From contig JANQMJ010000017.1 in assembly GCA_028280115.1 (NCBI GenBank), forward strand, positions 124,001 to 188,000: a DNA stretch of 64,000 nt, in the 5' to 3' direction. This document shows positions 1 to 64,000 of the stretch, piece by piece. How positions within the stretch are numbered: the first letter of the stretch is position 1; every line of letters begins with the position of its first letter. Under the pieces are notes generated by a model, which saw nothing but the letters and a program-made list of their open reading frames with translations, made no database searches and was not told where the DNA came from. The position numbers were made by a program, and so were the translations under genes. The DNA comes from Parvularculaceae bacterium. GTDB lineage: Bacteria > Pseudomonadota > Alphaproteobacteria > Caulobacterales > Parvularculaceae.

Positions 1-824
1 TTTTTGGCGAATACGGTGAACTCGGCCGTAACGCCGTCGCGCAGCGCGCCGTCTTCGTTGGGCACTTCGAGCTCCACATCGAAGGTTCGCGTCGCCGGAT
101 CGGCCGCCGCCGCGACAAATTTGACGACGCCCTCAATGGTTTGGCCGGTGGCAAGCTGCGCCACGCCCCTATCGCCGATGACGATTTTGGCGACGTCTTT
201 TTCCGAGACCGCGCCGGTCACTAAAAACGGCGATTGCTGGATCACGGCGCCGCAGGGATCGCCGACTTTTAGAAAATCGCCGACTTCCACATGACGCTGA
301 TCGAATACGCCGTCGAACGGCGCGGTGATTTTGGTTTTCGACAGTTCGACTTCGGCCCGCTCGACATTTGCCGCAGCAAGATCGAGCGCGGCTTTTGCCG
401 CGGCGACGCCGGTCTCCGCGCGGAAGCCTTCCCGGTTGAGCTCAACGGCGGCTTGGTGATCGAGACGCGCCTTGGCGAGCGCGGCGCGGGCTTCAGCGAG
501 TTGGGCGCGTCGCGCATCGACGGCGATTTGACACAAAACGTCGCCCTTCGTGACAAGCGTGCCTTCCGGCGCGGGAGTCTCGGCGACGGCGCCGGCGGTT
601 TCGGCGCGCACGAGCACATTGCGCTTGGCCGCCGTGCGGCCGCGGACGATAATTTCATCGCGCCATTCCTGCGGCGTCGCGGTCTCCGCCAGCACGGCGA
701 ATCGGGTTTCGGCTTCCGCCGTCGCCTCCGCCGGGGCGCCGGCGAACAGGCTGCGCAAGAGGAAATATATGGCCACGATGGCGACCACCAGAAGGGCGAT
801 CTTGACTGAATGGAACGCTTTCAT
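1..824 (-). CDS. RND efflux periplasmic adaptor (membrane fusion) protein, C-terminus off the window
   Basis: The reading frame runs leftwards from ATG at 824 and is still open at base 1, so about 274 residues are visible. It begins with a positively charged tail and one hydrophobic segment (about residues 8-26), which anchors it in the inner membrane. Next come a lipoyl-like half, an alanine-rich helical hairpin (about 100-155), the second half with a KITAPFDG motif, and a beta-barrel part. This order is that of AcrA/MexA-type adaptors that link an RND pump to the outer membrane. The pump gene should lie just outside the left edge. Substrate cannot be inferred. The assignment to the family is firm; the subfamily is not. 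Confidence 0.88.
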   Translation of the reverse strand, partial: MKAFHSVKIALLVVAIVAIYFLLRSLFAGAPAEATAEAETRFAVLAETATPQEWRDEIIVRGRTAAKRNVLVRAETAGAVAETPAPEGTLVTKGDVLCQIAVDARRAQLAEARAALAKARLDHQAAVELNREGFRAETGVAAAKAALDLAAANVERAEVELSKTKITAPFDGVFDQRHVEVGDFLKVGDPCGAVIQQSPFLVTGAVSEKDVAKIVIGDRGVAQLATGQTIEGVVKFVAAAADPATRTFDVELEVPNEDGALRDGVTAEFTVFAK

Positions 825-896
825 CGTTAACCGCGATTGGCTGGACTTGCCCGAGTGGATAAACCGCCCTTTATTCAAGCAATTATTTCACAAATC

Positions 897-927
897 ATTA
901 TACTGGGTAGTGTATCGGCCGGATCAA
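897..927 (-). promoter_or_regulatory. Candidate sigma-70 promoter for the efflux adaptor
   Basis: Read on the minus strand there is TTGATC, a 19-bp spacer and a perfect TATAAT, about 70 bases upstream of the adaptor start. The spacer is a little long and the -35 is imperfect. The surrounding 230 bp between queG and the adaptor hold no gene. Confidence 0.3.
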
Positions 928-1053
928 GCTTGAATCCCAGCACTGGGGCGGATTTGTCAATCCCGCGCCCCTCGGCGGGGTTGAAAACCCTTAATAATAC
1001 CGGTTCTGGGTCAACGCCTGCGGCGATTTGTTGAGGACGGTTCCGAACAAAGT

Positions 1054-2190
1054 CTAAGCGGTCGGCTCGCTTCCGCGATCCCATTCCCTCAGGACGCTCT
1101 TGTCGGTTTCGGCGGGAGCGTACTTTTCGCGCAGGGCGCTGAACGCTTTCGCGTCGATAAGACGCCAGAGGGCCCAGACCGCCGCGCCGCGCACCAGCGC
1201 GCTGTCGTCGCGCAATAAGGTTTCGGCAACGGATATCAGCGCCGGATCGCGCGCATTGCCGATGGCGATCAGCACGTTGCGCACGAAACGATTGCGGCCG
1301 GTCCGTTTGACCGGCGAACCCGCGAACAACGCGCGGAAAGCGTCATCGTCAAGCCGCGCGAGATCATTCAGCGACGGTGTGCGCAGTTTCTCGCGCGCAT
1401 GAAACGCCGCTTCCCGGGCCCGGCTGGCGAACTTGTTCCACGGGCAAACGGCAAGGCAATCGTCGCAGCCGTAAATCCGGTTGCCCATCGCCGCGCGGAA
1501 CTCGGCTGGGATGGGGCCTTTATGTTCAATCGTCAGATAAGAGATGCAGCGCTGCGCATCGAGCCGGTAGGGCGCTGGAAAGGCGTTTGTAGGACAGATA
1601 TCGAGACATTTTCGGCAGGCGCCGCAATGATCGCTTTCGGGCGCATCTGCGGGCAGTTTCAGCGTTGAAAAAATCGCCCCCAAAAACAGCCACGATCCGA
1701 ATTCGCGCGAGACGAGATTGGTGTGTTTTCCCTGCCAGCCGACGCCGGTTTGGGCGGCCAGCGGTTTTTCCATGACCGGCGCGGTGTCGACGAAGACTTT
1801 GACGTCGCCGCCGGCTTGGCCCACAAGCCAGCGGGCCAGGCGCTTGAGACGTTTTTTTAAAACGTCATGATAATCCTTGCCCTGAGCATAGACGGAAATC
1901 ACCCCCCGTGACGGATTTTCAAGCGCTATCAGCGGATTGCGGTCGGGACCGTAATTCATCCCGAGGACGATAACGCTTTGCGCGGCCGGCCAGAGCTTTT
2001 GCGGATGGCCGCGCTTGTCGGCGCGGTCGGCGAGCCAGGCCATGTCCCCGTGACGGCCCTCAGCCAAAAACTGCGAGAGCCCGGCGCTTATGTCCGCGGG
2101 CAGCTCGGCCGGCGAAAACCCAACCGTGTCAAAGCCGAGCGAAAACGCTTCGTCGCGAATGCGTTGCTTGAGGCCTTGTGGGGCCGTCAT
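1054..2190 (-). CDS. queG: Epoxyqueuosine reductase QueG
   Basis: QueG carries out the last step of queuosine synthesis, reducing epoxyqueuosine to queuosine at the wobble base of tRNAs, with cobalamin and two 4Fe-4S clusters in the cytoplasm. The protein (378 residues) has two ferredoxin-like cysteine clusters, CGACRKCLDICP and CDDCLAVCPWN, with a further cysteine in RCISYLTIEHKG between them, as the family requires. A HEAT-like helical tail follows. The frame stays open upstream, but ATG at 2190 is chosen because the protein then begins with the usual short helix, and because it lies two bases after the gst stop, suggesting translational coupling. Length is typical. Confidence 0.95.
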   Translation of the reverse strand: MTAPQGLKQRIRDEAFSLGFDTVGFSPAELPADISAGLSQFLAEGRHGDMAWLADRADKRGHPQKLWPAAQSVIVLGMNYGPDRNPLIALENPSRGVISVYAQGKDYHDVLKKRLKRLARWLVGQAGGDVKVFVDTAPVMEKPLAAQTGVGWQGKHTNLVSREFGSWLFLGAIFSTLKLPADAPESDHCGACRKCLDICPTNAFPAPYRLDAQRCISYLTIEHKGPIPAEFRAAMGNRIYGCDDCLAVCPWNKFASRAREAAFHAREKLRTPSLNDLARLDDDAFRALFAGSPVKRTGRNRFVRNVLIAIGNARDPALISVAETLLRDDSALVRGAAVWALWRLIDAKAFSALREKYAPAETDKSVLREWDRGSEPTA

Positions 2191-2192
2191 AG

Positions 2193-2873
2193 CTAAAAGT
2201 CCGGATCGTCGTAGTGGTCCGGCGGCGCCACGCCGTCGACGCGGTCGCGCAGGATCGGGCGAAAGCTCGGACGCGATTTGATCCGCGCATACCATTCCTT
2301 GACCGCCGGAAATTTCTCCCATGACGCGGCGTCCACATAATCGACCGCGGAAAGATAGCCTGCGGCGGCGATATCCGCGCCGCTGTATTTTTCCCCGGCG
2401 AACCAGGGCCGCTGATCGAGCAGCCAGTTGAAATAGTCCATGTGCCAGGAAAGCGCCTCAAGACCCTGGCGCAGCCGGTCGTAATCGGGCTGGCCGCGGC
2501 GCATCAAACGCCTGTCGATCCGTTCCCGGACGGTATAGGCGATCACTTCGCGCTCGAACTTGTCGCAGAACCAGGCGATGAGGCGGCGCATTTCGCCTCG
2601 CGCCGCCGAGGTCGAGGGGAACAGCGCCGCCGCCGGATACGCCTCCTCAAGATATTCCATGATCGTCGCCGCCGGCGACAGGGTAATCTCGCCGCCGGTG
2701 GGCGGCTCGTCGATCAGCACCGGCGTTTCGCAGGCCGGATTGGCGGCCGCCAGCGTTCCGTCGTCGGCCCAGGGCCGAGTTTCGACCATGCGCGCGGGCA
2801 AGCCTTTCTCGGCGAGCGCCAGGCGCACCATCCGGCTGGCGGGATCGACAGGCATGTGCAAAAGGGTCCGCAT
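2193..2873 (-). CDS. Glutathione S-transferase family protein
   Basis: A 226-residue protein with the two-domain layout of glutathione transferases. The N-terminal thioredoxin-like half contains ETPVLIDE (the cis-proline segment) and the SPAATIMEYLEE segment that binds the glutamyl part of glutathione. The C-terminal half is all helical and has the conserved GEKYSGADIAAAGYL turn with its aspartate. It is transcribed with queG (two bases apart), an association seen in other alphaproteobacteria. The specific substrate is unknown; the N-terminal catalytic Ser/Cys position reads VDPASRMV, so Ser is the likely thiol-activating residue. Confidence 0.85.
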   Translation of the reverse strand: MRTLLHMPVDPASRMVRLALAEKGLPARMVETRPWADDGTLAAANPACETPVLIDEPPTGGEITLSPAATIMEYLEEAYPAAALFPSTSAARGEMRRLIAWFCDKFEREVIAYTVRERIDRRLMRRGQPDYDRLRQGLEALSWHMDYFNWLLDQRPWFAGEKYSGADIAAAGYLSAVDYVDAASWEKFPAVKEWYARIKSRPSFRPILRDRVDGVAPPDHYDDPDF

Positions 2874-3036
2874 GAACGCTACAATAACAGGGCTGCGCCC
2901 AACGCAAAGCCGCCAAATATTTGCATTTTAATCATTTTCGCAAACGCCCCGCGGGACGGCAAAGGCCTTGCACTTTCCCCGTTAAGGATTCGCCAAGCGC
3001 CGCTTTGACACGGCGTCGGCCGATAGGGTGTATCAC

Positions 3037-4674
3037 ATGAGCACATCATACGACGGCCCTGAGGACGAGTTCGCCTGGCGCCGGTCGGCGCCCCTCGCCC
3101 GCAAGGCGGCGATGGCGGCCTTTTCCTGGCAGCACCCACGCTGGACGTTTCTGTTTGCAGTGCTTGCGTCGGCGCCGTTCATTCTTGCGGCCCTCATCGC
3201 CCCGGCGCTGTTAAGCTTGTCGCCCACCGTCGACATGATCGCGCCGATTGCAGAAGCGCGCGCGGTCCGCGCGGGGGAAGCCGCGATGACCGGCCAGGCC
3301 GCGCCGTTTTATCTGTTTTTGCTGATGGCGGCGGATCTGTTCGCCGACGCGCCGGGACGCATCCATTTGATCGCCAAGGCATTCGCCGCGATCCTTGTCG
3401 CCTTCCCGGCGGCCTATTTCGCTTCTTCGCGCCTGCCGGCGCTCCAGAGCGTTTTGCTAACCGCGGCGCTTGCGGCTTTCGTCGCGGCGCCATTTGCAGG
3501 ACCGGCGGAATTTGCCCTTGCGCTGTTTCTCGTCTGCGCCTTCTGTTTCGTTTCCGGCTCGGCTGACAATGGCGTCCGGCGCGCACGGCGCGAAGGCGTG
3601 ATCACAGGCGTTGCGCTTTTCACCCTCTGGATGCTCAGCCCGGTTTTTTCGCTGGCGGGTTTCATCGCGCTTTCGGCCTGCCCGTTTCTTTCAGGGCGTT
3701 GCGGGCTTTCCCGTTACGCTGCGACCTTGGCGATGTTTGCAGCGTTTGCCGCCGTGACGGAACTCTTTTTGCCGGGCGTCAATCTCGCACGCGCCGGCGC
3801 GGCGACGGGCATTTTCAATGTCGGCGCCATTCTCGCCGGACAGGAAGGAACCATGGGCCTGGGCGCTGTTGCGGTCAGCACTGCGGCCGTGCTCGCCGGC
3901 GCCGCGGTGTTTGGCGGACGCGAACATGTCAGAGGGTGGGCGGCCGCGCTCGGTCTCTTGATCGTCGCTTTCGCCGCCGCGCGGATCGCCGACGCCAACG
4001 CCATGCCGGTGTTTGTGCTTGTGGCGGCGATTGCGGTCTTTTCCGTGGCTTCGCCGTATTATGACGGTCTGTTCCGCAATCATGACCGCGCCAGCGTGTC
4101 GATCGCCCTGACTGCCGCGACATTGACGCTGTTCTGGACCGGCGTGATCATCGCCCATGCGGCAGGCCAGTTCACCCTGCAGCATTCAGCGTCCAAAACA
4201 GCGCCGGAACATATCCGCACCCAGCTTGCCCTGGTGCAGCCGGGCGGGCCGACCATCGCCCGCTGGATAGAGGAAGGCCGCTTCTCAACGCCCGAGGCGC
4301 GCGAGTTTTTCGCGCTTGCGCCGGTCGACCAGTCGGCGATGCTGCTCGAAGCGGCAAGCCGCGCCAGGGCGATCGCCGCCGAAGGGCAGGACGTTGCGAT
4401 CCTGACCGGCGCGGATACGGCCTGCGTGCTCGCCGGCCGCCGGGACTGCCGCGCCGACGGACCGGCCGCCGCGTCTGCAGCCAATGTCGTTTTCGTGCCC
4501 CGGCTCGACCTTGATCCGGCGACGACCGCCGCCAAGGGCCGGGCCGAAGCCCTCCTGTTCACCGAGTTCAAACTGATCGAGCAAACCGCGTTCTGGGACA
4601 TATGGGTTCGGCGCGGCGCGGCGGTGCCCAGCGGCCTTGCGGCGGCGTCCACGGGCGGGTCGAATTATCGCTAA
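3037..4674 (+). CDS. Polytopic membrane protein of unknown function
   Basis: 545 residues. After a short cytoplasmic tail there are roughly ten hydrophobic segments up to about residue 390, followed by a soluble C-terminal domain of about 150 residues without a motif I recognise. ATG at 3037 is preferred over the in-frame GTG at 3028, which is only three codons earlier. The layout (hydrophobic bundle then a soluble tail) is that of GT-C-like membrane proteins, but I see no glycosyltransferase signature and do not assign one. Its end overlaps the end of cysQ by four bases, tail to tail. The GC content and codon use match the neighbours. Confidence 0.8.
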   Translation: MSTSYDGPEDEFAWRRSAPLARKAAMAAFSWQHPRWTFLFAVLASAPFILAALIAPALLSLSPTVDMIAPIAEARAVRAGEAAMTGQAAPFYLFLLMAADLFADAPGRIHLIAKAFAAILVAFPAAYFASSRLPALQSVLLTAALAAFVAAPFAGPAEFALALFLVCAFCFVSGSADNGVRRARREGVITGVALFTLWMLSPVFSLAGFIALSACPFLSGRCGLSRYAATLAMFAAFAAVTELFLPGVNLARAGAATGIFNVGAILAGQEGTMGLGAVAVSTAAVLAGAAVFGGREHVRGWAAALGLLIVAFAAARIADANAMPVFVLVAAIAVFSVASPYYDGLFRNHDRASVSIALTAATLTLFWTGVIIAHAAGQFTLQHSASKTAPEHIRTQLALVQPGGPTIARWIEEGRFSTPEAREFFALAPVDQSAMLLEAASRARAIAAEGQDVAILTGADTACVLAGRRDCRADGPAAASAANVVFVPRLDLDPATTAAKGRAEALLFTEFKLIEQTAFWDIWVRRGAAVPSGLAAASTGGSNYR

Positions 4675-5477
4675 GACTCGCGCGCGCCCCAGGCGATGAA
4701 ATGCGGATTGTCAAAACCGCGATCGCTCTTGCCGTAGGTCAGCGGCGCGCCTGCCGGGTGGACGAGCACGCTTCCGCCGGCGGCTTCAAGAACGGCCTGA
4801 CCGGCGGCGGTGTCCCATTCCATGGTGCGGCCGAAGCGCGGATAGATGTCCGCTTTTCCTTCCGCGATCAGACAGAATTTCAGCGACGATCCGGCGGCGA
4901 CGAAATCTTCCGCGCCGATTTCCTGCAGATAGGCGTCCGTCTCCGGCGATCGGTGAGAGCGGCTGGCCACGGCGATGGGATGAACGTCGGGAATCCGGCG
5001 CGCGCGGATCGGCAGGAGCGCGCCGGCCTCGCCGTCATCACTGATATGGCGCATCCACGCGCCGCTCTGGTTCGAGCCCGCGTAAAGTTTGCCGGCGGCC
5101 GGCGCGTAGACCACGCCGACAAGCGGCCGGCCGTTTCGCACCAGCGCGATATTGACCGTGAATTCGCCGGTCTTGCGGACAAACTCTTTGGTGCCATCGA
5201 GCGGGTCGACCAGAAAGAACACATCGCCGAGAATCGGAATCTCGCCCATCGATGCGCTCTCTTCGGCCAACACCGAAACTTGCGGAAAGCCCTCGGACAG
5301 CCCTTGAAGGATGATCGCTTCGCCGAGCCGGTCTGCTTCGGTCACAGGCGACGCATCGTCTTTTTCGTCGACGCTGAAATCGGAATGATAAATCTCGAGC
5401 GCCTTGGCGCCGGCCGCAAGGGCGAGCGCGCACAGGCGTTCAAGGATCTCGGCGTCGGTCGCGGCGATATCGGTCAT
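4671..5477 (-). CDS. cysQ: 3'(2'),5'-bisphosphate nucleotidase CysQ (inositol monophosphatase family)
   Basis: CysQ removes the 3' phosphate from PAP, a by-product of sulfate assimilation. The protein (268 residues) has the metal-binding signatures of the lithium-sensitive phosphatase family in order: the ...EES loop around residue 70, DPLDGTKEF near residue 90 and WDTAAGQAVLEAAGG near residue 215. A longer frame exists upstream, but it is arginine-rich and reads like the opposite strand of other sequence; ATG at 5477 gives a normal N-terminus and family length. An inositol or fructose bisphosphatase is the alternative, but the DGTKEF form of the motif favours CysQ. Confidence 0.9.
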   Translation of the reverse strand: MTDIAATDAEILERLCALALAAGAKALEIYHSDFSVDEKDDASPVTEADRLGEAIILQGLSEGFPQVSVLAEESASMGEIPILGDVFFLVDPLDGTKEFVRKTGEFTVNIALVRNGRPLVGVVYAPAAGKLYAGSNQSGAWMRHISDDGEAGALLPIRARRIPDVHPIAVASRSHRSPETDAYLQEIGAEDFVAAGSSLKFCLIAEGKADIYPRFGRTMEWDTAAGQAVLEAAGGSVLVHPAGAPLTYGKSDRGFDNPHFIAWGARES

Positions 5478-5533
5478 TGCGCGGGGCATGGCGTATTTGG
5501 CCGTTCGAGGCAAGCCAGGCCTCACGACCAGCG

Positions 5534-5758
5534 CTATCGGAAAGCGACGATGGTAAATCCCGCCGTATGCTTTGGGGTGACGCCGGCGGCGGGGATGATG
5601 TCCTGAATAATCCAACCCTCGTCCGCCAGGGCGTTCAGGCGCTCCTGCAGCGCCGCCGCCGCGGCGCGGCCGAAATCGCGTTCGTCGGGGAACAGGCCGA
5701 CCGCATTGTGCTGGGCGTCCCGCCAGTTGACGTGGAAAGTGCAAAATTGTTTCGACAT
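5534..5758 (-). CDS. Small protein resembling DUF4177
   Basis: 74 residues, no signal or membrane segment. The centre reads as a helix followed by LADEGWIIQDIIP, the pattern L(N/A)xLGxEGWELVxVxP of the DUF4177 family, and the end returns to a beta strand (GFTIVAFR). The function of that family is unknown. It lies 56 bases upstream of cysQ on the same strand and may share its transcript. No strong ribosome-binding site is visible, so the start is less certain than the frame. Confidence 0.6.
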   Translation of the reverse strand: MSKQFCTFHVNWRDAQHNAVGLFPDERDFGRAAAAALQERLNALADEGWIIQDIIPAAGVTPKHTAGFTIVAFR

Positions 5759-5796
5759 GGCACAGTCAATCTAAAAGGCGCTTGCTCACGGCGCCA

Positions 5797-6081
5797 ATGA
5801 ATTATGGCAAGGCAAGCCTCGGGCCGCACCCCCATGCGCTCGCCCATAATCACCAATATGCCCGGCTGATCGAGAACTATTCCGGCCGGCGCAAGGTCAA
5901 CCCTGACGCCGCCGGCCGGGCGTAGGCCAACGGCTATCGCGGCGAGACCTCGGAAAATGAGCGCATGGAACAGCGCATGCGCTATGATCCGGCCAATATT
6001 GACAATCGGTCATTGTGGTTTGATTTCAAAATCCTAGTAATGACCGTTGCGGCGGTGGTTTTTCCCAAAAACGCCGTCTAA
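5797..6081 (+). pseudogene. Decayed C-terminus of a WcaJ/PssY-type polyprenyl-phosphate sugar transferase
   Basis: Read in one frame, this stretch gives SLGPHPHALAHNHQY, then RLIENYSGRRKVNP, then an in-frame TAG at 5923, then NGYRGETSENERMEQR and YDPANIDNRSLWFDFKIL, ending in a TAA at 6079-6081. This follows, block by block, the last 95 residues of bacterial sugar transferases that start exopolysaccharide repeat units: MSxVGPRPHA, GWAQVNGYRGET, YDLYYIxNWSLWxDLKIL. The stop falls on the conserved Gln of WAQVNG (a CAG to TAG change). The N-terminal membrane part and the rest of the catalytic domain are absent upstream, where cysQ-side genes run the other way. ugd follows 59 bases later. Confidence 0.82.
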
Positions 6082-6140
6082 AACCCCGTCAGGCTAAAGC
6101 CCGCGGCGAAGGCCGCAGGGCGGCGAAATAAGGACCATCC

Positions 6141-7460
6141 ATGCGCGTAACTATGATTGGCGCCGGATATGTCGGGCTGGTGTCCGGAGCGTGTTTTGCT
6201 GATTTCGGCCATGACGTTGTCTGCATCGACAAGGACGATAAAAAGATCGCCAAGCTCGAAGCGGGCGAGATTCCGATCTTCGAGCCAGGGCTGGACGCGC
6301 TGGTGGCGGAAAACGTCAAGGCGGGGCGGCTGTCCTTCAGCCGCGATCTCGCCGCCTCGACCCCGAACGCGGATGCGGTCTTCATCGCCGTCGGCACGCC
6401 GTCGCGGCGCGGGGACGGCTATGCCGATCTTTCCTATGTCTACAAGGCGGCTGAAGAGATCGCACAAGTCATGGACGGCTATACGGTGGTGGTCACCAAA
6501 TCCACCGTGCCGGTGGGAACCGGGACGGAAGTTGAGCAGATCATCCGGCGCGCACGCCCCGATGCTGATTTTTCGGTTGTCTCGAACCCTGAATTTCTGC
6601 GCGAGGGCGCGGCGATCGAAGATTTCAAACGCCCGGACCGAATTGTCGTCGGCGCCGAGGACGAGCGGGCGCGGAAGGTTTTGCGCGAACTCTACCGGCC
6701 GCTTTATCTCAATGAGACGCCGATCGTGTTCACCAATCGGTCGACTTCGGAGTTGATCAAATACGCCGCCAACGCGTTCCTCGCGACCAAGATCACCTTC
6801 ATCAACGAAATGGCCGATCTGTGCGAAAAGGTCGGCGCCGACGTTCAGGAAGTCGCCCGCGGCATCGGCCTTGACGGCCGCATCGGCGCCAAGTTCCTGC
6901 ATGCCGGTCCGGGCTACGGCGGGTCATGCTTTCCCAAGGACACGCTGGCGCTGGTGCGCACGGCGCAAAACCATGACGCGCCGACCCGCATCGTCGAGGC
7001 GGTGGTCGCCATCAATGACGCGCGCAAGAAACAAATGGCCGAGCGCGTCATCGAGGCCTGCGGCGGGGCGGTCGACGGCAAAACCATTGCGGTTCTGGGC
7101 CTGACGTTCAAGCCGAACACGGACGATATGCGCGAGGCGCCGGCGCTCGACATCATTCCCCAACTCCAGGCAAGCGGCGCGCGCGTGCGCGCCTTTGATC
7201 CGGCAGGCATGAACGAGGCGAAAGGACTCTTGCGCGACGTCGAATACGCCGAAGGGCCGTATCAGGCGCTCGAGGGCGCGGACGCCGTGGCCATCGTCAC
7301 CGAATGGGACGAGTTTCGCGCGCTCGATCTCAACCGCGTCAAGGCGCTGATGAAAGCGCCGGTCATGATCGATATGCGCAACATCTATATGCCGGCGGAA
7401 ATGGCCGAATACGGCATCGACTATCATTCGATCGGCCGGCCCCAGCGCAATGGGCGCTAG
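6141..7460 (+). CDS. ugd: UDP-glucose 6-dehydrogenase
   Basis: Oxidises UDP-glucose to UDP-glucuronate with two NAD+ in the cytoplasm, feeding acidic surface polysaccharides. The 439-residue protein has the N-terminal dinucleotide fold GAGYVGLVSG (residues 7-16), KSTVPVGT, the NPEFLREG loop, and the catalytic cysteine C263 in GGSCFPKD. The C-terminal UDP-binding domain has GLTFKPNTDDMREAP. AAGGA lies about ten bases upstream of the ATG. It sits next to a decayed sugar transferase and, beyond one gene, a UDP-glucuronate epimerase-like gene, so these are probably the surviving parts of a polysaccharide locus. Confidence 0.96.
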   Translation: MRVTMIGAGYVGLVSGACFADFGHDVVCIDKDDKKIAKLEAGEIPIFEPGLDALVAENVKAGRLSFSRDLAASTPNADAVFIAVGTPSRRGDGYADLSYVYKAAEEIAQVMDGYTVVVTKSTVPVGTGTEVEQIIRRARPDADFSVVSNPEFLREGAAIEDFKRPDRIVVGAEDERARKVLRELYRPLYLNETPIVFTNRSTSELIKYAANAFLATKITFINEMADLCEKVGADVQEVARGIGLDGRIGAKFLHAGPGYGGSCFPKDTLALVRTAQNHDAPTRIVEAVVAINDARKKQMAERVIEACGGAVDGKTIAVLGLTFKPNTDDMREAPALDIIPQLQASGARVRAFDPAGMNEAKGLLRDVEYAEGPYQALEGADAVAIVTEWDEFRALDLNRVKALMKAPVMIDMRNIYMPAEMAEYGIDYHSIGRPQRNGR

Positions 7461-7466
7461 GGGTCT

Positions 7467-7976
7467 CTAAGCCGCGCGCAGTTTTTTCAGGACGGACGAT
7501 TTTGCTGTCTTGGCCTTTTGCGGCGGGACGATGTTAAGGCGCGCCTGCTGCAGAATGTCCTCGGTCAGCATGGGCGCTTCGCTGCGAAACCGCGTCTTGC
7601 CCGCCGGATCCACATAGATCAGGCAAAAGCCCCGTTCGGCATTGATCGCGTGGCGCAACAGCGCCGGATCGAGCCATTCGATGGGTTCGCCGTTCTTGCG
7701 CGGAGTATCTTCGCCGTAAAGTTCGATCACCGCGACGTCCTCGCGGATCAATGCCGGGATCGCCGGCTTAAGCAGGCGGCGCTGCATGCGGCAGGCGCCG
7801 TGATTGGCCGTCGGTCCGATGATGAACAGCGTATTGCGTGGGGAAAACTGCTTGACCGGATCGGCCTTGCGAAGATTGGCGCCCAGTTCCGGAAACAGAT
7901 TGGGCCGGAACGAGGCGATCGCCGCGATCGCGCCGAAAACAAGACAAATCGCGATAATGAAAAACGTAAGGCCCAT
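7467..7976 (-). CDS. Membrane-anchored DUF4174-like protein
   Basis: 169 residues. Residues 3-23 form a single hydrophobic segment. The rest looks like a thioredoxin-like alpha/beta domain: NTLFIIGPT, a conserved-looking QRRLLKPAIPALIREDVAVIEL and GFCLIYVDPAGKTRFRSE. This strand-helix-strand order, with a 'D-V-A-V-I-E' strand after a helix of about 15 residues, fits DUF4174, whose members are periplasmic and of unknown function. No CxxC redox pair is present. It ends six bases after the convergent ugd. The basic C-terminus (KAKTAKSSVLKKLRAA) is lysine-rich. Confidence 0.6.
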   Translation of the reverse strand: MGLTFFIIAICLVFGAIAAIASFRPNLFPELGANLRKADPVKQFSPRNTLFIIGPTANHGACRMQRRLLKPAIPALIREDVAVIELYGEDTPRKNGEPIEWLDPALLRHAINAERGFCLIYVDPAGKTRFRSEAPMLTEDILQQARLNIVPPQKAKTAKSSVLKKLRAA

Positions 7977-8136
7977 GCGTTCCTTAATACCGCGTTGTTC
8001 TTTCCAGGCCGTTAAAGGCTTCTTAACGACGGGCGCAACAAGGAGACCGTTAAGGTTGACCGTGGGCCTTATAGAAAGCGGCGTGTCTGAACGCGACCGC
8101 CGTGCGTGATTAACAAAAGGCTAGCAGAAAGCCGGT

Positions 8137-9111
8137 TTAAGCAAAAGCTTTCGGCAGCGATCGCCGCCAGGCAATAAAACGCTCAATGCCGTCGGCCAAG
8201 GTCACGGTCGGATTATACCCAAGCTCCCGCCGGGCGCGGGAAATGTCCGCCCAGGTTCGCTCCACGTCGCCGTCCTGCATGCCCATCAGGTTCTTTTCGG
8301 CCTTGGCGCCCAGCGCATTTTCAAGGAGTTCGATCAACGTCATCAGTTTTTCCGGCCGATCGTTGCCGAGATTATAAACCTGGTGAAAACCGCGTTCGGC
8401 GTTCGGCGGCGCGTCGAGGGCCGAAAGAACGCCGTCGACGATATCGTCGATATAGGTGAAATCCCGGGACATGGCGCCCTGGTTGAACACGTCGATCGGC
8501 TCGCCCTTGAGAATTTTCTCGGTGAAAATCCAGTACGCCATGTCGGGCCGGCCCCAGGGGCCGTAGACCGTAAAAAACCGCAAGCCCGTCTGGGAAATGC
8601 GGTAAAGGCGCGCATAGGACGCGGACATGAGTTCGTCCGCTTTTTTGGTCGCGCCGTAAAGCGAGACTGGATCGTCGGTGCGGTCGCTCTCCTTGAAGGG
8701 AATGGATTTGTTGGCGCCGTAGATCGACGACGAGGATGCGTAAACAAGATGGCCGACGGACAGGCTTCGCGCCAGTTCCAGCACTGACAGGTGGCCGAGC
8801 AGGTTCGACCGGGCGTAGGCGAATGGATTTTCCAGCGAATAGCGCACGCCCGCCTGCGCGGCGAGATGAACGATCGACGCAATCTTTTCATCCTTGACCG
8901 CCGCGCACAGCGCCGCGTCGTCGGCGATGTCGACCTCGCGGAAGGAAAAGCCTTTGTCCGATGCAAACCGGTCAAGACGGGCGCGCTTGAGCGCGGGAGC
9001 GTAGTAATCGTTTAGATTGTCGACGCCGATCACCTGCTCGCCCCGCGCCAGAAGCGCGCGGGAGACATAGGCGCCGATAAAGCCGGCCGCGCCGGTGACC
9101 AGTATGCTCAT
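8137..9111 (-). CDS. NAD-dependent epimerase, probably UDP-glucuronate 4-epimerase
   Basis: 324-residue extended short-chain dehydrogenase. It has GAAGFIGAYV at the N-terminus for NAD binding, HLAAQAGVRYSLENP, the SSSSIYG strand with the catalytic Ser/Thr position, and YGATK with the catalytic Tyr and Lys. The VRYSLENP, FFTVYGPWGRPDMA and FNQGAMSRDFTYIDDIV segments are characteristic of the UDP-glucuronate 4-epimerase group, which makes UDP-galacturonate. Its likely substrate is the product of ugd nearby. Function in capsule or O-antigen synthesis is an inference from that pairing; UDP-glucose 4-epimerase is a less likely alternative. Confidence 0.88.
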   Translation of the reverse strand: MSILVTGAAGFIGAYVSRALLARGEQVIGVDNLNDYYAPALKRARLDRFASDKGFSFREVDIADDAALCAAVKDEKIASIVHLAAQAGVRYSLENPFAYARSNLLGHLSVLELARSLSVGHLVYASSSSIYGANKSIPFKESDRTDDPVSLYGATKKADELMSASYARLYRISQTGLRFFTVYGPWGRPDMAYWIFTEKILKGEPIDVFNQGAMSRDFTYIDDIVDGVLSALDAPPNAERGFHQVYNLGNDRPEKLMTLIELLENALGAKAEKNLMGMQDGDVERTWADISRARRELGYNPTVTLADGIERFIAWRRSLPKAFA

Positions 9112-9157
9112 CTTACGAAGCTGCTCTCATTATTTTGCGCCTGCAAGGGCGGTCCGT

Positions 9158-10507
9158 TTATCCTGGTGATGCGAGTTCTTCATCATACAGCCCGTCGGGC
9201 AGCGTGCGTCGGCGATAGGCCATGATGCCGCCGATGGCCATCATCATTGCGCCAACGCAGAGAAACGCAAGTCGCGGATCGGCCCCGCTGCGGGTAATCG
9301 CCAACACGCTTAAGGAGCCGACGATGGCGAACGCCGCGTTGGCGAAAATGCTCGCCGCCATGATCCGCGCCCGGGTTTCGCGCCGCGCCCGGCGCTGTAT
9401 GGCCGCCTGCAACGGTGCAATGTAGACGCCCGAAAAAGCCGCGGTTGCGATAAAAACCAGCGCCAGCGCCAGGCCGCCCGGCGTCGAAACAAGATCGCCG
9501 ACGCGCAATGGCGCTCCCGGCTCGCCGGCCACATAGGGGGTTAGAAAGTACGCCGCAAAGCTCATGACGCCCCCAGCGAAGATGGCGGCGGCGGAATAGC
9601 CCAATCCCGAACGGCCTTTCGCCAGGGCCGCCGCGCCGATGGCGCCGAGCCCGGCGCCGATGGCGAAGAGGCCGTTGAGCGCCGTCCAGACCAGCGGATC
9701 GGAGATTAGCGAATCGCGGCCGTAAAGCGGCACCGTGACCGTGACCGCGGTTGAGAGCAGGAAAAAGACCGCAACGCCGAGCAGCGGCGGCGCGACCCCC
9801 GGGGTCTGCTGCGCCAATCGGAACATCGCCGCGGTTTGCGCAAAGCCGTTGAAACTGATTTTAAGATCGGGATCGTTCGCCGCTGCAAATGGCGTATTCA
9901 GCGCGGCGATCCAGCCGATCAGCGACGCGCCGATCAGCGCCGCGCCGACGGCCATTCCCCCGCCCTCCTGGACAATTAAATAGCCCCCGACGACATAGCC
10001 GAGCAGGATGAAGGTGAATAATCCTGCGTTGCAAAGCCCGTTGCCGCGCACGAGTTCATTCGTACGGAGATATTTCGGCATGGCGCCGACGCGCACCGGC
10101 GAGAAAAAGGCCGATTGCGCGCCCATCAAGAACAGCGAGGCGATCACCAGGCCGCCCATGTCGCTGATGAAGGCGAGCGCCGCGGCGATCATCAGCAAGA
10201 CCTCGACGAATTTCGTGCGGCGGAACATCGTGGAGGTTTCATATTTGTCCGCCAGCTGGCCGGAAATCGATGAAAACAGCAAGATCGCAGCAGGTAAGAG
10301 CGCGCCGATAAAGGGGATTGCGTCATCCGCATCGGCGACGAACGGCACGGTGATGACGCCCGCCGGAATGCCGATCAGCAGCGACTGGCGCAAAATGTTG
10401 TCTGCAAACGTGCCGAAAGAAAGCGCCGTCCACATCGGCAGGAAACGCTGTTGAAAAAACAGCGGCGCGGAAGAAGAAGGCACGCTTTCACCCGGCGCCT
10501 GCGCCAT
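9158..10507 (-). CDS. MFS transporter of the lysophospholipid transporter (LplT) type
   Basis: 449 residues with about twelve hydrophobic segments. The N-terminus (FFQQRFLPMWTALSFGTFADN) and the first loop (SGQLADKYETSTMFRRTKFVE) follow the LplT family, which flips lysophospholipids across the inner membrane for re-acylation, rather than drug MFS pumps. The next gene upstream in the same operon, five bases away, is an acyltransferase. In many bacteria the same two activities are one protein or adjacent genes (lplT-aas). The substrate is inferred from the family and neighbour. Confidence 0.78.
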   Translation of the reverse strand: MAQAPGESVPSSSAPLFFQQRFLPMWTALSFGTFADNILRQSLLIGIPAGVITVPFVADADDAIPFIGALLPAAILLFSSISGQLADKYETSTMFRRTKFVEVLLMIAAALAFISDMGGLVIASLFLMGAQSAFFSPVRVGAMPKYLRTNELVRGNGLCNAGLFTFILLGYVVGGYLIVQEGGGMAVGAALIGASLIGWIAALNTPFAAANDPDLKISFNGFAQTAAMFRLAQQTPGVAPPLLGVAVFFLLSTAVTVTVPLYGRDSLISDPLVWTALNGLFAIGAGLGAIGAAALAKGRSGLGYSAAAIFAGGVMSFAAYFLTPYVAGEPGAPLRVGDLVSTPGGLALALVFIATAAFSGVYIAPLQAAIQRRARRETRARIMAASIFANAAFAIVGSLSVLAITRSGADPRLAFLCVGAMMMAIGGIMAYRRRTLPDGLYDEELASPG

Positions 10508-10512
10508 GGGGT

Positions 10513-11277
10513 TCAGCCCTGGGGATCCGGCAAGACGGCGCCGATGTCGACGCCGTCGGGACGTTCTTCGCCAAGCAGTTCAAGCGAGCGCGCTTCGATG
10601 GCGGACTCAAGGCGCTTCATAAAGGCATCCTTTTCAAGACCGGGCGGGATCGGGTCGAGGAATTCGATAACCGCATCGCCCGGCGTCAGGCGCCAGCTTC
10701 GCTGCGGCCAGCGCAGCCCCAGATTCGTCGCCACCGGCGCCGCGGCGCACTGATAGGAGCGGTACATGTGATAAACGCCCTTGCGATAACGGTGCTGTTG
10801 GCCGACCGGCGACAGATGGCCTTCGGGATAGATTAGAATTCGGCGATTGTCATTACGCGCCTTTGCCATTTCCCGGTCGACCAGGCGCGCGCGGGCGTAG
10901 GCGCCGCCGCAATTATCGACGACAATCGCGCCCATCTTGCGCAACAGCCCGCCGACTAGGGGAAACTTCTCGAGATGATCGCCGGTGACGAAGGCAAGGT
11001 CGTAAAACTGCGAAAACATGACGAAACCGTCGCCCCAACTCTGGTGCTTGGCGGCGATGATGCAGGGCCCGCCGGGCAGTTTTTCCTTGCCGCGCACGAT
11101 GATGTTGATCCCGGCGATGCGCTTCATCCAGAAGCACATGGCGCGCGTATAGCCGAGGATCCAGACCATCAGCGGCTTGCGGCCGGGCATGAGCAAAAAC
11201 GGCAGCGCGCCGACGATGAAAAACACCGACGTTGTCCAGTAGGCGATTTGGAAAAGACCATTCCTCAAGAACGCCAT
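10513..11277 (-). CDS. plsC: 1-acyl-sn-glycerol-3-phosphate acyltransferase
   Basis: Transfers an acyl chain to lysophosphatidate (or another lysophospholipid) at the inner membrane. In 254 residues there is an N-terminal hydrophobic stretch, the catalytic HX4D motif as HQSWGD (H78, D83), a glycine-arginine binding segment, and YPEGHLSP (motif III with Glu and Gly). It is the middle gene of a tetR-plsC-MFS operon: 18 bases after the regulator and five bases before the transporter. The operon may serve lysophospholipid salvage rather than the main PlsC step, so the gene symbol is a family name and not a proven role. Confidence 0.9.
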   Translation of the reverse strand: MAFLRNGLFQIAYWTTSVFFIVGALPFLLMPGRKPLMVWILGYTRAMCFWMKRIAGINIIVRGKEKLPGGPCIIAAKHQSWGDGFVMFSQFYDLAFVTGDHLEKFPLVGGLLRKMGAIVVDNCGGAYARARLVDREMAKARNDNRRILIYPEGHLSPVGQQHRYRKGVYHMYRSYQCAAAPVATNLGLRWPQRSWRLTPGDAVIEFLDPIPPGLEKDAFMKRLESAIEARSLELLGEERPDGVDIGAVLPDPQG

Positions 11278-11295
11278 CGGTCCGCTCCCGTCGGT

Positions 11296-11910
11296 TCAGG
11301 ATTGACAATGCAATACGGCGAGAACGGATTTTTTCATCGCCGGCGCGCATTTTGACAAATCGCCTGATATCCGTCCGTAATATTTGTGCAGCGCCGTCTG
11401 CAGGACAACGCCCAGCGCCATGGCGGCCTTGAGCCTGGCGTCGCCTTTGGGCAGCGCGCCGGCGTCCATCGCCTGTTGAACGAGCGTTTCCGTTTCCACG
11501 ACCGGATTGTCGGCCGCTTTTTGCGCGCGTCCCGCTGCGCCGGGCAGAAAACGGTGCGCGCTCAACAGATGATAGGAAAAAAGCGGCCAGTCATCATCCG
11601 CAGCCTGACAATAAGCGTCGACAATGGCGCTCGCCCGATCGTCGATGGCGCCGGGCCGCGCCGCCGTCTCGCGGATTTTCTGCGCCAGGGATTTTTGCAG
11701 GCCGAAAAACAGCGCTTCGGCGAGCGCGGCCTTTCCGGGGTAATGCCGGTAGAGCGCGCCTTCGGACAGGCCGCTTTCAGCGGCGATCTCGCGGATGGTG
11801 ACCGCGTCGACGCCGCGCGCGGCAAAAAGGGCGACGGCGGCTCGTTCGATGCGCGTCCTGGTGGTTTCCGCCGCCGCGGCGACGGCGTGCTGTTCTGAGC
11901 CTGCTTGCAT
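11296..11910 (-). CDS. TetR-family transcriptional regulator
   Basis: 204 residues. The helix-turn-helix domain occupies about residues 20-65 (TIREIAAESGLSEGALYRHY), followed by the helical ligand-binding domain. ATG at 11910 is preferred over a GTG 32 codons upstream, because AAGGA lies six to eleven bases before it and because the extra residues look uncoded. It is the first gene of an operon with plsC and the LplT-like carrier. A 20-bp palindrome about 100 bases upstream is a probable operator, so self-regulation is likely. A fatty-acyl or phospholipid-related ligand is a guess based only on the operon. Confidence 0.88.
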   Translation of the reverse strand: MQAGSEQHAVAAAAETTRTRIERAAVALFAARGVDAVTIREIAAESGLSEGALYRHYPGKAALAEALFFGLQKSLAQKIRETAARPGAIDDRASAIVDAYCQAADDDWPLFSYHLLSAHRFLPGAAGRAQKAADNPVVETETLVQQAMDAGALPKGDARLKAAMALGVVLQTALHKYYGRISGDLSKCAPAMKKSVLAVLHCQS

Positions 11911-12009
11911 GCGTTTCCTTACCGCCTCCGCCGGCGCTCGCTTTACCCGTTTCAATCCCGACCGCTCCCAAAGCGGCGCTGCAATCAAATAGTTAGGCGT
12001 TAACACAAA

Positions 12010-12029
12010 GTGAGTGAACGTTCACTTAC
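12010..12029. promoter_or_regulatory. Palindromic TetR-type operator
   Basis: GTGAGTGAACGTTCACTTAC: the central 14 bases (12013-12026) are a perfect palindrome, and 18 of 20 bases are symmetric. TetR dimers typically bind palindromes of this size. It lies in the 380-bp gap between tetR and yajC, upstream of both, closer to tetR. It also sits about 150 bases upstream of the candidate yajC promoter. Confidence 0.72.
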
Positions 12030-12182
12030 AAGCTTTATAGACCGGATTGCGCCCGGCGGCAAGTCCGACAAACGCCCGCGCCGGCCTGCGGGACCGGTTT
12101 GCCCGACGGGGCAGGGCGTTTGAAATTGGCGGCGGGTTCAATCCGCCCACCCATTCGCCGCAAGCCATCGGCCGGGCGCGCA

Positions 12183-12210
12183 TTGCAACCGGGATTGCGA
12201 TCGTTATATA
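12183..12210 (+). promoter_or_regulatory. Candidate promoter of yajC-secD-secF
   Basis: TTGCAA, 16-bp spacer, TATATA, about 80 bases upstream of the yajC start and in an otherwise GC-rich stretch. Spacing and sequence fit a sigma-70 promoter moderately well. Confidence 0.4.
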
Positions 12211-12290
12211 TCCGCCAATCTTTCGCCGGGGGGCAGCGCCGATTGCGGACACCGCAACAGCGCCCAAGAACTTCCGAGGAGACGCCAAGA

Positions 12291-12623
12291 ATGTTCATTT
12301 CGCCCGCTTATGCGCAGGCAGCTCAAACCGCCGCGCCCAATCCCTTGATGCAATTGGCGCCGCTCATTCTCATCTTCGTCATTTTCTATTTTCTGCTCAT
12401 CCGCCCCCAGATGACCGCGCGTAAAAAACATCAGGAGATGGTGTCCAATGTGCGCCGCGGAGACGTCGTGGTCACCGCCGGCGGCATCGTCGGCAAGATC
12501 ACCAAGGTGCTCGAGGGCGACGAGGTCATGGTCGAGCTTGCGGACAAGGTGACGGTCAAGGTCGTCAAGTCGACGCTGAGCGATGTGCGCACCAAGCCCG
12601 AACCCGCCGCCAACGATCAGTAG
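12291..12623 (+). CDS. yajC: Preprotein translocase subunit YajC
   Basis: 110 residues: a short N-terminus, one membrane segment (LIFVIFYFLLIRPQ, about residues 25-42), then a small cytoplasmic beta domain (MVSNVRRGDVVVTAGG, VMVELADKVTVKVVKS). YajC is an accessory of the SecDF complex at the inner membrane. The ATG at 12291 has GAGGAGA nine bases upstream, which decides against longer in-frame starts. secD follows after 29 bases, secF after the inserted element, so the normal yajC-secD-secF order is kept. Confidence 0.96.
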   Translation: MFISPAYAQAAQTAAPNPLMQLAPLILIFVIFYFLLIRPQMTARKKHQEMVSNVRRGDVVVTAGGIVGKITKVLEGDEVMVELADKVTVKVVKSTLSDVRTKPEPAANDQ

Positions 12624-12652
12624 ACAGTCTCCGGATCATTCGAGCGCCAGGC

Positions 12653-14338
12653 ATGCTTCAGTTTTCGAAATATCAGACCGCCGGCATTCTCGGACTGATC
12701 CTGCTCGCCGCGCTGTTCGCCGTTCCCAATCTTCTCAACGAAGAGCAGCGGGCGGCGCTGCCGGACTTTGTGCCGAAAACCACCGTCAATCTCGGTCTCG
12801 ACCTTCAGGGCGGCTCTTATCTTCTTCTCAGCGTCGATACGGAAAAAGTCATCGACGATCGCATACGCTCTCTTCTGGGCGATATTCGCCGTGAAATGCG
12901 TCCGAGCAGCGCGGCGGGGCGCGCGCGCATCGCTATTGAGAGCCTGACCTACAATCAGGAGTCGAACCGCGTCATCCTGCGGGTGGCCGATCCTGCCGAT
13001 CTTGACGAGGCCGATGAGCGGGTCCGCGACGTCACCCGCGGCGGCATTGGCGGCGCGCTTGGACTGGGCACCCGCGCCTATGCCGTGTCGAGGACGGGCG
13101 GACGCATCGAAGTGTCCATGACGCAGGAGGCGCAGCAGTTTTACGCCCGGGAGGCGGTGCGCGATTCCATCGAAGTCGTGCGCCGGCGCATCGATCCTGC
13201 CGGCAACAAGGAAGTGTCGATCCAACCCCAGGGCGCGGACCGCATCGTCGTGCAGGTGCCCGGCGATGAAGATCCCGAAGCTTTGAAAGCGATCATCAAC
13301 CGAACCGGCCAACTCAGCTTTCACCGCCATGATCCGAGCGTCAACCTGCAGGATGCGATGGCGGGCCTGGTGCCGCCGGGGCGGGCGTTATGCCCCATGG
13401 CCGAATTCGACGGCACAACGCGTCCGTCGCCGTCAAGCGGAGAGTTATGCGGCCCGCTTGATAACGCGTCGCAGCTGCCCATGGTGCTGATCGAGGATGC
13501 TGAAGTCACGGGCGACATGGTTGAAAATGCGTGGGCTGAGCAAAATCCCGACGGCGCGGGTTTTCAGATCAGCTTTCGTTTCGACAGTCGCGGCGCAAGG
13601 CGCTTTGCCGATTACACCCAAAACAATATCGGTTCGATTTTCGCCATCGTGCTCGACGGGGAGATCATTTCCGCGCCGGTGATCCAATCGGCCATTACCC
13701 AAGGATCGGGACGCATCACCGGCGATTTTTCCGTGCAGGAAGCATCGCAAACCGCGCTGCTCATCCGTTCCGGGGCGCTGCCGGCGGAGCTGACGACGCT
13801 CGAACAGCGCTCGGTCGGCGCCCAACTCGGCGCCGACTCGGTGCGCGCCGGCTCGATGGCCCTGATCATCGGCTTTATTGCGGTGATCATTTACATGGTC
13901 GTGTCTTACGGCCGGTTCGGGATTTACGCCGACATCGCCCTGATCGCGAACATTGTGCTGATCGCCGGCGTTTTGTCCTTGCTTGGCTCGACCCTGACAT
14001 TGCCCGGCATCGCCGGCATCGTCTTGACGGTCGGCATGGCGGTCGACGCCAATGTGCTGATCTTTGAGCGCATCCGCGAGGAGTTAAGGAACGGCAAGGC
14101 GCCGATCAACGCGGCTGAGACCGGCTATCAGAAAGCCTGGTCGGCGATCCTCGACGCCAATGTGACGACGTTTCTGGCGGCGCTGATCATGTTCCAACTC
14201 GGCGCCGGGCCGGTGCGCGGTTTCGCCATCACCCTGGCGGTGGGCGTGGTCACGTCGGTCTTCACCGCTTATGTGCTGACGCGCCTGGTCGCCGGAAGCT
14301 ATCTCTTGGGCCAGCGGCCCAAGGAAATGACGCTTTAG
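12653..14338 (+). CDS. secD: Protein translocase subunit SecD
   Basis: SecD and SecF use the proton motive force to pull secreted proteins through SecYEG at the periplasmic side. The 561-residue protein has an N-terminal membrane segment, the GLDLQGG motif near residue 50, a large periplasmic domain, and five C-terminal membrane segments containing VGMAVDANVLIFERI. The last codon is CTT and the stop TAG at 14336-14338 shares its final G with the first base of a 266-bp mobile element. Without the element the next base is also G, so the stop is unaffected. Length is normal. Confidence 0.97.
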   Translation: MLQFSKYQTAGILGLILLAALFAVPNLLNEEQRAALPDFVPKTTVNLGLDLQGGSYLLLSVDTEKVIDDRIRSLLGDIRREMRPSSAAGRARIAIESLTYNQESNRVILRVADPADLDEADERVRDVTRGGIGGALGLGTRAYAVSRTGGRIEVSMTQEAQQFYAREAVRDSIEVVRRRIDPAGNKEVSIQPQGADRIVVQVPGDEDPEALKAIINRTGQLSFHRHDPSVNLQDAMAGLVPPGRALCPMAEFDGTTRPSPSSGELCGPLDNASQLPMVLIEDAEVTGDMVENAWAEQNPDGAGFQISFRFDSRGARRFADYTQNNIGSIFAIVLDGEIISAPVIQSAITQGSGRITGDFSVQEASQTALLIRSGALPAELTTLEQRSVGAQLGADSVRAGSMALIIGFIAVIIYMVVSYGRFGIYADIALIANIVLIAGVLSLLGSTLTLPGIAGIVLTVGMAVDANVLIFERIREELRNGKAPINAAETGYQKAWSAILDANVTTFLAALIMFQLGAGPVRGFAITLAVGVVTSVFTAYVLTRLVAGSYLLGQRPKEMTL

Positions 14339-14603
14339 GCTGTAGTTTCCATTTAACGGTTGTCTGCGCGCCGGCGAAAAACCGTCAGTTTCAGGAGGGA
14401 GGACGAAGGACATGTTGGACATATTCGAGGACGACCGACGCCAAAATGGCGGTTTTTCGCCGCGCCCCTCGGGGGTTCGGCCAAAACCGCCCCTGACGGC
14501 GTCGGCAATGCTCGAAAGTGGTCCACACTTCCTTGCGCTTGCCTCCTGGTCAGGAGCGATTTTGGTCTCGAACGCAGATAAGCGTTAAATGGAAACTACA
14601 GCC
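14338..14603. mobile_element. 266-bp MITE-like element with terminal inverted repeats and TA duplication
   Basis: The left end GGCTGTAGTTTCCATTTAAC (14338-14357, plus a further G) and the right end (14583-14603) are perfect inverted repeats of 21 bp. The match continues inwards with two mismatches to about 31 bp (14338-14368 against 14573-14603). The dinucleotide TA flanks both sides (14336-14337 and 14604-14605), as left by elements that duplicate TA. The inside holds no transposase; an open frame of 58 codons (14412-14588) ends within the right repeat and resembles nothing I know. This looks like a non-autonomous derivative of an insertion sequence, perhaps IS630/Tc1-like by its TA target, which is an inference. 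It separates secD from secF. Confidence 0.8.
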
Positions 14604-14620
14604 TAGAGAGCGCGCCGGTC

Positions 14621-15601
14621 ATGCATTTCAAACTTGTCCCCGACAATACGAAGATCGCGTTCACGCGCATGCGCATGGCCGCGGCGGTTTTTTCAGCCGC
14701 CTTGATCGTCGGCTCGATTTTTTCCCTTTATGCTTTCGGGTTGAATTTCGGCATCGATTTTCGCGGCGGCGTGACGATCGAAGTCGCCGATTCCGAACCG
14801 ATCGATCTCGGCGAAGTTCGCGCCGCGGTCAGCGGGTTGGGCCTTGGCAATGTCAACGTTCAGAACATTCGCGATTTCGCAGGCTCCGAAGAAGCCGTCG
14901 TCGTCTTCATCGAACAACAGACCGTCGAGGACCTTCCCGAGGGCGTCGATCAGGCGACCGCGAATGAAGAGGCGCAGCAAGAGGCGAGGGGACAAGTTCT
15001 CAGCGCCTTAAGAGAGTTGCTCGGCGACGACATGGAGGTGCGTAAAATCGACGTCGTCGGGCCCACCGTGTCCGGCGAACTGATCCGCAAAGGCGCCATC
15101 GCCGTGGCGCTGGCGATCGCCATGATGCTGCTCTACATCTGGTTCCGTTTCGAATGGCAGTTTTCTCTCGGCGCCATCATCGCGCTGATTCACGATGTGG
15201 TCATCACGATGGGCATGTTCGCGGTGACGCAACTCAAATTCGAGCTTGCGATCATTGCGGCGATCCTGACCATTGTCGGCTATTCCATGAATGACACGGT
15301 CGTGGTTTATGACCGCGTCCGGGAGAATCTGCGCAAATACAAACAAAAACCCCTGGCCGACCTGCTCGATCTTTCGATTAACGAGACGCTGTCGCGAACT
15401 TTCATGACCTCGGTGACGACCTTGCTGGCGCTGATTGCGCTGGCGGTGTTCGGCGGCACGGTGCTGCGCGGGTTCACCCTCGCCATGATCTGGGGCATCC
15501 TGATCGGGACCTATTCCTCGATCTTTGTCGCTTCGCCCTTGTTGCTTGCGACCGGGGTCAAGCGCGACTGGTCGAAACAACCCGCCGCCGCGACGCCCTG
15601 A
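14621..15601 (+). CDS. secF: Protein translocase subunit SecF
   Basis: 326 residues: an N-terminal membrane segment, FGIDFRGG near residue 45, a periplasmic domain, then five membrane segments with GYSMNDTVVVYDRVREN, the SecF signature. It partners SecD. Removing the 266-bp element would put its start 16 bases after the secD stop, the usual tight arrangement. The element now forces either transcription through it or a new promoter. The first codons (MHFKLVPDNTKIAFTRMR) match typical SecF N-termini. Confidence 0.97.
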   Translation: MHFKLVPDNTKIAFTRMRMAAAVFSAALIVGSIFSLYAFGLNFGIDFRGGVTIEVADSEPIDLGEVRAAVSGLGLGNVNVQNIRDFAGSEEAVVVFIEQQTVEDLPEGVDQATANEEAQQEARGQVLSALRELLGDDMEVRKIDVVGPTVSGELIRKGAIAVALAIAMMLLYIWFRFEWQFSLGAIIALIHDVVITMGMFAVTQLKFELAIIAAILTIVGYSMNDTVVVYDRVRENLRKYKQKPLADLLDLSINETLSRTFMTSVTTLLALIALAVFGGTVLRGFTLAMIWGILIGTYSSIFVASPLLLATGVKRDWSKQPAAATP

Positions 15602-15622
15602 CGCTGCAGGACGGTTTGGGCC

Positions 15623-16219
15623 TCAGGCCCGCGTCAGATTGGCGTTCGCGAATTCCCAGTTCACCAGCTTGTCGAGAAAGCGCTTGATATAGGCGGGTCT
15701 GGCGTTCTGATAATCGAGATAATAGGCGTGCTCCCACACATCCATGGTCAGGAGCGGCGTTGCGGCGCCGTCGGTCAGCGGCGTTTCGGCGTTGGGCGTG
15801 TTGACGATGTCAAGTTCGCCGCCGCGCGCGACAAGCCACGTCCAACCTGAACCGAACTGGCTTGCGCCGGAAGCGGCGAAGGCTTCCTTGAAACCGTCAA
15901 GATCGCCGAAATCGCGCTTGATCGCGGCGGCGATATCGCCCTTCGGCTTGCCGCCGCCGCGCGGTTTCATGGAGTTCCAGTAGAATGTGTGGTTCCAGAC
16001 CTGCGCGGCGTTGTCGAACAGGCCTTGATCGCGCCCGAAGGTCTCCAGAACGATTTCTTCAAGGGATGCGCTGTCGAGCGGGCCGCCGCGGATCGCCGCA
16101 TTGGTCTTGTCGACATAGCCCCGATGGTGCTTGCCGTAATGAAAGTCGACGGTCTTTCTTGAAATATGCGGCGCCAGCGCGCCTTTGCCGTAAGGAAGAT
16201 CCGGCAGCGAAATCGCCAT
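15623..16219 (-). CDS. sodB: Iron superoxide dismutase
   Basis: Converts superoxide to hydrogen peroxide and oxygen in the cytoplasm. In 198 residues the metal ligands are visible: His in FHYGKHH, His in AQVWNHTFYWN, and Asp and His in MDVWEHAYYLDYQN. The AQVWNHTFYW form carries the Gln next to the second ligand, typical of iron rather than manganese enzymes. No signal peptide. It is divergent from the next gene (88 bases between starts) and convergent with secF (21 bases between stops). Confidence 0.95.
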   Translation of the reverse strand: MAISLPDLPYGKGALAPHISRKTVDFHYGKHHRGYVDKTNAAIRGGPLDSASLEEIVLETFGRDQGLFDNAAQVWNHTFYWNSMKPRGGGKPKGDIAAAIKRDFGDLDGFKEAFAASGASQFGSGWTWLVARGGELDIVNTPNAETPLTDGAATPLLTMDVWEHAYYLDYQNARPAYIKRFLDKLVNWEFANANLTRA

Positions 16220-16306
16220 TTGAACGCCCCCACCGATTGAGTTGTATTCGCACGGTCCGTCACTTAAGGCTTTGCTTTCGCCTTCGCAATGATTGGCGGC
16301 GCCCTG

Positions 16307-17011
16307 ATGTCAGACGGCCAGACGCATTCACAACGCTATTGCGCCGATCTTGTGCGCGCCCGCGACGAGGACCGGTGGCTCGCCGCGCAATATGCGCACG
16401 TAAAAGAAGCGCGCCGCCTGATGGCGCTTTATGCTTTCCATAGCGAATTGCGCCGCATTCCAGGCGCCGTGAGCGAGCCGCCGCTGGGCGAAATCCGGCT
16501 GCAATGGTGGCGCGAGGCGCTGCAGGAACTGCGCGACGGGAAGCGTGCGCGCGCTCATCCCGTGGTCGAGGAAATCGCCCTTGCCGGCTTGGCTGACGCT
16601 GATTTCGCCGATGATGTTGAAAGCCTGATCGCCGCGGCGGCGCGGCCGCTTTATGACGCGGGATTTGCCGGCGCAGACGATCTTGCCGGCTGGCTGCGTC
16701 AGTCGGAAGGAACGCTCGATACGCTCGGCGCGCGGCTTCTTGGCGGCGACGCCGATCTGGCGGCGCAAGCCGGGGAAGCGGGCGCGCTCTTTGCCCTGGC
16801 GCGCGAAGGCGCCTGGCTCGCGCCTGATCTCGCACACGACATTCAAGAACGTCTTGCGCGCCCATGGGCCGCCCTTCGCGCGCCCGCCGCCGTCGCTCCG
16901 GCGCTGTTGCATCTTTGTCTGACGCGCGCCTATGCACGCCGCGGCCGCAAACCGTTTCCAGTGTTGAAGCGATTGCGTCTGTTTGCAGCGATGGCGGCGG
17001 GACGGATTTAA
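16307..17011 (+). CDS. Squalene/phytoene synthase-fold protein without the aspartate motifs (NDUFAF6-like)
   Basis: 234 residues. The segment AVSEPPLGEIRLQWWREAL is the hallmark of an alphaproteobacterial branch of the squalene/phytoene synthase family, related to mitochondrial NDUFAF6. True prenyl synthases have two Asp-rich motifs. Here the first position reads YAFHSELRRIPG and the second ALAREGAWLAPD, so neither motif is present and prenyl coupling is unlikely. NDUFAF6 acts in respiratory complex I assembly; whether this protein does is an inference. A start at ATG 16289, six codons earlier, is possible. It stands alone between sodB and a repeat. Confidence 0.78.
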   Translation: MSDGQTHSQRYCADLVRARDEDRWLAAQYAHVKEARRLMALYAFHSELRRIPGAVSEPPLGEIRLQWWREALQELRDGKRARAHPVVEEIALAGLADADFADDVESLIAAAARPLYDAGFAGADDLAGWLRQSEGTLDTLGARLLGGDADLAAQAGEAGALFALAREGAWLAPDLAHDIQERLARPWAALRAPAAVAPALLHLCLTRAYARRGRKPFPVLKRLRLFAAMAAGRI

Positions 17012-17047
17012 CGTTTTTTCGTATTATTTGATGCGTTGAACGACATC

Positions 17048-17172
17048 TTCCCTCTCCCCGAGGGGGGGATGGTTAGGGTGAGGGGGAAGAGACGTTTGTG
17101 CAGCGCGCTGACGCTTCTTCCCCCTCACCCGGAATTTGTAAACAAATTCCGACCTCTCCCCGAGAGGGAGAG
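17048..17172. repeat. Palindromic intergenic repeat between convergent genes
   Basis: CTTCCCCCTCACCC (17117-17130) is the exact reverse complement of 17076-17089. A hairpin GGAATTTGT-AA-ACAAATTCC follows at 17131-17150, and CTCTCCCCGAGAGGGAGAG at 17154-17172. This is the form of the widespread 'CCCTCTCCCC...GGTTAGGGTGAGGGG' intergenic repeat. It lies in the 214 bp between two convergent genes and may act as a transcription terminator on both strands. Confidence 0.8.
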
Positions 17173-17225
17173 GTAAACCATCACGCTGTCGTTTCTACGA
17201 AAACCAAATGGGTGCGCAATTTGTC

Positions 17226-18860
17226 TTACGTATGGTGCTCGATGTTCTGTTCGATCAGCGCCCGGTTATAGGCGGCGAGCGCCTTGACCCGCGTGAGATA
17301 GCCGACAATTACATCGCGGTCGGCGGCGTCGACCACGGGAAGGCCTTGCTCCAGCGTTTCGTTCAGCAGCGCCAGCGCTTCGCCGAGGGAATCGCGGGTT
17401 TCAATCCGGGGAGCGTCCTCGGACAGCGGCGCGCCCGGCGGCATCTTCTCCATGACATCGGCGACGCGAATGGTCTTGAGAATGACACCGTGCGGGCCTT
17501 CGGAAAGGTCATAGCCGCGCCGCGACAACTGCCAGTGAAAGAACGACCGGCCGCACAGCCACTGCACCATGAGCGTCGCAATCGCAACGGCGACCATCAG
17601 CGAAATGGTGATGCCGTATTCGCCGGTCATTTCGAACACGATCAGCGTCGTTGAAATCGGCGCGCCGAGGATCGCGCCGCTCACCGCGCCCATGCCGATC
17701 ATGGCGTAATACACGGGGCTCGCCGTCGCGCCGGGCAGCGCTTCGCCGAGGATCGCGCCGAAGGCGGCGCCGACAAAGGCGCCGATGACAATGCCGGGCG
17801 AGAAGACGCCGCCGCCGAACCGGCACGACAGGGTGACCGCCGTTGCAGCGCATTTCATGACCACCAGCACGATCAAAAGAACGATCGTGTATTCGCCCGC
17901 CAGCGCCTTGGTCACCGCTTCATAACCGACGCCGAAGACTTCCGGAAAAAACGCGCCCATCAAGCCGACGATCACGCCGCCGATGGGCGGCAGCAGCAGA
18001 TAGGAAATATTATAGCGCTGGGCGAGTTCGCGCACGCCGGTCGTCAAGTGTTTGGTCGACAACATAAACATTGCCGCAATGAGACCGCAGACAAGGCCCA
18101 GCGCCGCCGCGAGCGGCACGTCGATCGTGGCGACGGCGCCGTAATCGGGCGGCGCGAAGGCGGGAAAGTCGCCAAGGTGAATGCGCGTAATAATCGCGGC
18201 CGCAACGCTTGCTGCGGCGATCGGCCCGAACACCGACAGCGCATAGTTGCCGAGGATGACCTCAAGCGCGAAGAGAACGCCCGCGACCGGCGCGTTGAAA
18301 CTCGCCGAGACCGCCGCCGCCGCGCCGCAGCCAAGCAGCGCCCGGCGCTGTTTGGCGGTAAAACCCATATGCCGGTCGAGCAGGGAAGCGATCGCGGCCC
18401 CGAGATGCACCGCCGGGCCCTCGCGGCCGGCGCTCGCGCCGGACCCGAGCGAGACTGCCGACACCGCTGCTGCGGCGAGGCCCGCGCGCATGGATATCCG
18501 GCTTCCGGCGACGGCGCGCGCCTCGATCACGTCGGCGACCCCCTGTCCGCGGCCGTCCTTGAGCCAGTGAAAGCGGTCGGCGAGATAAAGCATCAGCGCG
18601 ACGACAAGGCCGCCGATAATCGGCGCCGCCCAGGCGCGGCCGAACCCCAGGGCCGCCGCGCCGCTGATGACCATCTCTTCGGTCTCGCCGAACGCAACGG
18701 TCGAGACTGCGTCGATGGCCATGCGAAAGGCGATGACGCCATATGCGGCGGCGACGCCGATGATGACGGCGAACAGCCAGACCCTTAAGACATCGTAACG
18801 CAGCGCATAGCGGTTCATCTTTCGCAGGAAGATCAAAATGCGCGCGACGTTCCGGGTCAT
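17226..18860 (-). CDS. CLC-family chloride channel/transporter with C-terminal CBS region
   Basis: 544 residues, about ten or more hydrophobic helices. Signature segments are GSGASAGREGPAVH (with the gating Glu near residue 147), GCGAAAAVSASFNAPVAGVLFALE, and GGGVFSPGIVIGAFVGAAFG. The usual GSGIP selectivity motif is GSGAS here, a variant common in CBS-linked CLC proteins. The last 100 residues form a CBS-type regulatory domain (RVADVMEKMPPGAP, LPVVDAADRDVIVGYLTR). It could be a Cl-/H+ antiporter or a channel; sequence alone does not decide. It is divergent from the GlnE-like gene. Confidence 0.92.
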   Translation of the reverse strand: MTRNVARILIFLRKMNRYALRYDVLRVWLFAVIIGVAAAYGVIAFRMAIDAVSTVAFGETEEMVISGAAALGFGRAWAAPIIGGLVVALMLYLADRFHWLKDGRGQGVADVIEARAVAGSRISMRAGLAAAAVSAVSLGSGASAGREGPAVHLGAAIASLLDRHMGFTAKQRRALLGCGAAAAVSASFNAPVAGVLFALEVILGNYALSVFGPIAAASVAAAIITRIHLGDFPAFAPPDYGAVATIDVPLAAALGLVCGLIAAMFMLSTKHLTTGVRELAQRYNISYLLLPPIGGVIVGLMGAFFPEVFGVGYEAVTKALAGEYTIVLLIVLVVMKCAATAVTLSCRFGGGVFSPGIVIGAFVGAAFGAILGEALPGATASPVYYAMIGMGAVSGAILGAPISTTLIVFEMTGEYGITISLMVAVAIATLMVQWLCGRSFFHWQLSRRGYDLSEGPHGVILKTIRVADVMEKMPPGAPLSEDAPRIETRDSLGEALALLNETLEQGLPVVDAADRDVIVGYLTRVKALAAYNRALIEQNIEHHT

Positions 18861-18989
18861 GACGATCAGGTGAGCGTTAAGGAAAATCGTTCATATCAGC
18901 ATTTAGCTGCAAGTCTAAATGTCACGACGGGATTAACGGCGCATTCATCCCGCTTTGGCACCATTCACGCTCTTCGTTCGACCTATGAA

Positions 18990-21815
18990 ATGGTGACCAT
19001 CATGGCTGCTTCCGGCGCGCGTTCGCCCCGCGATCAAGGCGACAGAATCGATCCGTCGCGGGCGGCGGCGGCGCTGGCGCGATGGCGCCGCGCGGTCGCC
19101 GAAGCCATGGGCCAGGATCCCGGCGCGCCGCTCGATCAACCGGACCGACGGTTGCTGATGTTGCGGGTCTTCGGCGCGACGCGCCGGCTCGGCGAATTGT
19201 GCATGACCCATCCCGGCGCGGCCGCCGCGGCGCTGATGGAAGGTCCTTCGCCGGTGCTCGCCGAAGCAGCGCGCGATCTTGCCGGCCTGAATGGCGGCGT
19301 TGGCGGGCCCGATGCGGTCCATGCCGCCTTGGCGCCGCTCAAAAACCGCGCCGACATCGCCATCGCCCTGGCCGAACTGGGCGGGCGCTGGAGCGTCGCT
19401 GAAGCGACCGCGGCGCGGGTCGATTTCGCCGAGCGGTTGGCGGATACGGCGCTGCACTGGCTGGTGCGCGCGGCGGTCAAGCGCGGCGAACTTACGGTTG
19501 AAGACGCAGACAATATCATGAAGGGCGTGTTCATGGTCGCCGGCGGCGATTTCGCCCATGAAGATCTTGCGCCCTACGGCCCGCTCGACATCATCATTCT
19601 TTATGACGAAGAGACGTTTTCCGGTCCGGCTGCGCGCGGCGCCGACCGTGTCTTCGTGCGCATCGGCGCGGAGTTTCGCGAAGCCTTCGAAGGCAAGCCT
19701 GGCGATTATCCGCTGTTCGCGCTCAAGACGCCGCTCGGTTCGGGGGTCGGCGGCGCCGGCTACGCCGACGGCGCAGCGCGCGTGCGCAGCGTCGCCGAAG
19801 GGCCTCAGGCGCAGTCTTTAAAAGCCTGGCTCGCCACGGCGCGCATCGTCGCTGGCGACCGGACCGCCGGCGGACAGTTTCTTGAAACGATTGAAAATCT
19901 CGTCTGGGGCGGCGCATCCGGCTTTTCCGAAGAACTGCGCGAAACCCTCGGCAAGGAAAGCGACGATCCGCGCACGGCGTTCCAGCGCATCGCCGCGCTT
20001 TGCCGTCTCGCCATCGGCGGGGTGCGTCCGGTGTTTCGCATCGCGTCCGGGCGGGAGGTGTTTGACACCGCCGCGCGATCGCGCGTCCTGTCGCAGGATG
20101 CGGCGCGCCGCCTGGCGGCCGGCGAAGAGCTCGCTCACATCGTCGTGTCGCGCGCGCAGATGATGAAAGGCTCAACGTCGATCGATATCGTTCGCGAAGA
20201 CGAACAACAGGCGCTGGCGCTGCTGTGCGGATATTCCGCTTACGATGCACTGATCGCCGCGCTCGACGGCGCCCGCATTGACGCGCGCAACACGCTCGAC
20301 GCCATGACCCGCGGTCCGCAACGGGAAATCGAACTTTACAAATCCGGCAGCGAGGAAGACCAGGACGCCGACAAGCTGGAGGATCTTGGATTCGTCAATG
20401 GCGAAAGCCTGTCGGCGGCGGTCGACGAATGGGCGCGCCGCGCCTCCAGCCAGGGCGGCGAGATGCGTTTTTCCGCGCATGCGCCGGGCCTTCTGTCCGC
20501 ATTTGGCGAAACCCAGCGGCCCAATGAGGCTTTCCGTCTGTTCGATGCGCTGGTCGGCAATACCAGCAAGGATGCGGATATCTTCTCGATTGTCGGCGAG
20601 CATGCCTCCCAGCGCGATGCGCTGGTCGATGCGCTGGGCTGTTTTTCCGGCGCGGTCTCGCCGCTCACCGAAAACGAAACCGCCGCCCAGGCGTTTTTCG
20701 AAACGCCCGGCGCGCAAACGCCTCAGAGCGGCGCCGAATGGATCGGGCGCAATCCGCCGCCGCCGGTGAAAAAGGAAACGCCCCTGGCTGCATTTACCGC
20801 CTGGCGGCGCGAAACCATCGCCCGGGTCGCGCTGACCGCCGCAAGCGGCGCCGGCTCGTTCGATGCGGCGGCCGAGGCGCTGGAAGACATTCACCTGCGC
20901 ACGCTTGGCGATATTTTCGATCTCGCGCGGGCGACCGCGCCGGCGGATGAAGGCGCCGCCGGCGATAAGATCGCCTTACATGTCTTTAACGGCGCAGGCG
21001 CGCATCTGCCCGGCGCGGCGACCCATCTCGGCTTTATCGCCGGCGCAAAGCTCGGCGAGGCGGGAGAAGCGTTCGTCAAGCGCTATCTGCAAATGCTCGA
21101 CGAGTTGGGCGAGGGCGTGTTCGCCGTGACCCTGGACGCCTCGCACCGGCCGCAGGGCGTGGCCGGTCCGCTCGCGCCGGATCTTAAAACGTTCAAAATG
21201 TATGTGCAGTCCGAAGCCGTCGCCCATGATCAGATCATGCTCGCGCGCGGGCGCGTCATCGCCGGCGAGAACAAGATCGCCCAAAAGGCGCGCGAGGCGC
21301 TGCGCGGCGCGGTATCGGGCGCACGGCGCGCCGACGTTCTGTTCCGCGATCTCGACCGCGCCCGGGCCCAGCGCATGCGGCGCGAACGGCCTGCGTCCGA
21401 GTGGGACATCGACCGGCTGGAAGGCGGCCGCCTCGACGTCGAGCTGGTCATCAGCACCCTGATTTATCGCCATGCGCCGGCGCATCCCTTCGTGCAGGAA
21501 TTGAGCGTCCATGAGGCGCTTGACGCCATGGCGCGCTCCAGCCTGATCCCGGAGGAGACCGTCAAGGCGCTTCAATCCGCGCGGGCCTTCTGGACCCGGT
21601 TGCAGGTGGTGCGCGCGCTCGCGCAATGGAGCGATCCGGTTCGCGCCCCGGCGCGCCCGCGCTTTAGCCGGCTGATCGCCCGCGCGGCGGGGGTTGAGAA
21701 ATTCGATCAGATCCGTCCGCTGATGCGCGGCTACGGCGACGATGTCTCGCGGCTTTACGCCCAACTCGTGCTCGGCCGGCCGGCGCTCAACGTCGTCACC
21801 CAGGCCGCGGGTTAG
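18990..21815 (+). CDS. GlnE-like glutamine synthetase adenylyltransferase homologue lacking catalytic aspartates
   Basis: About 941 residues, the usual GlnE length. GlnE adds or removes AMP on glutamine synthetase with two nucleotidyltransferase halves. Both halves can be traced: ATARIVAGDRTAGGQFLETI in the first and LDASHRPQGVAGPLAP followed by DQIMLARGRVIAGE in the second. The metal-binding G-S-D-x-D motif is damaged in both. In half one it reads PYGPLDIIILYD, keeping only the second Asp (about residue 200). In half two it reads PGAATHLGFIAG (about 674-685), with no Asp at all. The frame opens at GTG 18870, but the first 40 residues look uncoded; ATG 18990 or 19002 is likelier. It may act as a binding or regulatory protein. 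Confidence 0.8.
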   Translation: MVTIMAASGARSPRDQGDRIDPSRAAAALARWRRAVAEAMGQDPGAPLDQPDRRLLMLRVFGATRRLGELCMTHPGAAAAALMEGPSPVLAEAARDLAGLNGGVGGPDAVHAALAPLKNRADIAIALAELGGRWSVAEATAARVDFAERLADTALHWLVRAAVKRGELTVEDADNIMKGVFMVAGGDFAHEDLAPYGPLDIIILYDEETFSGPAARGADRVFVRIGAEFREAFEGKPGDYPLFALKTPLGSGVGGAGYADGAARVRSVAEGPQAQSLKAWLATARIVAGDRTAGGQFLETIENLVWGGASGFSEELRETLGKESDDPRTAFQRIAALCRLAIGGVRPVFRIASGREVFDTAARSRVLSQDAARRLAAGEELAHIVVSRAQMMKGSTSIDIVREDEQQALALLCGYSAYDALIAALDGARIDARNTLDAMTRGPQREIELYKSGSEEDQDADKLEDLGFVNGESLSAAVDEWARRASSQGGEMRFSAHAPGLLSAFGETQRPNEAFRLFDALVGNTSKDADIFSIVGEHASQRDALVDALGCFSGAVSPLTENETAAQAFFETPGAQTPQSGAEWIGRNPPPPVKKETPLAAFTAWRRETIARVALTAASGAGSFDAAAEALEDIHLRTLGDIFDLARATAPADEGAAGDKIALHVFNGAGAHLPGAATHLGFIAGAKLGEAGEAFVKRYLQMLDELGEGVFAVTLDASHRPQGVAGPLAPDLKTFKMYVQSEAVAHDQIMLARGRVIAGENKIAQKAREALRGAVSGARRADVLFRDLDRARAQRMRRERPASEWDIDRLEGGRLDVELVISTLIYRHAPAHPFVQELSVHEALDAMARSSLIPEETVKALQSARAFWTRLQVVRALAQWSDPVRAPARPRFSRLIARAAGVEKFDQIRPLMRGYGDDVSRLYAQLVLGRPALNVVTQAAG

Positions 21816-22033
21816 TCGCGCGCCTTCAGCCGCTCCAGTGCGTATACCCTAAGCGCCGACGCCAGCCCCGGCGGCGGGCTTTCTTTCAGCCGCGCGCGGT
21901 CGATCTCGCCGATCAGATCGGGCAGGGTGCGCCGATCCTCTCCGGCGAAGCCTTCCAGCGCCGTCCAGAATTCTTCTTCGAGCGATACGCTGGTGCGGTG
22001 GCCTTTGAGCGTGATCGAGCGTTTTTGCATCAT
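21812..22033 (-). CDS. Ribbon-helix-helix domain protein
   Basis: 73 residues. KRSITLKGHRTSVSLEEEFW is the beta strand and first helix of a ribbon-helix-helix domain of the small alphaproteobacterial type, followed by LPDLIGEIDRARL. Such proteins may bind DNA as dimers; targets are unknown. Its stop overlaps the end of the GlnE-like gene by three to four bases, tail to tail. Confidence 0.78.
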   Translation of the reverse strand: MMQKRSITLKGHRTSVSLEEEFWTALEGFAGEDRRTLPDLIGEIDRARLKESPPPGLASALRVYALERLKARD

Positions 22034-22108
22034 GAATGAAACAGGCTCCGCCTCCAGCCGGAGACGAAGCCCGTTCGCTTGGAAAATTCAAGACTGCGCG
22101 GCGAAAGG

Positions 22109-22330
22109 TTAATGTTTCGCCCAGTCGTCGAGGCCATGGCTGCGGATCTTCGAGGTCGCCAGCGTCACGCCGTCGATAATGCCGGCCATATGCGAGACCG
22201 CTTCAGCCTCGGCGCTGGAAAGATCTGCGCCGAGCGCCTTATAGAGCGTCTCGATATCGACATTATGTGCGAACAGAAACTGCGCCAGCAAAAGCCGCAA
22301 CTGGCTGTCGGAAGGTGTGTTATCGGCCAT
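22109..22330 (-). CDS. Small hypothetical protein
   Basis: 73 residues from ATG at 22330, with AAGGA about 13 bases upstream; an in-frame start 25 codons earlier is possible but its residues look uncoded. The protein is acidic and predicted mostly helical (LRLLLAQFLFAHNVDIETLY, then SAEAEAVSHMAGIIDGV). No membrane segment, no motif I recognise. It lies on the same strand as fumC and the ribbon-helix-helix gene, between them. Confidence 0.6.
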   Translation of the reverse strand: MADNTPSDSQLRLLLAQFLFAHNVDIETLYKALGADLSSAEAEAVSHMAGIIDGVTLATSKIRSHGLDDWAKH

Positions 22331-22444
22331 CCTGATCCATCCTTGTTCCGTGTAATCCCAGGCGCGAAAACGCGCTCGGCGGGAGAATAGCAAGAACCGG
22401 TCCATCCCGCCCGACGGACAATGATGGTTAATGCGCCTGCGCGG

Positions 22445-23836
22445 TTAATTCGGCGAAATCATTTTTTCCGGCCGCACGATGCGGTCGTATTCCTCCGCGC
22501 TGACGAAGCCGAGCCGGACGGCTTCCTCGCGCAGGGTTGTGCCGTTTTTGTGCGCCGCCTTGGCAATTTTCGTCGCGTTGTCGTAACCGATCGCCGGCGC
22601 CAGCGCGGTCACCAGCATGAGCGAGCGTTCCATCAGTTCCTTGATGCGGGCCTCATCGGCGGCGATGCCGGCGGCGCATCGGTCGGAAAAGCTGCTTGCC
22701 GCATCGGCGAGCAGCCGGATCGACTGCAAAACGTTAAAGGCGATGACGGGCTTGAACACATTCAGCTCGAAATGGCCCTGGCTGCCGGCGAAGGCGACTG
22801 TCGCATTGTTGCCCATGATTTGGGCGCACACCATGGTCAGCGCCTCGCACTGGGTCGGATTGACCTTGCCCGGCATGATCGACGAGCCCGGCTCGTTTTC
22901 CGGCAGGCTGATTTCGCCGAGACCGGAACGCGGGCCGGAGCCGAGCAGCCTGATGTCGTTGGCGATCTTGAACAGGCTGACGGCGATTTCGTTGAGCGCG
23001 CCATGGGCTTCGACCATGGCGTCATGGGTCGCCAGCGCTTCGAATTTGTTCGGCGCGGTAACGAAAGGCAGTTTGGTGTAGGCGGCGACTTCCTCGGCGA
23101 ATTTTTCCGCAAAGCCCGGCTTTGTATTAAGGCCGGTGCCGACGGCGGTGCCCCCCTGGGCCAGGGCGTAAAGCCGCGGCAAGACGCCTTCGGCGCGCGC
23201 GGCGCCGTTTTCGACCATGGCGACATAGCCGGAAAATTCCTGTCCCAGCGTCAGGGGCGTTGCATCCTGCAGATGGGTGCGGCCGATCTTGATAATGTCT
23301 TTAAACGCTTCGGCCTTGTCGTTGAGGGCGTTGCGAAGTTTCTGTAGCGCCGGCAGCAGGCGATGAACGATTTCCTCCGCCGCGGCGATATGCATCGCGG
23401 TTGGAAACGTATCGTTCGACGACTGGCTGCGATTGACGTGGTCGTTGGGATGAACGGGATCTTTCGATCCGATCTCGCCGCCGAGAATTTCTATGGCGCG
23501 GTTGGCGACGACTTCATTGGCGTTCATGTTCGACTGGGTGCCGGAGCCGGTCTGCCACACCGACAGCGGGAAATGATCGTCGAGCTTGCCTTCGGCGACT
23601 TCACCGGCGGCCTGAATGACGGCTTCGCCGATCTTCGGATCGAGATTGTCCAGCGCCAGATTGGCGCGCGCCGCGCACCGCTTGACGACGCCGAGGGCGC
23701 GGATCAGCGGCGGGGCCATGGTCTCGGTCCCGATCGGAAAGTTGATCAGCGAACGCGCCGACTGGGCGCCGTAATATTTGTCCGCCGGCACGTTAAGCTC
23801 GCCGAAACTGTCGGATTCGGTGCGTGTTTTGGTCAT
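22445..23836 (-). CDS. fumC: Class II fumarate hydratase
   Basis: Interconverts fumarate and malate in the citric acid cycle, as a cytoplasmic tetramer without iron. 463 residues, normal length. Substrate-binding signatures are visible: [50 protein letters not shown], and the family signature [11 protein letters not shown] with its catalytic Ser. The ATG at 23836 fits typical N-termini ([21 protein letters not shown] without the first residue). It is divergent from the next gene, with 158 bases between starts. Confidence 0.97.
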
Positions 23837-23994
23837 CGGCGGGCCTCTTTGAGCGGGAGTTTCATCGCATTTCGGATGTAGCCAGCGCGGCGGGCGGGCG
23901 CAAGGCGACCCGCCTCAGCGCTAAGGCCCGCGGGGCCGCTTTTCGTTAAAATCGCCGAAAGGATTCGCCGCCATGCTTTCGCGCAAGGCCCCCC

Positions 23995-25536
23995 ATGAAC
24001 GAGCCCATGAACAACGCTCCCTCCGCTGCAACCATGACGCCCGGCCGCGCCGGCGCGGCGCACGCATGGCTGTCGGCCTCGCCGGCCCAGCGGCTGCGCG
24101 CGCTGATCGGCGCCGTCGCCGGTTTTGCGTTGGCGTTGGCCTTGACCAGCGCGGGCGCGGACATGCTCAACGACGCCGATACGCTCTGGCATATCGCCGT
24201 GGGCCGCGACATCTGGCTGAGCAAAAGCTTTCCCCATGTGGACCTCTATTCCCACAGCTTCGCCGGCGAGCCGTGGATCGCCAAGGAATGGCTCTCGCAG
24301 ATCCTGCTTTATGGCGCCTACGCCGCCGGGGGCTGGAACGGCGTCGTGGTTTTGACCATCGCGGTCATGCTGGCGGTGTTCGGCCAGCTCTATTTTGCGC
24401 TGTCATCGCGGATCAAGCCGATCGTCGCCGCCGGGCTCGCCGTCGCCGCGGTCGGGATCTGTTCGACGGTGGTGCTGGCGCGGCCGCATATTCTTGTCCT
24501 GCCGTTCGTCTTTTTGTTCGTCTGGCAATCCTGGCGCGCCGCGGAGGAGGGACGCGCGCCGTCATTCTGGCTGTTGGCGGCGATGTGCCTGTGGTCGAAC
24601 ATGCATGCCAGCTTCACCTTCGGCTTCGTCGCGGCGGGGCTGGCGTTTTTGCACTACCTCTTTGAACATCGACAATTCCGGTCCGGCCAGACCTATCGAT
24701 GGATCGCGTTTTTGGCGCTGTGCCCGGTTGCGTCGATCATCCATCCCTATGGCGTCGAGGCGATCTGGTCGACCATTTCCATCGCGCAAAGCCAGGCGCT
24801 GCCCTATGTCCTCGAATGGCGCGCATTTTCCATGAGCAAGGACATCGTTCCCGGACTGATCATCCTCGGATCGATCGGCGCGGCGCTGGCGAGCGGCCTG
24901 CGCGTCAGGCTTGTCGCGGCGGCGTTCATCTGCCTTCTCCTCTATATGTATTTCACCCATATGCGGTTCCTCTATCTCTTGTTTATCCTGTCGCCGGCGC
25001 TGCTCGTCAAAGACGTTGCGGCGCGGTTTCCGGCGATCGGTGTCGAGCGCTGGAGGGGGGAAATTTCGCAATCGGAGTTCGAACGCGCGCTTGTAAAATA
25101 CGCGCCGCCCGCGATCGCGGTTTGCGCCGCCGCCCTTGGCGTGCTGCTGATCGCCGCCTTGAGCGTTGCGAAATGGGCGCCGGAGCGGACCTATCCCATC
25201 GCGGCGATCAATGCGGCGCGCGCGGCGGCTCTGAGCGGCAATGTCATGAACTTTTATAATTTCGGCGGCGCGCTGATTTTCGAGGGCGTGCCGACCTTTG
25301 TCGACGGCCGCGCCGACCGGCTCTATCAGCAAGGCTTCATCCCCGATATCGACAAGGCAAGGCGCGGCGACCGCGACATCTTTGAGCGCCAGCTTGAACG
25401 ATACGATATCGCCTGGACGATGTTGCCGCCGGCGGACAAGCGCGTGGCGATGCTCGATGAAACGCCTGGATGGACGCGCATCTATGAAGACGAACGCGCC
25501 GTCGTTCATGCGCGCCGCGAGGCGGGCAAGCGTTAA
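23995..25536 (+). CDS. Polytopic membrane protein, probably a GT-C-type glycosyltransferase fold
   Basis: 513 residues with about ten hydrophobic segments and a soluble C-terminal part. The first periplasmic loop reads NDADTLWHIAVGRDIW, then YSHSFAGEPWIAKEWLSQ; near the end there is VPTFVDGRADRLY. An acidic first loop with a long membrane bundle is the layout of GT-C enzymes that use lipid-linked sugars, and proteins with this D-x-x-WH loop belong to that group. Donor and acceptor are unknown. Its final three codons and stop (AAG CGT TAA) lie inside or beside a solo end of the mobile element found at secD, so the C-terminus may have been created by an insertion. Confidence 0.72.
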   Translation: MNEPMNNAPSAATMTPGRAGAAHAWLSASPAQRLRALIGAVAGFALALALTSAGADMLNDADTLWHIAVGRDIWLSKSFPHVDLYSHSFAGEPWIAKEWLSQILLYGAYAAGGWNGVVVLTIAVMLAVFGQLYFALSSRIKPIVAAGLAVAAVGICSTVVLARPHILVLPFVFLFVWQSWRAAEEGRAPSFWLLAAMCLWSNMHASFTFGFVAAGLAFLHYLFEHRQFRSGQTYRWIAFLALCPVASIIHPYGVEAIWSTISIAQSQALPYVLEWRAFSMSKDIVPGLIILGSIGAALASGLRVRLVAAAFICLLLYMYFTHMRFLYLLFILSPALLVKDVAARFPAIGVERWRGEISQSEFERALVKYAPPAIAVCAAALGVLLIAALSVAKWAPERTYPIAAINAARAAALSGNVMNFYNFGGALIFEGVPTFVDGRADRLYQQGFIPDIDKARRGDRDIFERQLERYDIAWTMLPPADKRVAMLDETPGWTRIYEDERAVVHARREAGKR

Positions 25537-25551
25537 ATAGAAACTACAGCC
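25531..25551. repeat. Solo end of the secD-type mobile element
   Basis: CGTTAAATAGAAACTACAGC plus C matches the right end of the 266-bp element (14583-14603) at 20 of 21 bases, and the match extends to AAG before it and TAG after it. The flanking TA at 25552-25553 is present. No partner end is found nearby, so this is a relic. It contains the stop codon of the upstream membrane protein. Confidence 0.75.
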
Positions 25552-25557
25552 TAGCGG

Positions 25558-26058
25558 CTATTTCTTGCGAAAAGCGTCGAGACTGACGACATCGGCGCTC
25601 TCACCCTCTTTTTTCTCGGGCTCGGCGTCGGGTTTTTCGTCCGGCGTTTCCTGTTCCGGCGCCGGTTCGGGCTCGCCTGAAATATTCGCGGCGGATTCGC
25701 TTTCTTCGAACCGCAGTCCGAACTGCACGCTGGGATCGGCGAAGTTGGCGACGGCGTCGTAGGGAATGTTAAGGCGGGCTTCCTTGCCTTTGAACCACAG
25801 CGTGACGGCAAAGCCTTGTTCCGTCACATTCAGGTCCTCGAACTGGTGCTGCAGTACGATGGTCATGCGTTCGGGATAGTCTTCCAGAAGGTGATCGGGA
25901 ATCTGAACGCCGGGCGCCGTGGTCAGGAACTCGATATAGAAATGGTGCTCGCCGGGCGCGTCGCCGAGTTCGGCGACCATGCTGAGCACATTGCGCATGA
26001 TCCCGCGCAACGCCTGCTGCATCAGATAACCGTAATCGAGTTCGACGTCTTCTTTCAC
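25558..26058 (-). CDS. sspB: ClpXP adaptor SspB (alphaproteobacterial type)
   Basis: 166 residues. SspB binds the SsrA tag on unfinished proteins and hands them to the ClpXP protease. The N-terminal domain (YGYLMQQALRGIMRNVL, then HHFYIEFLTTAPGVQIP and VLQHQFEDLNV) is that of the alpha-type adaptor. A charged, proline-rich linker of about 40 residues follows, ending in VVSLDAFRKK, the conserved tail that docks on ClpX. The tmRNA gene that makes the tag lies about 200 bases upstream on the same strand. Confidence 0.93.
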   Translation of the reverse strand: MKEDVELDYGYLMQQALRGIMRNVLSMVAELGDAPGEHHFYIEFLTTAPGVQIPDHLLEDYPERMTIVLQHQFEDLNVTEQGFAVTLWFKGKEARLNIPYDAVANFADPSVQFGLRFEESESAANISGEPEPAPEQETPDEKPDAEPEKKEGESADVVSLDAFRKK

Positions 26059-26254
26059 GCTTGCAGCCCTGGTTCTTGGCAGCCCTGGTTCTTGAAGGAA
26101 GCGTTTTAGCCTTCTTGCGATGAGAACGCTACATGGCGGCTGAAAGCGACAGTTTTCGGTAAAATGAAAACAGCGCCCGCCCCAGCCGGATAATAAGCCT
26201 GTGGAAATCTGAAAAAGAAAATCCCGGCTTCTGTTGCCAGGCGCCGGGGGGCCC

Positions 26255-26588
26255 CGCCTAGCCCTGGAAAGGGGGCTAGGACTTTAAGTGCGAGTCACTC
26301 GCGCTGCTTACGCGGCGAGAGCGAACTCTTCCGAGTAGTTGTCATTGGCAACTATTCAGTTTGGCCAAATAACGGAGGCCAACCGGGCGAAAGCATCGTC
26401 TTTAGACGCTCGTCGATCCTATTTCGGCCCCATTCTGAAGTCTGAAACCGGAAACCGGAAATCTGAGACCAGGTTTCAGAATTCTGGCTTCAGGCTTCAG
26501 ATGGTGGAGCCGCCGGGTACCGCCCCCGGGTCCGATACGCTTATTACACGCGCCATTTATCGCCATAGCCCGCCGAAGCAGGCCCGCC
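26255..26588 (-). ncRNA. ssrA: Circularly permuted two-piece tmRNA (ssrA)
   Basis: On the minus strand the acceptor piece comes first (about 26588 to 26502). It has a T-arm-like GGACCCGGGGGCGG and ends in GGCTCCACCA, with CCA encoded. A 70-base intervening segment (26501-26432) follows; its ends pair (TCTGAAG with CTTCAGA) and it is expected to be removed. The coding piece begins at 26431 with GGGGCCGAAATAGGATCGAC, the normal 5' end of tmRNA, then pseudoknot-like sequence, then the tag frame and a hairpin (CCTAGCCC with GGGCTAGG, 26257-26280). This order is the permuted form known from alphaproteobacteria. tmRNA frees stalled ribosomes. The exact ends are estimates. Confidence 0.93.
26308..26349 (-). 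other. tmRNA proteolysis-tag reading frame
   Basis: Thirteen codons from the resume codon GCC at 26349 to TAA at 26308 encode ANDNYSEEFALAA. With the alanine carried by tmRNA the tag is AANDNYSEEFALAA. The AANDN start matches the SspB contact site of known tags and the LAA end is the ClpX degron. Confidence 0.93.
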
Positions 26589-26727
26589 ATATATAGGCCA
26601 GGCGCGTAAATATTTGAAGACCAAGCGAAATCTTAAAAATCAACCGGCTGTCAACAATCTGTAACAACAATGCATTAAGTGCGCAGCGGCGCGCTCGCTT
26701 GCGTCCATGGAGGCGACCAGGACGGCC

Positions 26728-26967
26728 ATGGAACCGAACGATTTTCGCAAATGGCGAAAGGCGCTTGGCTTGTCCCAAAAAGATGCGGCGCATCTTTTGG
26801 GTCTCAAACGCCGCATGATCCAGTATTACGAAAAGGGCGAACGCGACGGCGACAAGGTAAAGATACCGCGCGCCGTCCGGCTGGCCTGCTACGCCCTTGC
26901 CGAAGGCGTCGCCGACTACAACGGGCCGAGCCGCAAGGTCCACAAGCTCGAAAAGGCGGACGGATAG
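26728..26967 (+). CDS. Small XRE-type helix-turn-helix protein
   Basis: 79 residues from ATG at 26728 (another ATG seven codons earlier is possible). FRKWRKALGLSQKDAAHLLG followed by LKRRMIQYYEKGERDG is a Cro/cI-like helix-turn-helix with the usual conserved Gln and Tyr-Glu positions. A short basic tail follows. It is divergent from the tmRNA gene and convergent with the DUF4153 gene (12 bases between stops). Its target is unknown; single-domain regulators of this kind are common in alphaproteobacteria. Confidence 0.82.
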   Translation: MEPNDFRKWRKALGLSQKDAAHLLGLKRRMIQYYEKGERDGDKVKIPRAVRLACYALAEGVADYNGPSRKVHKLEKADG

Positions 26968-26979
26968 CCCGCGGGGCGA

Positions 26980-28488
26980 TTATTCCGGCGTCTCTTCGCT
27001 TTCCACGCGGTCGGGATCGTCGGCCCCGGTGTCGGCGCCGGCGGGGTTAAGCTCCAGCTCCATCGGTCCGGGCGCCGCATCGCTCTCCCCATCGCCGGCG
27101 GTGGGGGCGAGGTCGGGATGGTCGTATTCCCAGCGGCTCTTGGCGGCGTGGGCGCGCGCTGCGCCCTTTTGGATGGCGCCGGCTTCCGGGTGATCTTCCA
27201 GCGCGAGCAGCTTGTCGAGCGCCTGGTCGCCATAGCGGCCAAGCTCGAAATGAAGATAGCCGTAATCGAATTCCGCCGCCGACATGCGTCCGGTCGCCAG
27301 CCGCTCGTATTGGCTTTGCGCGCTCAGCGCCCAGGGATTGAGCAGCGGCGTTGCCAGCGCGGTGAGAACCGCAATCCATAAGACCGCGCTCGCCGTATTG
27401 AGCGGCGCCACCAGCCGCATCCAGCGCCTGGCGCGCCAGTTGAGTTCGGAAATCAGCCCGGCGATGCAAACGATGGAATAGGCCGCAACCAGAATCGTGA
27501 TCGCCAGTCCGGCGATGCGCGGCGGGGTGAGGCCGTATTCGCCGATGCGCAACAAGAGGGCGTAGAACGCCAGTCCCGTATAGACCGGAAAGCCGATCAG
27601 CGTGACCAGGGTCGGCAAGCGCAGCCAGGCCGCCGGCGGGCCGCCTTCGCCGTTTTGATAAACGCCGTTGAAAATCAGCATGCCGGCCAGCGCGAGGCCG
27701 ATCATCCATATGCTGGGATAGGGCCGGTCGAAGATCGCGCCGGTTCCCTTCATCGCCAGAACGATCAGCAGCGTCACGGTGAACAGCGCCGTGATCGGCA
27801 TGACGATGCGACAGAACAGCAAGAGAATGAACCGCAGCGCCCCGAGCACCGCCTGTTGGCCGCGCATCATGGCGATGGAAAGCCCGCCGATCGCGCCGAG
27901 AAACGGCAGGATGAACCAGGGCTCCTGAAACAGCCTGTTGAAAAAATCGACGTCCATTTCCTTGAGGAGGCGCGCCCAGGCGAACAACAGGACAAGCGCC
28001 AGCCCGGCGAACACGCTCGCGCCGCCGCCGATCAGCGGGATCGTCAGCCCATGAAAAAACACTGACCGGTAAGGCGGCGGCGCGCCGTCTTCGAGCGCGG
28101 CCTTGACCAGCGTGACCAGGAGATAGGCAACCAGCCCGCGGCTGACCAGAAACCAGAATAGCGGGGGAAAGCTCGATAGATTTTTGGATTCATCGCCCGC
28201 AACGCCCGCCATGAAATAATCCGGCAGGACCAGCAGCGCGGCGATGATCAGCGCGCCGCCCGCGGCTTTGACCAGCCGGTCGGTTTCCGCCAGCAGCAGA
28301 TAGGCCGCCGACGCGGTGACGACAAAGAACAGCACCGTATAGGGCAGCGGCGCCATATCATTGTCGTCGATCCAGTATTCGACGATGCCGTAAACCGCGA
28401 AGCCGGTCAGAAGCCCGATGATCAGGCCGGGCAGGGCGAGACCCTTGCCGCTTCCCTCGCGCCCGTTTTCTATCGCGTTTCCCGCCAT
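26980..28488 (-). CDS. DUF4153 membrane protein
   Basis: 502 residues with about eleven or twelve hydrophobic segments and a cytoplasmic-looking C-terminal tail of about 110 residues rich in Asp, Glu and Ala. Segments such as WARLLKEMDVDFFNRL, RIVMPITALFTVTLLIV and the LNPWALSAQSQYERLATGRM loop after the last membrane helix fit the DUF4153 family. The last of these precedes a YLHFELGRYGDQAL segment that resembles the helical tail of that family. Function is unknown. It is divergent from thyA. Confidence 0.8.
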   Translation of the reverse strand: MAGNAIENGREGSGKGLALPGLIIGLLTGFAVYGIVEYWIDDNDMAPLPYTVLFFVVTASAAYLLLAETDRLVKAAGGALIIAALLVLPDYFMAGVAGDESKNLSSFPPLFWFLVSRGLVAYLLVTLVKAALEDGAPPPYRSVFFHGLTIPLIGGGASVFAGLALVLLFAWARLLKEMDVDFFNRLFQEPWFILPFLGAIGGLSIAMMRGQQAVLGALRFILLLFCRIVMPITALFTVTLLIVLAMKGTGAIFDRPYPSIWMIGLALAGMLIFNGVYQNGEGGPPAAWLRLPTLVTLIGFPVYTGLAFYALLLRIGEYGLTPPRIAGLAITILVAAYSIVCIAGLISELNWRARRWMRLVAPLNTASAVLWIAVLTALATPLLNPWALSAQSQYERLATGRMSAAEFDYGYLHFELGRYGDQALDKLLALEDHPEAGAIQKGAARAHAAKSRWEYDHPDLAPTAGDGESDAAPGPMELELNPAGADTGADDPDRVESEETPE

Positions 28489-28607
28489 TTCATCCCCTGT
28501 CGGTTGGAGCGTAGTTTACCATCGCGCGGCTTGCGGAAAAAGGATCGGTCGACGCGGCGGCCGGACTTGCTATGCTGCGCCGCGATCAAGGAGATTCGCG
28601 AGCAAAA

Positions 28608-29402
28608 ATGCGCCAATATCTGGATTTGTTGCGTTATGTCTTGGAGAACGGCGATCCGCGCCTCGACCGCACCGGCGTCGGCGCCCGCGCAGTTTTCGGC
28701 TGGCAGATGCGGTTCGATCTTAGCGAGGGCTTTCCGCTTCTAACCACTAAGAAGCTGCATACGAAATCCATCGTACACGAACTTTTATGGTTCCTCGCCG
28801 GCGATACGAACGTTAAATATCTCAACGACAACGGCGTTTCGATCTGGGACGAATGGGCCGATGAGAACGGCGAGCTCGGCCCCGTGTACGGACGCCAGTG
28901 GCGCGCTTGGCCTGCGCCGGACGGCAGGACCATCGATCAGATCGCCTGGGTGATCGGCGAGATCAAAAAAAACCCCGCCTCGCGGCGGCTGGTGGTGAGC
29001 GCGTGGAACCCCGCCGATCTCGACCAGATGGCGCTCGCCCCGTGTCACTGCCTGTTTCAGTTTTTCGTCGCCGGGGAGCGGCTTTCCTGTCAGCTCTATC
29101 AGCGTTCCGCCGATGTATTCTTGGGCGTTCCGTTCAACATCGCTTCCTATGCGCTGTTCACGGAAATGATCGCGCAGGCTTGCGGGCTGAAAGCCGGCGA
29201 ATTCGTTCACGCTTTCGGCGACGTCCATCTTTATTCCAATCACGAGGAACAGGCGCGCATACAGCTCGCCCGCACGCCCGGCCCCCCGCCGCGGCTGCGG
29301 CTCAACCCCGATGTGCGCGATGTCTTCGAATTCCGCTTTGAGGACATCGTGTTTGAAGACTATGTCGCCCAGCCGCATATCAAGGCGCCGGTGGCGGTAT
29401 GA
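28608..29402 (+). CDS. thyA: Thymidylate synthase
   Basis: Methylates dUMP to dTMP with methylenetetrahydrofolate, producing dihydrofolate that DHFR must recycle. ATG at 28608 gives 264 residues and the standard start [21 protein letters not shown] lies about 15 bases before it. An earlier in-frame ATG would add 12 unrelated residues. Signatures: [11 protein letters not shown], the catalytic cysteine in [30 protein letters not shown] and HLYSNH. A DHFR gene follows 147 bases later. Confidence 0.97.
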
Positions 29403-29549
29403 GCGTTGCGGTCCGCGCGGGGCCTTTCCGGCGCGCCGCCGGCTTGGGCTGGCCAGCCTGCCTGTAGAAAACTTTCGCTCGCCCTGTTAATAGAATCTTA
29501 ACAAAGCTGATTCCGTATCTTGATGATTCGGACAGGGTGAACACAAAAT

Positions 29550-30212
29550 ATGGTATTGTCTGCACGCAATGGCTCGACGCTTGAGAGTACTCAAGCGCCG
29601 ATTGCGCTAATCGCGGCTCGTTCGTTGAATCATGTGATTGGTTGCAGCAATCAGCTTCCGTGGAAGCAAAGAGACGATCTGCGCCGATTCAAACGCATCA
29701 CAACTGGGAAACCCGTTATCGTTGGCCGTCATACTTACGAGTCGATCGGTTCACCTCTTTCAGGCCGGCAGACTATCGTGCTGACAAGAAATGCGCAGTT
29801 TGCAACAAACATAAACAGCCAAAACTTGGACAACGTGGTCGCGACAACGTCAATTAATGACGCAATAGAATTAGCCAACGAGTTTTTGGAAAATTCAAAT
29901 CTTGCGCGATCTCAGGACGAAATAATTGTAGCAGGCGGACAAGAGATTTTTGAGGCGTTTATAAGCATTGCTGATAAAATCTACTTAACTGTCGTTGAGG
30001 CAGTCATCGAAAACGGTGATGCCTTTTTCCCGCTCCAAGAAGAACTTCCCCAAATGCGCGAAAAACTTGTTGGCAGGCATGAAAGCGATAGTTGCAATGA
30101 GCATCGCTGCACATACTATGAGTACGTAAAAGAATGCTCAGTAAATATTGCCGAGAACGATTCGGCCGGTGACGGATGTCACAGGCATTATGAAGATATT
30201 ACTTCCCCATAA
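29550..30212 (+). CDS. folA: Dihydrofolate reductase with lower GC than its neighbours
   Basis: Reduces dihydrofolate to tetrahydrofolate with NADPH. The domain begins at about residue 17: IALIAARSLNHVIGCSNQLPW, with the catalytic Asp in KQRDDLRRFK, then KPVIVGRHTYESIG and IIVAGGQEIF. The protein is 220 residues, longer than the usual 160-170, because of about 15 extra N-terminal residues and a C-terminal extension of about 30 after YYEYVK. Base composition is clearly AT-richer than the flanking genes, with codons such as AAT, ATA and TTA that are rare in the window, so transfer from another genome is likely. The position after thyA is the normal one for folA. Confidence 0.9.
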   Translation: MVLSARNGSTLESTQAPIALIAARSLNHVIGCSNQLPWKQRDDLRRFKRITTGKPVIVGRHTYESIGSPLSGRQTIVLTRNAQFATNINSQNLDNVVATTSINDAIELANEFLENSNLARSQDEIIVAGGQEIFEAFISIADKIYLTVVEAVIENGDAFFPLQEELPQMREKLVGRHESDSCNEHRCTYYEYVKECSVNIAENDSAGDGCHRHYEDITSP

Positions 30213-30483
30213 TGAAATCTGCGAGTGGTCTGACCGAAATCCGCGACTCAGCTTGCGAAAAAGGTCCGAAAAACCAGCATTCTTGCGAATTTTTCATCCT
30301 TGACCGGCGCCCCGCCGCGCGCCGGAAAGCCCTGTAATTTACGCAATTTTGCAACTCCGGATTTACCGATTCAGCGTTAGCGTCGCATAGCAGCGATTAA
30401 GGCTCCAATTGCCGCGACGGCTGGATTAGACTTTACCGCCGGGCGCGGAGCGAACGCTCATGACGACGAAATGGAGGGGACGG

Positions 30484-31710
30484 ATGAGACGCATTGTTTA
30501 TGCTGTCGCACTGACGGCGCTGGTCCCGGCGGGCGCAGCGGCCGCAGACGCCGGCGTGGCATGCGTGAAAGCCAACGAAAGGCGCACCATCGAAGTGATC
30601 GCGCCGGGAACGGTCGGCGCGGCGTGCGACGTGCGCTATACGCGTAGCGACAGCGCCCAGCCGTCGGTTCCCTATCATGCGAACAACTCGCTGGCGTTCT
30701 GCGACGCTAAGGCGGCCGAACTCGCGCAGGTCCTGTCCAATGCGGGCTATGCCTGCGCGCCGATGTTGAAACAAGCCGAAGCCGCGCCGACCCCAGTCTC
30801 GCCCGAACCGCCGCAAACCGCCGTTGTAGAACCCGCCGCTCCCGAACCGGTCGCCCCTGCGCCGGGCGCGCTTGCACCCACCGCGCCGCAGACGGTTGAT
30901 AGCGCCGTCATTGGCGATGCGCCCCAAGCCGAAACCACGCTCGCCCCCGCTCCAGTTCTCGGCCCAGTTCCAGCCCCAGTTCCAGCCGAGGAAGATCTCG
31001 AACAGAAAATGGAGGCGATCCTGACCGAGCCGGCGCCGGAAGCAGCGGTCGCCGTGCGCGGACCGGCTCAACTGACGTCAGGCGCCGAACAAACGCCCGT
31101 CGGCGCCTCGGTTCCCGCTGTCGGACGGCTCTTGGGCGCCGCGCCGGACGAGCCCCCGGCGCCGCGACCGGCGATACCGGTCACGCCGACCGCGACGACG
31201 GTCGCCGCCGCGCCGGCGCGATCGTCGGCCCCGGCAGCAGTCGTTGAAGAAACGCCGCCGCCGCAACAACCCGCCGTCGAGACGGCGCCGCCCGCTTCGG
31301 GGCCGGTCGAACCGGTCCCCGGCCGCCGGCCCGAAAACGTCATCCGCGCAACCCTGGCGGCCCAGGCCGCGGCCTGGAACGAGGGCAATCTTGACGCGTT
31401 CATGGCGACCTACTGGAAGAGCGACGATCTTAAATTCGTTTCCGGGATCGACGTCACCAAAGGCTGGGCGGCGACCATGAAGCGATACCGGGAACGCTAT
31501 GCCGACGACTCTGGGCTCGGCTGGCTCGGTTTCGACAGGGTGGAAGTGACCATGACCACGGACGACGTCGCCGTCGTCACCGGCCGGTTCACCCATTCAA
31601 AAGGCGAGCAGGCGACCAGCGGCGTTTTTTCGATGGTGATGCGGCGTCTGAACGGCGTCTGGCGCATCGTGCACGATCACACCAGCGCCGAGCCTAAATC
31701 GAAGCCGTAA
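30484..31710 (+). CDS. Secreted protein with Pro/Ala-rich linker and C-terminal NTF2-like domain
   Basis: 408 residues. ATG at 30484 follows GGAGGGGAC by a few bases. A signal peptide (MRRIVYAVALTALVPAGAAA) is cut near AAA-AD. A short N-terminal domain with four cysteines (about residues 24-92) is followed by about 170 residues of proline- and alanine-rich low-complexity linker. The last 120 residues (AQAAAWNEGNLDAFMATYW, then GWAATMKRYRERYAD and DVAVVTGRF) form a SnoaL/DUF4440-type NTF2-like fold. Enzymatic residues cannot be named. It probably acts in the periplasm. Its end overlaps the end of mrp by 17 bases. Confidence 0.75.
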   Translation: MRRIVYAVALTALVPAGAAAADAGVACVKANERRTIEVIAPGTVGAACDVRYTRSDSAQPSVPYHANNSLAFCDAKAAELAQVLSNAGYACAPMLKQAEAAPTPVSPEPPQTAVVEPAAPEPVAPAPGALAPTAPQTVDSAVIGDAPQAETTLAPAPVLGPVPAPVPAEEDLEQKMEAILTEPAPEAAVAVRGPAQLTSGAEQTPVGASVPAVGRLLGAAPDEPPAPRPAIPVTPTATTVAAAPARSSAPAAVVEETPPPQQPAVETAPPASGPVEPVPGRRPENVIRATLAAQAAAWNEGNLDAFMATYWKSDDLKFVSGIDVTKGWAATMKRYRERYADDSGLGWLGFDRVEVTMTTDDVAVVTGRFTHSKGEQATSGVFSMVMRRLNGVWRIVHDHTSAEPKSKP

Positions 31711-32797
31711 ACGCCGCGATCTTTTCCGCCAGGGCCATAAAGACATCCGCACACGGATGGTCCGTCGCGGCGAGCGGCGTTCCCGAATCCGACGCCATGC
31801 GCAAGTCCGGATAGATCGGCACGGCGCCGAGAAACGGCGCGCCGAGGTCGCGGGCGGCCTTTTGCGCGCCGCCCTCGCCGAAAAGATGTTGCTTTGCGCC
31901 GCCGGGCCCTTCGAGCCAGGCCATGTTTTCGATGACGCCGATAATCGGCGTGCCGGTTTTGCGGAAAAGCGCGACGCCCCGGCGCACATCGGCGAGCGCA
32001 AGCTCCTGGGGCGTCGAGACGATCACCGCGCCGGAAAGCCGCTTCGATTGGATGAGCGATAGATGGGCGTCGCCCGTGCCCGGCGGCGTATCGACCAGCA
32101 TGACGTCAAGCTCGCCCCACTCGACGTCGCGCATCAGCTGGCCCAGCGCACCCATCACCATGGGTCCGCGCCAGGCCAGCGCCTGGTCCGGATCGACAAT
32201 GACGCCGATGGACATGGCCCTTATGCCATGCGCCTCGAACGGGATGAGTTTGCCGTCCCGCATCTCCGCCCGGCGGTGGAGGCCGAGCAGCGTCGGCAAA
32301 GACGGTCCGTAAATATCGGCGTCGAGCAGGCCGACCCTAATGCCCAGACGGCCCATGGCGACGGCGAGATTGGCGGAGAGCGTCGACTTGCCGACGCCGC
32401 CCTTGCCCGAAGCGACGGCGATGATGCGTTTGACGCCGGTGAGCGTCTCGGCGGCTTCTTCGATCTGGCGCTTTTTCTGATTTTGAAGTCCCAACGGATT
32501 GGCGTGGGCTGACTGGACCTGCTGGGCCGTCGGGGCGGGCTTTTCCGCATGGGCCGTCGCGATGGCGGAAACCGAAACAACGCCGTCGATGGCGCTGACG
32601 GCTGTTTTCGCCTTTTCCAGCGCCGCCTCGCAGGCGCGGCGATCGCCGCCGGCGAACTCAAGCGTAAAGCGCACAACGCCGTCCTCGCCCGCCGACAGCC
32701 CCTTGACGGCTCCGTCGGCGACGAGACTGCGCCCTGTCGCCGGATTAACAATGCCGTCAAGCGCGTTGCGGACGCGGATCGCGAGCGGTTCGGTCAT
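31694..32797 (-). CDS. Iron-sulfur carrier ATPase of the Mrp/ApbC family
   Basis: 367 residues from ATG at 32797; the frame continues upstream but overlaps the divergent hflK promoter region. An N-terminal DUF59-like domain (residues 1-95) is followed by the ParA/MinD-type ATPase: ASGKGGVGKSTLSANLAVAM (deviant Walker A), LLDADIYGPS and VDTPPGTGDAHLS. The family delivers Fe-S clusters through a C-terminal CxxC motif. Here the corresponding stretch reads ENMAWLEGPGGAKQHLFGEGG in two halves around GPGG, and contains no cysteine. Some alphaproteobacterial relatives are similar in this, so the cluster-carrying role needs care. Confidence 0.9.
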   Translation of the reverse strand: MTEPLAIRVRNALDGIVNPATGRSLVADGAVKGLSAGEDGVVRFTLEFAGGDRRACEAALEKAKTAVSAIDGVVSVSAIATAHAEKPAPTAQQVQSAHANPLGLQNQKKRQIEEAAETLTGVKRIIAVASGKGGVGKSTLSANLAVAMGRLGIRVGLLDADIYGPSLPTLLGLHRRAEMRDGKLIPFEAHGIRAMSIGVIVDPDQALAWRGPMVMGALGQLMRDVEWGELDVMLVDTPPGTGDAHLSLIQSKRLSGAVIVSTPQELALADVRRGVALFRKTGTPIIGVIENMAWLEGPGGAKQHLFGEGGAQKAARDLGAPFLGAVPIYPDLRMASDSGTPLAATDHPCADVFMALAEKIAAFTASI

Positions 32798-32934
32798 CTT
32801 AGCCTTTTGTTTTTCCTTAAAAAGTGAGGGGCGCGCGTTGCGCGGCGCGAATTCGTTGACATATATACCGGCGCAACGCGACCTGCCACCCAACCGTAAG
32901 GTCGCTCTCGGCAATACAGACAAAGAGAGGCGCA

Positions 32935-34098
32935 ATGCCCTGGCAAGACAATTCCGGCAATCGCGGTCCCTGGGGCCAGCCCCCCCGCGGTTCTAATGGC
33001 GGCGACCGCAATGGCGGCGGACGCGGCGGCAGAGGCGGCGGCGGCGAGCCCCCCGATCTTGAAGATCTCCTGCAGGCCTCGCGCCAGCGTTTGAAACGCG
33101 CCTTTCCCCGGGGCGGCGGTCGCGGCGGCGGCAGGGGGTTTCAGCTCAATCGCACGACGGCCGGGCTGATTGGCGCCGGCCTGCTCGTGCTCTGGGGCGC
33201 AAGCGGCTTTTATCAGGTCGAAGCAAACGAATTGGCGGTCGTAACGACGTTCGGCGAATATACCGCCGTCAATGGACCGGGATTGCACTGGCGCATCCCG
33301 TCGCCGGTGCAAAATGTCGCCAAACGCGAAGCGCTAAGAGTTCAGGAATTAAACAGTCCTGCAGCGGATGCACAGCGCGGCGGCCTTTCCCAAGGCCTTA
33401 TGCTGACAGGCGACAAAAACATTGTTGATGTCGCGTTCACCGTTCAATGGCGAATAAAGTCCGAGCTCATCGTTGAAGAAGGTCAGAATTTGCCAGGCGT
33501 GGCGCAGTTCATCTTTAATATAAATAATCCCGAACAGCTTGTCCGCATCGCAAGCGAATCGTCCATGCGCGAAGTGGTCGGCCGCAGCACGCTGGACTTC
33601 GTACAAACCGACGGGCGGGAAGAAGTCGCCCAACAAACGAAAGAACTCTTGCAAAACGCGCTGGACGCTTATCAGGCTGGCATCCAGATTGAGCGCATCA
33701 ACCTCACTTTGGCGGAACCGCCGACCAATGAAGTCAATGAAGCGTTTCGCGATGTGCAGGCTGCTGAGCAAAATCAGGCGACGGTGATCCAGCAAGCGCG
33801 GCAGTATACGAACCAGGTCGTGCCTGAAGCGCGCGGCGAGGCGCAACGGATCCTCGAAGACGCGCGCGCTTATTCGTCGCGCGTGACGGCGGAAGCTCGC
33901 GGCCAGGCGCAACGCTTTGAAAATATTTATGAAGAATACGCAAAAGCGCCCGACGTGACGCGCCAACGAATGTACTTGGAAACGGTGGAGCGCGTGCTCG
34001 GCGATATGGACAAAGTTATCCTGGACGAAGACGCAGGCAGCGGCGTCGTGCCTTATTTGCCGTTGAATGAACTACGCCGCCAGCAAGGGGAGAACTAA
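32935..34098 (+). CDS. hflK: FtsH protease modulator HflK
   Basis: 387 residues. The first 70 are Gly/Arg/Asn-rich and disordered, then one membrane segment (LIGAGLLVLWGASGFY), then an SPFH/band-7 domain (VEANELAVVTTFGEYTAV, then PGLHWRIPSP). A long alpha-helical region follows (VNEAFRDVQAAEQNQATVIQ, with many Glu and Gln). HflK and HflC form a large ring around FtsH in the inner membrane and restrain its proteolysis. hflC begins one base after the stop. From about 33340 onwards the GC content drops below that of the neighbours. Confidence 0.95.
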   Translation: MPWQDNSGNRGPWGQPPRGSNGGDRNGGGRGGRGGGGEPPDLEDLLQASRQRLKRAFPRGGGRGGGRGFQLNRTTAGLIGAGLLVLWGASGFYQVEANELAVVTTFGEYTAVNGPGLHWRIPSPVQNVAKREALRVQELNSPAADAQRGGLSQGLMLTGDKNIVDVAFTVQWRIKSELIVEEGQNLPGVAQFIFNINNPEQLVRIASESSMREVVGRSTLDFVQTDGREEVAQQTKELLQNALDAYQAGIQIERINLTLAEPPTNEVNEAFRDVQAAEQNQATVIQQARQYTNQVVPEARGEAQRILEDARAYSSRVTAEARGQAQRFENIYEEYAKAPDVTRQRMYLETVERVLGDMDKVILDEDAGSGVVPYLPLNELRRQQGEN

Positions 34099-34099
34099 A

Positions 34100-34975
34100 A
34101 TGAAAAACTTTTCTCTGCCGATTATCGCAGTCGGCGTTCTTGCCACGCTGTTCTTGCTGTTCAACATCGCCTTTATCGTTCCGGAAACGCATTCGGCGCT
34201 TGTCTTTCGGTTTGGCGAGCCAAAAAGCCAGTATACGGAAGCAGGGTTGCGTATAAAGCTGCCCTTCATCGAAACCGTGCGGTTTATCGACAAGCGGAAC
34301 CGAAATCTCGATCAAGAATCAACCGAAATTATCGCCCGCAATCAGGAGCGACTGATCGTTGACGCCTTTGCGCGCTATCGCATCACCGACCCGCTCTTGT
34401 TTTATCAATCGGTGCGCAGTGAAGATCAGGGCGAAGCGCGCTTAAGCCCGCAACTTGAGGACTCGATGCGCGCAGTCTTGGGCGCTGTGACAGTTGACGA
34501 AATTATTTCCGAGCGCCGCAGCGAGTTGATGCTGCGCATTCGTGATCTTTTAAGCCAGTCGGCGCGTCCGCTTGGCGTTGAAATCATCGATGTGAAAATT
34601 CTTCGGGCCGATCTGCCGCAAACCAACTCCGAGGCGGTGTTCCAGCGGATGATCGCGGAACGAAGACAACTTGCGCAGCAATATCGTTCCGAAGGCAATG
34701 AACAGGCCAATCAGATCCGCGCGCAAGCCGATCGTCAGGTCATTGAGATCAAGGCCGAAGCCAATGAAGAGTCGGAGAAAATCCGCGGCGCCGCAGATGC
34801 TGAACGAAACGCGATTTTCGCCGCCGCTTACGGGCGGGATCCGGAATTTTTCGCCTTCTATCGCTCGCTGCTGGCGTATGAAGAAGCGCTGCAAAAAGGC
34901 GACACAACTATTTTGCTGTCGCCGGATAGTGAATTTTTCCGCTACTTCAACAACTTAGAAGGACGCCGGCAATAA
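34100..34975 (+). CDS. hflC: FtsH protease modulator HflC
   Basis: 291 residues, one N-terminal membrane segment (about residues 5-22), then the band-7 domain (FIVPETHSALVFRFGEPKS, then GLRIKLPFIETVRFIDKRN) and the long helix (RQLAQQYRSEGNEQANQIRA). It partners HflK. AAGGGGAG ends eight bases before ATG 34100, which lies just after the hflK stop; a longer start inside hflK is rejected. Base composition is lower in GC than in the flanking genes, as in the 3' part of hflK. Confidence 0.95.
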   Translation: MKNFSLPIIAVGVLATLFLLFNIAFIVPETHSALVFRFGEPKSQYTEAGLRIKLPFIETVRFIDKRNRNLDQESTEIIARNQERLIVDAFARYRITDPLLFYQSVRSEDQGEARLSPQLEDSMRAVLGAVTVDEIISERRSELMLRIRDLLSQSARPLGVEIIDVKILRADLPQTNSEAVFQRMIAERRQLAQQYRSEGNEQANQIRAQADRQVIEIKAEANEESEKIRGAADAERNAIFAAAYGRDPEFFAFYRSLLAYEEALQKGDTTILLSPDSEFFRYFNNLEGRRQ

Positions 34976-35075
34976 GCGCCATCACCGTTTTGCGATCCCG
35001 GTCGCGCTTGCCGTTCTCAAGCTTTGCGTTAACCTGTGCGCCCTAGGGTCGTGTGGGAACCAGCAGGGGCCAGCC

Positions 35076-36455
35076 ATGTATCAAGCGGATTTGCGGCGCG
35101 TTTTCATCGCCGTCCTGGCGACGGCGTTTTTCGCCATGTCGAGCGCGGGTCACGCCCAAAGAGGCGCGCCGAACAGCTTTGCCGGCCTTGCCGAGCGGCT
35201 GACGCCGGCGGTGGTCAATATTTCCTCGTCCCAGAGCGTGCGCGGCGACGGCGCCACCGGCGAGCTTAGGTCCCTGCAGCGCAAATTCAGCCGCCAGCCG
35301 GTTTCCCTGGGCTCGGGTTTTATTGTCGATCCATCGGGCATCGTCGTCACCAATAATCACGTCATCGACAACGCCGATGAGATCACGGTGACCTTGAATG
35401 ACGGTCGCGAATTCAAGGCGAGCTTGCGCGGGCGCGACCGCGAGACCGATCTCGCGGTTCTGGAGATCGATGACGGATCGACGCGCTTTCCCTATGTCAG
35501 CTGGGGCGACGAAGAACATGCCCGCGTGGGCGACTGGGTCGTGGCGATTGGCAATCCCTTCGGCCTTGGCGGCTCGGTGACCGTGGGCATCGTTTCCGCG
35601 CGCAATCGCGATATCAAATCCGGCCAGTATGACGATTATATCCAGACCGACGCCGCCATTAACCGCGGTAATTCCGGCGGACCGCTGTTCGACATGGAAG
35701 GCCGCGTCATCGGGGTCAACACGGCGATCTTTTCCCAGACCGGCGGTTCGGTGGGCGTCGGCTTTTCGATCCCGTCCGATCTGGCGGAGACCGTCGTCGA
35801 GCAGCTGCTCGAATATGGCGAAACCCGGCGCGGCTGGCTTGGCGTTTCGATCGACGACATGACGCCGGAAATCGCCGCGAGCCTCGGTCTTAAGCGTCCG
35901 GTCGGCGCGATCGTCACCATGGTGCGGACGAACAGCCCTGCTTCCGACGCGGGCATTGAGGCCAACGACGTCGTTCTGGAGTTCAACCGTCGGGACATCA
36001 CCAGCGTTCGCGATCTCACCCGCGCGGTCGCCGATACGCCGGTCGGCTCGCGCGTGCCCATCGTCGTGTTGCGCGACGGCCGCCGGCTGACCCTGACGGT
36101 GCAGATCGACCGCCGCGAAACGCGGATGCTGTCGGCCAGTCCGAGCGCGCGTTTGCGCGCCAGCGCGGCGACAGGATCGGGACTGACGCTGGAAGAGCCT
36201 ACAGAAGAAGTCAAACGCGCCTTCGGCCTGCCCGCGAGCATCGAGGGCGTGGTGGTCACGGAAGTCGACCCGGACAGTCAAGCGGCGATCGTGCTGCAGC
36301 CCGGCGACGTTATTCTCGAGATCGGCTGGGAACGGGTGATGCGTCCCCATGCGGCGATCGAAAAACTCGACAAACTGCGCAATCTCAACAGCGGGCCGGT
36401 GCAGATCTACGTCCAGCGCGGCGATCTGTTGTTTTACGAGTCGCTTCGACCGTAG
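35076..36455 (+). CDS. Do-family periplasmic serine protease
   Basis: 459 residues. A signal peptide covers about residues 1-27 (cleavage near GHA-QR). The trypsin-like domain has the complete triad H95 (NNHVI), D125 (TDLAVL) and S200 (RGNSGGP). Two PDZ domains follow (about 255-345 and 370-455). HtrA/Do proteases degrade misfolded envelope proteins. It lies 100 bases after hflC, the usual neighbour in alphaproteobacteria, and may share its transcript. DegP and DegQ cannot be told apart by reading; the short LA loop in this protein is closer to DegQ. Confidence 0.94.
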   Translation: MYQADLRRVFIAVLATAFFAMSSAGHAQRGAPNSFAGLAERLTPAVVNISSSQSVRGDGATGELRSLQRKFSRQPVSLGSGFIVDPSGIVVTNNHVIDNADEITVTLNDGREFKASLRGRDRETDLAVLEIDDGSTRFPYVSWGDEEHARVGDWVVAIGNPFGLGGSVTVGIVSARNRDIKSGQYDDYIQTDAAINRGNSGGPLFDMEGRVIGVNTAIFSQTGGSVGVGFSIPSDLAETVVEQLLEYGETRRGWLGVSIDDMTPEIAASLGLKRPVGAIVTMVRTNSPASDAGIEANDVVLEFNRRDITSVRDLTRAVADTPVGSRVPIVVLRDGRRLTLTVQIDRRETRMLSASPSARLRASAATGSGLTLEEPTEEVKRAFGLPASIEGVVVTEVDPDSQAAIVLQPGDVILEIGWERVMRPHAAIEKLDKLRNLNSGPVQIYVQRGDLLFYESLRP

Positions 36456-36459
36456 AGCA

Positions 36460-36564
36460 AAGATTAGATTTTAGGGATTAGGGGTTAGGTTTTAGGGAAG
36501 AATAATATCATCTTGTTCCTAAAACCTAATCCCTAAAACATAACACCTATAACCTAATCCCTAT
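36460..36564. repeat. AT-rich inverted repeat of TTAGGG-like units
   Basis: TTTTAGGGATTAGGGGTTAG begins at 36469 and continues as GTTTTAGGGAA; its reverse complement returns as TTCCTAAAACCTAATCCC at 36516-36533 and again, less exactly, to 36562. The arms could form a long stem around AATAATATCATC. The G runs on the plus strand (GGG, GGGG, GG, GGG) are spaced like a two-tier quadruplex. It fills the gap between the Do protease and the convergent serB and touches the serB stop. Composition is unlike the rest of the window. Confidence 0.82.
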
Positions 36565-37442
36565 TCAACAAATTCCGACTGCGGAATGCCTTGAAGATAT
36601 AACAGCGCCGTCAGGTCGCTATGATTGATGCGCGCCTGGGCGGCTTCCGCGACCGCAGGCTTGGCGCGGAAAGCAACGCCAAGCCCGGCGCGGTTGAGCA
36701 TGGCGAGATCGTTGGCCCCGTCGCCCACGGCGAGGGTTTCCTCAAGCGCAATGTCATGGGCGCCGGCGAGCCGCAGAAGCGCGTTCTGTTTCGCCGACCG
36801 GCCGAGCACCGGCGTCGCCACCCGGCCGGAGACCGCGCCGTCTTCGATCAACAGTTCGTTGGCCTGGCTGGTCTGAAACCCGACGGCTTTGGCCACGCGG
36901 TCCGTGAAGAAATGAAACCCGCCGGAAACGAGCGCGGTGATCGCGCCCATGGCGTTCATGGTCGCCACCAGCGTGCGCGCGCCGGGCGTTATGGTGATGC
37001 GGCTTTCGAAAACTTCTTCCAGCGCCGAGGCGGGCAGTCCCTGAAGCATGGCGACGCGCGCGCTGAGCGCGCTTTCAAACTCAAGCTCGCCGCGCATCGC
37101 TCGTTCGGTGATGGCGGAGATTTCCGCGCGTTTGCCGGCGACGTCGGCAAGCTCGTCGATGCATTCCTGTTCGATGATGGTCGAATCCATGTCGGCGACC
37201 AGCAGGCGCTTGCGGCGGTGTTCCGTCGGCAGGATGTTGATATCCATGGGAATGTCCTGGCGCGCGCCGTTTGCGGCGAGCAGCACGCTTTCATCGGCTT
37301 CTTCCATGGCGATGTCGTAGGCGACGCCCGGCGCCAGCTCGCTCAAAACGTCATGGGGAAAAAGCTTTTCAAAACGCGCGATGCAATCGCCGTCGATGAC
37401 AGGCTCGGCGGGATTGGCGATCATGGACAGGACATAGGCCAT
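36561..37442 (-). CDS. serB: Phosphoserine phosphatase
   Basis: Last step of serine synthesis, in the cytoplasm. 293 residues from ATG at 37442 (MAYVLSMIAN); a longer frame would run into miaA. An N-terminal regulatory-type domain of about 80 residues precedes the HAD-type phosphatase: DMDSTIIEQECIDELA with the nucleophile Asp, SGGFHFF, and GDGANDLAML. Length is typical of two-domain SerB. It is divergent from miaA with 18 bases between the two start codons. Confidence 0.95.
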   Translation of the reverse strand: MAYVLSMIANPAEPVIDGDCIARFEKLFPHDVLSELAPGVAYDIAMEEADESVLLAANGARQDIPMDINILPTEHRRKRLLVADMDSTIIEQECIDELADVAGKRAEISAITERAMRGELEFESALSARVAMLQGLPASALEEVFESRITITPGARTLVATMNAMGAITALVSGGFHFFTDRVAKAVGFQTSQANELLIEDGAVSGRVATPVLGRSAKQNALLRLAGAHDIALEETLAVGDGANDLAMLNRAGLGVAFRAKPAVAEAAQARINHSDLTALLYLQGIPQSEFVE

Positions 37443-37460
37443 TCGAGTACGGAAGACCTC

Positions 37461-38363
37461 GTGCGGGAATCGCAGATCATCTTTATCGCAGGCCCTACGG
37501 CGAGCGGCAAGTCGGCGGCCGCGCTGGCGCTCGCGTCCTTGCGGGATGGGGAAATTATCAACGCCGATGCGATGCAAATTTATCGCGATTTGCGAATCAT
37601 TACCGCGCGTCCGACGCCGGAAGACGAATCACGCGCGCCGCACCGGCTTTACGGCGTTCTAGACGGCGCGGAAGCGTGTTCGGCGGGGCGCTGGGCGCGC
37701 ATGGCGGCGGACGCCGTCAGGCAAGCGCTGGCGCGCGGCAAAGCGGCGATTCTCGTCGGCGGCGCCGGGCTTTATTTCAAGGCGCTTGAAGACGGGCTGT
37801 CGCCGATCCCGGATATCCCTGGGGAAATTCGCGGCAAGGCCAAGGCGCGCCGGGCTGCAATCGGCGCTGCGGGGTTTCGCGCCGAAACCCTCGCGCGCGA
37901 TCCGAAAATGGCGCATCTGCCCGAAGGCGATTCGCAGCGGCTGATGCGCGCCTGGGAAGTGTTCGAAGCGACCGGCAAACCTTTGTCGCATTTTCAGGGC
38001 TTGCCGCGCGAACCGTTGATCGAAGGCGATGCGCAAAAGGCGTTGATCGCGCCGCCGCGCGAAACGCTCTACGCTAATTGCGACGCGCGCGCCGCGCAGA
38101 TGTTCGAAACCGGCGCGCTTGAAGAGGTGGACGCCTTGCTGGCGCGCGGTCTCGATCCGGCGCTGCCGATCATGAAAACCTTGGGCGTGCCGGAAATCGC
38201 ATCCTTCCTTCGCGGCGAGCGAGGTCGCGAAGACGCGCTTTTGGCGTTGCAGCAAAATACGCGGCGCTTCTCCAAGCGCCAGATGACCTGGTTTCGCCGC
38301 CAAACGACCGACTGGCCGCGTTTTGAAAGTCCTAAAGAGGCGGTTGCGGCGCTGTCGCCATAG
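37461..38363 (+). CDS. miaA: tRNA dimethylallyltransferase
   Basis: Adds an isopentenyl group to A37 of tRNAs that read U-starting codons. Starts at GTG 37461 after GGAAGA, giving 300 residues. The P-loop GPTASGKSAAALAL (about residues 10-23), INADAMQIYRDLRIITARP and VGGAGLYFKALEDGL are all present, and QNTRRFSKRQMTWFR near the end is the conserved tRNA-binding segment. The open frame extends far upstream over serB, but that part is the antisense of serB and is not coding. Confidence 0.96.
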   Translation: MRESQIIFIAGPTASGKSAAALALASLRDGEIINADAMQIYRDLRIITARPTPEDESRAPHRLYGVLDGAEACSAGRWARMAADAVRQALARGKAAILVGGAGLYFKALEDGLSPIPDIPGEIRGKAKARRAAIGAAGFRAETLARDPKMAHLPEGDSQRLMRAWEVFEATGKPLSHFQGLPREPLIEGDAQKALIAPPRETLYANCDARAAQMFETGALEEVDALLARGLDPALPIMKTLGVPEIASFLRGERGREDALLALQQNTRRFSKRQMTWFRRQTTDWPRFESPKEAVAALSP

Positions 38364-38640
38364 GCGGAGACGGCTGGTCGCAAACCGGCTGTGCCGCACC
38401 CTCGACGGGCATAGAATGCGCGCTTGCAACTGTTCGATGTCAAAGATGGAATGCGGCGCGCCATGTTGCTATCGTTGCGCCCTGAAGTTATTTAATCACA
38501 CCCATCGACAAAGGACCGGGCGGGGGTCCGACGATACGGTTCATCGGGGATCATCCAGCGCCGGCGCGCCAGCGACGGCGCGCCACGCGCGTTCGTGTTT
38601 CGAACATCGCGGCGAGTACAGGGTCGGGACGCTGCAGGGC

Positions 38641-39408
38641 ATGGTCGGGTTTTTACGTGGGCTTGGGCGCTTTCTGAGCGCCATGGACGCCAAAGCGATT
38701 ACCTCCGTCGCGGTTTCCGTCACCCTTCTTGTTTTCGTCATTTTAATGTTTCTCTATGGCCAGCAATGGCTCAACCTAAGCGACGACACGTCGCTTTTGA
38801 GCGCGCTCGCGCGGGCGGCGGAATCGCCCTGGGCGATTCTCGGCGTGATTTCAGTCTACTGCCTGCTGGCGCTTACCGGCTTTCCCCAGATTCTCCTGTT
38901 CACGGCGACCGTCATTGTATTCGGCGCGCGCACCGGCGCGGCCTATTGCTGGATTGCGACCATGGCGAGCGCGACGCTGACCTTCGGCATCGGCCATTAT
39001 CTCGGCGGGCGCTGGGTCAGGCGCATCGGCGGCGAGCGCATGCAGCGCACCATCAATTTCCTGAGCCATCGCGGGATTCTCGCCAGCGCCCTGATCCGGG
39101 TGATTCCCTCCGCGCCGTTTATCGTGGTCAACGCCACCGCCGGCGCGGCGCATATTCCCCTATGGAAATTCTGGACCGGCACCGGGATCGGCATCATTCC
39201 GAAAATCCTTTTGGTCGCCGTTCTTGGCGCGCTGGCGCCGAGCGCGGATGTGTTCCAGGAAGGGATTACGGGCCTTGTCGATTTCTTCACCAGCCGCAAG
39301 CCGGGCGACCTGGCGCTTGTGGGGATCATCATCGCCGGCTGGATCGTTTTTCTGCTGCTTGTGCGCTGGCTCTATCGCTGGTTGCGCAGCCGGGAGGAGG
39401 CCTTTTGA
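38641..39408 (+). CDS. TVP38/TMEM64 (VTT-domain) membrane protein
   Basis: About 255 residues from ATG at 38641; earlier in-frame starts add an arginine- and cysteine-rich stretch that looks uncoded. Five or six hydrophobic segments. The core contains LTGFPQILLFTATVIVFGAR, GHYLGGRWVRRIGG and ALIRVIPSAPFIVVNATAG, the pattern of the VTT (SNARE-associated, DedA-like) domain. Relatives are implicated in membrane lipid transport, but its role here is unknown. The 277 bp between miaA and this gene hold nothing I recognise. Confidence 0.82.
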   Translation: MVGFLRGLGRFLSAMDAKAITSVAVSVTLLVFVILMFLYGQQWLNLSDDTSLLSALARAAESPWAILGVISVYCLLALTGFPQILLFTATVIVFGARTGAAYCWIATMASATLTFGIGHYLGGRWVRRIGGERMQRTINFLSHRGILASALIRVIPSAPFIVVNATAGAAHIPLWKFWTGTGIGIIPKILLVAVLGALAPSADVFQEGITGLVDFFTSRKPGDLALVGIIIAGWIVFLLLVRWLYRWLRSREEAF

Positions 39409-39498
39409 GCAACCGGCGTCGACGCCTGGAGAATCTTGTTAAGAAGTAAATTCGGGGCTTCCCGCAGCCGCCGGAAACCACCGGATGATCAGACTTTG

Positions 39499-39528
39499 TT
39501 GACGATTTAGGAACGCATTAAGGATAAA
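39499..39528 (+). promoter_or_regulatory. Candidate promoter of the mre operon
   Basis: TTGACG, 18-bp spacer, GATAAA, ending about 45 bases before the mreB start. The -35 is near consensus, the -10 weak. It lies in a short AT-rich gap after the TVP38 gene, so a separate start for the rod-shape operon is plausible. Confidence 0.35.
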
Positions 39529-39543
39529 CAAAACGCCGAGTAA

Positions 39544-40614
<1,071 letters not shown>

Positions 40615-40653
40615 GGCCTCGGCAATCTGACTGGCGTCGCGGTATAGTGAGGC

Positions 40654-41580
40654 ATGGAATTTCTAGGCCAGGACAGACGGGAGGGATTAGGACGTAAGGC
40701 GCATTCCCGCTTTGTCTTAATGCTGCTGGCCCTGGTTTCGGTTCTCCTGCTGTTATCGAGCCTTTATTCGGCCGAGGCGTCGGTTTTCAAAAAGGCGCGC
40801 GAAGGGGTTCTGGACGCTGCATCGCCCGTCCTGGCGCTGCTCGCCGGACCGATCGCCTATATCAACGAAACGGTCGGTTATGTCTCCGACTATTTTAACA
40901 CCCTCAAACAGAACGAAGCCCTGCGCCAGGAAAACGCCGAACTGCGCCAGTGGATGAACGAAGCGCTGGAGTTGCGCGAAATCGTCGCCGTCTATGAGGG
41001 GCTTCAGACATATGAAGCCCCGCCCGAAGCGCAGCCGGTGGACGCTTATGTCATCGGCGAGGCGAACGACGCCTTTGCGCGTTCGATGATCGTCAATGCG
41101 GGCCGCAAGCGCAATATCGAGTCCGGACAGGCGGTGGTCGACGACAAGGGCCTCATCGGACGCATTGTCGACACCGGATCGAGGGCGTCCCGGGTCTTGC
41201 TGTTAAGCGACATTCAAAGCCGCGTGCCGGTCTATGTGGAAGGGGCGGCGGTCGAGGGCATTCTCGTCGGGCGCACGCGCGACAGGCCGGCGATCAGCTT
41301 TACCGAAACGTCCGAGCCGGTGGAGATCATTCCCGGCCAGCGCGTTCTGACCTCCGGCGCCGGCGGCGTGCTGCCGCGCGGCATTCCCGTGGGCGTCGTC
41401 GACGGCGAATATCGCAGCGAGATCGTTGTTGATCTTTATGCAGATTATGCGCGAACCCGCTTGGTGCGCGTCATCAATTACGAGTTTCCGTCGATCGATG
41501 GGGCGCCCGCCGAAACCAATGAGGGCGCTGAAGCGGCGGATGATGCAGGCGCCGCCGAGCCCGCGCCGGCGGAGGGCTGA
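40654..41580 (+). CDS. mreC: Rod shape-determining protein MreC
   Basis: 308 residues. A cytoplasmic tail, one membrane segment (RFVLMLLALVSVLLLLSSLY), a coiled coil (LKQNEALRQENAELRQWM) and a periplasmic double beta-barrel (FARSMIVNAGRKRNIESGQ, DIQSRVPVYVEG, GQRVLTSGAGGVLPRGIPVG). The last 30 residues are acidic and alanine-rich. MreC bridges MreB to PBP2 and RodA. The stop is three bases before mreD. Typical length; nothing odd. Confidence 0.96.
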   Translation: MEFLGQDRREGLGRKAHSRFVLMLLALVSVLLLLSSLYSAEASVFKKAREGVLDAASPVLALLAGPIAYINETVGYVSDYFNTLKQNEALRQENAELRQWMNEALELREIVAVYEGLQTYEAPPEAQPVDAYVIGEANDAFARSMIVNAGRKRNIESGQAVVDDKGLIGRIVDTGSRASRVLLLSDIQSRVPVYVEGAAVEGILVGRTRDRPAISFTETSEPVEIIPGQRVLTSGAGGVLPRGIPVGVVDGEYRSEIVVDLYADYARTRLVRVINYEFPSIDGAPAETNEGAEAADDAGAAEPAPAEG

Positions 41581-41583
41581 ACC

Positions 41584-42096
41584 ATGGGCTATCGCGCGGA
41601 AAACCTGTTAAGGCTGCTCAAGGCCGCCGCGCCGACGCTTTTGGGCCTGATGGGCGTGATCGTTCTGGCGCTGCCGATCCGTCTTTTCGAAGGTTTTGCG
41701 CCGACGCCGCTGATCCCGCTGGTGGTGGTGTTTTTCTGGTCGGTTTACGGGCCGGATTATTTGCCGCCCGCCAGCGTTTTTGTCATCGGCCTTTTACAGG
41801 ATCTTTTAACCGGCGGACCGCTTGGCCTGTGGGCCGTGGTTTACCTTGTCACGCAATTCGTGGTCCTGTCGCAGCGGTCCTATTTTCTCGGCCGCGAACA
41901 AAAGGTCGTATGGATCGGATTTGCGGTGGTCGCGGTCGGCGCAAGCATGATATTGTGGCTTGTGATGAGTTTGATGTCCGGCGCGCTCTTGCCGTTTTTT
42001 GCGCTGGCCGCCCAGATGGCCGCGACCGTCTTGATTTATCCGTTGTTCGGCATGGCGTTTCGCCAGCTGCACCGCCGCGTTCTGGTGGAGGCGTAA
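41584..42096 (+). CDS. mreD: Rod shape-determining protein MreD
   Basis: 170 residues with five hydrophobic segments. The family is short and poorly conserved; the segment FVIGLLQDLLTGGPLGLWAV, with its D-L-L-x-G-x-P-L-G core, is its clearest signature. It forms the elongation machinery with MreC, PBP2 and RodA. Its stop TAA shares one base with the mrdA start (TAATG), so the two genes are translationally coupled. Confidence 0.93.
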   Translation: MGYRAENLLRLLKAAAPTLLGLMGVIVLALPIRLFEGFAPTPLIPLVVVFFWSVYGPDYLPPASVFVIGLLQDLLTGGPLGLWAVVYLVTQFVVLSQRSYFLGREQKVVWIGFAVVAVGASMILWLVMSLMSGALLPFFALAAQMAATVLIYPLFGMAFRQLHRRVLVEA

Positions 42097-44021
42097 TGGC
42101 CCCGGTCATCAACACCCACGATCCCGAACGCCAGGAAACCGTTTCGCGCCGGACGGTTTTGTTCGGCGGCGCCGTCGGCACGCTGTTTTTGTGCATTTCG
42201 GGGCGGCTTTACCAGCTGCAGATCGCCGATCATGAAAAATATCTCGACCTCGCTCAGGAAAACCAGTTCAACCGGCGCATCCTGACGCCGCTGCGCGGCG
42301 AGATCATCGATCGTTTCGGCAATGTGCTCGCGTCGAACCGAAAGAATTTCCGTATTCTGCTCATTCCCGAACAGGCGCGCGACATCGAAGCGACGCTGAA
42401 CAAGATCTCGGACATCGTTCCGGTGGGCGATAAAACGCGCGCCCGCATCCTGCGCGAAATCCGCCGCCGCGGCGCCTTCACGCCGGTCGAAATCGAAGAC
42501 AATCTGTCCTGGGGCGATTTTTCGCGGGTCAATTACGAACTGCCCCATCTGCCCGGCGTGTTGCCGGATGTGGGCGAAACGCGGGACTATCCGCTCGGCC
42601 CGGCGTCGGCCTTTGTGATCGGCTATGTGGGCGCGATCACGGAAAGCGATCTCGCCCAGCAGGAAACCGATGCTGACCGCACGCTTTTGCGCCAGCCCGG
42701 CTTTAAGGTCGGGCGCGAAGGCCTTGAGCGCACCTACGAGAAAGAACTGCGCGGCCAGGCCGGCAGAATGAACGTCAAAATCAACGCCCATGGCCGCGTG
42801 ATCGAAGAGTTCGCGGACGAGGCGACGCCGCCGGTCCAGGGCAAGACCCTGACGCTGACCATCGACGCGGAATTGCAAGAAGCGGCGATGAAAGAACTCG
42901 AAGGAGAAAGCGCCGCCGCCGTGGTGATGGACATCGTCACCGGCGACATCCTCGTGCTCGCCTCGACGCCGGCGTTCAATCCCAACGATTTCAATGTGGG
43001 CATCGATCCGGCGCTATGGAAAGAGTTCAATGAAAGTCCGTACAAGCCGCTGTTGAACAAGCCGCTTTCGGGCGTTTATCCGCCAGGCTCCACGTTTAAG
43101 ATCGTCAGCGCCATCGCGGCGCAGCGGGCCGGCTTCAAGCCCAGCGAGACCGCCCATTGCAGCGGCAAGCTATGGTACGGCCAGCGCTATTTCCATTGCT
43201 GGAAACGCGGCGGGCACGGCACGGTCGACATGAAGGGGGCGATCAAACATTCCTGCGACGTCTATTTTTACGAGATCGCCAAGCAGATTGACGTCGACAT
43301 TATCGCGGACACGGCGCGCAAGCTCGGGCTCGGAGAGGCCTATGAATTGGGCGTTTCCGGCCAGAAACGCGGGGTCGTGCCGGACCGCGCATGGAAGCGC
43401 CAGTACTTCGCGGGCGAGCCGGAAAACCGGTCGTGGTTTCAGGGCGAAACCCTGTCGGTCATCATCGGCCAGGGTTACGTCACCTCGACGCCGCTCCAGC
43501 TTTGCGTCATGACGGCGCGCGCCGCGACCGGCCGGGCGGTGCGCCCGCGGCTGGTGCGCGCGGTCGGCGATCTCGTCCTGCCGGCGCCGAACGCCCCGCC
43601 GATCGATCTTGATCCTGAACATTTCAAAATCGTGCATGAGGGCATGAACGCGGTGACCAACGAGTGGGGCACCGCCGCCCGATCGCGACTGGAGGACCCG
43701 AACTGGCAGCTCGCCGGCAAGACCGGCACCAGCCAAGTCTACCAGATCACCGCCGAGGACCGGGCGAGAGGGCTGACCGATCCTGAGGAACTGCCCTGGG
43801 AGCGCCGCGATCACGCGCTTTTTGTTTGCTACATGCCGTATGAAAATCCGCGCTATGCCTGTTCGGTCGTCGTCGAGCACGGCATCGGCGGCGCGCGCAT
43901 GGCGGGGCCGAAAGCGCGCGAGATCATGCGCGCCGTCGCCAAAAAAGATCCCGCCTCGCGGCCGACCGTCGATCCGAGCAGCCTGGCCCAGATCCGCGGC
44001 CGCAATCTCAGGGAAGGGTGA
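42096..44021 (+). CDS. mrdA: Penicillin-binding protein 2 (elongation transpeptidase)
   Basis: Cross-links new peptidoglycan during elongation. From ATG at 42096 the protein has 641 residues: a short cytoplasmic N-terminus, one membrane anchor (about residues 18-37), the pedestal domain with GRLYQLQIADHEKY and TPLRGEIIDRFGNVLASN, and the transpeptidase domain. Catalytic motifs: S332 in GSTFK, SCD in KHSCDVYFYE and KTGTS. A longer in-frame start inside mreD is rejected. The rodA start lies four bases after the stop. Confidence 0.97.
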   Translation: MAPVINTHDPERQETVSRRTVLFGGAVGTLFLCISGRLYQLQIADHEKYLDLAQENQFNRRILTPLRGEIIDRFGNVLASNRKNFRILLIPEQARDIEATLNKISDIVPVGDKTRARILREIRRRGAFTPVEIEDNLSWGDFSRVNYELPHLPGVLPDVGETRDYPLGPASAFVIGYVGAITESDLAQQETDADRTLLRQPGFKVGREGLERTYEKELRGQAGRMNVKINAHGRVIEEFADEATPPVQGKTLTLTIDAELQEAAMKELEGESAAAVVMDIVTGDILVLASTPAFNPNDFNVGIDPALWKEFNESPYKPLLNKPLSGVYPPGSTFKIVSAIAAQRAGFKPSETAHCSGKLWYGQRYFHCWKRGGHGTVDMKGAIKHSCDVYFYEIAKQIDVDIIADTARKLGLGEAYELGVSGQKRGVVPDRAWKRQYFAGEPENRSWFQGETLSVIIGQGYVTSTPLQLCVMTARAATGRAVRPRLVRAVGDLVLPAPNAPPIDLDPEHFKIVHEGMNAVTNEWGTAARSRLEDPNWQLAGKTGTSQVYQITAEDRARGLTDPEELPWERRDHALFVCYMPYENPRYACSVVVEHGIGGARMAGPKAREIMRAVAKKDPASRPTVDPSSLAQIRGRNLREG

Positions 44022-44025
44022 AGCG

Positions 44026-45174
44026 ATGGCCTCGCTTATCCTGCCGGGACGGCGCGGCGGCCTGCGCGACAAACTCTCCCGCCTGCACTGGCCGTTGATC
44101 ATTGTCCTGACGATGCTCGGCGGCGCGGGCGTCATCACGCTCTATTCGGTGGCGGAAGGCGCCTGGCAGCCCTGGGCGATGCGCCACGGGCTTCGCTATC
44201 TCGCCGCGCTCGCCTTGTTGATCGTCATGGGGCTGGTGGCGATGCGCTACTGGATGACGCTGGCCTATCCGGTCTATTTCGCCGCGCTCGCCGCGCTTGC
44301 GGCGACGCCCTTCATCGGCGAGACCGTCATGGGCGCCAAACGCTGGATTGAACTGGGCGGTTTGCAGTTTCAGCCCTCCGAGGCGATGAAAATCGGCATC
44401 GTGATGGGACTGGCGCGCTATTATCACGGCCTGCGCGCCGAACAGGTCTCGCATATTCTTTATCTCATTCCCCCGGCGCTGATGATCGGCGCGCCGGTCG
44501 GTCTGGTCTTCATCCAGCCCGATCTCGGTACGGCGCTGCTCCTGGCGGCGACCGGCGTCATCGTGGTGTTCGTGGCGGGGCTGAGCTGGCGGCTTGGCGT
44601 CATCGGGCTGTTCGGCGCGGCCGCCGCCGCTTACGGCGCCTATCGCTTCGAGCTCTTAAAGCCTTATCAGGTCGAACGGATTTTGACCTTTCTTAATCCG
44701 GACCGCGATCCGCTGGGACAGGGCTATCACCTTTTGCAATCGAAAATCGCGCTTGGCTCCGGCGGGCTCGACGGCAAGGGGTTCATGCAGGGCACGCAAA
44801 GCCAGCTTAAGTTTCTGCCCGAGATGCAGACCGATTTCATCTTCACGATCTTCGGCGAGGAATTCGGCTTTGTCGGCGCCGTCGGCCTCTTGTTGCTGTA
44901 TCTGTCGGTCATCCTGATGGGCCTTTCCGTCGCCCTGTCGGCGAAGTCCCATTTTGCGCGCCTTGCGGTTATCGGCGTCACCGCGACGTTCTCGCTCTAC
45001 ATTCTGATCAACACCGGCATGGTCATGGGGCTGGCGCCGGTGGTCGGCGTGCCGCTGCCGCTGGTTTCCTATGGCGGCACGGTCATGGTGACGATCATGG
45101 CCGGCTTCGGGCTTGTGATGAGCGCGCATATTCACAAGGACCACGACGTCCTGCGATCGTCGGACTTGCTTTAG
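44026..45174 (+). CDS. rodA: Rod shape-determining glycosyltransferase RodA
   Basis: SEDS-family peptidoglycan glycosyltransferase, partner of PBP2. ATG 44026 (GGGAAGGG upstream) gives 382 residues and about ten membrane segments. Signatures: GAKRWIELGGLQFQPSEAMK, VFIQPDLGTALLL, LNPDRDPLGQGYHLLQSKIA and GEEFGFVGA, with the catalytic Asp in QPDLG. Its stop TAG (45172-45174) is followed by a nine-base match to the end of the mobile element found at secD. It is convergent with the HPt gene. Confidence 0.97.
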   Translation: MASLILPGRRGGLRDKLSRLHWPLIIVLTMLGGAGVITLYSVAEGAWQPWAMRHGLRYLAALALLIVMGLVAMRYWMTLAYPVYFAALAALAATPFIGETVMGAKRWIELGGLQFQPSEAMKIGIVMGLARYYHGLRAEQVSHILYLIPPALMIGAPVGLVFIQPDLGTALLLAATGVIVVFVAGLSWRLGVIGLFGAAAAAYGAYRFELLKPYQVERILTFLNPDRDPLGQGYHLLQSKIALGSGGLDGKGFMQGTQSQLKFLPEMQTDFIFTIFGEEFGFVGAVGLLLLYLSVILMGLSVALSAKSHFARLAVIGVTATFSLYILINTGMVMGLAPVVGVPLPLVSYGGTVMVTIMAGFGLVMSAHIHKDHDVLRSSDLL

Positions 45175-45182
45175 GCTGTAGT
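45174..45182. repeat. Truncated end of the secD-type element at the rodA stop
   Basis: GGCTGTAGT equals the first nine bases of the 266-bp element. Including upstream bases, the match with the secD copy is GCTTTAGGCTGTAGT (15 bases), and in both cases the TA of the target forms the first two bases of the stop codon. It then diverges. Short matches can arise by chance, so this copy is weaker than the one at 25531. Confidence 0.5.
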
Positions 45183-45184
45183 GA

Positions 45185-45553
45185 TCAAACGCCGGCTTTG
45201 GCCAGATGTTCCTTAAAACATTCGCGCACGGACTGGAAATCCTGATTCAGCGCATCGAGCATGTCGCCAATGTCGCTGCTTTTCCCGTTTTTGCAGGCGA
45301 TTTCCATTTCGGCGGCGGATTGCGCCAACCGAACCGCGCCGATATTGGCGGCCGATCCTTTGACGGCGTGTGCGGTCATTGCGGCGAGACTGAAGTCTTG
45401 GTCCTTGATCTGGGCCGATAGCGCTTCGAGCAGTTCAGCGGTCGAGCGCCAGAAGGCGTCGAGAATCGCATGCGTGCCGTCGATCCCGGCGGCGGCTATG
45501 AGGCCGTCAACCTGGTCGATCTGGAGATGGCCGGCATCATCTGTCGAGCCCAT
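45185..45553 (-). CDS. Histidine phosphotransfer (HPt) domain protein
   Basis: 122 residues from ATG at 45553, with GGGGAG upstream; a longer frame adds 26 basic residues that look uncoded. MTAHAVKGSAANIGA carries the phosphorylatable histidine (H62) in the H-x-x-K-G motif, in a four-helix bundle of normal length (about 65-120). HPt proteins relay phosphate between hybrid kinases and response regulators. No kinase or regulator gene is nearby, so its partners are elsewhere. It ends just after rodA, convergent. Confidence 0.85.
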   Translation of the reverse strand: MGSTDDAGHLQIDQVDGLIAAAGIDGTHAILDAFWRSTAELLEALSAQIKDQDFSLAAMTAHAVKGSAANIGAVRLAQSAAEMEIACKNGKSSDIGDMLDALNQDFQSVRECFKEHLAKAGV

Positions 45554-45697
45554 GCCCAAACGCTTATCTCCCCGTCCCTGAAAGGCGACTCGGACAAGAC
45601 AAATCGCCCGTGTGCGCTTATGGCTGCGCACCGTTCGGCAATGTTTGCTAAAAATCGTAAAAATATGTCTAATCGGCCGGCGCGATGGGCGGTTTTG

Positions 45698-46654
45698 CTA
45701 TCGCGTCGCAAAAGCCGTTGTCGCGCGCACCAGGGCGTCGATGATGCCCGGCTCGCTGGCTGCGTGGCCGGCGTCCTGGATGATCCGAAGGTCCGCTTCC
45801 GGCCAGGCCCGATGCATTTCCCAGGCGGTTTTCATCGGCGTGACGACGTCATAGCGTCCCTGCACGATGACCGCCGGAATGTGCCGGACGCGGTCGATAT
45901 TGGCGATGATCTGATCGTCGCGCTCGAAGAAACCGCGATTAACGAAATAGTGACATTCGATGCGCGCGAAAGCGACGGCGAAGGCGTCGGCGGAAAAACT
46001 CTGAACCCGTTCTTCGGACGGGAACAGGCTGACGGCGCCGCCTTCCCAGACGCTCCACGCCTTGGCCGCGCGCAGCTGTTCGTTCCGGTCATCCCCGGTC
46101 AGCCGTTTGTAATAGGCCGCGATCATGTCGCCGCGTTCGTCCTCGGGGATCGGCGCGACATAGTCGGCCCAGGCGTCCGGATAGATCCAGCTCGCTCCTT
46201 CCTGATAGAACCATAAAAGCTCGTCGCGGCGCAGGGTGAAGATCCCGCGCAGGATGAGTTCGCTCACCCGTTCGGGATGGGCCTGGGCGTAGGCGAGGGC
46301 GAGGGTCGACCCCCAGGAGCCGCCGAATACCTGCCAGCGCTCGATATCGAGATGACGGCGCAGTTTTTCCATGTCCTCGACCAGGGCCCAGGTGGTGTTG
46401 TCCCTGAGTTCGGCATGGGGCGCCGACTTGCCGCAGCCGCGCTGGTCGAAAACGACAATTTTATACTTTTCCGGATCGAAATAGCGCCGCATTGACGGGG
46501 TCGAGCCGCCGCCAGGGCCGCCATGGCAGACAATCGCCGGTTTGCCGTCAATTTTTCCGGAAACCTCATAGTAAAGTTCATGAATATCCGATACCCGGAG
46601 CATGCCGGCGTGAAACGGCTCGATGGGCGGAAATAAACTGAGACGATCGGGCAT
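45698..46654 (-). CDS. pip: Prolyl aminopeptidase (proline iminopeptidase)
   Basis: Removes N-terminal proline from peptides; alpha/beta hydrolase of the S33 family. 318 residues, normal for the family. HGGPGGGSTPSMRRYFDPEKY forms the oxyanion loop in two parts around residues 44-65, VVFDQRGCGKS follows, and the nucleophile is S113 in FGGSWGSTLAL. RYDVVTPMKTAW near residue 265 and DAGHAASEPG hold the acid and the histidine. No signal peptide. It is divergent from the lipoprotein gene. Confidence 0.94.
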   Translation of the reverse strand: MPDRLSLFPPIEPFHAGMLRVSDIHELYYEVSGKIDGKPAIVCHGGPGGGSTPSMRRYFDPEKYKIVVFDQRGCGKSAPHAELRDNTTWALVEDMEKLRRHLDIERWQVFGGSWGSTLALAYAQAHPERVSELILRGIFTLRRDELLWFYQEGASWIYPDAWADYVAPIPEDERGDMIAAYYKRLTGDDRNEQLRAAKAWSVWEGGAVSLFPSEERVQSFSADAFAVAFARIECHYFVNRGFFERDDQIIANIDRVRHIPAVIVQGRYDVVTPMKTAWEMHRAWPEADLRIIQDAGHAASEPGIIDALVRATTAFATR

Positions 46655-46740
46655 TTCGCGGCTGACTTTTGGCGGTGGATGCGTTAGGAAGTAGTCGGAT
46701 TAGGGGCGTGTCACAAGTTTTTGTAGGGAGTCGGTATTTC

Positions 46741-47391
46741 GTGAAACGGGGTGCGTGGCGTATACGCGGATTGGTTGCGCTCGGTTTTATCTTTAGCGCA
46801 GGCTGCGCCGTTCTTCCTTCCAAATCATCGTCGACATCCCATCTCAAGGCGCCGGTCGCCGAACGCGACATGCTGGCCGATGCGGCGCGCGCCGTGGAAG
46901 CCGCCCCCTGGCCCAAGCCCGAACGGGTCTCCTTGTTCGCCCGGGTCAATGGCGGCGGCAAGGCCAGCGTTTCCCGGTCCGACGCGATTGCGGCCTATAT
47001 CGGGGATCTTCAGCCGGCCGGCGCCCGGTTCGCCCGGCTGGAAGCGGACGCCCGCGCCAATCTCGCCGCGGCCGAGCGGCTCAACCTGGCGGCGCTGCAA
47101 TCGGCGGAGGCCCCGCGGCTCGCCATGAACGACGTCGTTCTCATTGAAGACGCCATCAGGGCCCTGCGCGATCATCGCGACATTTACGCCAGCGCCGCGC
47201 GGGAGCTCGAAAAGATCGGCGAGCCGGTCGATGACGAACGGATCGCTATGCTGCGCGCTGAATTCCGCGACGCCGTCAAGACGCTCGGCGATGCGGCCGA
47301 TCTTCTTGCCGAACGCATCAAGCGCGACCGCTCGGCGACATTTGCGGGTCCCGATGAGACCACCGCCCGTCGGTCCTTGTCCGATCTTTAA
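46741..47391 (+). CDS. Small lipoprotein of unknown function
   Basis: 216 residues from GTG at 46741, with GGGAG about 14 bases upstream; an ATG 24 codons earlier would bury the signal. The signal peptide ends in FSAGC, a good lipobox. The mature part is helical and alanine-rich, with heptad-like stretches (RFARLEADARANLAAAERLN, then ELEKIGEPVDDERIAMLRAE) and no recognisable domain. It is probably anchored in the inner or outer membrane facing the periplasm. It may be transcribed with the MFS gene 67 bases downstream. Confidence 0.72.
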   Translation: MKRGAWRIRGLVALGFIFSAGCAVLPSKSSSTSHLKAPVAERDMLADAARAVEAAPWPKPERVSLFARVNGGGKASVSRSDAIAAYIGDLQPAGARFARLEADARANLAAAERLNLAALQSAEAPRLAMNDVVLIEDAIRALRDHRDIYASAARELEKIGEPVDDERIAMLRAEFRDAVKTLGDAADLLAERIKRDRSATFAGPDETTARRSLSDL

Positions 47392-47458
47392 GCGCCGCCC
47401 TTTCCGGGACGGCTAATTTACTCGACGGCAAATTCCTGCCGCGCTAGACAGCGCGCTC

Positions 47459-48640
47459 ATGGCGGATGGATGGGCGAAAAGACGCGTCAGCGCGCTCTAT
47501 GCGGCCTTCTATGGCGGCCAGTTCATTCTTCTTGGCGTGCAGTTGCCGTTCTTTGCCGGCTGGCTCGCGGCGAAAGGCTTTTCCGCCGCCGAGATCGGGC
47601 TTGTCACCGGGGCGGCGCTGATCGCGCGCCTGGCGTTCGGACCGCTGATCGCGTTCTGGGCCGACCATCAGGATGACGAGCGCAAGGCCTTGCGTCTTGT
47701 CTCGTTTCTTTTCGCCTTAAGCGCGGCGACGCTGATCGTAGCGCCGGGCAAGCTGATGATCGCCGCGGCGACGCTGGTCGTGTTCTGGACCTTCGGCCTG
47801 CTGGTTCCGCTGACCGACACCGCCGTGTTGCGCGCCGACCGCAATGGCTGGCTGCATTACGGACAGACAAGGGCGGCGGGATCGTTCTTCTTCCTGTCGA
47901 CCACCGTGCTCGGCGGTGCGCTGTTGACGAGCACCGGGCTCGACGCGGCGGTCTGGATCATGGCGCTGGCTGCGTCGCTTGCCTTCTTGATCTCGCTGGC
48001 GCTGCCCTACGGCGCTGGCGGGCGGGGCGGCGTCAAGCCGGTTTCCTGGCGCGAGGCGCCCAAGCTGCTGCGTCACCGCGTCTTTCTTGTGGTCTTGTTC
48101 GCCGCGGGTCTGATCCAGGGCGCCCATGCGGTGTATTACGCCTTTTCTTTCTTGCGTTGGGAAGCGCTGGGCTATTCGCCGCTGACCATCGGCTGTCTTT
48201 GGGCTGTCGGCGTGATCGCCGAGATCTTCTTGCTGACCCGCGCGCGCGGACTGGCGGTGCGGTTTTCGCCTGCGATGCTGCTCGCCGCCGGCGGGGCCGC
48301 CGCGACGATCCGCTGGACGCTGATCGCCCTTGAGCCGCCGCTGTGGAGTTTGTTCCTGGTGCAGACGCTGCATGCGTTCACCTTCGCGGCGGCGTATCTT
48401 GGCGCGATCGAGTTTCTCGACCGCGCCGCGCCGACGCGCCTGATCAATACCGGCATGACCTTGTTGTCGACCACCGGGGTCGGCGCGATCACCGGGATCG
48501 CCACGGTGCTGGCGGGCTTTGTGTGGAACGCCTATGGCGCTGCGCCGGCCTATCTCATCATGGCGGCGATGGGCGCGGGCGCGCTTGTTCTGGCGCTCTT
48601 GCTGCCGCGGCTCTGGGACGGCGGGCGGTTGCTTGAATAA
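47459..48640 (+). CDS. MFS transporter related to phenylpropionate/nucleoside:H+ carriers
   Basis: 393 residues, twelve hydrophobic segments. The N-terminus (ALYAAFYGGQFILLGVQLPF) and the central loop (LRWEALGYSPLTIGCLWAVG, then GVIAEI) fit the MFS_1-like group to which HcaT (phenylpropionate) belongs. The loop motif with the charged GPLIAFWADHQDDERKA segment is conserved. The real substrate is unknown. It is convergent with the cyclase-fold gene, with ten bases between stops. Confidence 0.82.
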   Translation: MADGWAKRRVSALYAAFYGGQFILLGVQLPFFAGWLAAKGFSAAEIGLVTGAALIARLAFGPLIAFWADHQDDERKALRLVSFLFALSAATLIVAPGKLMIAAATLVVFWTFGLLVPLTDTAVLRADRNGWLHYGQTRAAGSFFFLSTTVLGGALLTSTGLDAAVWIMALAASLAFLISLALPYGAGGRGGVKPVSWREAPKLLRHRVFLVVLFAAGLIQGAHAVYYAFSFLRWEALGYSPLTIGCLWAVGVIAEIFLLTRARGLAVRFSPAMLLAAGGAAATIRWTLIALEPPLWSLFLVQTLHAFTFAAAYLGAIEFLDRAAPTRLINTGMTLLSTTGVGAITGIATVLAGFVWNAYGAAPAYLIMAAMGAGALVLALLLPRLWDGGRLLE

Positions 48641-48650
48641 CCGTAAATAC

Positions 48651-50903
48651 CTAAACCCGCGCCGTGTGCGCCCCGTCCCAGTTTTCCGGAAAGCCTTGCT
48701 CGGCGAACTCTGCCAGACGCTCCTCGTAAATGTCGAACAGCGCAATCTTGGCGCCGGGAGAGAGTTTGGATTTGTCGAGCCGCTCGCGCGCCGCGGCAAG
48801 ATCGCCGGCGCGATAGGCGGTAAGGAACTGTCGGTGGGCCTCGTCGAGATCGCGAAAGCCCTTTGACGACTTGATGAACGGATTGCCGATCAGCGCATAG
48901 ATGCTGAACGGTCGCTCGGCGTTTCTGGTGCGCAGCCGGTCGAGTTCGAGATAGGCGAAGTGATGATGGGTCTGCCGGTACGCCGCCTCGTCGCAGATCA
49001 TCGCCGGGCCGTAATATTCCGACTGGTTACGCAGAAACGCGGCGCGGTCCACCGCCGGCCCGATTGCCGAATAGCGGTTGTGGCGTCCATGGCCCATGGG
49101 CCCGACGAAACAGCGGCCGGTGGCGATGCCGATCGCCAGATGCATTTGCAGCCCGCGGGTGCGGCTGGCGGTGTCGAGGCTGGTGTTGATCTTGTCCATG
49201 CTTTCGATCAGGCGCAGCGCCGCCGCGCAGCCCGCCTGAACGTGATCGGCCATGGTCATGGGCGCGTTGTAATAGGCGAATAGCCGCCCGCCTTCGGCCT
49301 GATCGGCCGCGCCGCCCGCCGCGATAATGGTTTGGCGCAAATCGAGACTGGCCGATGCGAGCAGCTTGGTGACGTCGTCGGGCAGGTTCTCCATTGTGCG
49401 CAGGTCTTCGTCGGCAAGGCGCAGTTCGCAGGCGAGGACGGTGATGTCGCGATAGGCGCCTTCGAGAATCTCAAGCGCGTTTTCTTCGCGCAGCCGTTTC
49501 ATCGCCGGCTCGGGCAGGGCGTCGTGAAACGAGCCGCGCAGAGAATCGTCGCGCAAGACGCCGCCGATGGATTTCCCGCCGGCAACGGAAAGCGCGCCTG
49601 CAAAAAGCGCCAGCGCCGGCGGCAGGGGATTGATCAAGACATTGCCGAAAGCGAACACCGCGAACGCGCAGACCATCAGGATCAACGACAATCCCGCCGC
49701 GCCGCCGGCCACATGCCAGAACTGCATGCGCTGGGCGGTCATAACCGCCGCCGCGCCGAGCAGCATGACGGCGAGCGCTTCAAGATAGCCGGTCCAGCCC
49801 GGCCGGCGCGGGGTATCGCCGGCGACCAGCTGTGCGGCGGCAAGGGCGTGCAGCGCCGCCGGCGTCATGGCGCCGCGCGCGGTTTTGATCGTCTCGCCAA
49901 GCTCGTCGTTGCGGCCGATCAGAACCACCGCGCCGGCAAGCTGGCTGTTGGGACCCGACGCCGTCAGCAGCCGCGCCGCCGACGTGGACGGCGTCTCGAT
50001 CCGCCGGGGCAGGAACAGCCGCAGCGCGCTGGTGTTGGACACACGCATTTTGGATTGCCCGACCGAAACACTGTCCAGCATGCGGCCCTGAGAACTGGCT
50101 GCGCTGGGGTCGGTTTCGGCCGTCACCGCGGCGGCATCGGCCGCCAGGCGGGCTGCTTCCAGTGCGATCGACGGCGCGGGCGCGCCTTCGAGCGCCCATA
50201 AAAGCGGCGTCCTGCGCACCACGCCGTCGCTGTCCGGCGCAAGGGCGGCGATCGCGGGCCGGGCCGCCTGGGCGAGATCGGCGTCGAGCCCGTAAAAATA
50301 CCGTGCTGCGGGCAGCGCAAAAAATTCTCCGCTGCGCTCGGACGGGTCGATCCAGGCGACGTCCTTGACGTCGACCCGGGCAAGGGCGCTTTCCCGGTTG
50401 GGATTGTCCGGCGCGTTGCGCGAGACCGCGACCGCGCCGGCGACGCTATCGAACGCGTCCGCCAGCACCGCATCGGTGCGCGGCAGGCGCGAAAGCTGCT
50501 GGGCGAGGGTTTCGTCGCTGGCCCCCTCGAGCCAGAATTTGCCGATGGTCTCCGGCGACAGGGGGTCGGGCGCGTCGACCGGTTCGGTCAGGATAACGGC
50601 TTTCGCGCCGGCCTCGGCGGCGCCGGCCACGAGATCGGCGAGCACCGTGCGCGGCCAAGGCCAAGGCCCCACCGCATCGACGCTTTCCCGGTCGATCAGA
50701 ACCAGGTGGAAATTCTCCGATGTGTCATAATCGGCGGGGGCCAGGCGTCCGAAATAATCGAACAGGACTTCGCGCCAGCGCGCGTCCGGCGACTGCGCTC
50801 CGGCCAGCGCGCCCAGCGCGATCACCACCAGCGCCCCTGTAACGGCCAGGAGCGGCAGCGCCGAGAGCCACTCAAACTGGTCGCGAAACATCCTTTTAGG
50901 CAT
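48651..50903 (-). CDS. CHASE2 sensor with a degenerate class III cyclase domain
   Basis: 750 residues from ATG at 50903 (GGGAGCAGG upstream). Order: one membrane segment, a large extracytoplasmic CHASE2 domain (about 40-360; FHLVLIDRESVDAVGPWPWP is its signature), three more membrane segments (about 375-450), a coiled linker, and a nucleotide cyclase fold (about 480-640). Cyclases need two metal-binding aspartates. Here the first is Glu (E493, in TVLACELR) and the second Gly (G539, in EGGRLFAYY). The Asn and Arg of the VNxAAR helix read VDRAAF. Cyclic nucleotide synthesis is therefore unlikely, and a sensing or scaffold role is more plausible. Confidence 0.82.
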   Translation of the reverse strand: MPKRMFRDQFEWLSALPLLAVTGALVVIALGALAGAQSPDARWREVLFDYFGRLAPADYDTSENFHLVLIDRESVDAVGPWPWPRTVLADLVAGAAEAGAKAVILTEPVDAPDPLSPETIGKFWLEGASDETLAQQLSRLPRTDAVLADAFDSVAGAVAVSRNAPDNPNRESALARVDVKDVAWIDPSERSGEFFALPAARYFYGLDADLAQAARPAIAALAPDSDGVVRRTPLLWALEGAPAPSIALEAARLAADAAAVTAETDPSAASSQGRMLDSVSVGQSKMRVSNTSALRLFLPRRIETPSTSAARLLTASGPNSQLAGAVVLIGRNDELGETIKTARGAMTPAALHALAAAQLVAGDTPRRPGWTGYLEALAVMLLGAAAVMTAQRMQFWHVAGGAAGLSLILMVCAFAVFAFGNVLINPLPPALALFAGALSVAGGKSIGGVLRDDSLRGSFHDALPEPAMKRLREENALEILEGAYRDITVLACELRLADEDLRTMENLPDDVTKLLASASLDLRQTIIAAGGAADQAEGGRLFAYYNAPMTMADHVQAGCAAALRLIESMDKINTSLDTASRTRGLQMHLAIGIATGRCFVGPMGHGRHNRYSAIGPAVDRAAFLRNQSEYYGPAMICDEAAYRQTHHHFAYLELDRLRTRNAERPFSIYALIGNPFIKSSKGFRDLDEAHRQFLTAYRAGDLAAARERLDKSKLSPGAKIALFDIYEERLAEFAEQGFPENWDGAHTARV

Positions 50904-51068
50904 CAATGCCTGCTCCCGGAACGAACCACCCCGCCGCAAATCGTCGTTTCAGCCGACCCAAAATGGTAGCCTTCAGGGCGATTTCAGGATCATTTTAACA
51001 CCCTGAAGGGCATCATGACACTGCAAGCGCCGCGCCGTGGCGCTCGCATTCTTAAGAAGGCGTTAACT

Positions 51069-52205
51069 ATGGCGGATTCGCCGGCATATTTCGACATCGA
51101 CCTGGATAATGGCGTCTTAAAACTGAACGCCGGCGGCGATTGGCGGGCGCGATTTCTCAAAGCGATTGATTCGCGGCTGCGCGACTTTGCCGATGATTCG
51201 GTGGGGCGCGACCTCATCATCGACATGAGCAAGGTCGAATATCTCGATACGGCCGGCGCCATGGTGCTCCAGCGGACCTTCCACGCCTGCGAACAACGCA
51301 GCGCCGCGTCGAAGTTCGTCGGCGCCAACGAAGCGCAGCGCTCGCTCTTGGAGCAGGTCGAGCATCATCTTGCGCCATGCTTTGTCGCGCCGTCGCGGCC
51401 GAACGCGTTTGTCGCGATGCTCGATCGCCTCGGCGCGGGCGTATCGGAAGCGTATTTCGTCGCCATCGCCATTCTCAGTTTCATCGGCGAGATACTCGTT
51501 GCGATACCGCGGGTGTTGACGCGTCCGGCCCGCGTGCGCTGGACGTCGACATTCCATCACATGGAAGAAGCCGGGGTCGATGCGATGCCGATCGTCGGTC
51601 TCATGTCGTTCCTGATCGGCGCCGTCATTGCGTTCATGGGCGCGAAGATCCTGCAACTGTTCAACGCGGAAATCCTGACCGTTCAGCTTGTGGGCATTTC
51701 GGTGTTGCGCGAATTCGGCGTGCTGCTGGCGGCGATCCTGATCGCCGGCCGTTCGGGCAGCGCGTTTACGGCGCAGATCGGATCGATGAAAATCCGTGAA
51801 GAGATCGACGCGCTGCGCGTCCTCGGCCTCGACCCCATCGAGGTGCTTGTGCTGCCGCGCGTGTTCGCCCTGGTGATCATGTTGCCGGTCCTGGCGTTCA
51901 TGTCCTCAATGCTGGGTATTATCGGCGGGCTGATCGTTGCGTGGACGGCGATGGACATTCCCCCGGCGCTGTTCGTCTCGCAATTCGAGGAGGCGATTGC
52001 GATGAGCAATTTCTGGGTCGGTCTGATCAAGGCGCCGTTTTTTGCCTTCGTGATCGCCGTGATCGGCTGTTTTCAGGGCATGGAGGTGGAAGGCAGCGCC
52101 GAATCCCTGGGTCAGCGCACGACGCTTTCCGTGGTGCAGTCGCTGTTTCTGGTCATCCTGATTGACGCCTTCTTTGCAATGTTCTTCCTGGAGATCGATT
52201 TTTGA
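51069..52205 (+). CDS. mlaE: MlaE-type permease with N-terminal STAS domain
   Basis: Inner-membrane permease of an Mla/MCE phospholipid transporter. ATG 51069 follows AAGAAGG; an ATG 18 codons earlier is possible. Residues 1-105 form a STAS domain (IDMSKVEYLDTAGAMVLQRT); in the Mla system of enterobacteria this is a separate protein, MlaB, so this gene is a natural fusion. The rest is the permease with five to six membrane segments and GRSGSAFTAQIGSMKIREEI followed by DALRVLGLDP, the MlaE signature. Its stop overlaps the mlaF start. Direction of lipid flow is not shown by sequence. Confidence 0.92.
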   Translation: MADSPAYFDIDLDNGVLKLNAGGDWRARFLKAIDSRLRDFADDSVGRDLIIDMSKVEYLDTAGAMVLQRTFHACEQRSAASKFVGANEAQRSLLEQVEHHLAPCFVAPSRPNAFVAMLDRLGAGVSEAYFVAIAILSFIGEILVAIPRVLTRPARVRWTSTFHHMEEAGVDAMPIVGLMSFLIGAVIAFMGAKILQLFNAEILTVQLVGISVLREFGVLLAAILIAGRSGSAFTAQIGSMKIREEIDALRVLGLDPIEVLVLPRVFALVIMLPVLAFMSSMLGIIGGLIVAWTAMDIPPALFVSQFEEAIAMSNFWVGLIKAPFFAFVIAVIGCFQGMEVEGSAESLGQRTTLSVVQSLFLVILIDAFFAMFFLEIDF

Positions 52206-52990
52206 CCCCCGACGCGGAACAAACCGGCGGCATCATTGAGGTGCGGGGCCTTAAGACCCAGTTCGGCGATTTCGTCGTTCATGACGGGCTCGACCTCACC
52301 GTGCGCGAGGGCGAAATTCTCGGCGTCGTGGGCGGCTCGGGCACCGGGAAGTCCGTGCTGATGCGCGCCATCATCGGATTGAAACGGCCGAGCGCGGGCG
52401 AGGTAACTGTCTTCGGCCAGAACTTTTACGAAGCCGGCGGCGAGGCGCGTCTCGCCATCGAGCGGCGCTGGGGGGTGCTGTTCCAGGGCGGGGCGCTGTT
52501 TTCATCCCTCACCGTCGCGCAGAACGTCATGGCCCCGATCCGCGAGCATCTCAACGTCGAGGGCGATCTTGCGCGCGACATTGCCGCGCTGAAAATCTCC
52601 ATGGTCGGACTGGCCGCCGAGGCGGGGGCGAAGCTGCCCTCTGAGCTGTCCGGCGGGATGCGCAAGCGCGCCGGGCTGGCGCGGGCCCTGGCGCTCGACC
52701 CGGAATTGGTGTTCCTCGACGAGCCCACGGCCGGTCTTGACCCCATCGGAGCCGCGCGATTTGACGATTTGATCGTCAATCTCAAGGAATCCTTAGGGTT
52801 AACGGTGTTTATGGTGACCCACGATCTCGATACGCTGCACGCTGCGTGCGACCGTGTTGCGGTGCTGGCGGAAAAGCGGGTCATCGCCTGCGGGCCGTTG
52901 GACGAAGTGCGCCGCGCCGATCATCCGTGGATCCAGGAGTATTTCGCCGGTCCGCGGGGCCGGGCGGCGCTGGCGGCGAAAGCGAGTTAG
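52202..52990 (+). CDS. mlaF: MlaF-type ABC transporter ATPase
   Basis: 262 residues starting at TTG 52202, which overlaps the mlaE stop (TTGA); the protein cannot start earlier without losing that coupling. Walker A GGSGTGKS, Q-loop LFQGGALFSSLTVAQNVMAP (the LFQxGALFxSLTV form is typical of MlaF), signature ELSGGMRKRAGLARALAL, Walker B ELVFLDEPTAGLDP and the H-loop VTHDLDT are intact. It powers the lipid transporter with MlaE, MlaD and the lipoprotein. Confidence 0.95.
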   Translation: MTPDAEQTGGIIEVRGLKTQFGDFVVHDGLDLTVREGEILGVVGGSGTGKSVLMRAIIGLKRPSAGEVTVFGQNFYEAGGEARLAIERRWGVLFQGGALFSSLTVAQNVMAPIREHLNVEGDLARDIAALKISMVGLAAEAGAKLPSELSGGMRKRAGLARALALDPELVFLDEPTAGLDPIGAARFDDLIVNLKESLGLTVFMVTHDLDTLHAACDRVAVLAEKRVIACGPLDEVRRADHPWIQEYFAGPRGRAALAAKAS

Positions 52991-53014
52991 GCCTGAGGGG
53001 GCTTAGGACGACAG

Positions 53015-53938
53015 ATGGAAACGCGGGCGAGTTATGTCGTAGTCGGATCGATCGTCCTTAGCGCGGTCGCATTCGCGCTGCTGTACATTTACTGGCAAAG
53101 CCAGGGTCAGCGCGAATATGACGAATATGACGTCATTTTCTACGATCGCGTGTCCGGCCTGTCGGTCGGCTCCATCGTCCGGTTCAACGGCATCCAGAAG
53201 GGCGAGGTCGAAGATCTCTCCATCGATCCGGAAAATCCCAGCGTGGTCGTCGCCCGCGTGCGGGTCGATAACGACACGCCGATCAAAGAGGACACCAAGG
53301 CCGAACTTGAACTCGTCGGCTTCACCGGACTCGCCATCATTCAGTTCGTCGGCGGCAGCGCCGAGGCGCCGCTGCTCAAAGACGTAAGCGAAACGCGCGT
53401 GCCGCGCATCGAAGCGGACACGTCGGGCTTTGCGGCGTTTCTCGAAGGCAGCGGCGATCTTCTCGCCCAGGCCAACCGCGCGCTTTCCGACAAGAACATC
53501 GAAAACATTTCCTTGATCATCGAAAACATCGAGATCGCCACCAGCGCGCTGGCCGAAAACAAGGAAGAGATTTCCGACATCATCAAAAACGCCAGCGCCG
53601 CGTCGGCGGATCTGGCGGAGATTTCCGAAAAACTGTCCAACGCCGCGTCGGGACTTGAGGAACTGCTCGCCGAACGGGGTCCGGCCGCGCTGGACGACGT
53701 CGAAACGCTGCTTGCGGAAGCCAATGCGCTGGTCGAGGAACTGCACGGCATCGCCAGCGAGAACCGCGCCTCGATCAGGGTGTTCGCCGATCAGGGCCTG
53801 GGCCAGGTGGCGCCGGCGCTGGCGGAATTGCGCCGGCTGATGCGCACCCTCGATTACATGCTGCGGGAAATCGACCGCGATCCGCAGGCCTATTTCCTCG
53901 GCGATAACGCGCCCGAATATGGAGCCAGGGAAGAATGA
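53015..53938 (+). CDS. mlaD: MlaD-type MCE substrate-binding protein
   Basis: 307 residues: one N-terminal membrane anchor (about residues 8-27), an MCE domain (YDVIFYDRVSGLSVGSIVRF, then GIQKGEVEDLS and LELVGFTGLAIIQFVGG), then a long helical tail (about 150-290) rich in Ala, Glu and Asn with heptads (IENISLIIENIEIATSAL). It binds lipids in the periplasm. The tail is longer than in E. coli MlaD, like that of related Mce proteins. It overlaps the lipoprotein gene by four bases (ATGA). Confidence 0.93.
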   Translation: METRASYVVVGSIVLSAVAFALLYIYWQSQGQREYDEYDVIFYDRVSGLSVGSIVRFNGIQKGEVEDLSIDPENPSVVVARVRVDNDTPIKEDTKAELELVGFTGLAIIQFVGGSAEAPLLKDVSETRVPRIEADTSGFAAFLEGSGDLLAQANRALSDKNIENISLIIENIEIATSALAENKEEISDIIKNASAASADLAEISEKLSNAASGLEELLAERGPAALDDVETLLAEANALVEELHGIASENRASIRVFADQGLGQVAPALAELRRLMRTLDYMLREIDRDPQAYFLGDNAPEYGAREE

Positions 53939-54558
53939 TGAAACCGCTCGCCCGCGCGCTTTTGATCGTCGGCGCCTTGCTTGCGACCGGCTGCGTGTCG
54001 CTGCTGCCCAAGACCGAGCCGGCCCGGCCGCGCTATCAGATCGCCGCGGTCGATGCGGACGCCTTTGCCGGCGCGCCGGTGGGCTGGTCGCTGGTGATCG
54101 ACGATCCCCGCGCCACGCGCGCTTTCGACAGCGTGAAGATCGCGGTATCGACCGCGCCGGAAAAGATCGAATATTACGCCGGGGCGGAATGGGCCGACAG
54201 CGCGCCGCGCCTGTTCCAGACCGCGCTGGTGCAGAGTTTTGAAGATTCCGGCCGCATCCTTTCGGTTGGCGACCGCGGCGCGATCCCGATCGGCGATTTC
54301 GTTCTGCAGACGGACATTCGCAGCATCCAGCTTGAAGCGCGCGGCGGCGCCCTTGGCGCATCGGTGTCGCTTTATGTGCGGCTTTCCGACGGCAAGGGAA
54401 CGGTCTATGCGGCCAAGCCCGTGGCGGCCAACGCGCCGGCGACCGGCGACGACGCCGACAGCGTCATCGCCGCGTTCGACCAGGCGTTTAACCGCGCGCT
54501 GGCGGAAATCATCGCCTGGACCTTCAAGGAAGGCGAAAAGGCCGCCGCGGCGCGTTAG
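53935..54558 (+). CDS. ABC-type transport auxiliary lipoprotein of the Mla operon
   Basis: 207 residues. The signal peptide ends in LLATGC, a lipobox. The mature protein (PRYQIAAVDADAFAGAPVGW, then YYAGAEWADSAPRLFQTALVQSF) fits the ABC-type transport auxiliary family (PqiC-like), which forms an outer-membrane ring or anchor for MCE transporters. It is the fourth gene, translationally coupled to mlaD, so it likely replaces the MlaA/MlaC part of the pathway in this organism. That last point is inference. Confidence 0.85.
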   Translation: MMKPLARALLIVGALLATGCVSLLPKTEPARPRYQIAAVDADAFAGAPVGWSLVIDDPRATRAFDSVKIAVSTAPEKIEYYAGAEWADSAPRLFQTALVQSFEDSGRILSVGDRGAIPIGDFVLQTDIRSIQLEARGGALGASVSLYVRLSDGKGTVYAAKPVAANAPATGDDADSVIAAFDQAFNRALAEIIAWTFKEGEKAAAAR

Positions 54559-54660
54559 CGCCGGTTGCGGATCGCGTCATTCATATCTTTTTATTGGGCT
54601 CGCGTGAATTTCCGTCCTTTAGGACATGGAAGCCGACGGGGTCTGTGCTTGCCGATCAGC

Positions 54661-54785
54661 CCAATACCCCCTTCGGGCCACTTCCCCCGTAAACGGGGGA
54701 AGAAACCCTTGCGGCAATCGCCGCTCCTCCCCCGCTTGCGGGGGAGGCAGCCCCTGGACTTGATCCGGGGGACGGAGGGGGTGGG
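54661..54785. repeat. Intergenic repeat with strong GC hairpins
   Basis: Two near-perfect stems: CTTCCCCCGT-AA-ACGGGGGAAG (54681-54702) and CCTCCCCCGC-TT-GCGGGGGAGG (about 54726-54747). A third, weaker, follows around CCCCTGGACTTGATCCGGGG. The rest of the 321-bp gap between the Mla operon and the TipN-like gene shows no gene. The two flanking operons converge here, so the hairpins may terminate both. Confidence 0.78.
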
Positions 54786-54879
54786 CTTGCAACATGAAAG
54801 GAGCGATCATCAACTATTCATTTCGCTAAACCGGACAGTAGTGGCCCCGGTCCGCCCTACGAAGCTGCCGAAACCATTC

Positions 54880-57270
54880 TTACGCGAAATAGCCGACAGT
54901 CGCGCCGATCAGGAGATAGACCCGGCCGAGCGGCGAGCCGAGATATTCCTCCAGCTCCTCATCGGCGGTCTCGGACGTGGTTGCGTCTTCGAGCAATCGT
55001 TCAAAGCCTTGCAGAAAATGATGCACGCCCTGTTCGAAACCGCGGTCGCGCGCGGATTCGGAGCGAATGCGCCTTTTGACATCGGCTTCGTTGAGCCGAA
55101 GCAATCGGTTGGCGAAGACATTGCGGTCGCCGCGGTCGAACCGCTCCTGCAGCGCCGGCGGCGGCTCCCCGTAAAGCCTTGTTTCAAGCTCGTAGGTGAA
55201 ATCCTGGAGCTTGGCGATGATGCGGATGGCGTCGGCGGCTTCGTCGCGCGCCTCGGCCGGGGTTTTCTTGGCGCCCGCGTCGAGTTCGAGCGGCTCGGCG
55301 TCCTCGGCCGCGTCGAGAATTTCCCGCCACGAGACTTCGCCCTTGGCGCGGCGGCGCACGCCTGCATCTTCAGCGCCGCTTTCGACCACGGGCTGTTTGC
55401 GCCCGCGGCCATCGCCCCGGGACCGACGCTCAGCGATATCGCGGGCGAGTTCGTCAAGGCGCGCCGCGCCGTTCGATGAGGCGGGCTTGCTGCGGCCCTT
55501 GGGCGTAAAGCTGAGCGCGGGCGGTTCTTTTTCAGTCTTTTGAGGCGTTTCGCGCGGGGCTTTTTCCGGCGCCGGCTTTTGCTCGGCCGCCTTTTCGCGC
55601 GCTTTCTTTTCCTGCGCGGCCTTTTCCGCTTCGGCTTTCTTTTGGGCTTCAAGCCGGGCGGCCTTTTCCGCCTCTTCGGCTTCCTTGGCGGCGAGCGCCT
55701 TTCTTTCGCTCTGGGTTTCGGCGAGGCGGGCGGCGGCTTCCTGCTCGCGCAATTGGGCTTCGGCGAGCTTGCTCAAACGCTCCGTCTGCGTCGCAATCGC
55801 CTCGGCGAGCCGGTCGGCGCGCTTGCGTTGTTCTTCGATCAGATTTTCAAGCCGGATGTTTTCCTTTTCGAGCGCGGCGCGCGCTTCGGCCAGCGCCTTG
55901 TTGCGGTCGTCGATGCGATTGGCCGCCGCTTCGCTCTGTTTGAGGGCTTCGTCCGCGCTTTTGCGGGCCTGTTCGCTGGCGGCGGCGACGTTTTTCGATG
56001 CGGCGGTCGCCGCCTCGCCGGTCTGACGCGCCGCGTCGGAAACCTCTACGGCGGCCTTGGCCGCCTTGTCGGCGTCTTCGCGCGCGGCGTCGATCGCTTC
56101 CTTGCTCGCCTGAGATGCTTCGTCAAGCGCCTTGGCGGTCGCTTCGCGCATCTTGCCGGTTTCTTCCGCCGCGGCATCGAGGGCGGACTGGGTGATGTCT
56201 TCGGCCTGCCGCTTGGCGGTTTCGGCGGCCCGGCCGGCGGCGTCCTCAGCGGCGGCGGCGACAGCAGCGGCGCTTTGCGCGGCCGATTCCGCCGCCTCGT
56301 TCGAGGCCGCCGTTGCGCGCTCGGTCGCCTTTAGCGTTTCCTGGGCGGCGGCGTCGATGGCTTCGGTCGACGCGGCAAGGTTTTCTTGCGTCGCGCCGAG
56401 CGCGCCGCGCAGCGCCTCGAAGCTGGAAAACGCCCGCGCGGCGGCCGCTTCAAGCCGGCCCAGGCGCTCGTCGAAATCCTTTTCAAGACCGGCCGACACC
56501 GTATCGGCGGATTCAATCGCGGAAATGCTCGCCTTGGCGCGTTCGGCGATCGCCGCCGCGAATGAGTCCGCATGGGCGTTAAGGCTTTCGGTCAGGTCCA
56601 TCAGCCGGGAGCGCTCGTCGGCGACCCGTTCGACCGCGCCGGTGGCTTTATGCTCGATCGCTTCGCCGGCAAGCTCGATGGCGGCGACATGATCGCGGAT
56701 CATCGCTTCGACCGAGGCCAGCCGCGTCAGCGCGCCGTCGACGCTTTCATTGAGCGCCGTCATGTGGCCGCGCACCACCTGGCCGACATTGTCGGCGTTG
56801 TAGGCGGCGGACGCATCGGGCGAAATGAATTGCTTTGTGGCGGAAACAATCGACTGCGCCGCGCTCAGCATCGCCGCCACATTCGAGACCATATAGCCCA
56901 GCAGCAAAAGCAGGACGGGCACGATGATAGCGAAAATCAGCGACGTAAAATCATAGGCCGCAAACAATTCCCATTCGACGTTTGAACCGAAGATCTGGCG
57001 ATGGGCGAGCCAATTGCCCAGCGGCAGCCCGACGACAAAGCAGAAAAACACCAAAACCGCGCCAAGCCGCGCGACCAGCCAGGCCTGCCGGCCCCGAGCG
57101 TTCCAGTAGCGTTCGCCCTGCTCGGCGGCGAACAATCCGGCTGCGGCCTCGCTTCGGGCGGGGGGCCTGGCGTCGGCCGCCACCACATCGGAAAAATGCA
57201 CGCCTGGCGACCCGCCGCCATCGCCGGGTCCGTTCGACCCTTCGTTTTTTGGGTTATGTTCCTCGTTCAC
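54880..57270 (-). CDS. Large coiled-coil membrane protein, TipN-like
   Basis: 796 residues. A cytoplasmic N-terminus of about 60 residues is followed by two membrane segments (about 66-90 and 108-135), then a very long Ala/Glu/Lys-rich coiled coil (about 150-570) with regular heptads, a charged low-complexity region (570-620), and a folded C-terminal domain (about 640-790; ELETRLYGEPPPALQERFDR then RNVFANRLLRLNEADVKRRI). This layout matches TipN, the Caulobacter birth-scar and polarity marker, and the C-terminal domain resembles it. The identity is inferred from architecture and the resemblance, not shown. An alternative is a general coiled-coil scaffold. Confidence 0.6.
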   Translation of the reverse strand: MNEEHNPKNEGSNGPGDGGGSPGVHFSDVVAADARPPARSEAAAGLFAAEQGERYWNARGRQAWLVARLGAVLVFFCFVVGLPLGNWLAHRQIFGSNVEWELFAAYDFTSLIFAIIVPVLLLLLGYMVSNVAAMLSAAQSIVSATKQFISPDASAAYNADNVGQVVRGHMTALNESVDGALTRLASVEAMIRDHVAAIELAGEAIEHKATGAVERVADERSRLMDLTESLNAHADSFAAAIAERAKASISAIESADTVSAGLEKDFDERLGRLEAAAARAFSSFEALRGALGATQENLAASTEAIDAAAQETLKATERATAASNEAAESAAQSAAAVAAAAEDAAGRAAETAKRQAEDITQSALDAAAEETGKMREATAKALDEASQASKEAIDAAREDADKAAKAAVEVSDAARQTGEAATAASKNVAAASEQARKSADEALKQSEAAANRIDDRNKALAEARAALEKENIRLENLIEEQRKRADRLAEAIATQTERLSKLAEAQLREQEAAARLAETQSERKALAAKEAEEAEKAARLEAQKKAEAEKAAQEKKAREKAAEQKPAPEKAPRETPQKTEKEPPALSFTPKGRSKPASSNGAARLDELARDIAERRSRGDGRGRKQPVVESGAEDAGVRRRAKGEVSWREILDAAEDAEPLELDAGAKKTPAEARDEAADAIRIIAKLQDFTYELETRLYGEPPPALQERFDRGDRNVFANRLLRLNEADVKRRIRSESARDRGFEQGVHHFLQGFERLLEDATTSETADEELEEYLGSPLGRVYLLIGATVGYFA

Positions 57271-57438
57271 GCTCTTTCCCGGCGTTCAAATCCGCAAGGC
57301 CCCCGGCAACGTCCCGCATAGCGGATTTTCGCATGCCCGCCAATTGATTGCCGCCGGTTTCAGCCGGACGCGGGCGTTCATTTCCGCCAAGAATCCCTAT
57401 AGCCGCGATTCGCAAGCATTCAGACCGCCCGGCATTTT

Positions 57439-58224
57439 ATGAGCACACTCCGTCAGAGCGTCGTCAATCTGGTCGAAAGCCGCCTGTTTCAGGGAACCGT
57501 GCTGACCTTAATTATTGTCAACGCGGTCATATTGGGGGCGGACACCTTCGACGCGGTGCGAATCGCCATGGGGCCGGGCCTGGGCATGGTCGACCGGCTG
57601 ATCGTTTACGCCTTCGTTGTGGAAATCTTTTTGCGGATATTCGCCGAGCGGGGCGATTATTTCCGCAAGGGCTGGAATATATTCGATTTCGTGATCGTGG
57701 GGGTGTCCCTGGCCGCGGCCACCAGCGGGCTCGCCGCGTTGCGGGCCTTTCGCGTGCTCCGGGTGCTGCGCGTCATCACCGTCATCCCGCGCATGCGGGT
57801 CGTCGTTTCTGCGCTGCTCGATTCCATTCCCGGCATCGCCTCGGTCGGCGTCGTCCTGGCGCTGATCATTTATGTCTTCGCGGTCATCGCTGCCAATCTT
57901 TATGGCGGCGCGCATCCGCATCTGTTCGGCGATGTCTTTACCGCGATGTATACGCTGTTTCAGGTCATGACCCTGGAAGGCTGGCCGGACATCGCCGGCC
58001 AGGTGGGCGAAACCCACGCCCGGTCCTGGGTGTTCTTCTTGGCCTTCGTACTGATTGCGACCTTCACAATGTTGAACCTCTTCGTCGCCATTGTCGTGCG
58101 CGTGGTGGAGGAAGACAGCGGGCCGGTGGTCGACGAGGTGATCGCCAATCAGACCGCCATACGCGAGCACCTTGCGGCATTGCGAGAAGAGGTGGCGGCC
58201 CTTTCGGCGCGTTTGCCGAAATGA
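57439..58224 (+). CDS. Bacterial voltage-gated cation channel (NaChBac type)
   Basis: 261 residues, six membrane segments and one pore loop per subunit; four subunits make a channel. S4 carries arginines at every third place (R102, R105, R108, R111), the voltage sensor. The pore filter is TLEGWPD (residues 178-184); sodium channels of this family usually have TLESWxx. The Gly and the final Asp are unusual among sodium channels and may favour calcium. The C-terminus is a short coiled coil (HLAALREEVAALSARLPK). It stands alone between the TipN-like gene (divergent) and an acyl-CoA dehydrogenase. Confidence 0.9.
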   Translation: MSTLRQSVVNLVESRLFQGTVLTLIIVNAVILGADTFDAVRIAMGPGLGMVDRLIVYAFVVEIFLRIFAERGDYFRKGWNIFDFVIVGVSLAAATSGLAALRAFRVLRVLRVITVIPRMRVVVSALLDSIPGIASVGVVLALIIYVFAVIAANLYGGAHPHLFGDVFTAMYTLFQVMTLEGWPDIAGQVGETHARSWVFFLAFVLIATFTMLNLFVAIVVRVVEEDSGPVVDEVIANQTAIREHLAALREEVAALSARLPK

Positions 58225-58281
58225 CCCCGGAGCGGTATTGAGGCCCCGCATACGCGAAAACGCACCGTGGGAGACGCCGCC

Positions 58282-59454
58282 ATGCGGTCCAACAGCCATG
58301 CCTTTATGAAATTCGACCTCGATCCGATGATCGAAGAAATGCGCGACGTGGTGGCGCGCTGGGTCGCCGACCGGCTTGCGCCGCGCGCTGCGGAAATCGA
58401 CGAGAAGAATCTCTTTCCCCGCGAGCTATGGCCGGAACTGGGCGATCTCGGCGTGCTCGGGATTACCGCGGACGAAGAATTCGGCGGGGCCGGGCTCGGC
58501 TATCTCGCCCATTGCGTGGTCATGGAGGAAATCTCCCGCGGGTCCGGCGCGGTGGGGCTTTCCTATGGCGCCCATTCCAATCTCTGCGTCAACCAGATCA
58601 ATCTGAACGGCGATAAAGCGCAAAAGGAAACCTATCTGCCCAAGCTGATTTCCGGCGAACATCTCGGCGCCCTCGCCATGTCCGAACCGGGCGCGGGCTC
58701 GGACGTCGTCGGCATGAAATTGCGCGCCGAGAAGAAAGGCGACCGCTATATTCTCAACGGCTCGAAAATGTGGATCACCAACGGGCCCGGCGCAGACACG
58801 GTGGTGGTCTACGCCAAGACCAAGCCCGAGGCCGGGTCGCGCGGCATCACCGCCTTCATTATCGAAAAGGGCTTTAAGGGATTTTCGACCGCGCAAAAGC
58901 TCGACAAGCTCGGCATGCGCGGCTCGGACACGTCCGAACTGGTGTTCGAAGATTGCGAGGTTCCCGAAGAAAATATTCTCGGCCAGCTTAACGAAGGCGT
59001 CGCGGTGTTGATGTCGGGGCTCGATTACGAACGCACGGTCCTGTCGGCGGGCTCGCTGGGCATCATGCAGGCCTGCCTCGATGTCGTCATTCCCTATGTG
59101 CACGAGCGCGAGCAGTTCGGCCGGCCCATCGGTTCGTTCCAGCTCGTCCAGGGCAAGCTCGCCGACATGTATGTGACGGCCAATGCGGCCAAGTCCTATG
59201 TCTATCAGGTGGCGAAAGCCTGCGACCGGGGCGAGACCGCGCGCCAGGACGCGGCGGGCTGCATTCTCTTCGCCTCGGAAAAGGCCACGCAAGTCGCGCT
59301 CGACGCCATCCAGATGCTCGGCGGCAACGGCTATATCAACGAATACCCCACCGGCCGGCTGTTGCGCGACGCCAAGCTTTACGAAATCGGCGCCGGCACG
59401 TCGGAAGTCCGCCGCATGCTGATCGGCCGCGAACTGTTCGACAAGACGGGGTAG
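58282..59454 (+). CDS. Acyl-CoA dehydrogenase, probably isovaleryl-CoA dehydrogenase
   Basis: 390 residues. FAD-dependent enzyme of leucine breakdown. ATG 58282 follows GGGAGA, and a GTG five codons earlier is less likely. [20 protein letters not shown] and [17 protein letters not shown] are the FAD-binding signatures. [20 protein letters not shown] has the Glu in the early position used by isovaleryl-CoA dehydrogenases, and [14 protein letters not shown] is also typical. [20 protein letters not shown] closes the active site. The other leucine catabolism genes are not in the window, so the substrate rests on the motifs. Confidence 0.88.
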
Positions 59455-59512
59455 GGCGCCGGCGCAGAGCGATACCCATCCTAGGACTCCTCAAGAAACA
59501 ACAAGACCAGCC

Positions 59513-59692
59513 ATGGGCATTTCTCTCGAGGATAAGGTCAAAACGCTTCCTCAAGCACGCCGTGATAAAATCAAAAAGCGTACAGCGGCGTTAATCGCCG
59601 AATTTTTAAACCAGTCGCCATGCAGTAAACTCAGCCCCCCATCGCCAGCAGGGACTGATAATTCTCGCGGCCGTGAAACACGCGAAGAATGA
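59513..59692 (+). pseudogene. N-terminal fragment of a HigA-like XRE antitoxin
   Basis: ATG 59513 opens a 59-codon frame. The first 30 residues (ISLEDKVKTLPQARRDKIKK then RTAALIAE) match the leading helix region of HigA-type XRE antitoxins, which reads LxxxLxxLPxERRxKIxxRAxELIAEE. The DNA-binding domain should follow, but the frame turns into unrelated sequence on the antisense of a toxin remnant. It is therefore a truncated fragment. The identity rests on about 30 residues. Confidence 0.5.
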
Positions 59693-59885
59693 TAATCTCC
59701 TTCTCAGTCGCGCGATAAGCGATGACGACGGGCGCGGGAAGAGTGCGTCGCAGGAATGGTTTGAATCAGAAAACCTCCTTCCCGTTCTCCCCGACGAAAG
59801 TCGGGGTCCAGAAATGTGGAACCGCCGAAGGAGTTCTGGGTCCCGGCTTTCGCCGGGAAAAGCGGAGTTTTGGATGTTTCGGCAT
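59631..59885 (-). pseudogene. ParE/RelE-type toxin gene interrupted by an intergenic repeat
   Basis: Starting at ATG 59885, 21 bases after the antitoxin stop, the frame gives a few residues (MPKHPKLRF) and then runs through a repeat and stops at TGA 59766-59768. After the repeat the C-terminus of a ParE toxin is clear: LRRTLPAPVVIAYRATEKEI followed by IILRVFHGRENYQSLL and a stop at 59631. ParE toxins end in R.YLIFYR...I.I.RVLHGxRD, so the match is good. The middle of the gene has been lost or displaced by the repeat. The toxin is inactive; its antitoxin remains. Confidence 0.75.
59772..59860. repeat. Intergenic repeat inserted in the toxin gene
   Basis: Two hairpins, CCCCGACGAAAGTCGGGG (about 59789-59805) and TCCCGGCTTTCGCCGGGA (59841-59858), separated by GTCCAGAAATGTGG and GAGTTCTGGG, which pair with each other in part. 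This is the form of the common 'GACGAAAGTCGGGGTCCAG...TGGGTCCCGGCTTTCGCCGGGA' repeat of high-GC alphaproteobacteria. It lies inside the parE frame. Confidence 0.82.
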
Positions 59886-59906
59886 CAAGTTAGCGCCCGC
59901 GGCGAC

Positions 59907-60146
59907 TTAACGATCTTTCGCGGCATTGGCCCGAATTTGCGCGATATGTTGGTCCGCGCTCAAAGTGACGCCGCGCCCTTCGGCGATTTCCCGCTCGGCT
60001 TCGGCGATGGCTTCGCGGATGCGGCGAAGGTGGCGTTCGTAAAGCGTCAACGCGCGCTCAATCGCGTCTGCTTCCGACTTGAAGCCGCCGGCGGCGATTT
60101 CACGCTCGATAAAGGCCTTTTTCTCTGGCGACAGGGCTATGGTCAT
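59907..60146 (-). CDS. ParD-family antitoxin, probably orphaned
   Basis: 79 residues. ALSPEKKAFIEREIAAGGFK followed by SEADAIERALTLYERH is the ribbon-helix-helix domain and dimer helix of ParD antitoxins, and the tail (EIAEGRGVTLSADQHIAQIR) is the toxin-wrapping part. ParD normally binds and neutralises ParE, encoded immediately downstream. The downstream toxin here is broken, so this antitoxin either decays too or protects against a toxin elsewhere (anti-addiction). Confidence 0.82.
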   Translation of the reverse strand: MTIALSPEKKAFIEREIAAGGFKSEADAIERALTLYERHLRRIREAIAEAEREIAEGRGVTLSADQHIAQIRANAAKDR

Positions 60147-60297
60147 GCTGACAGCATACTATCCCCCAGCTTTCCTGCAAATGGCGAATATTGATACAAT
60201 AGTCGGCTCCACTGCTCCTGCATTCGTCCGCCTCATTGCCGAGTCATGCGTCAGAACTCGATTATCTCGGTCCGCGAGCGTATAGAGACGGGCTGTA

Positions 60298-61017
60298 ATG
60301 AACCACTCCCGCCACTCCTTCGGTCTCCAACCCGGCGACAGCCTGACCTGGAAATACGAGGTCATCGACCGCCTGGGCAGCGGGTCCGAAGGCGAAGTCT
60401 ACAAGATCCGCGAAATCGCCACGGGCCTTACCCGCGCCGCCAAGCTCTATTTTCGCAACCACAAAAGCGCCAAGCGCCTGGTGCGTTACGCGCGCAAGCT
60501 TGACGCCCTGCGCGACTGCGACATTGTCGTTAAATATTTCCACTCCGAAGAGGTGCGCATCGGCGACACGTTCATTCAGTGTCTGATCAGCGAATATTTC
60601 GCCGGCGCCGTGCTGCACGATCTGTTGAAAGACTATCGCGGCGGGCGCATGCCGCCTTTCGAGGCGCTCAACCTGCTTTACGATCTGACCATCGGCATTG
60701 AGGAGATTCACGCCCGCGGCGAGTTTCACGGCGATCTTCACACCGGCAATATTTTCGTCGAACGGCGCGGCGTGTTCTTTCAACTGCGCACCATCGACTT
60801 TCACGAATGGGGCCGCTCGCCGGCGATCGAACGCCGCTCGGACATTCTTTCCATCGCGCGGCTTCTATACGACATTGTCGGGGGCCGCGCCCATTACCGA
60901 AAACAGCCCCAGCCGATCAAGGATGTCTGCTGCGGCCTGCGCTCGGATTTGATTTTAAAAAAATTCCCGACGATTTTTCACCTGCGCGCGCATCTGGAAA
61001 CGTTCGAATGGGCGTAG
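60298..61017 (+). CDS. Small Ser/Thr protein kinase-like protein
   Basis: 239 residues. The kinase fold is readable: glycine loop LGSGSEGEVYK (residues 26-36), lysine K49 in AAKLYF, catalytic loop HGDLHTGN (H144, D146, N151) and the metal-binding D167 in TIDFHEWG (DFH in place of DFG). A helix with SDILSIARLLYDIVGG follows. The activation-segment APE and the end of the C-lobe are short, about 70 residues after D167. Nucleotide-binding residues are kept, so activity is possible. Substrate unknown. It is convergent with the antiporter gene. Confidence 0.78.
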   Translation: MNHSRHSFGLQPGDSLTWKYEVIDRLGSGSEGEVYKIREIATGLTRAAKLYFRNHKSAKRLVRYARKLDALRDCDIVVKYFHSEEVRIGDTFIQCLISEYFAGAVLHDLLKDYRGGRMPPFEALNLLYDLTIGIEEIHARGEFHGDLHTGNIFVERRGVFFQLRTIDFHEWGRSPAIERRSDILSIARLLYDIVGGRAHYRKQPQPIKDVCCGLRSDLILKKFPTIFHLRAHLETFEWA

Positions 61018-61022
61018 GGCGC

Positions 61023-62231
61023 CTAGCCCGCGAACATGGCGCGCTTTTTCGCCAGGGCGGTTTCCTTGATGAGCAGCTTGATCAGCGGGCCCGACGTCAG
61101 CCGCGCGGCGAAAACCCCAAGCGTGACGACCAGCGCGCCGACGGTGAGCGTGGCGTCCTGGGCGACGATCGACGCCGCATCGAACAGCGACATCAAAAAC
61201 AGCGCCGATGCCGCGCCCGGCGCGCCGCCGAACCAGGCGAGAAACATCTGGCTTTCCTTGGGCAAATTCGTCTGTTTGAGGGTCGCAAGGCGCGGGCCGG
61301 CGCGCATGATCGTCACCGCGGCGATGGCGAACAATATCGTCAACAGATCCGCCTGGAAGATGCGCGGCGCCAGCACGACGCCGAAGGCGAAATAGGCCGC
61401 CGGCGCGACCGCGCGTTCGACAATGCGGCGCATGCGCACGCGCGTGGTAATCAGCGCGGTGGTCTGTTCGCCCCATAAAAGGCCCGCCGCGGCGGCGGCG
61501 ATCGCCGGATGGGCCCCGAGCGCGGCGGCGCCGAACGCGGCGATGACGCCGGCGGCGACCGCCAGGAGCGCTGCGGCGCGAATGCTTTCGATGCGGTTGC
61601 CGGCAAGGGCGGCGGCAAGGCCCAGGCCGCCGCCGAGCGCAAAGGCGACGAAAATCGCCTGGCCCGCCTCGTAAAGCGGCGTCACCGCCGGCAGGGAAAG
61701 CGGCGCCGCGGTGGCGGTCGCTTCGAGCAGCACGGCGACCGGCAGGCCGAGCGCCAGCACCGCGGCGCTTTCTAGCCTGACGGCGGCCTTGATGATCGCC
61801 GGCGCCGGGGCGTCGGCGACTGCGCGCCGGTCGAAGGCGGCGCCGTTCAGCGCCAGCGCGCCGGCGACCAACAGCGCCGCGGAAAGCGTCAGATGGGGCA
61901 CCAGCACGAAGGCCCCGAGGCCGCAGACAATAAGAAACAGCGGCGCGCCGCCGATCGTCAGCCGGAACGAGGCCGGACAGGCGCTGGCAAGGCGTGAGAC
62001 CCGAAACTGCGCTGCGGCGACAAAGGCAAGCGCGGCGAGCAAGGCGTCCGCCCCGGCCGCGGTCCATTCCGACGGCGCGAAAGGCGCGCCGGCCGCCCGG
62101 TAGACCAAGGAAACAGCGGCGCCGACCGCAAGCGTCAGCGCCGGGGCCCGCTCGGCGACGCTAATCCAGTTTGTCTTTGCGAGACTCCACAAAACGACGG
62201 CAAGCGCCGCCGCAATCACCGCAAATATCAT
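61023..62231 (-). CDS. Cation:proton antiporter-like membrane protein (CPA family)
   Basis: 402 residues with about eleven or twelve hydrophobic segments. The segment FLAWFGGAPGAASALFLMSL matches the FIGWFGxRG(A/L)ASxL helix of NhaP-type antiporters, and LITTRVRMRRIVERAVAPAA their preceding loop. The paired Asp-Asp or Asn-Asp ion site is less obvious: ALNGAAFDRRAVAD is the nearest candidate. Sodium or potassium exchange for protons is likely by family, but the ion is unproven. It is divergent from the gap before the holin-like gene. Confidence 0.72.
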   Translation of the reverse strand: MIFAVIAAALAVVLWSLAKTNWISVAERAPALTLAVGAAVSLVYRAAGAPFAPSEWTAAGADALLAALAFVAAAQFRVSRLASACPASFRLTIGGAPLFLIVCGLGAFVLVPHLTLSAALLVAGALALNGAAFDRRAVADAPAPAIIKAAVRLESAAVLALGLPVAVLLEATATAAPLSLPAVTPLYEAGQAIFVAFALGGGLGLAAALAGNRIESIRAAALLAVAAGVIAAFGAAALGAHPAIAAAAAGLLWGEQTTALITTRVRMRRIVERAVAPAAYFAFGVVLAPRIFQADLLTILFAIAAVTIMRAGPRLATLKQTNLPKESQMFLAWFGGAPGAASALFLMSLFDAASIVAQDATLTVGALVVTLGVFAARLTSGPLIKLLIKETALAKKRAMFAG

Positions 62232-62625
62232 AAATCCGACCTTTGTCGCCGTTTCGCCCTTCTGGGGCGCGGCGAATCACCTGTGGAGAACGTGAATTGA
62301 TCCGGCCCTATTGGCAAATTGAATTTTTTACAGGATTAGATCGCATACGGCCTGTTTTGCGGCGTTTCAGGCCTTTCCGGTGGATTCTTGAGATGTTGCG
62401 CGCGGCGCAACACGGTTCAATCACCGGTTGTTTTAAGGTTTTGCTTTTCGCCTGAGGGCGAAATCGGCTTTGCCAGTAAATACAACGCCTTCTGAGCATT
62501 GTTGATCCTGGCGCCGACATATTCGGACGTTTTCAAAGGCGCCGATGCGCCGTTTTATCCGCACCCGCATGCGCGGCGTTAGAATGCGATCCGAGAAAAT
62601 TCTGAGACGGCTTTTCGGAGAGCTT
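62232..62625. other. 394-bp gap without a recognisable gene
   Basis: The gap has one AT-rich patch (about 62296-62340, with AAATTGAATTTTTTACAGG) that could hold promoters of both flanking genes. A minus-strand frame of 70 codons (62308-62520) is rich in Arg and Lys and has no ribosome-binding site. I see no repeat, RNA or terminator here. Confidence 0.5.
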
Positions 62626-63189
62626 ATGGCCAGGACCAACCGCAGGGCGCGCGGCAAGATCAAGCGCGCCATCGCAGATACCGCGCCGGCGCTCGCCCAT
62701 GCGCTGGGCGGACCGCTGGCCGGCGCGGCGGTGGCGCAGATTTCCCGTGCGATATTCGGCGCGCCGGACGCGGGCGAGGATGCGCTCGGCGATGCGCTGG
62801 CAAGCGCGACGCCGGAACAGCTTGTGGCGCTCAAGAAAGCCGAACGCGAATTCGCGCTCGCCCTGCGCCAGGCGAGCGTTGAGGAACATCGCATCGCCGC
62901 CGCCGACCGGGCGAGCGCGCGGGCGCGCCACATCGCCCTGCGCGATCGCACGCCGGCGGCGCTGGGCGCGCTGATTATTGTCGGATTTTTCGCCGTGCTC
63001 GCCGCCATGGTGTCGCGCCGGCTGCCCGCCGGGGCGGAGACCGAATTTTCGATCATGCTCGGCGCGCTCGCGACCATGACCGCGGCGGTGGTCAATTATT
63101 ATTTCGGCTCGTCCGCGGGTTCGAAGGACAAGACGCGCCTTATCGCCGGGCCGCCGCAGCAGGAAAGGGAAGGAAACCTGGAAACGTAA
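62626..63189 (+). CDS. 3TM holin-like protein (phage or gene transfer agent type)
   Basis: 187 residues from ATG 62626, with GGAGAG nine bases upstream. An N-terminal helical, alanine-rich part with LAHALGGPLAGAAVAQISRA, a charged linker (ERFALALRQASVEEHR-like region), then two close hydrophobic segments (ALGALIIVGFFAVLAAMVSR and MLGALATMTAAVVNYYFG) and the tail SSAGSKDKTRLI. The YYFGSSxGSKxK end is characteristic of holin-type proteins of phages and gene transfer agents. No other phage gene lies nearby, so its function may be independent. Class assignment is moderate. Confidence 0.6.
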   Translation: MARTNRRARGKIKRAIADTAPALAHALGGPLAGAAVAQISRAIFGAPDAGEDALGDALASATPEQLVALKKAEREFALALRQASVEEHRIAAADRASARARHIALRDRTPAALGALIIVGFFAVLAAMVSRRLPAGAETEFSIMLGALATMTAAVVNYYFGSSAGSKDKTRLIAGPPQQEREGNLET

Positions 63190-63323
63190 CGCATCTTTTC
63201 CGCTCATTCCCCTGGATCGACTCGGAGGGAATGAGCGGGAGAGGGCGCTAGGCAAAGGCATGACCGAACTTGTTTTTGCTGAAACGGACCATCATGTTCC
63301 GATGCCAACGGTAAGGGAAAGGC

Positions 63324-64000
63324 GTGCGCAAAAGTTTCGACATCGCGATTATCGGCGGCGGCGTCATCGGCCTGGCGCTGGCGTGCGCGCTCAGGCGCGA
63401 AAAGGCGCGTGTCGCCGTCATCGACGCGGCGGCGGACATTCCTCCCGCGACCGATGCGGCGGCGGGCATGCTGGCCCCGTCCTTTGAAGTCAGGGACGGC
63501 AATATGGCCGATACGCTTTACGCCTTCGGCGCGCAGAACCTTGAGATGTGGCCCGCCTTCGCCGCCTCGGTCGAGGAAGAAGCGGGCGCGTCCATCGACT
63601 TTCGCGACGACGGCACGCTCGGCGTCGCCTTCGACGATGTGCAGGCGGGCGCGTTGCAAGCGAGCATCCCGCCGCTCGCCGCGCTGGGCGCGAGGGCTGA
63701 GATGATCTCGGGCGATGAGGCGCGGCGGCTGGAGCCGGCGCTGTCGCCATCCGTCGCCGCCGCGCTTCTGGCGCCGGACGACGCCCAGGTCGACCCGCGC
63801 AAATTGCTCGCCGCGCTGCGCCGGATCGTTGCGGAAACCGCCGGCCCGATAATCGCCGCGCGGCTTGAAAAGGCGGAAAAGCAAAACCGCGCCTATGGGC
63901 TCGTTCTTTCGAATGGCGAGCGCCTCGCGGCGGATACGCTGGTTCTCGCCAGCGGCGCGGCGGCGACGGCGGGCCTGATCGAGGACATCGAGCCGCCGCC
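63324..64000 (+). CDS. thiO: Glycine oxidase ThiO-like FAD enzyme, C-terminus off the window
   Basis: The frame runs from GTG 63324 (AAGGGAAAGG upstream) to the window end, 225 residues. ThiO oxidises glycine to imino-glycine for the thiazole of thiamine. The N-terminus is the FAD-binding IAIIGGGVIGLALACALRRE, then DAAAGMLAPSFEV, where the ...A-A-G-M-L-A-P segment is the flavin loop of glycine oxidases, and LLAPDDAQVDPRKLLAALRR near residue 150. A D-amino-acid dehydrogenase is possible, but GMLAP favours ThiO. The rest lies to the right. Confidence 0.85.
   Translation, partial: MRKSFDIAIIGGGVIGLALACALRREKARVAVIDAAADIPPATDAAAGMLAPSFEVRDGNMADTLYAFGAQNLEMWPAFAASVEEEAGASIDFRDDGTLGVAFDDVQAGALQASIPPLAALGARAEMISGDEARRLEPALSPSVAAALLAPDDAQVDPRKLLAALRRIVAETAGPIIAARLEKAEKQNRAYGLVLSNGERLAADTLVLASGAAATAGLIEDIEPP

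Follow-up and report, generated by a model that had tools for sequence, protein, structure and literature searches.

A transposase-free inverted-repeat element on the secD stop codon probably belongs to a Pseudomonadota-wide family with a common hairpin core

The 266-bp element that lies between secD and secF in a Parvularculaceae genome is, with high probability, a non-autonomous transposable element and a member of a family distributed across the Pseudomonadota. Its hairpin core, which consists of a covarying stem and a conserved head, recurs in elements of distant genomes that have other ends.

Results

An inverted-repeat element occupies the secD stop codon

In the window (the whole 64,000-nucleotide stretch of DNA analysed), an inverted-repeat element without a transposase occupies positions 14338–14603 of the plus strand and is flanked by TA at 14336–14337 and 14604–14605, the right TA being the target duplication. 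The left terminal inverted repeat spans 14338–14368 (plus strand) and the right one 14573–14603 (minus strand). Perfect 21-bp inverted repeats with TA on both sides, as described in the original prediction, were confirmed from the window sequence: the repeat is perfect over the outer 21 bases, and the longer inverted arms at 14333–14368 and 14573–14608 (36 nt) are 92% complementary. The ends of the window element read GGCTGTAGTTTCCATTTA; allowing three or fewer mismatches, the window contains three occurrences of the 19-base end, versus none in 100 shuffles. Between the repeats lie hairpin A (14372–14462, plus strand), which comprises an outer stem and a conserved GA-rich head and is recognised by the models R1 and R2 described below, and hairpin B (14478–14568, minus strand, 42.5 bits on that strand), which repeats the hairpin in diverged and inverted form. 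The calculated folding energy of the element strand is −158 kcal/mol (z −12.3). No sigma-70 promoter was found within the 266 bp.

The insertion is carried by the stop of secD (12653–14338, plus strand). The left TA doubles as the first two bases of the TAG, at the place where congeners have their native stop, and the element's first G supplies the third; because this G restores the TAG, the SecD protein is unchanged. When the flanks are joined through a single TA, the TAG is restored and secF (14621–15601, plus strand) lies close downstream, as had been predicted for excision. The further claim that the element splits the sec operon holds as a matter of spacing, with 266 bp and one TA added between the two genes and secF moved ~268 bases away from the secD stop. 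Its role at secD is probably limited to that of a long, structured spacer within the secD–secF messenger.

The element is multi-copy in its genome and absent from relatives

A genome search for further copies and ends, proposed with the original prediction, yielded six complete copies: five measure 266–267 bp, and the sixth, at 333 bp, contains an additional module. About eight more copies are truncated at contig boundaries, and several ends occur alone or in part. The cores of the six complete copies diverge by 5–12%. Arms belonging to the same copy agree at 106 of 108 positions, compared with a mean of 93 when arms are swapped between copies; only 4 of 720 swap permutations (0.6%) were equally good.

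Several of these copies and remnants have noteworthy surroundings. A solo right end from this family (25522–25553, minus strand) lies elsewhere in the window, where another frame terminates: its TAA serves as the stop of a 509-codon frame, and it adjoins an sspB-like gene located on the opposite strand. A left-end remnant of ~42 bases (C23:82282–82304 onward; L183:1750–1805) supplies a TAG at a frame end. An apparent terminator hairpin, GCCCGGCG...CGCCGGGC, has the C17 copy (L052:1549–1819) in its loop. Copies at L060:1–293 and L054:1512–1848 contain extra inserted modules that are partly self-complementary, and such modules make the element family a mosaic.

The secD–secF site was empty in all 19 congeners whose region matched. 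The native secD stop of these genomes, TAG or TAA, has nearly the same position, and secF begins a short gap after it, so that the comparison of empty sites came out as anticipated. A search of 59 relatives returned short matches at most, and none carried the element. End-like matches in five congeners proved to be a conserved coding stretch and were rejected, as was the sole occurrence of the exact 19-base end in a wider genome-contig collection, a chance-like place in a MAG. Taken together, the genomic copies and the empty sites of the congeners support the view that the element targets TA, is non-autonomous and multi-copy, and leaves SecD unaffected.

Insertions at stop codons

Comparison with relatives confirmed three insertions on native stops: in secD, in an ABC-2 permease gene upstream of the Hsp33 gene (the C5 copy), and in an SDR gene (a copy at a contig end). 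The same is likely for the genes of a D-Ala-D-Ala carboxypeptidase and of a GHMP kinase, placed to within one codon or through a single relative only. The C2 copy, unlike the stop-sited ones, removed a few codons from the end of a gene. For 20 of 50 copies, a frame of at least 150 codons has a stop made up of the TA and the base after it, usually the element's G, compared with 6% of flanking TAs, though some of these 20 frames may be insertion-cut or spurious and copies from the same genome are non-independent. This excess and the three confirmed native stops would be expected if stop codons were preferred targets. However, selection removes insertions inside genes, and stops already make up 14% of the window's stop and intergenic TAs. 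Since an inserted TA followed by G makes a TAG, while coding insertions are lost, stop siting is read here as tolerance and not as proven preference; that stop codons are preferred as such appears unlikely.

The hairpin core recurs between unrelated ends

A covariance model of hairpin A built from the copies of the window's genome (R1) matched 10 of 385 alphaproteobacterial genomes (277 genera), the window's genome included, often at several places per genome. With a refined version of the model (R2), matches were obtained in 10 of 398 Pseudomonadota genomes, half of the ten lying outside the Alphaproteobacteria. Most R1 matches examined are inside inverted-repeat elements, mostly of 246–270 bp and in a few cases of ~150–160 bp; nearly all of these elements have TA on at least one side, and their ends are unrelated between genomes. 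Over the family as a whole, TA-flanked elements with hairpin A are mostly 257–271 bp long, and others measure ~150–180 bp. The match in genome G226 is an exception, inverted-repeat ends not having been found there. The R2 matches that were read are mostly in similar elements, some of them without clear ends. Among the carriers of hairpin A are plasmids from Novosphingobium, Azotobacter, and Halomonas, the Novosphingobium plasmid element being TA-flanked and having the same interior with different ends. Copies from three other genomes gave no match in the plasmid collection, and Rfam covariance models gave none for the window at E values up to 1 and none for ten loci at E values up to 0.5.

Two further contexts were observed. 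A 16-kb viral contig (IMGVR_UViG_3300022695_000189) carries two copies whose ends are different again (L258:3050–3400 and L259:5150–5500), and in two other Novosphingobium replicons (L187 and L189, ~900–970) the right side of the element is replaced by an apparent tRNA 3' half.

Pairing is kept while the stem sequence changes

The fold of most full elements combines a terminal stem with hairpin A, a further small stem, and hairpin B; the head of hairpin B is located on the opposite strand. The head of hairpin A has an AGGAG...CGACGC-like sequence with G-A/A-G steps, and the outer stem varies freely with its pairing kept. In the hairpin A alignment 94% of cells are paired, compared with 64% in shuffles, and two-sided changes affect 25 of the 28 pairs; in a wider set of 35 sequences the paired fractions are 93.5% and 58.9%, respectively, and the covariation score is 0.836 versus 0.198. 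These core alignments were fitted to the structure of the model, which biases them towards pairing; in slid controls the pairing drops to 32–50%.

These data bear on whether the element is an ordinary recent MITE, i.e., an internally deleted insertion sequence with a junk interior, whose core is shared through an accident of descent among related MITEs. Such an origin would agree with the multiple copies, the flanking TAs, and the lack of a reading frame that is intact in all copies. Yet the core is common to genomes from different families and classes, with differing ends, and the outer stem has changed throughout with pairing still kept. Since an unconstrained interior would lose its pairing, this explanation is hard to hold, and we regard it as very unlikely.

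The strand of folding was assessed through mismatch counts that use no energies. In hairpin A, G-U outnumbers A-C by 24 to 9 on its own strand, while the corresponding counts are 22 and 31 for the ends and 13 and 17 for hairpin B; in the hairpin B region the opposite strand folds better in 20 of 23 cases. The pattern may reflect selection on single strands, either RNA or DNA. Because the copies are related and hairpin A was found by the model, the strand signal is suggestive and does not amount to proof. Strand-specific folding, together with the many copies at gene ends, would also suit an RNA regulator or 3'-UTR element that the host retains to control its genes and that spreads by transposition. 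The element does not, however, occupy orthologous sites where this was tested (the empty secDF site of the 19 congeners), and its occurrence between genomes is patchy, which leaves a regulatory role of this kind improbable. The core could, in principle, be a small protein gene, given an AGGAGG and an ATG ahead of a 58-codon frame in the window copy that is also open in several others, but single-base indels shift the frame in the C17 and C10 copies and the length of the apical loop varies by one base between genomes; we give this reading hardly any credence.

Ends of some members match IS5-family elements

A related full element had been expected elsewhere in the genome; our search there, which covered DDE_3 transposases, revealed no full-length insertion sequence with these ends. 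The genome's only DDE_3 (IS630-type) transposase has different ends and was rejected as a source. The window element thus lacks the match to the ends of a resident IS630 that would mark an IS630-derived MITE. A DDE_3 transposase had no match in four of eight carrier genomes, and where one was found it was without element ends.

TA-flanked IS5-family elements of 840–860 bp in Paracoccus liaowanqingii and Aeromonas, which encode DUF4096 and DDE_Tnp_1 domains, carry at both ends, with 1–2 mismatches, the terminal sequences of the Azotobacter (TAGGGTCTGTTGACGTTT) and Halomonas members. Paracoccus elements of the IS5/IS427 group are 832–865 bp long and have 2-bp duplications in nearly all cases (PMC3281130). 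In a test of end-likeness on a set of 16, where Azotobacter and Halomonas match by construction, the ends of the G530, G701, G694, G655, and G380 families resembled IS5-type ends (shuffle p ≤ 0.001, uncorrected), and the ends of the window element showed no significant likeness to them (p 0.36). The matching ends suggest that the Azotobacter and Halomonas members may be mobilised by IS5-family transposases. On two Azotobacter plasmids the element adjoins IS630-type sequence, once at each end (L256:2400–2717 and L257:2440–3910); the TA that it shares with the abutting sequence fits a common TA target.

Discussion

The secD element is most probably one member of a Pseudomonadota-wide family of non-autonomous transposable elements. 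A transposase supplied in trans would act on the ends; these would vary according to which transposase is locally present, the core staying constant. In Azotobacter and Halomonas, this transposase would be of the IS5 family. The hairpins may matter as folded single strands because one head lies on each strand. Points against this reading are the results for the window element, whose ends had no matching transposase in the searches made and no significant likeness to IS5 ends, the DDE_3 results in the carrier genomes, and the bias of the core alignments towards pairing; the reading also leaves unaccounted why a MITE would keep internal structure.

Short, multi-copy, and transposase-free, with terminal inverted repeats, a target-site duplication, and empty sites, the window element shares these attributes with MITEs. 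The IS5 family (IS427 group) and its derived MITEs likewise have TA flanks, and the ends of IS5-family elements are almost the same as in the Azotobacter and Halomonas members, whereas the window element family has a conserved double-hairpin interior and no transposase, and the window ends are unmatched. The nearest described kinds are CIR, Correia/NEMIS, RUP, and CGTC REP elements, and their descriptions set the window element apart. As described in PMC2229807, the CIR elements known from Caulobacter and Brucella (Chen and Shapiro 2003) are ~110 bp long with GANTC exposed in a loop; they too are intergenic repeats of Alphaproteobacteria that end in TA and have a pair of hairpin arms, while the window element measures 266 bp and has no GANTC. 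Correia/NEMIS and RUP elements are likewise non-autonomous, with TA ends and long RNA stem-loops, but are ~107–155 bp long, form a simple stem-loop, and occur in other hosts (PMC2229807). CGTC-tagged REPs are also palindromic, mostly alphaproteobacterial, located 3' of genes, and devoid of a transposase of their own; they are, however, palindromes of 20–40 bp with a CGTC tag and a CCA tail and are not described as TA-flanked long inverted repeats (PMC3733652), and the window element does not fall within that definition. No earlier description of the element family was found in the open-access literature searched, and strings of the head sequence led to no relevant paper.

A more far-reaching proposal, which we put forward tentatively and hold to be possible rather than probable, is that the elements form an undescribed superfamily, in which a strand-specific hairpin pair would move between transposase systems by swapping ends, the structure itself being propagated and read by a host or phage factor. 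The usual view of MITEs in bacteria is that they are passive remnants of insertion sequences. If the core fold is indeed kept phylum-wide while the ends change, some small mobile repeats would carry a selected function, and the hairpin core offers a concrete motif for finding the factor that reads the head.

Follow-up and report, generated by a model that had tools for sequence, protein, structure and literature searches.

A conserved full-length GlnE paralogue with both nucleotidyltransferase sites degraded in Parvularculaceae and two other small orders

The window, by which we mean the whole 64,000-nucleotide stretch of DNA analysed here (positions 124001-188000 of contig C19 in the 2.99 Mb Parvularculaceae genome G000), carries on its forward strand a glnE paralogue that we call glnE2 (19002..21815; 937 aa). 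The frame is open to a stop at 21815 from GTG 18870 or from ATG 18990 or 19002; we chose ATG 19002 as the last methionine ahead of a conserved WRR, a judgement made from orthologue alignment, and residue numbers of site features follow the 981-aa ORF. A first-pass annotation, made from the letters alone, had described an intact frame of about 940 residues that keeps the motifs ARIVAGD, HRPQGVAGPL and GRVIAGE; the frame is indeed intact, with a likely protein of 937 residues, and all of these motifs are present.

On the divergent side lies clc, a ClC-type chloride channel gene (17226..18860, minus strand) that is conserved as a neighbour also in the order of genome G181. The intergenic stretch between clc and glnE2 (18861..19001) is conserved as DNA across the genus, with shared blocks that include TTCATATCAGCATTC, GTCTAAATGTCAC and TTTAACG. 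Comparison of this gap with Rfam returned no family and a single chance match of 17.6 bits, below the threshold of 35, and an RNA element was rejected on that score; a search of 18700-22500 for a sigma-70-like promoter found none. On the convergent side, all on the minus strand, follow a gene for a ribbon-helix-helix protein (RHH_4; 21812..22033), which shares 4 bases with the end of glnE2, and three syntenic neighbours: a gene for a 98-aa protein of unknown family (22109..22405), fumC for a class II fumarase (22445..23836) and sspB (25558..26058). No nitrogen genes adjoin glnE2. A tmRNA gene with the tag ANDNYSEEFALAA lies near sspB in the same locus (26217-26594); as SspB is an adaptor for the tmRNA tag, this neighbourhood may be a trans-translation cluster.

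Homology of glnE2 to GlnE is clear from the Pfam GlnE family (PF03710), which matches in two stretches at 55 bits against a cut-off of 24, and GlnD_UR_UTase matches at 25.5 bits against 21. The NCBIfam GlnE equivalogs score far under their cut-offs (PRK14108, 178 versus 724 bits; PRK11072, 76.5 versus 487), which places glnE2 outside the score range of functional GlnE enzymes. An AF2 model built from 27 aligned orthologues reached a mean pLDDT of 83 and a pTM of 0.53, so the domains are credible and their placement relative to one another is not. In the model, half one aligns structurally with the adenylyl-removing domain of E. coli (1v4a; Z 33.9, 397 residues, 3.8 A; Foldseek E 4e-11), and half two with the adenylylation domain (3k7d; Z 28.7, 441 residues, 6.2 A; Foldseek E 1e-10). 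The two tandem nucleotidyltransferase-helical halves of GlnE are thus found in the expected order, and the GlnE fold is predicted to be intact in both halves.

The catalytic sites tell a different story from the fold. We aligned 34 paralogues with 28 canonical alphaproteobacterial GlnEs and E. coli GlnE, and scored the positions of E. coli D173, D175 and D223 (half one) and D701, D703 and D752 (half two); D223 and D752 were matched by alignment to what we take to be the third carboxylate of the superfamily. All 28 canonical proteins have Asp at all six sites. A complete DxD occurs in neither half of any of the 34 paralogues, in agreement with the earlier claim that the Asp-x-Asp pair is missing from both halves. 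Where canonical GlnEs read GKxGxxELNYSSDIDL, half one of glnE2 reads GGDFAHEDLAPYGPLDIIILYD; its motif 1, AGGDFAHEDLAPYGPLDI (19539..19592, residues 224-241), has Pro for the first Asp, as do 34/34 paralogues, and the second site is Asp in 20 and Glu in 14. The third strand of this half, LFALKTPLGSGVGGAG (19713..19760, residues 282-297), has lost the third carboxylate and has a Gly-rich stretch instead, the site being acidic in 0/34 paralogues and Lys in the window's protein. In half two the canonical SSDIDLM is replaced by PGAATHLGFI, and motif 1, HVFNGAGAHLPGAATHLGFI (20979..21038, residues 704-723), lacks both Asp; the first site is acidic in none of the 34 paralogues and the second is Asp in 3 and Glu in 1, in a pair that is hard to align among Parvularculaceae paralogues. 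The third strand, VTLDASHRPQGVAGPL (21126..21173, residues 753-768), retains its carboxylate, D756, which the first-pass annotation had not mentioned and which is Asp in 32 of 34. Downstream, the half-two helical domain (GlnD_UR_UTase, HEPN-like; PF08335, 25.5 bits; 21360..21608, residues 831-913) keeps a WD...GG..D.E pattern.

At the catalytic pair the window's protein therefore has P-x-D in half one and A-T-H in half two. The metal sites were judged by sequence alignment, with superposition at the level of whole domains; of the six aligned positions, the second of half one and the third of half two are acidic in this protein. The N-terminal (deadenylylation) half thus lacks the set of G-x11-D-x-D plus third Asp, a motif wording that comes from the related SidM domain in excerpts of PMC12409994, and the C-terminal (adenylylation) half keeps only the third Asp of D-x-D plus third Asp. 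The string SD[ILV]D[ILVF] was absent from 47/47 related frames searched. With both two-metal sites incomplete in every member and this string missing, two-metal AMP transfer by the glnE2 protein appears very unlikely, and the alignment leaves loss of catalysis well supported. Paralogues of families f95 and f127, which stand for the two other orders, are intermediate, with P-x-D/E in both halves and the third Asp of half two retained, and their second half may have weak activity. Because the same replacements recur in independent genomes and dN/dS is 0.03-0.15, the changes cannot be put down to chance or sequencing error; the low ratios also bear out the earlier view that glnE2 is under selection as a protein.

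We searched the same genome for a second, canonical glnE, as had been proposed, and found one with both sites intact on the same contig, at about 84.5-86.8 kb of C19 and about 56 kb upstream of glnE2, whose product shares about 20% identity with it. A second, distant GlnE match is present in all 27 other genomes of the genus, and in the 16 of 28 in which the canonical sites were read they are canonical. The window's genome also encodes a single glutamine synthetase, whose adenylylation tyrosine stands in DKDLYDLPPEE, and has two strong PII matches and one weak PII-like match. The notion that glnE2 is the lineage's GlnE, and that nitrogen control must differ here, is therefore set aside: with a canonical GlnE and one glutamine synthetase bearing the modified tyrosine, the circuit is present for glnE2 to act on. 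Catalytic residues lost, predicted fold and purifying selection kept, and an active-type relative alongside together mark glnE2 as a putative pseudoenzyme. An apparent association of carriers with an extra divergent PII (7/8 carriers versus 0/5 non-carriers searched) was dropped because ten sequences and two neighbourhoods (G000 and G004) proved to be different kinds of protein in different contexts. Genome G149, of family f95, has two canonical GlnE copies in addition to the paralogue (L137, L138); a search for its glutamine synthetase catalytic domain found none, which may be a gap in a genome that is 95% complete.

Selection on glnE2 could be compared directly with that on the canonical gene. 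Among 15 genus genomes with both proteins aligned, glnE2 is the more similar in 105/105 genome pairs, with a mean identity of 70.5% against 59.6% for canonical GlnE. dN/dS (NG86) of glnE2 and canonical glnE in five matched pairs was 0.047/0.153, 0.043/0.132, 0.039/0.146, 0.100/0.138 and 0.045/0.104, ratios that are rough where dS exceeds 1, as some do; the set also includes eight pairs with no counterpart to compare, seven of the paralogue and one canonical. The paralogue is under stronger constraint than the canonical GlnE of the same genomes. Of the 184 positions that are near-invariant in canonical GlnE, only 31 are retained by at least 90% of paralogues, distributed by segment from N to C terminus as 3/10, 6/50, 6/45, 4/18, 0/16, 7/34 and 5/11. 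Retention is highest in the final helical domain and poor in the other segments, falling to zero in the stretch ahead of the second nucleotidyltransferase domain, a pattern compatible with a retained docking surface, as a candidate only. Given so few kept positions, and none of 16 in that stretch, conserved contacts with glutamine synthetase or PII can be no more than putative.

We found glnE2 in four genera of Parvularculaceae and in the two other small orders. Within the window's genus it is present in 27/28 genomes, as 24 full-length frames and 3 pieces cut by contig ends; in the single exception (G015), fumC and the gene for the 98-aa protein end at a contig edge, so glnE2 would lie off the contig. 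Other genera of the family have it in 3/8 genomes (g3, g5 and g6). In wider samples it was found in 29/249 genomes of the order, all of the same family; in 7/385 of the class, namely the window's genome and families f95 and f127; and in 1/398 of the phylum, the window's own. Searching the orders of f95 and f127 recovered it in 5/5 and 2/2 genomes. Carriers include isolates and MAGs from several projects, among them the named strains Marinicaulis flavus and Amphiplicatus metriothermophilus. A search of viral contigs yielded no relative, none of five pattern matches being confirmed, and a phage or mobile origin was rejected on this ground. A glnE2 fragment in an Ectothiorhodospiraceae MAG (L093) is joined to an unrelated-looking stretch, likely an assembly join, and was discarded. 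Three genomes of genus g2 (G028, G484 and G508) have neither glnE2 nor canonical GlnE; in G028 the search also found no PII match, and the glutamine synthetase adenylylation context is changed.

In a phylogeny, all 34 full-length paralogues group together (SH-aLRT 100, bootstrap 100), apart from a clade of the 28 canonical alphaproteobacterial GlnEs (94.9/98) in which the canonical copies of f95 and f127 fall; branches are long and E. coli GlnE alone serves as root, which is weak for the exact branching of the paralogue. Alignment and tree were built without the partial paralogues at contig edges (L029, L032 and L034); the partial f95 sequences L100, L101, L102 and L129, together with L093, were left out of the tree and the site count, and from 39 named loci only L082, L086 and L090 were added to the tree, as most of these loci repeat genomes already there. 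Judged from these sequences, glnE2 is a second, ancient GlnE lineage and not a defective GlnE of its own lineage. Carriers share the arrangement clc-glnE2-fumC-sspB: 28 of 37 named loci have clc as the divergent neighbour and 28 of 37 have fumC as the convergent one, several of the misses falling at contig ends. An order apart, f127 members (L142, L143) have clc, glnE2, fumC, sspB, thyA and folA in the same order and orientation, and in G149 (L141) fumC and sspB lie beside glnE2. Ten non-carriers were examined together with G015; in one of another family (G043) about 5 kb, occupied by other genes, still separates clc from fumC, and the remaining nine stretches showed no clc next to fumC. The simplest explanation is vertical inheritance followed by losses, and the locus may also have been transferred as a block.

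One genus offers a view of glnE2 in the absence of the enzyme. Canonical GlnE was searched for and absent in both g3 genomes (G029, 99% complete; G540, 96%), which retain glnE2 (L146, L150). Between the g3 protein and the window's, identity is 38%, compared with 54-60% for those of g5 and g6, whereas clc (64-66% versus 63-72%), fumC (70% versus 68-85%) and secF (67% versus 55-76%) are no more diverged. Root-to-tip lengths of 1.66-1.68 are about twice those of 28 others, none of which exceeds 0.86, and protein change relative to clc is about twice as fast in the g3 pair as in a g6 pair. Frames in the g3 pair are intact (dN 0.43, dS 1.41), the half-two third Asp is lost in exactly these two members, and the glutamine synthetase of G029 retains its tyrosine in a changed context, DQDLYELDNAALRD. 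We read this, as a single evolutionary event, to mean that canonical GlnE is not strictly required for what glnE2 does, since glnE2 survives there without it and cannot be acting on GlnE only, and that constraint drops once GlnE is gone.

Taken together, we favour, at roughly even confidence, a reading in which glnE2 encodes a non-catalytic, GlnE-derived regulator that is probably tied to glutamine synthetase adenylylation through a presumed partner; degraded sites in an intact, selected protein with a non-catalytic binding role, as the first-pass annotation had it, is still the best account. An ancient glnE paralogue would have lost AMP transfer in both halves and been retained as a non-catalytic protein that may still recognise part of the glutamine synthetase, PII and GlnE circuit, most likely via its second half and the helical domain there. 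Whether by competition, by sequestration or as a scaffold, it could then set how far or when canonical GlnE adenylylates glutamine synthetase, and the half-one pocket, rebuilt yet conserved, might hold a ligand or a protein segment. The tie to the circuit is suggested by g3, where the jump in rate and the lost half-two carboxylate coincide with the missing canonical GlnE and the flanking clc and fumC show no unusual divergence. A bolder and rather doubtful version has the Pro-fixed pocket of half one rebuilt as a conserved ligand-sensing or catalytic site, in a nitrogen-control layer that would partly outlive the adenylylating enzyme.

The persistence of glnE2 in g3 can be turned the other way, as can the small number of canonical near-invariant residues kept and the conservation across orders of a locus with fumC, sspB, thyA and folA: the GlnE scaffold might have moved outside nitrogen control and bind another ligand or protein without catalysis, for instance a metabolite or a protein whose gene lies at the fumC/sspB locus. 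We regard this as a serious but clearly less probable alternative, as the acceleration of glnE2 in g3 goes together with the missing canonical GlnE; moreover, glnE2 sits among housekeeping genes and runs opposite to both clc and fumC in transcription, so proximity need not imply a functional tie. It is unlikely that glnE2 still encodes an enzyme, with half one rebuilt around the invariant Pro, an HED, the second Asp/Glu and the Gly-rich strand-three loop to use a different donor, acceptor or chemistry. The half-one motifs do rank with the best-conserved parts of the protein (compared with windows of equal length, motif 1 lies at the 94th percentile over the 34 members and strand three at the 92nd over the 30 Parvularculaceae members), unlike the half-two motif, which is average at the 47th, and excerpts of PMC12409994 describe SelO as a presumed dead fold with another transfer activity; however, the first and third half-one carboxylates are absent in 34/34 members, and HED and the Gly-rich loop are not common to the f95 and f127 members, nor fully to those of g3. 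That the degraded catalytic motifs simply mark a decaying pseudogene or an assembly artefact is scarcely credible in the face of full-length frames in 24 of 28 genus genomes, an exception explained by a contig edge, and occurrence in isolates and MAGs of several projects; for the genus, the selection data already refute a pseudogene.

The textbook example of protein AMPylation is GlnE, which reversibly adenylylates glutamine synthetase, and the vertebrate protein OASL belongs to the same superfamily as the GlnE nucleotidyltransferase domains. The closest known system to glnE2 is GlnE itself (PF03710; PRK14108; E. coli b3053), the bifunctional glutamine synthetase adenylyltransferase and adenylyl-removing enzyme, which glnE2 resembles in length, in its two nucleotidyltransferase and helical halves, in predicted fold and in the third acid and RP-x-G of half two; it differs in lacking a complete DxD, in its score of 178 against 724 bits, in its separate ancient clade and in the loss of the half-one GGIREIEF-type motif. 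Engineered unidirectional adenylyltransferases, single-half GlnEs described in excerpts of PMC9249168, are likewise GlnE derivatives that alter glutamine synthetase adenylylation, and there altered GlnE activity strongly affects glutamine synthetase and ammonia release; those proteins are truncated and active, whereas glnE2 is full length with both sites absent. OASL, with its inactive nucleotidyltransferase domain, is similarly an inactive relative kept as a regulator, assumed in excerpts of PMC4351405 to compete with active relatives and proposed to have a regulatory role, although its pathway and architecture are unrelated and it has one inactive domain, not two. Helical domains of the GlnD/GlnE type are placed in the HEPN superfamily, usually as part of the glutamine synthetase modifying complex, in an excerpt of PMC3710099. 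Searches of open-access full-text literature, a scope outside which most subscription papers and preprints fall, found no description of a natural GlnE with both sites dead. In these bacteria, carriers, non-carriers and one genus in which the enzyme was lost and the paralogue kept form a ready natural comparison. More generally, a full-length GlnE relative with both sites dead, under tighter constraint than the enzyme and predating the orders in which it occurs, would imply an unnoticed non-catalytic part in, or derived from, the glutamine synthetase adenylylation circuit.
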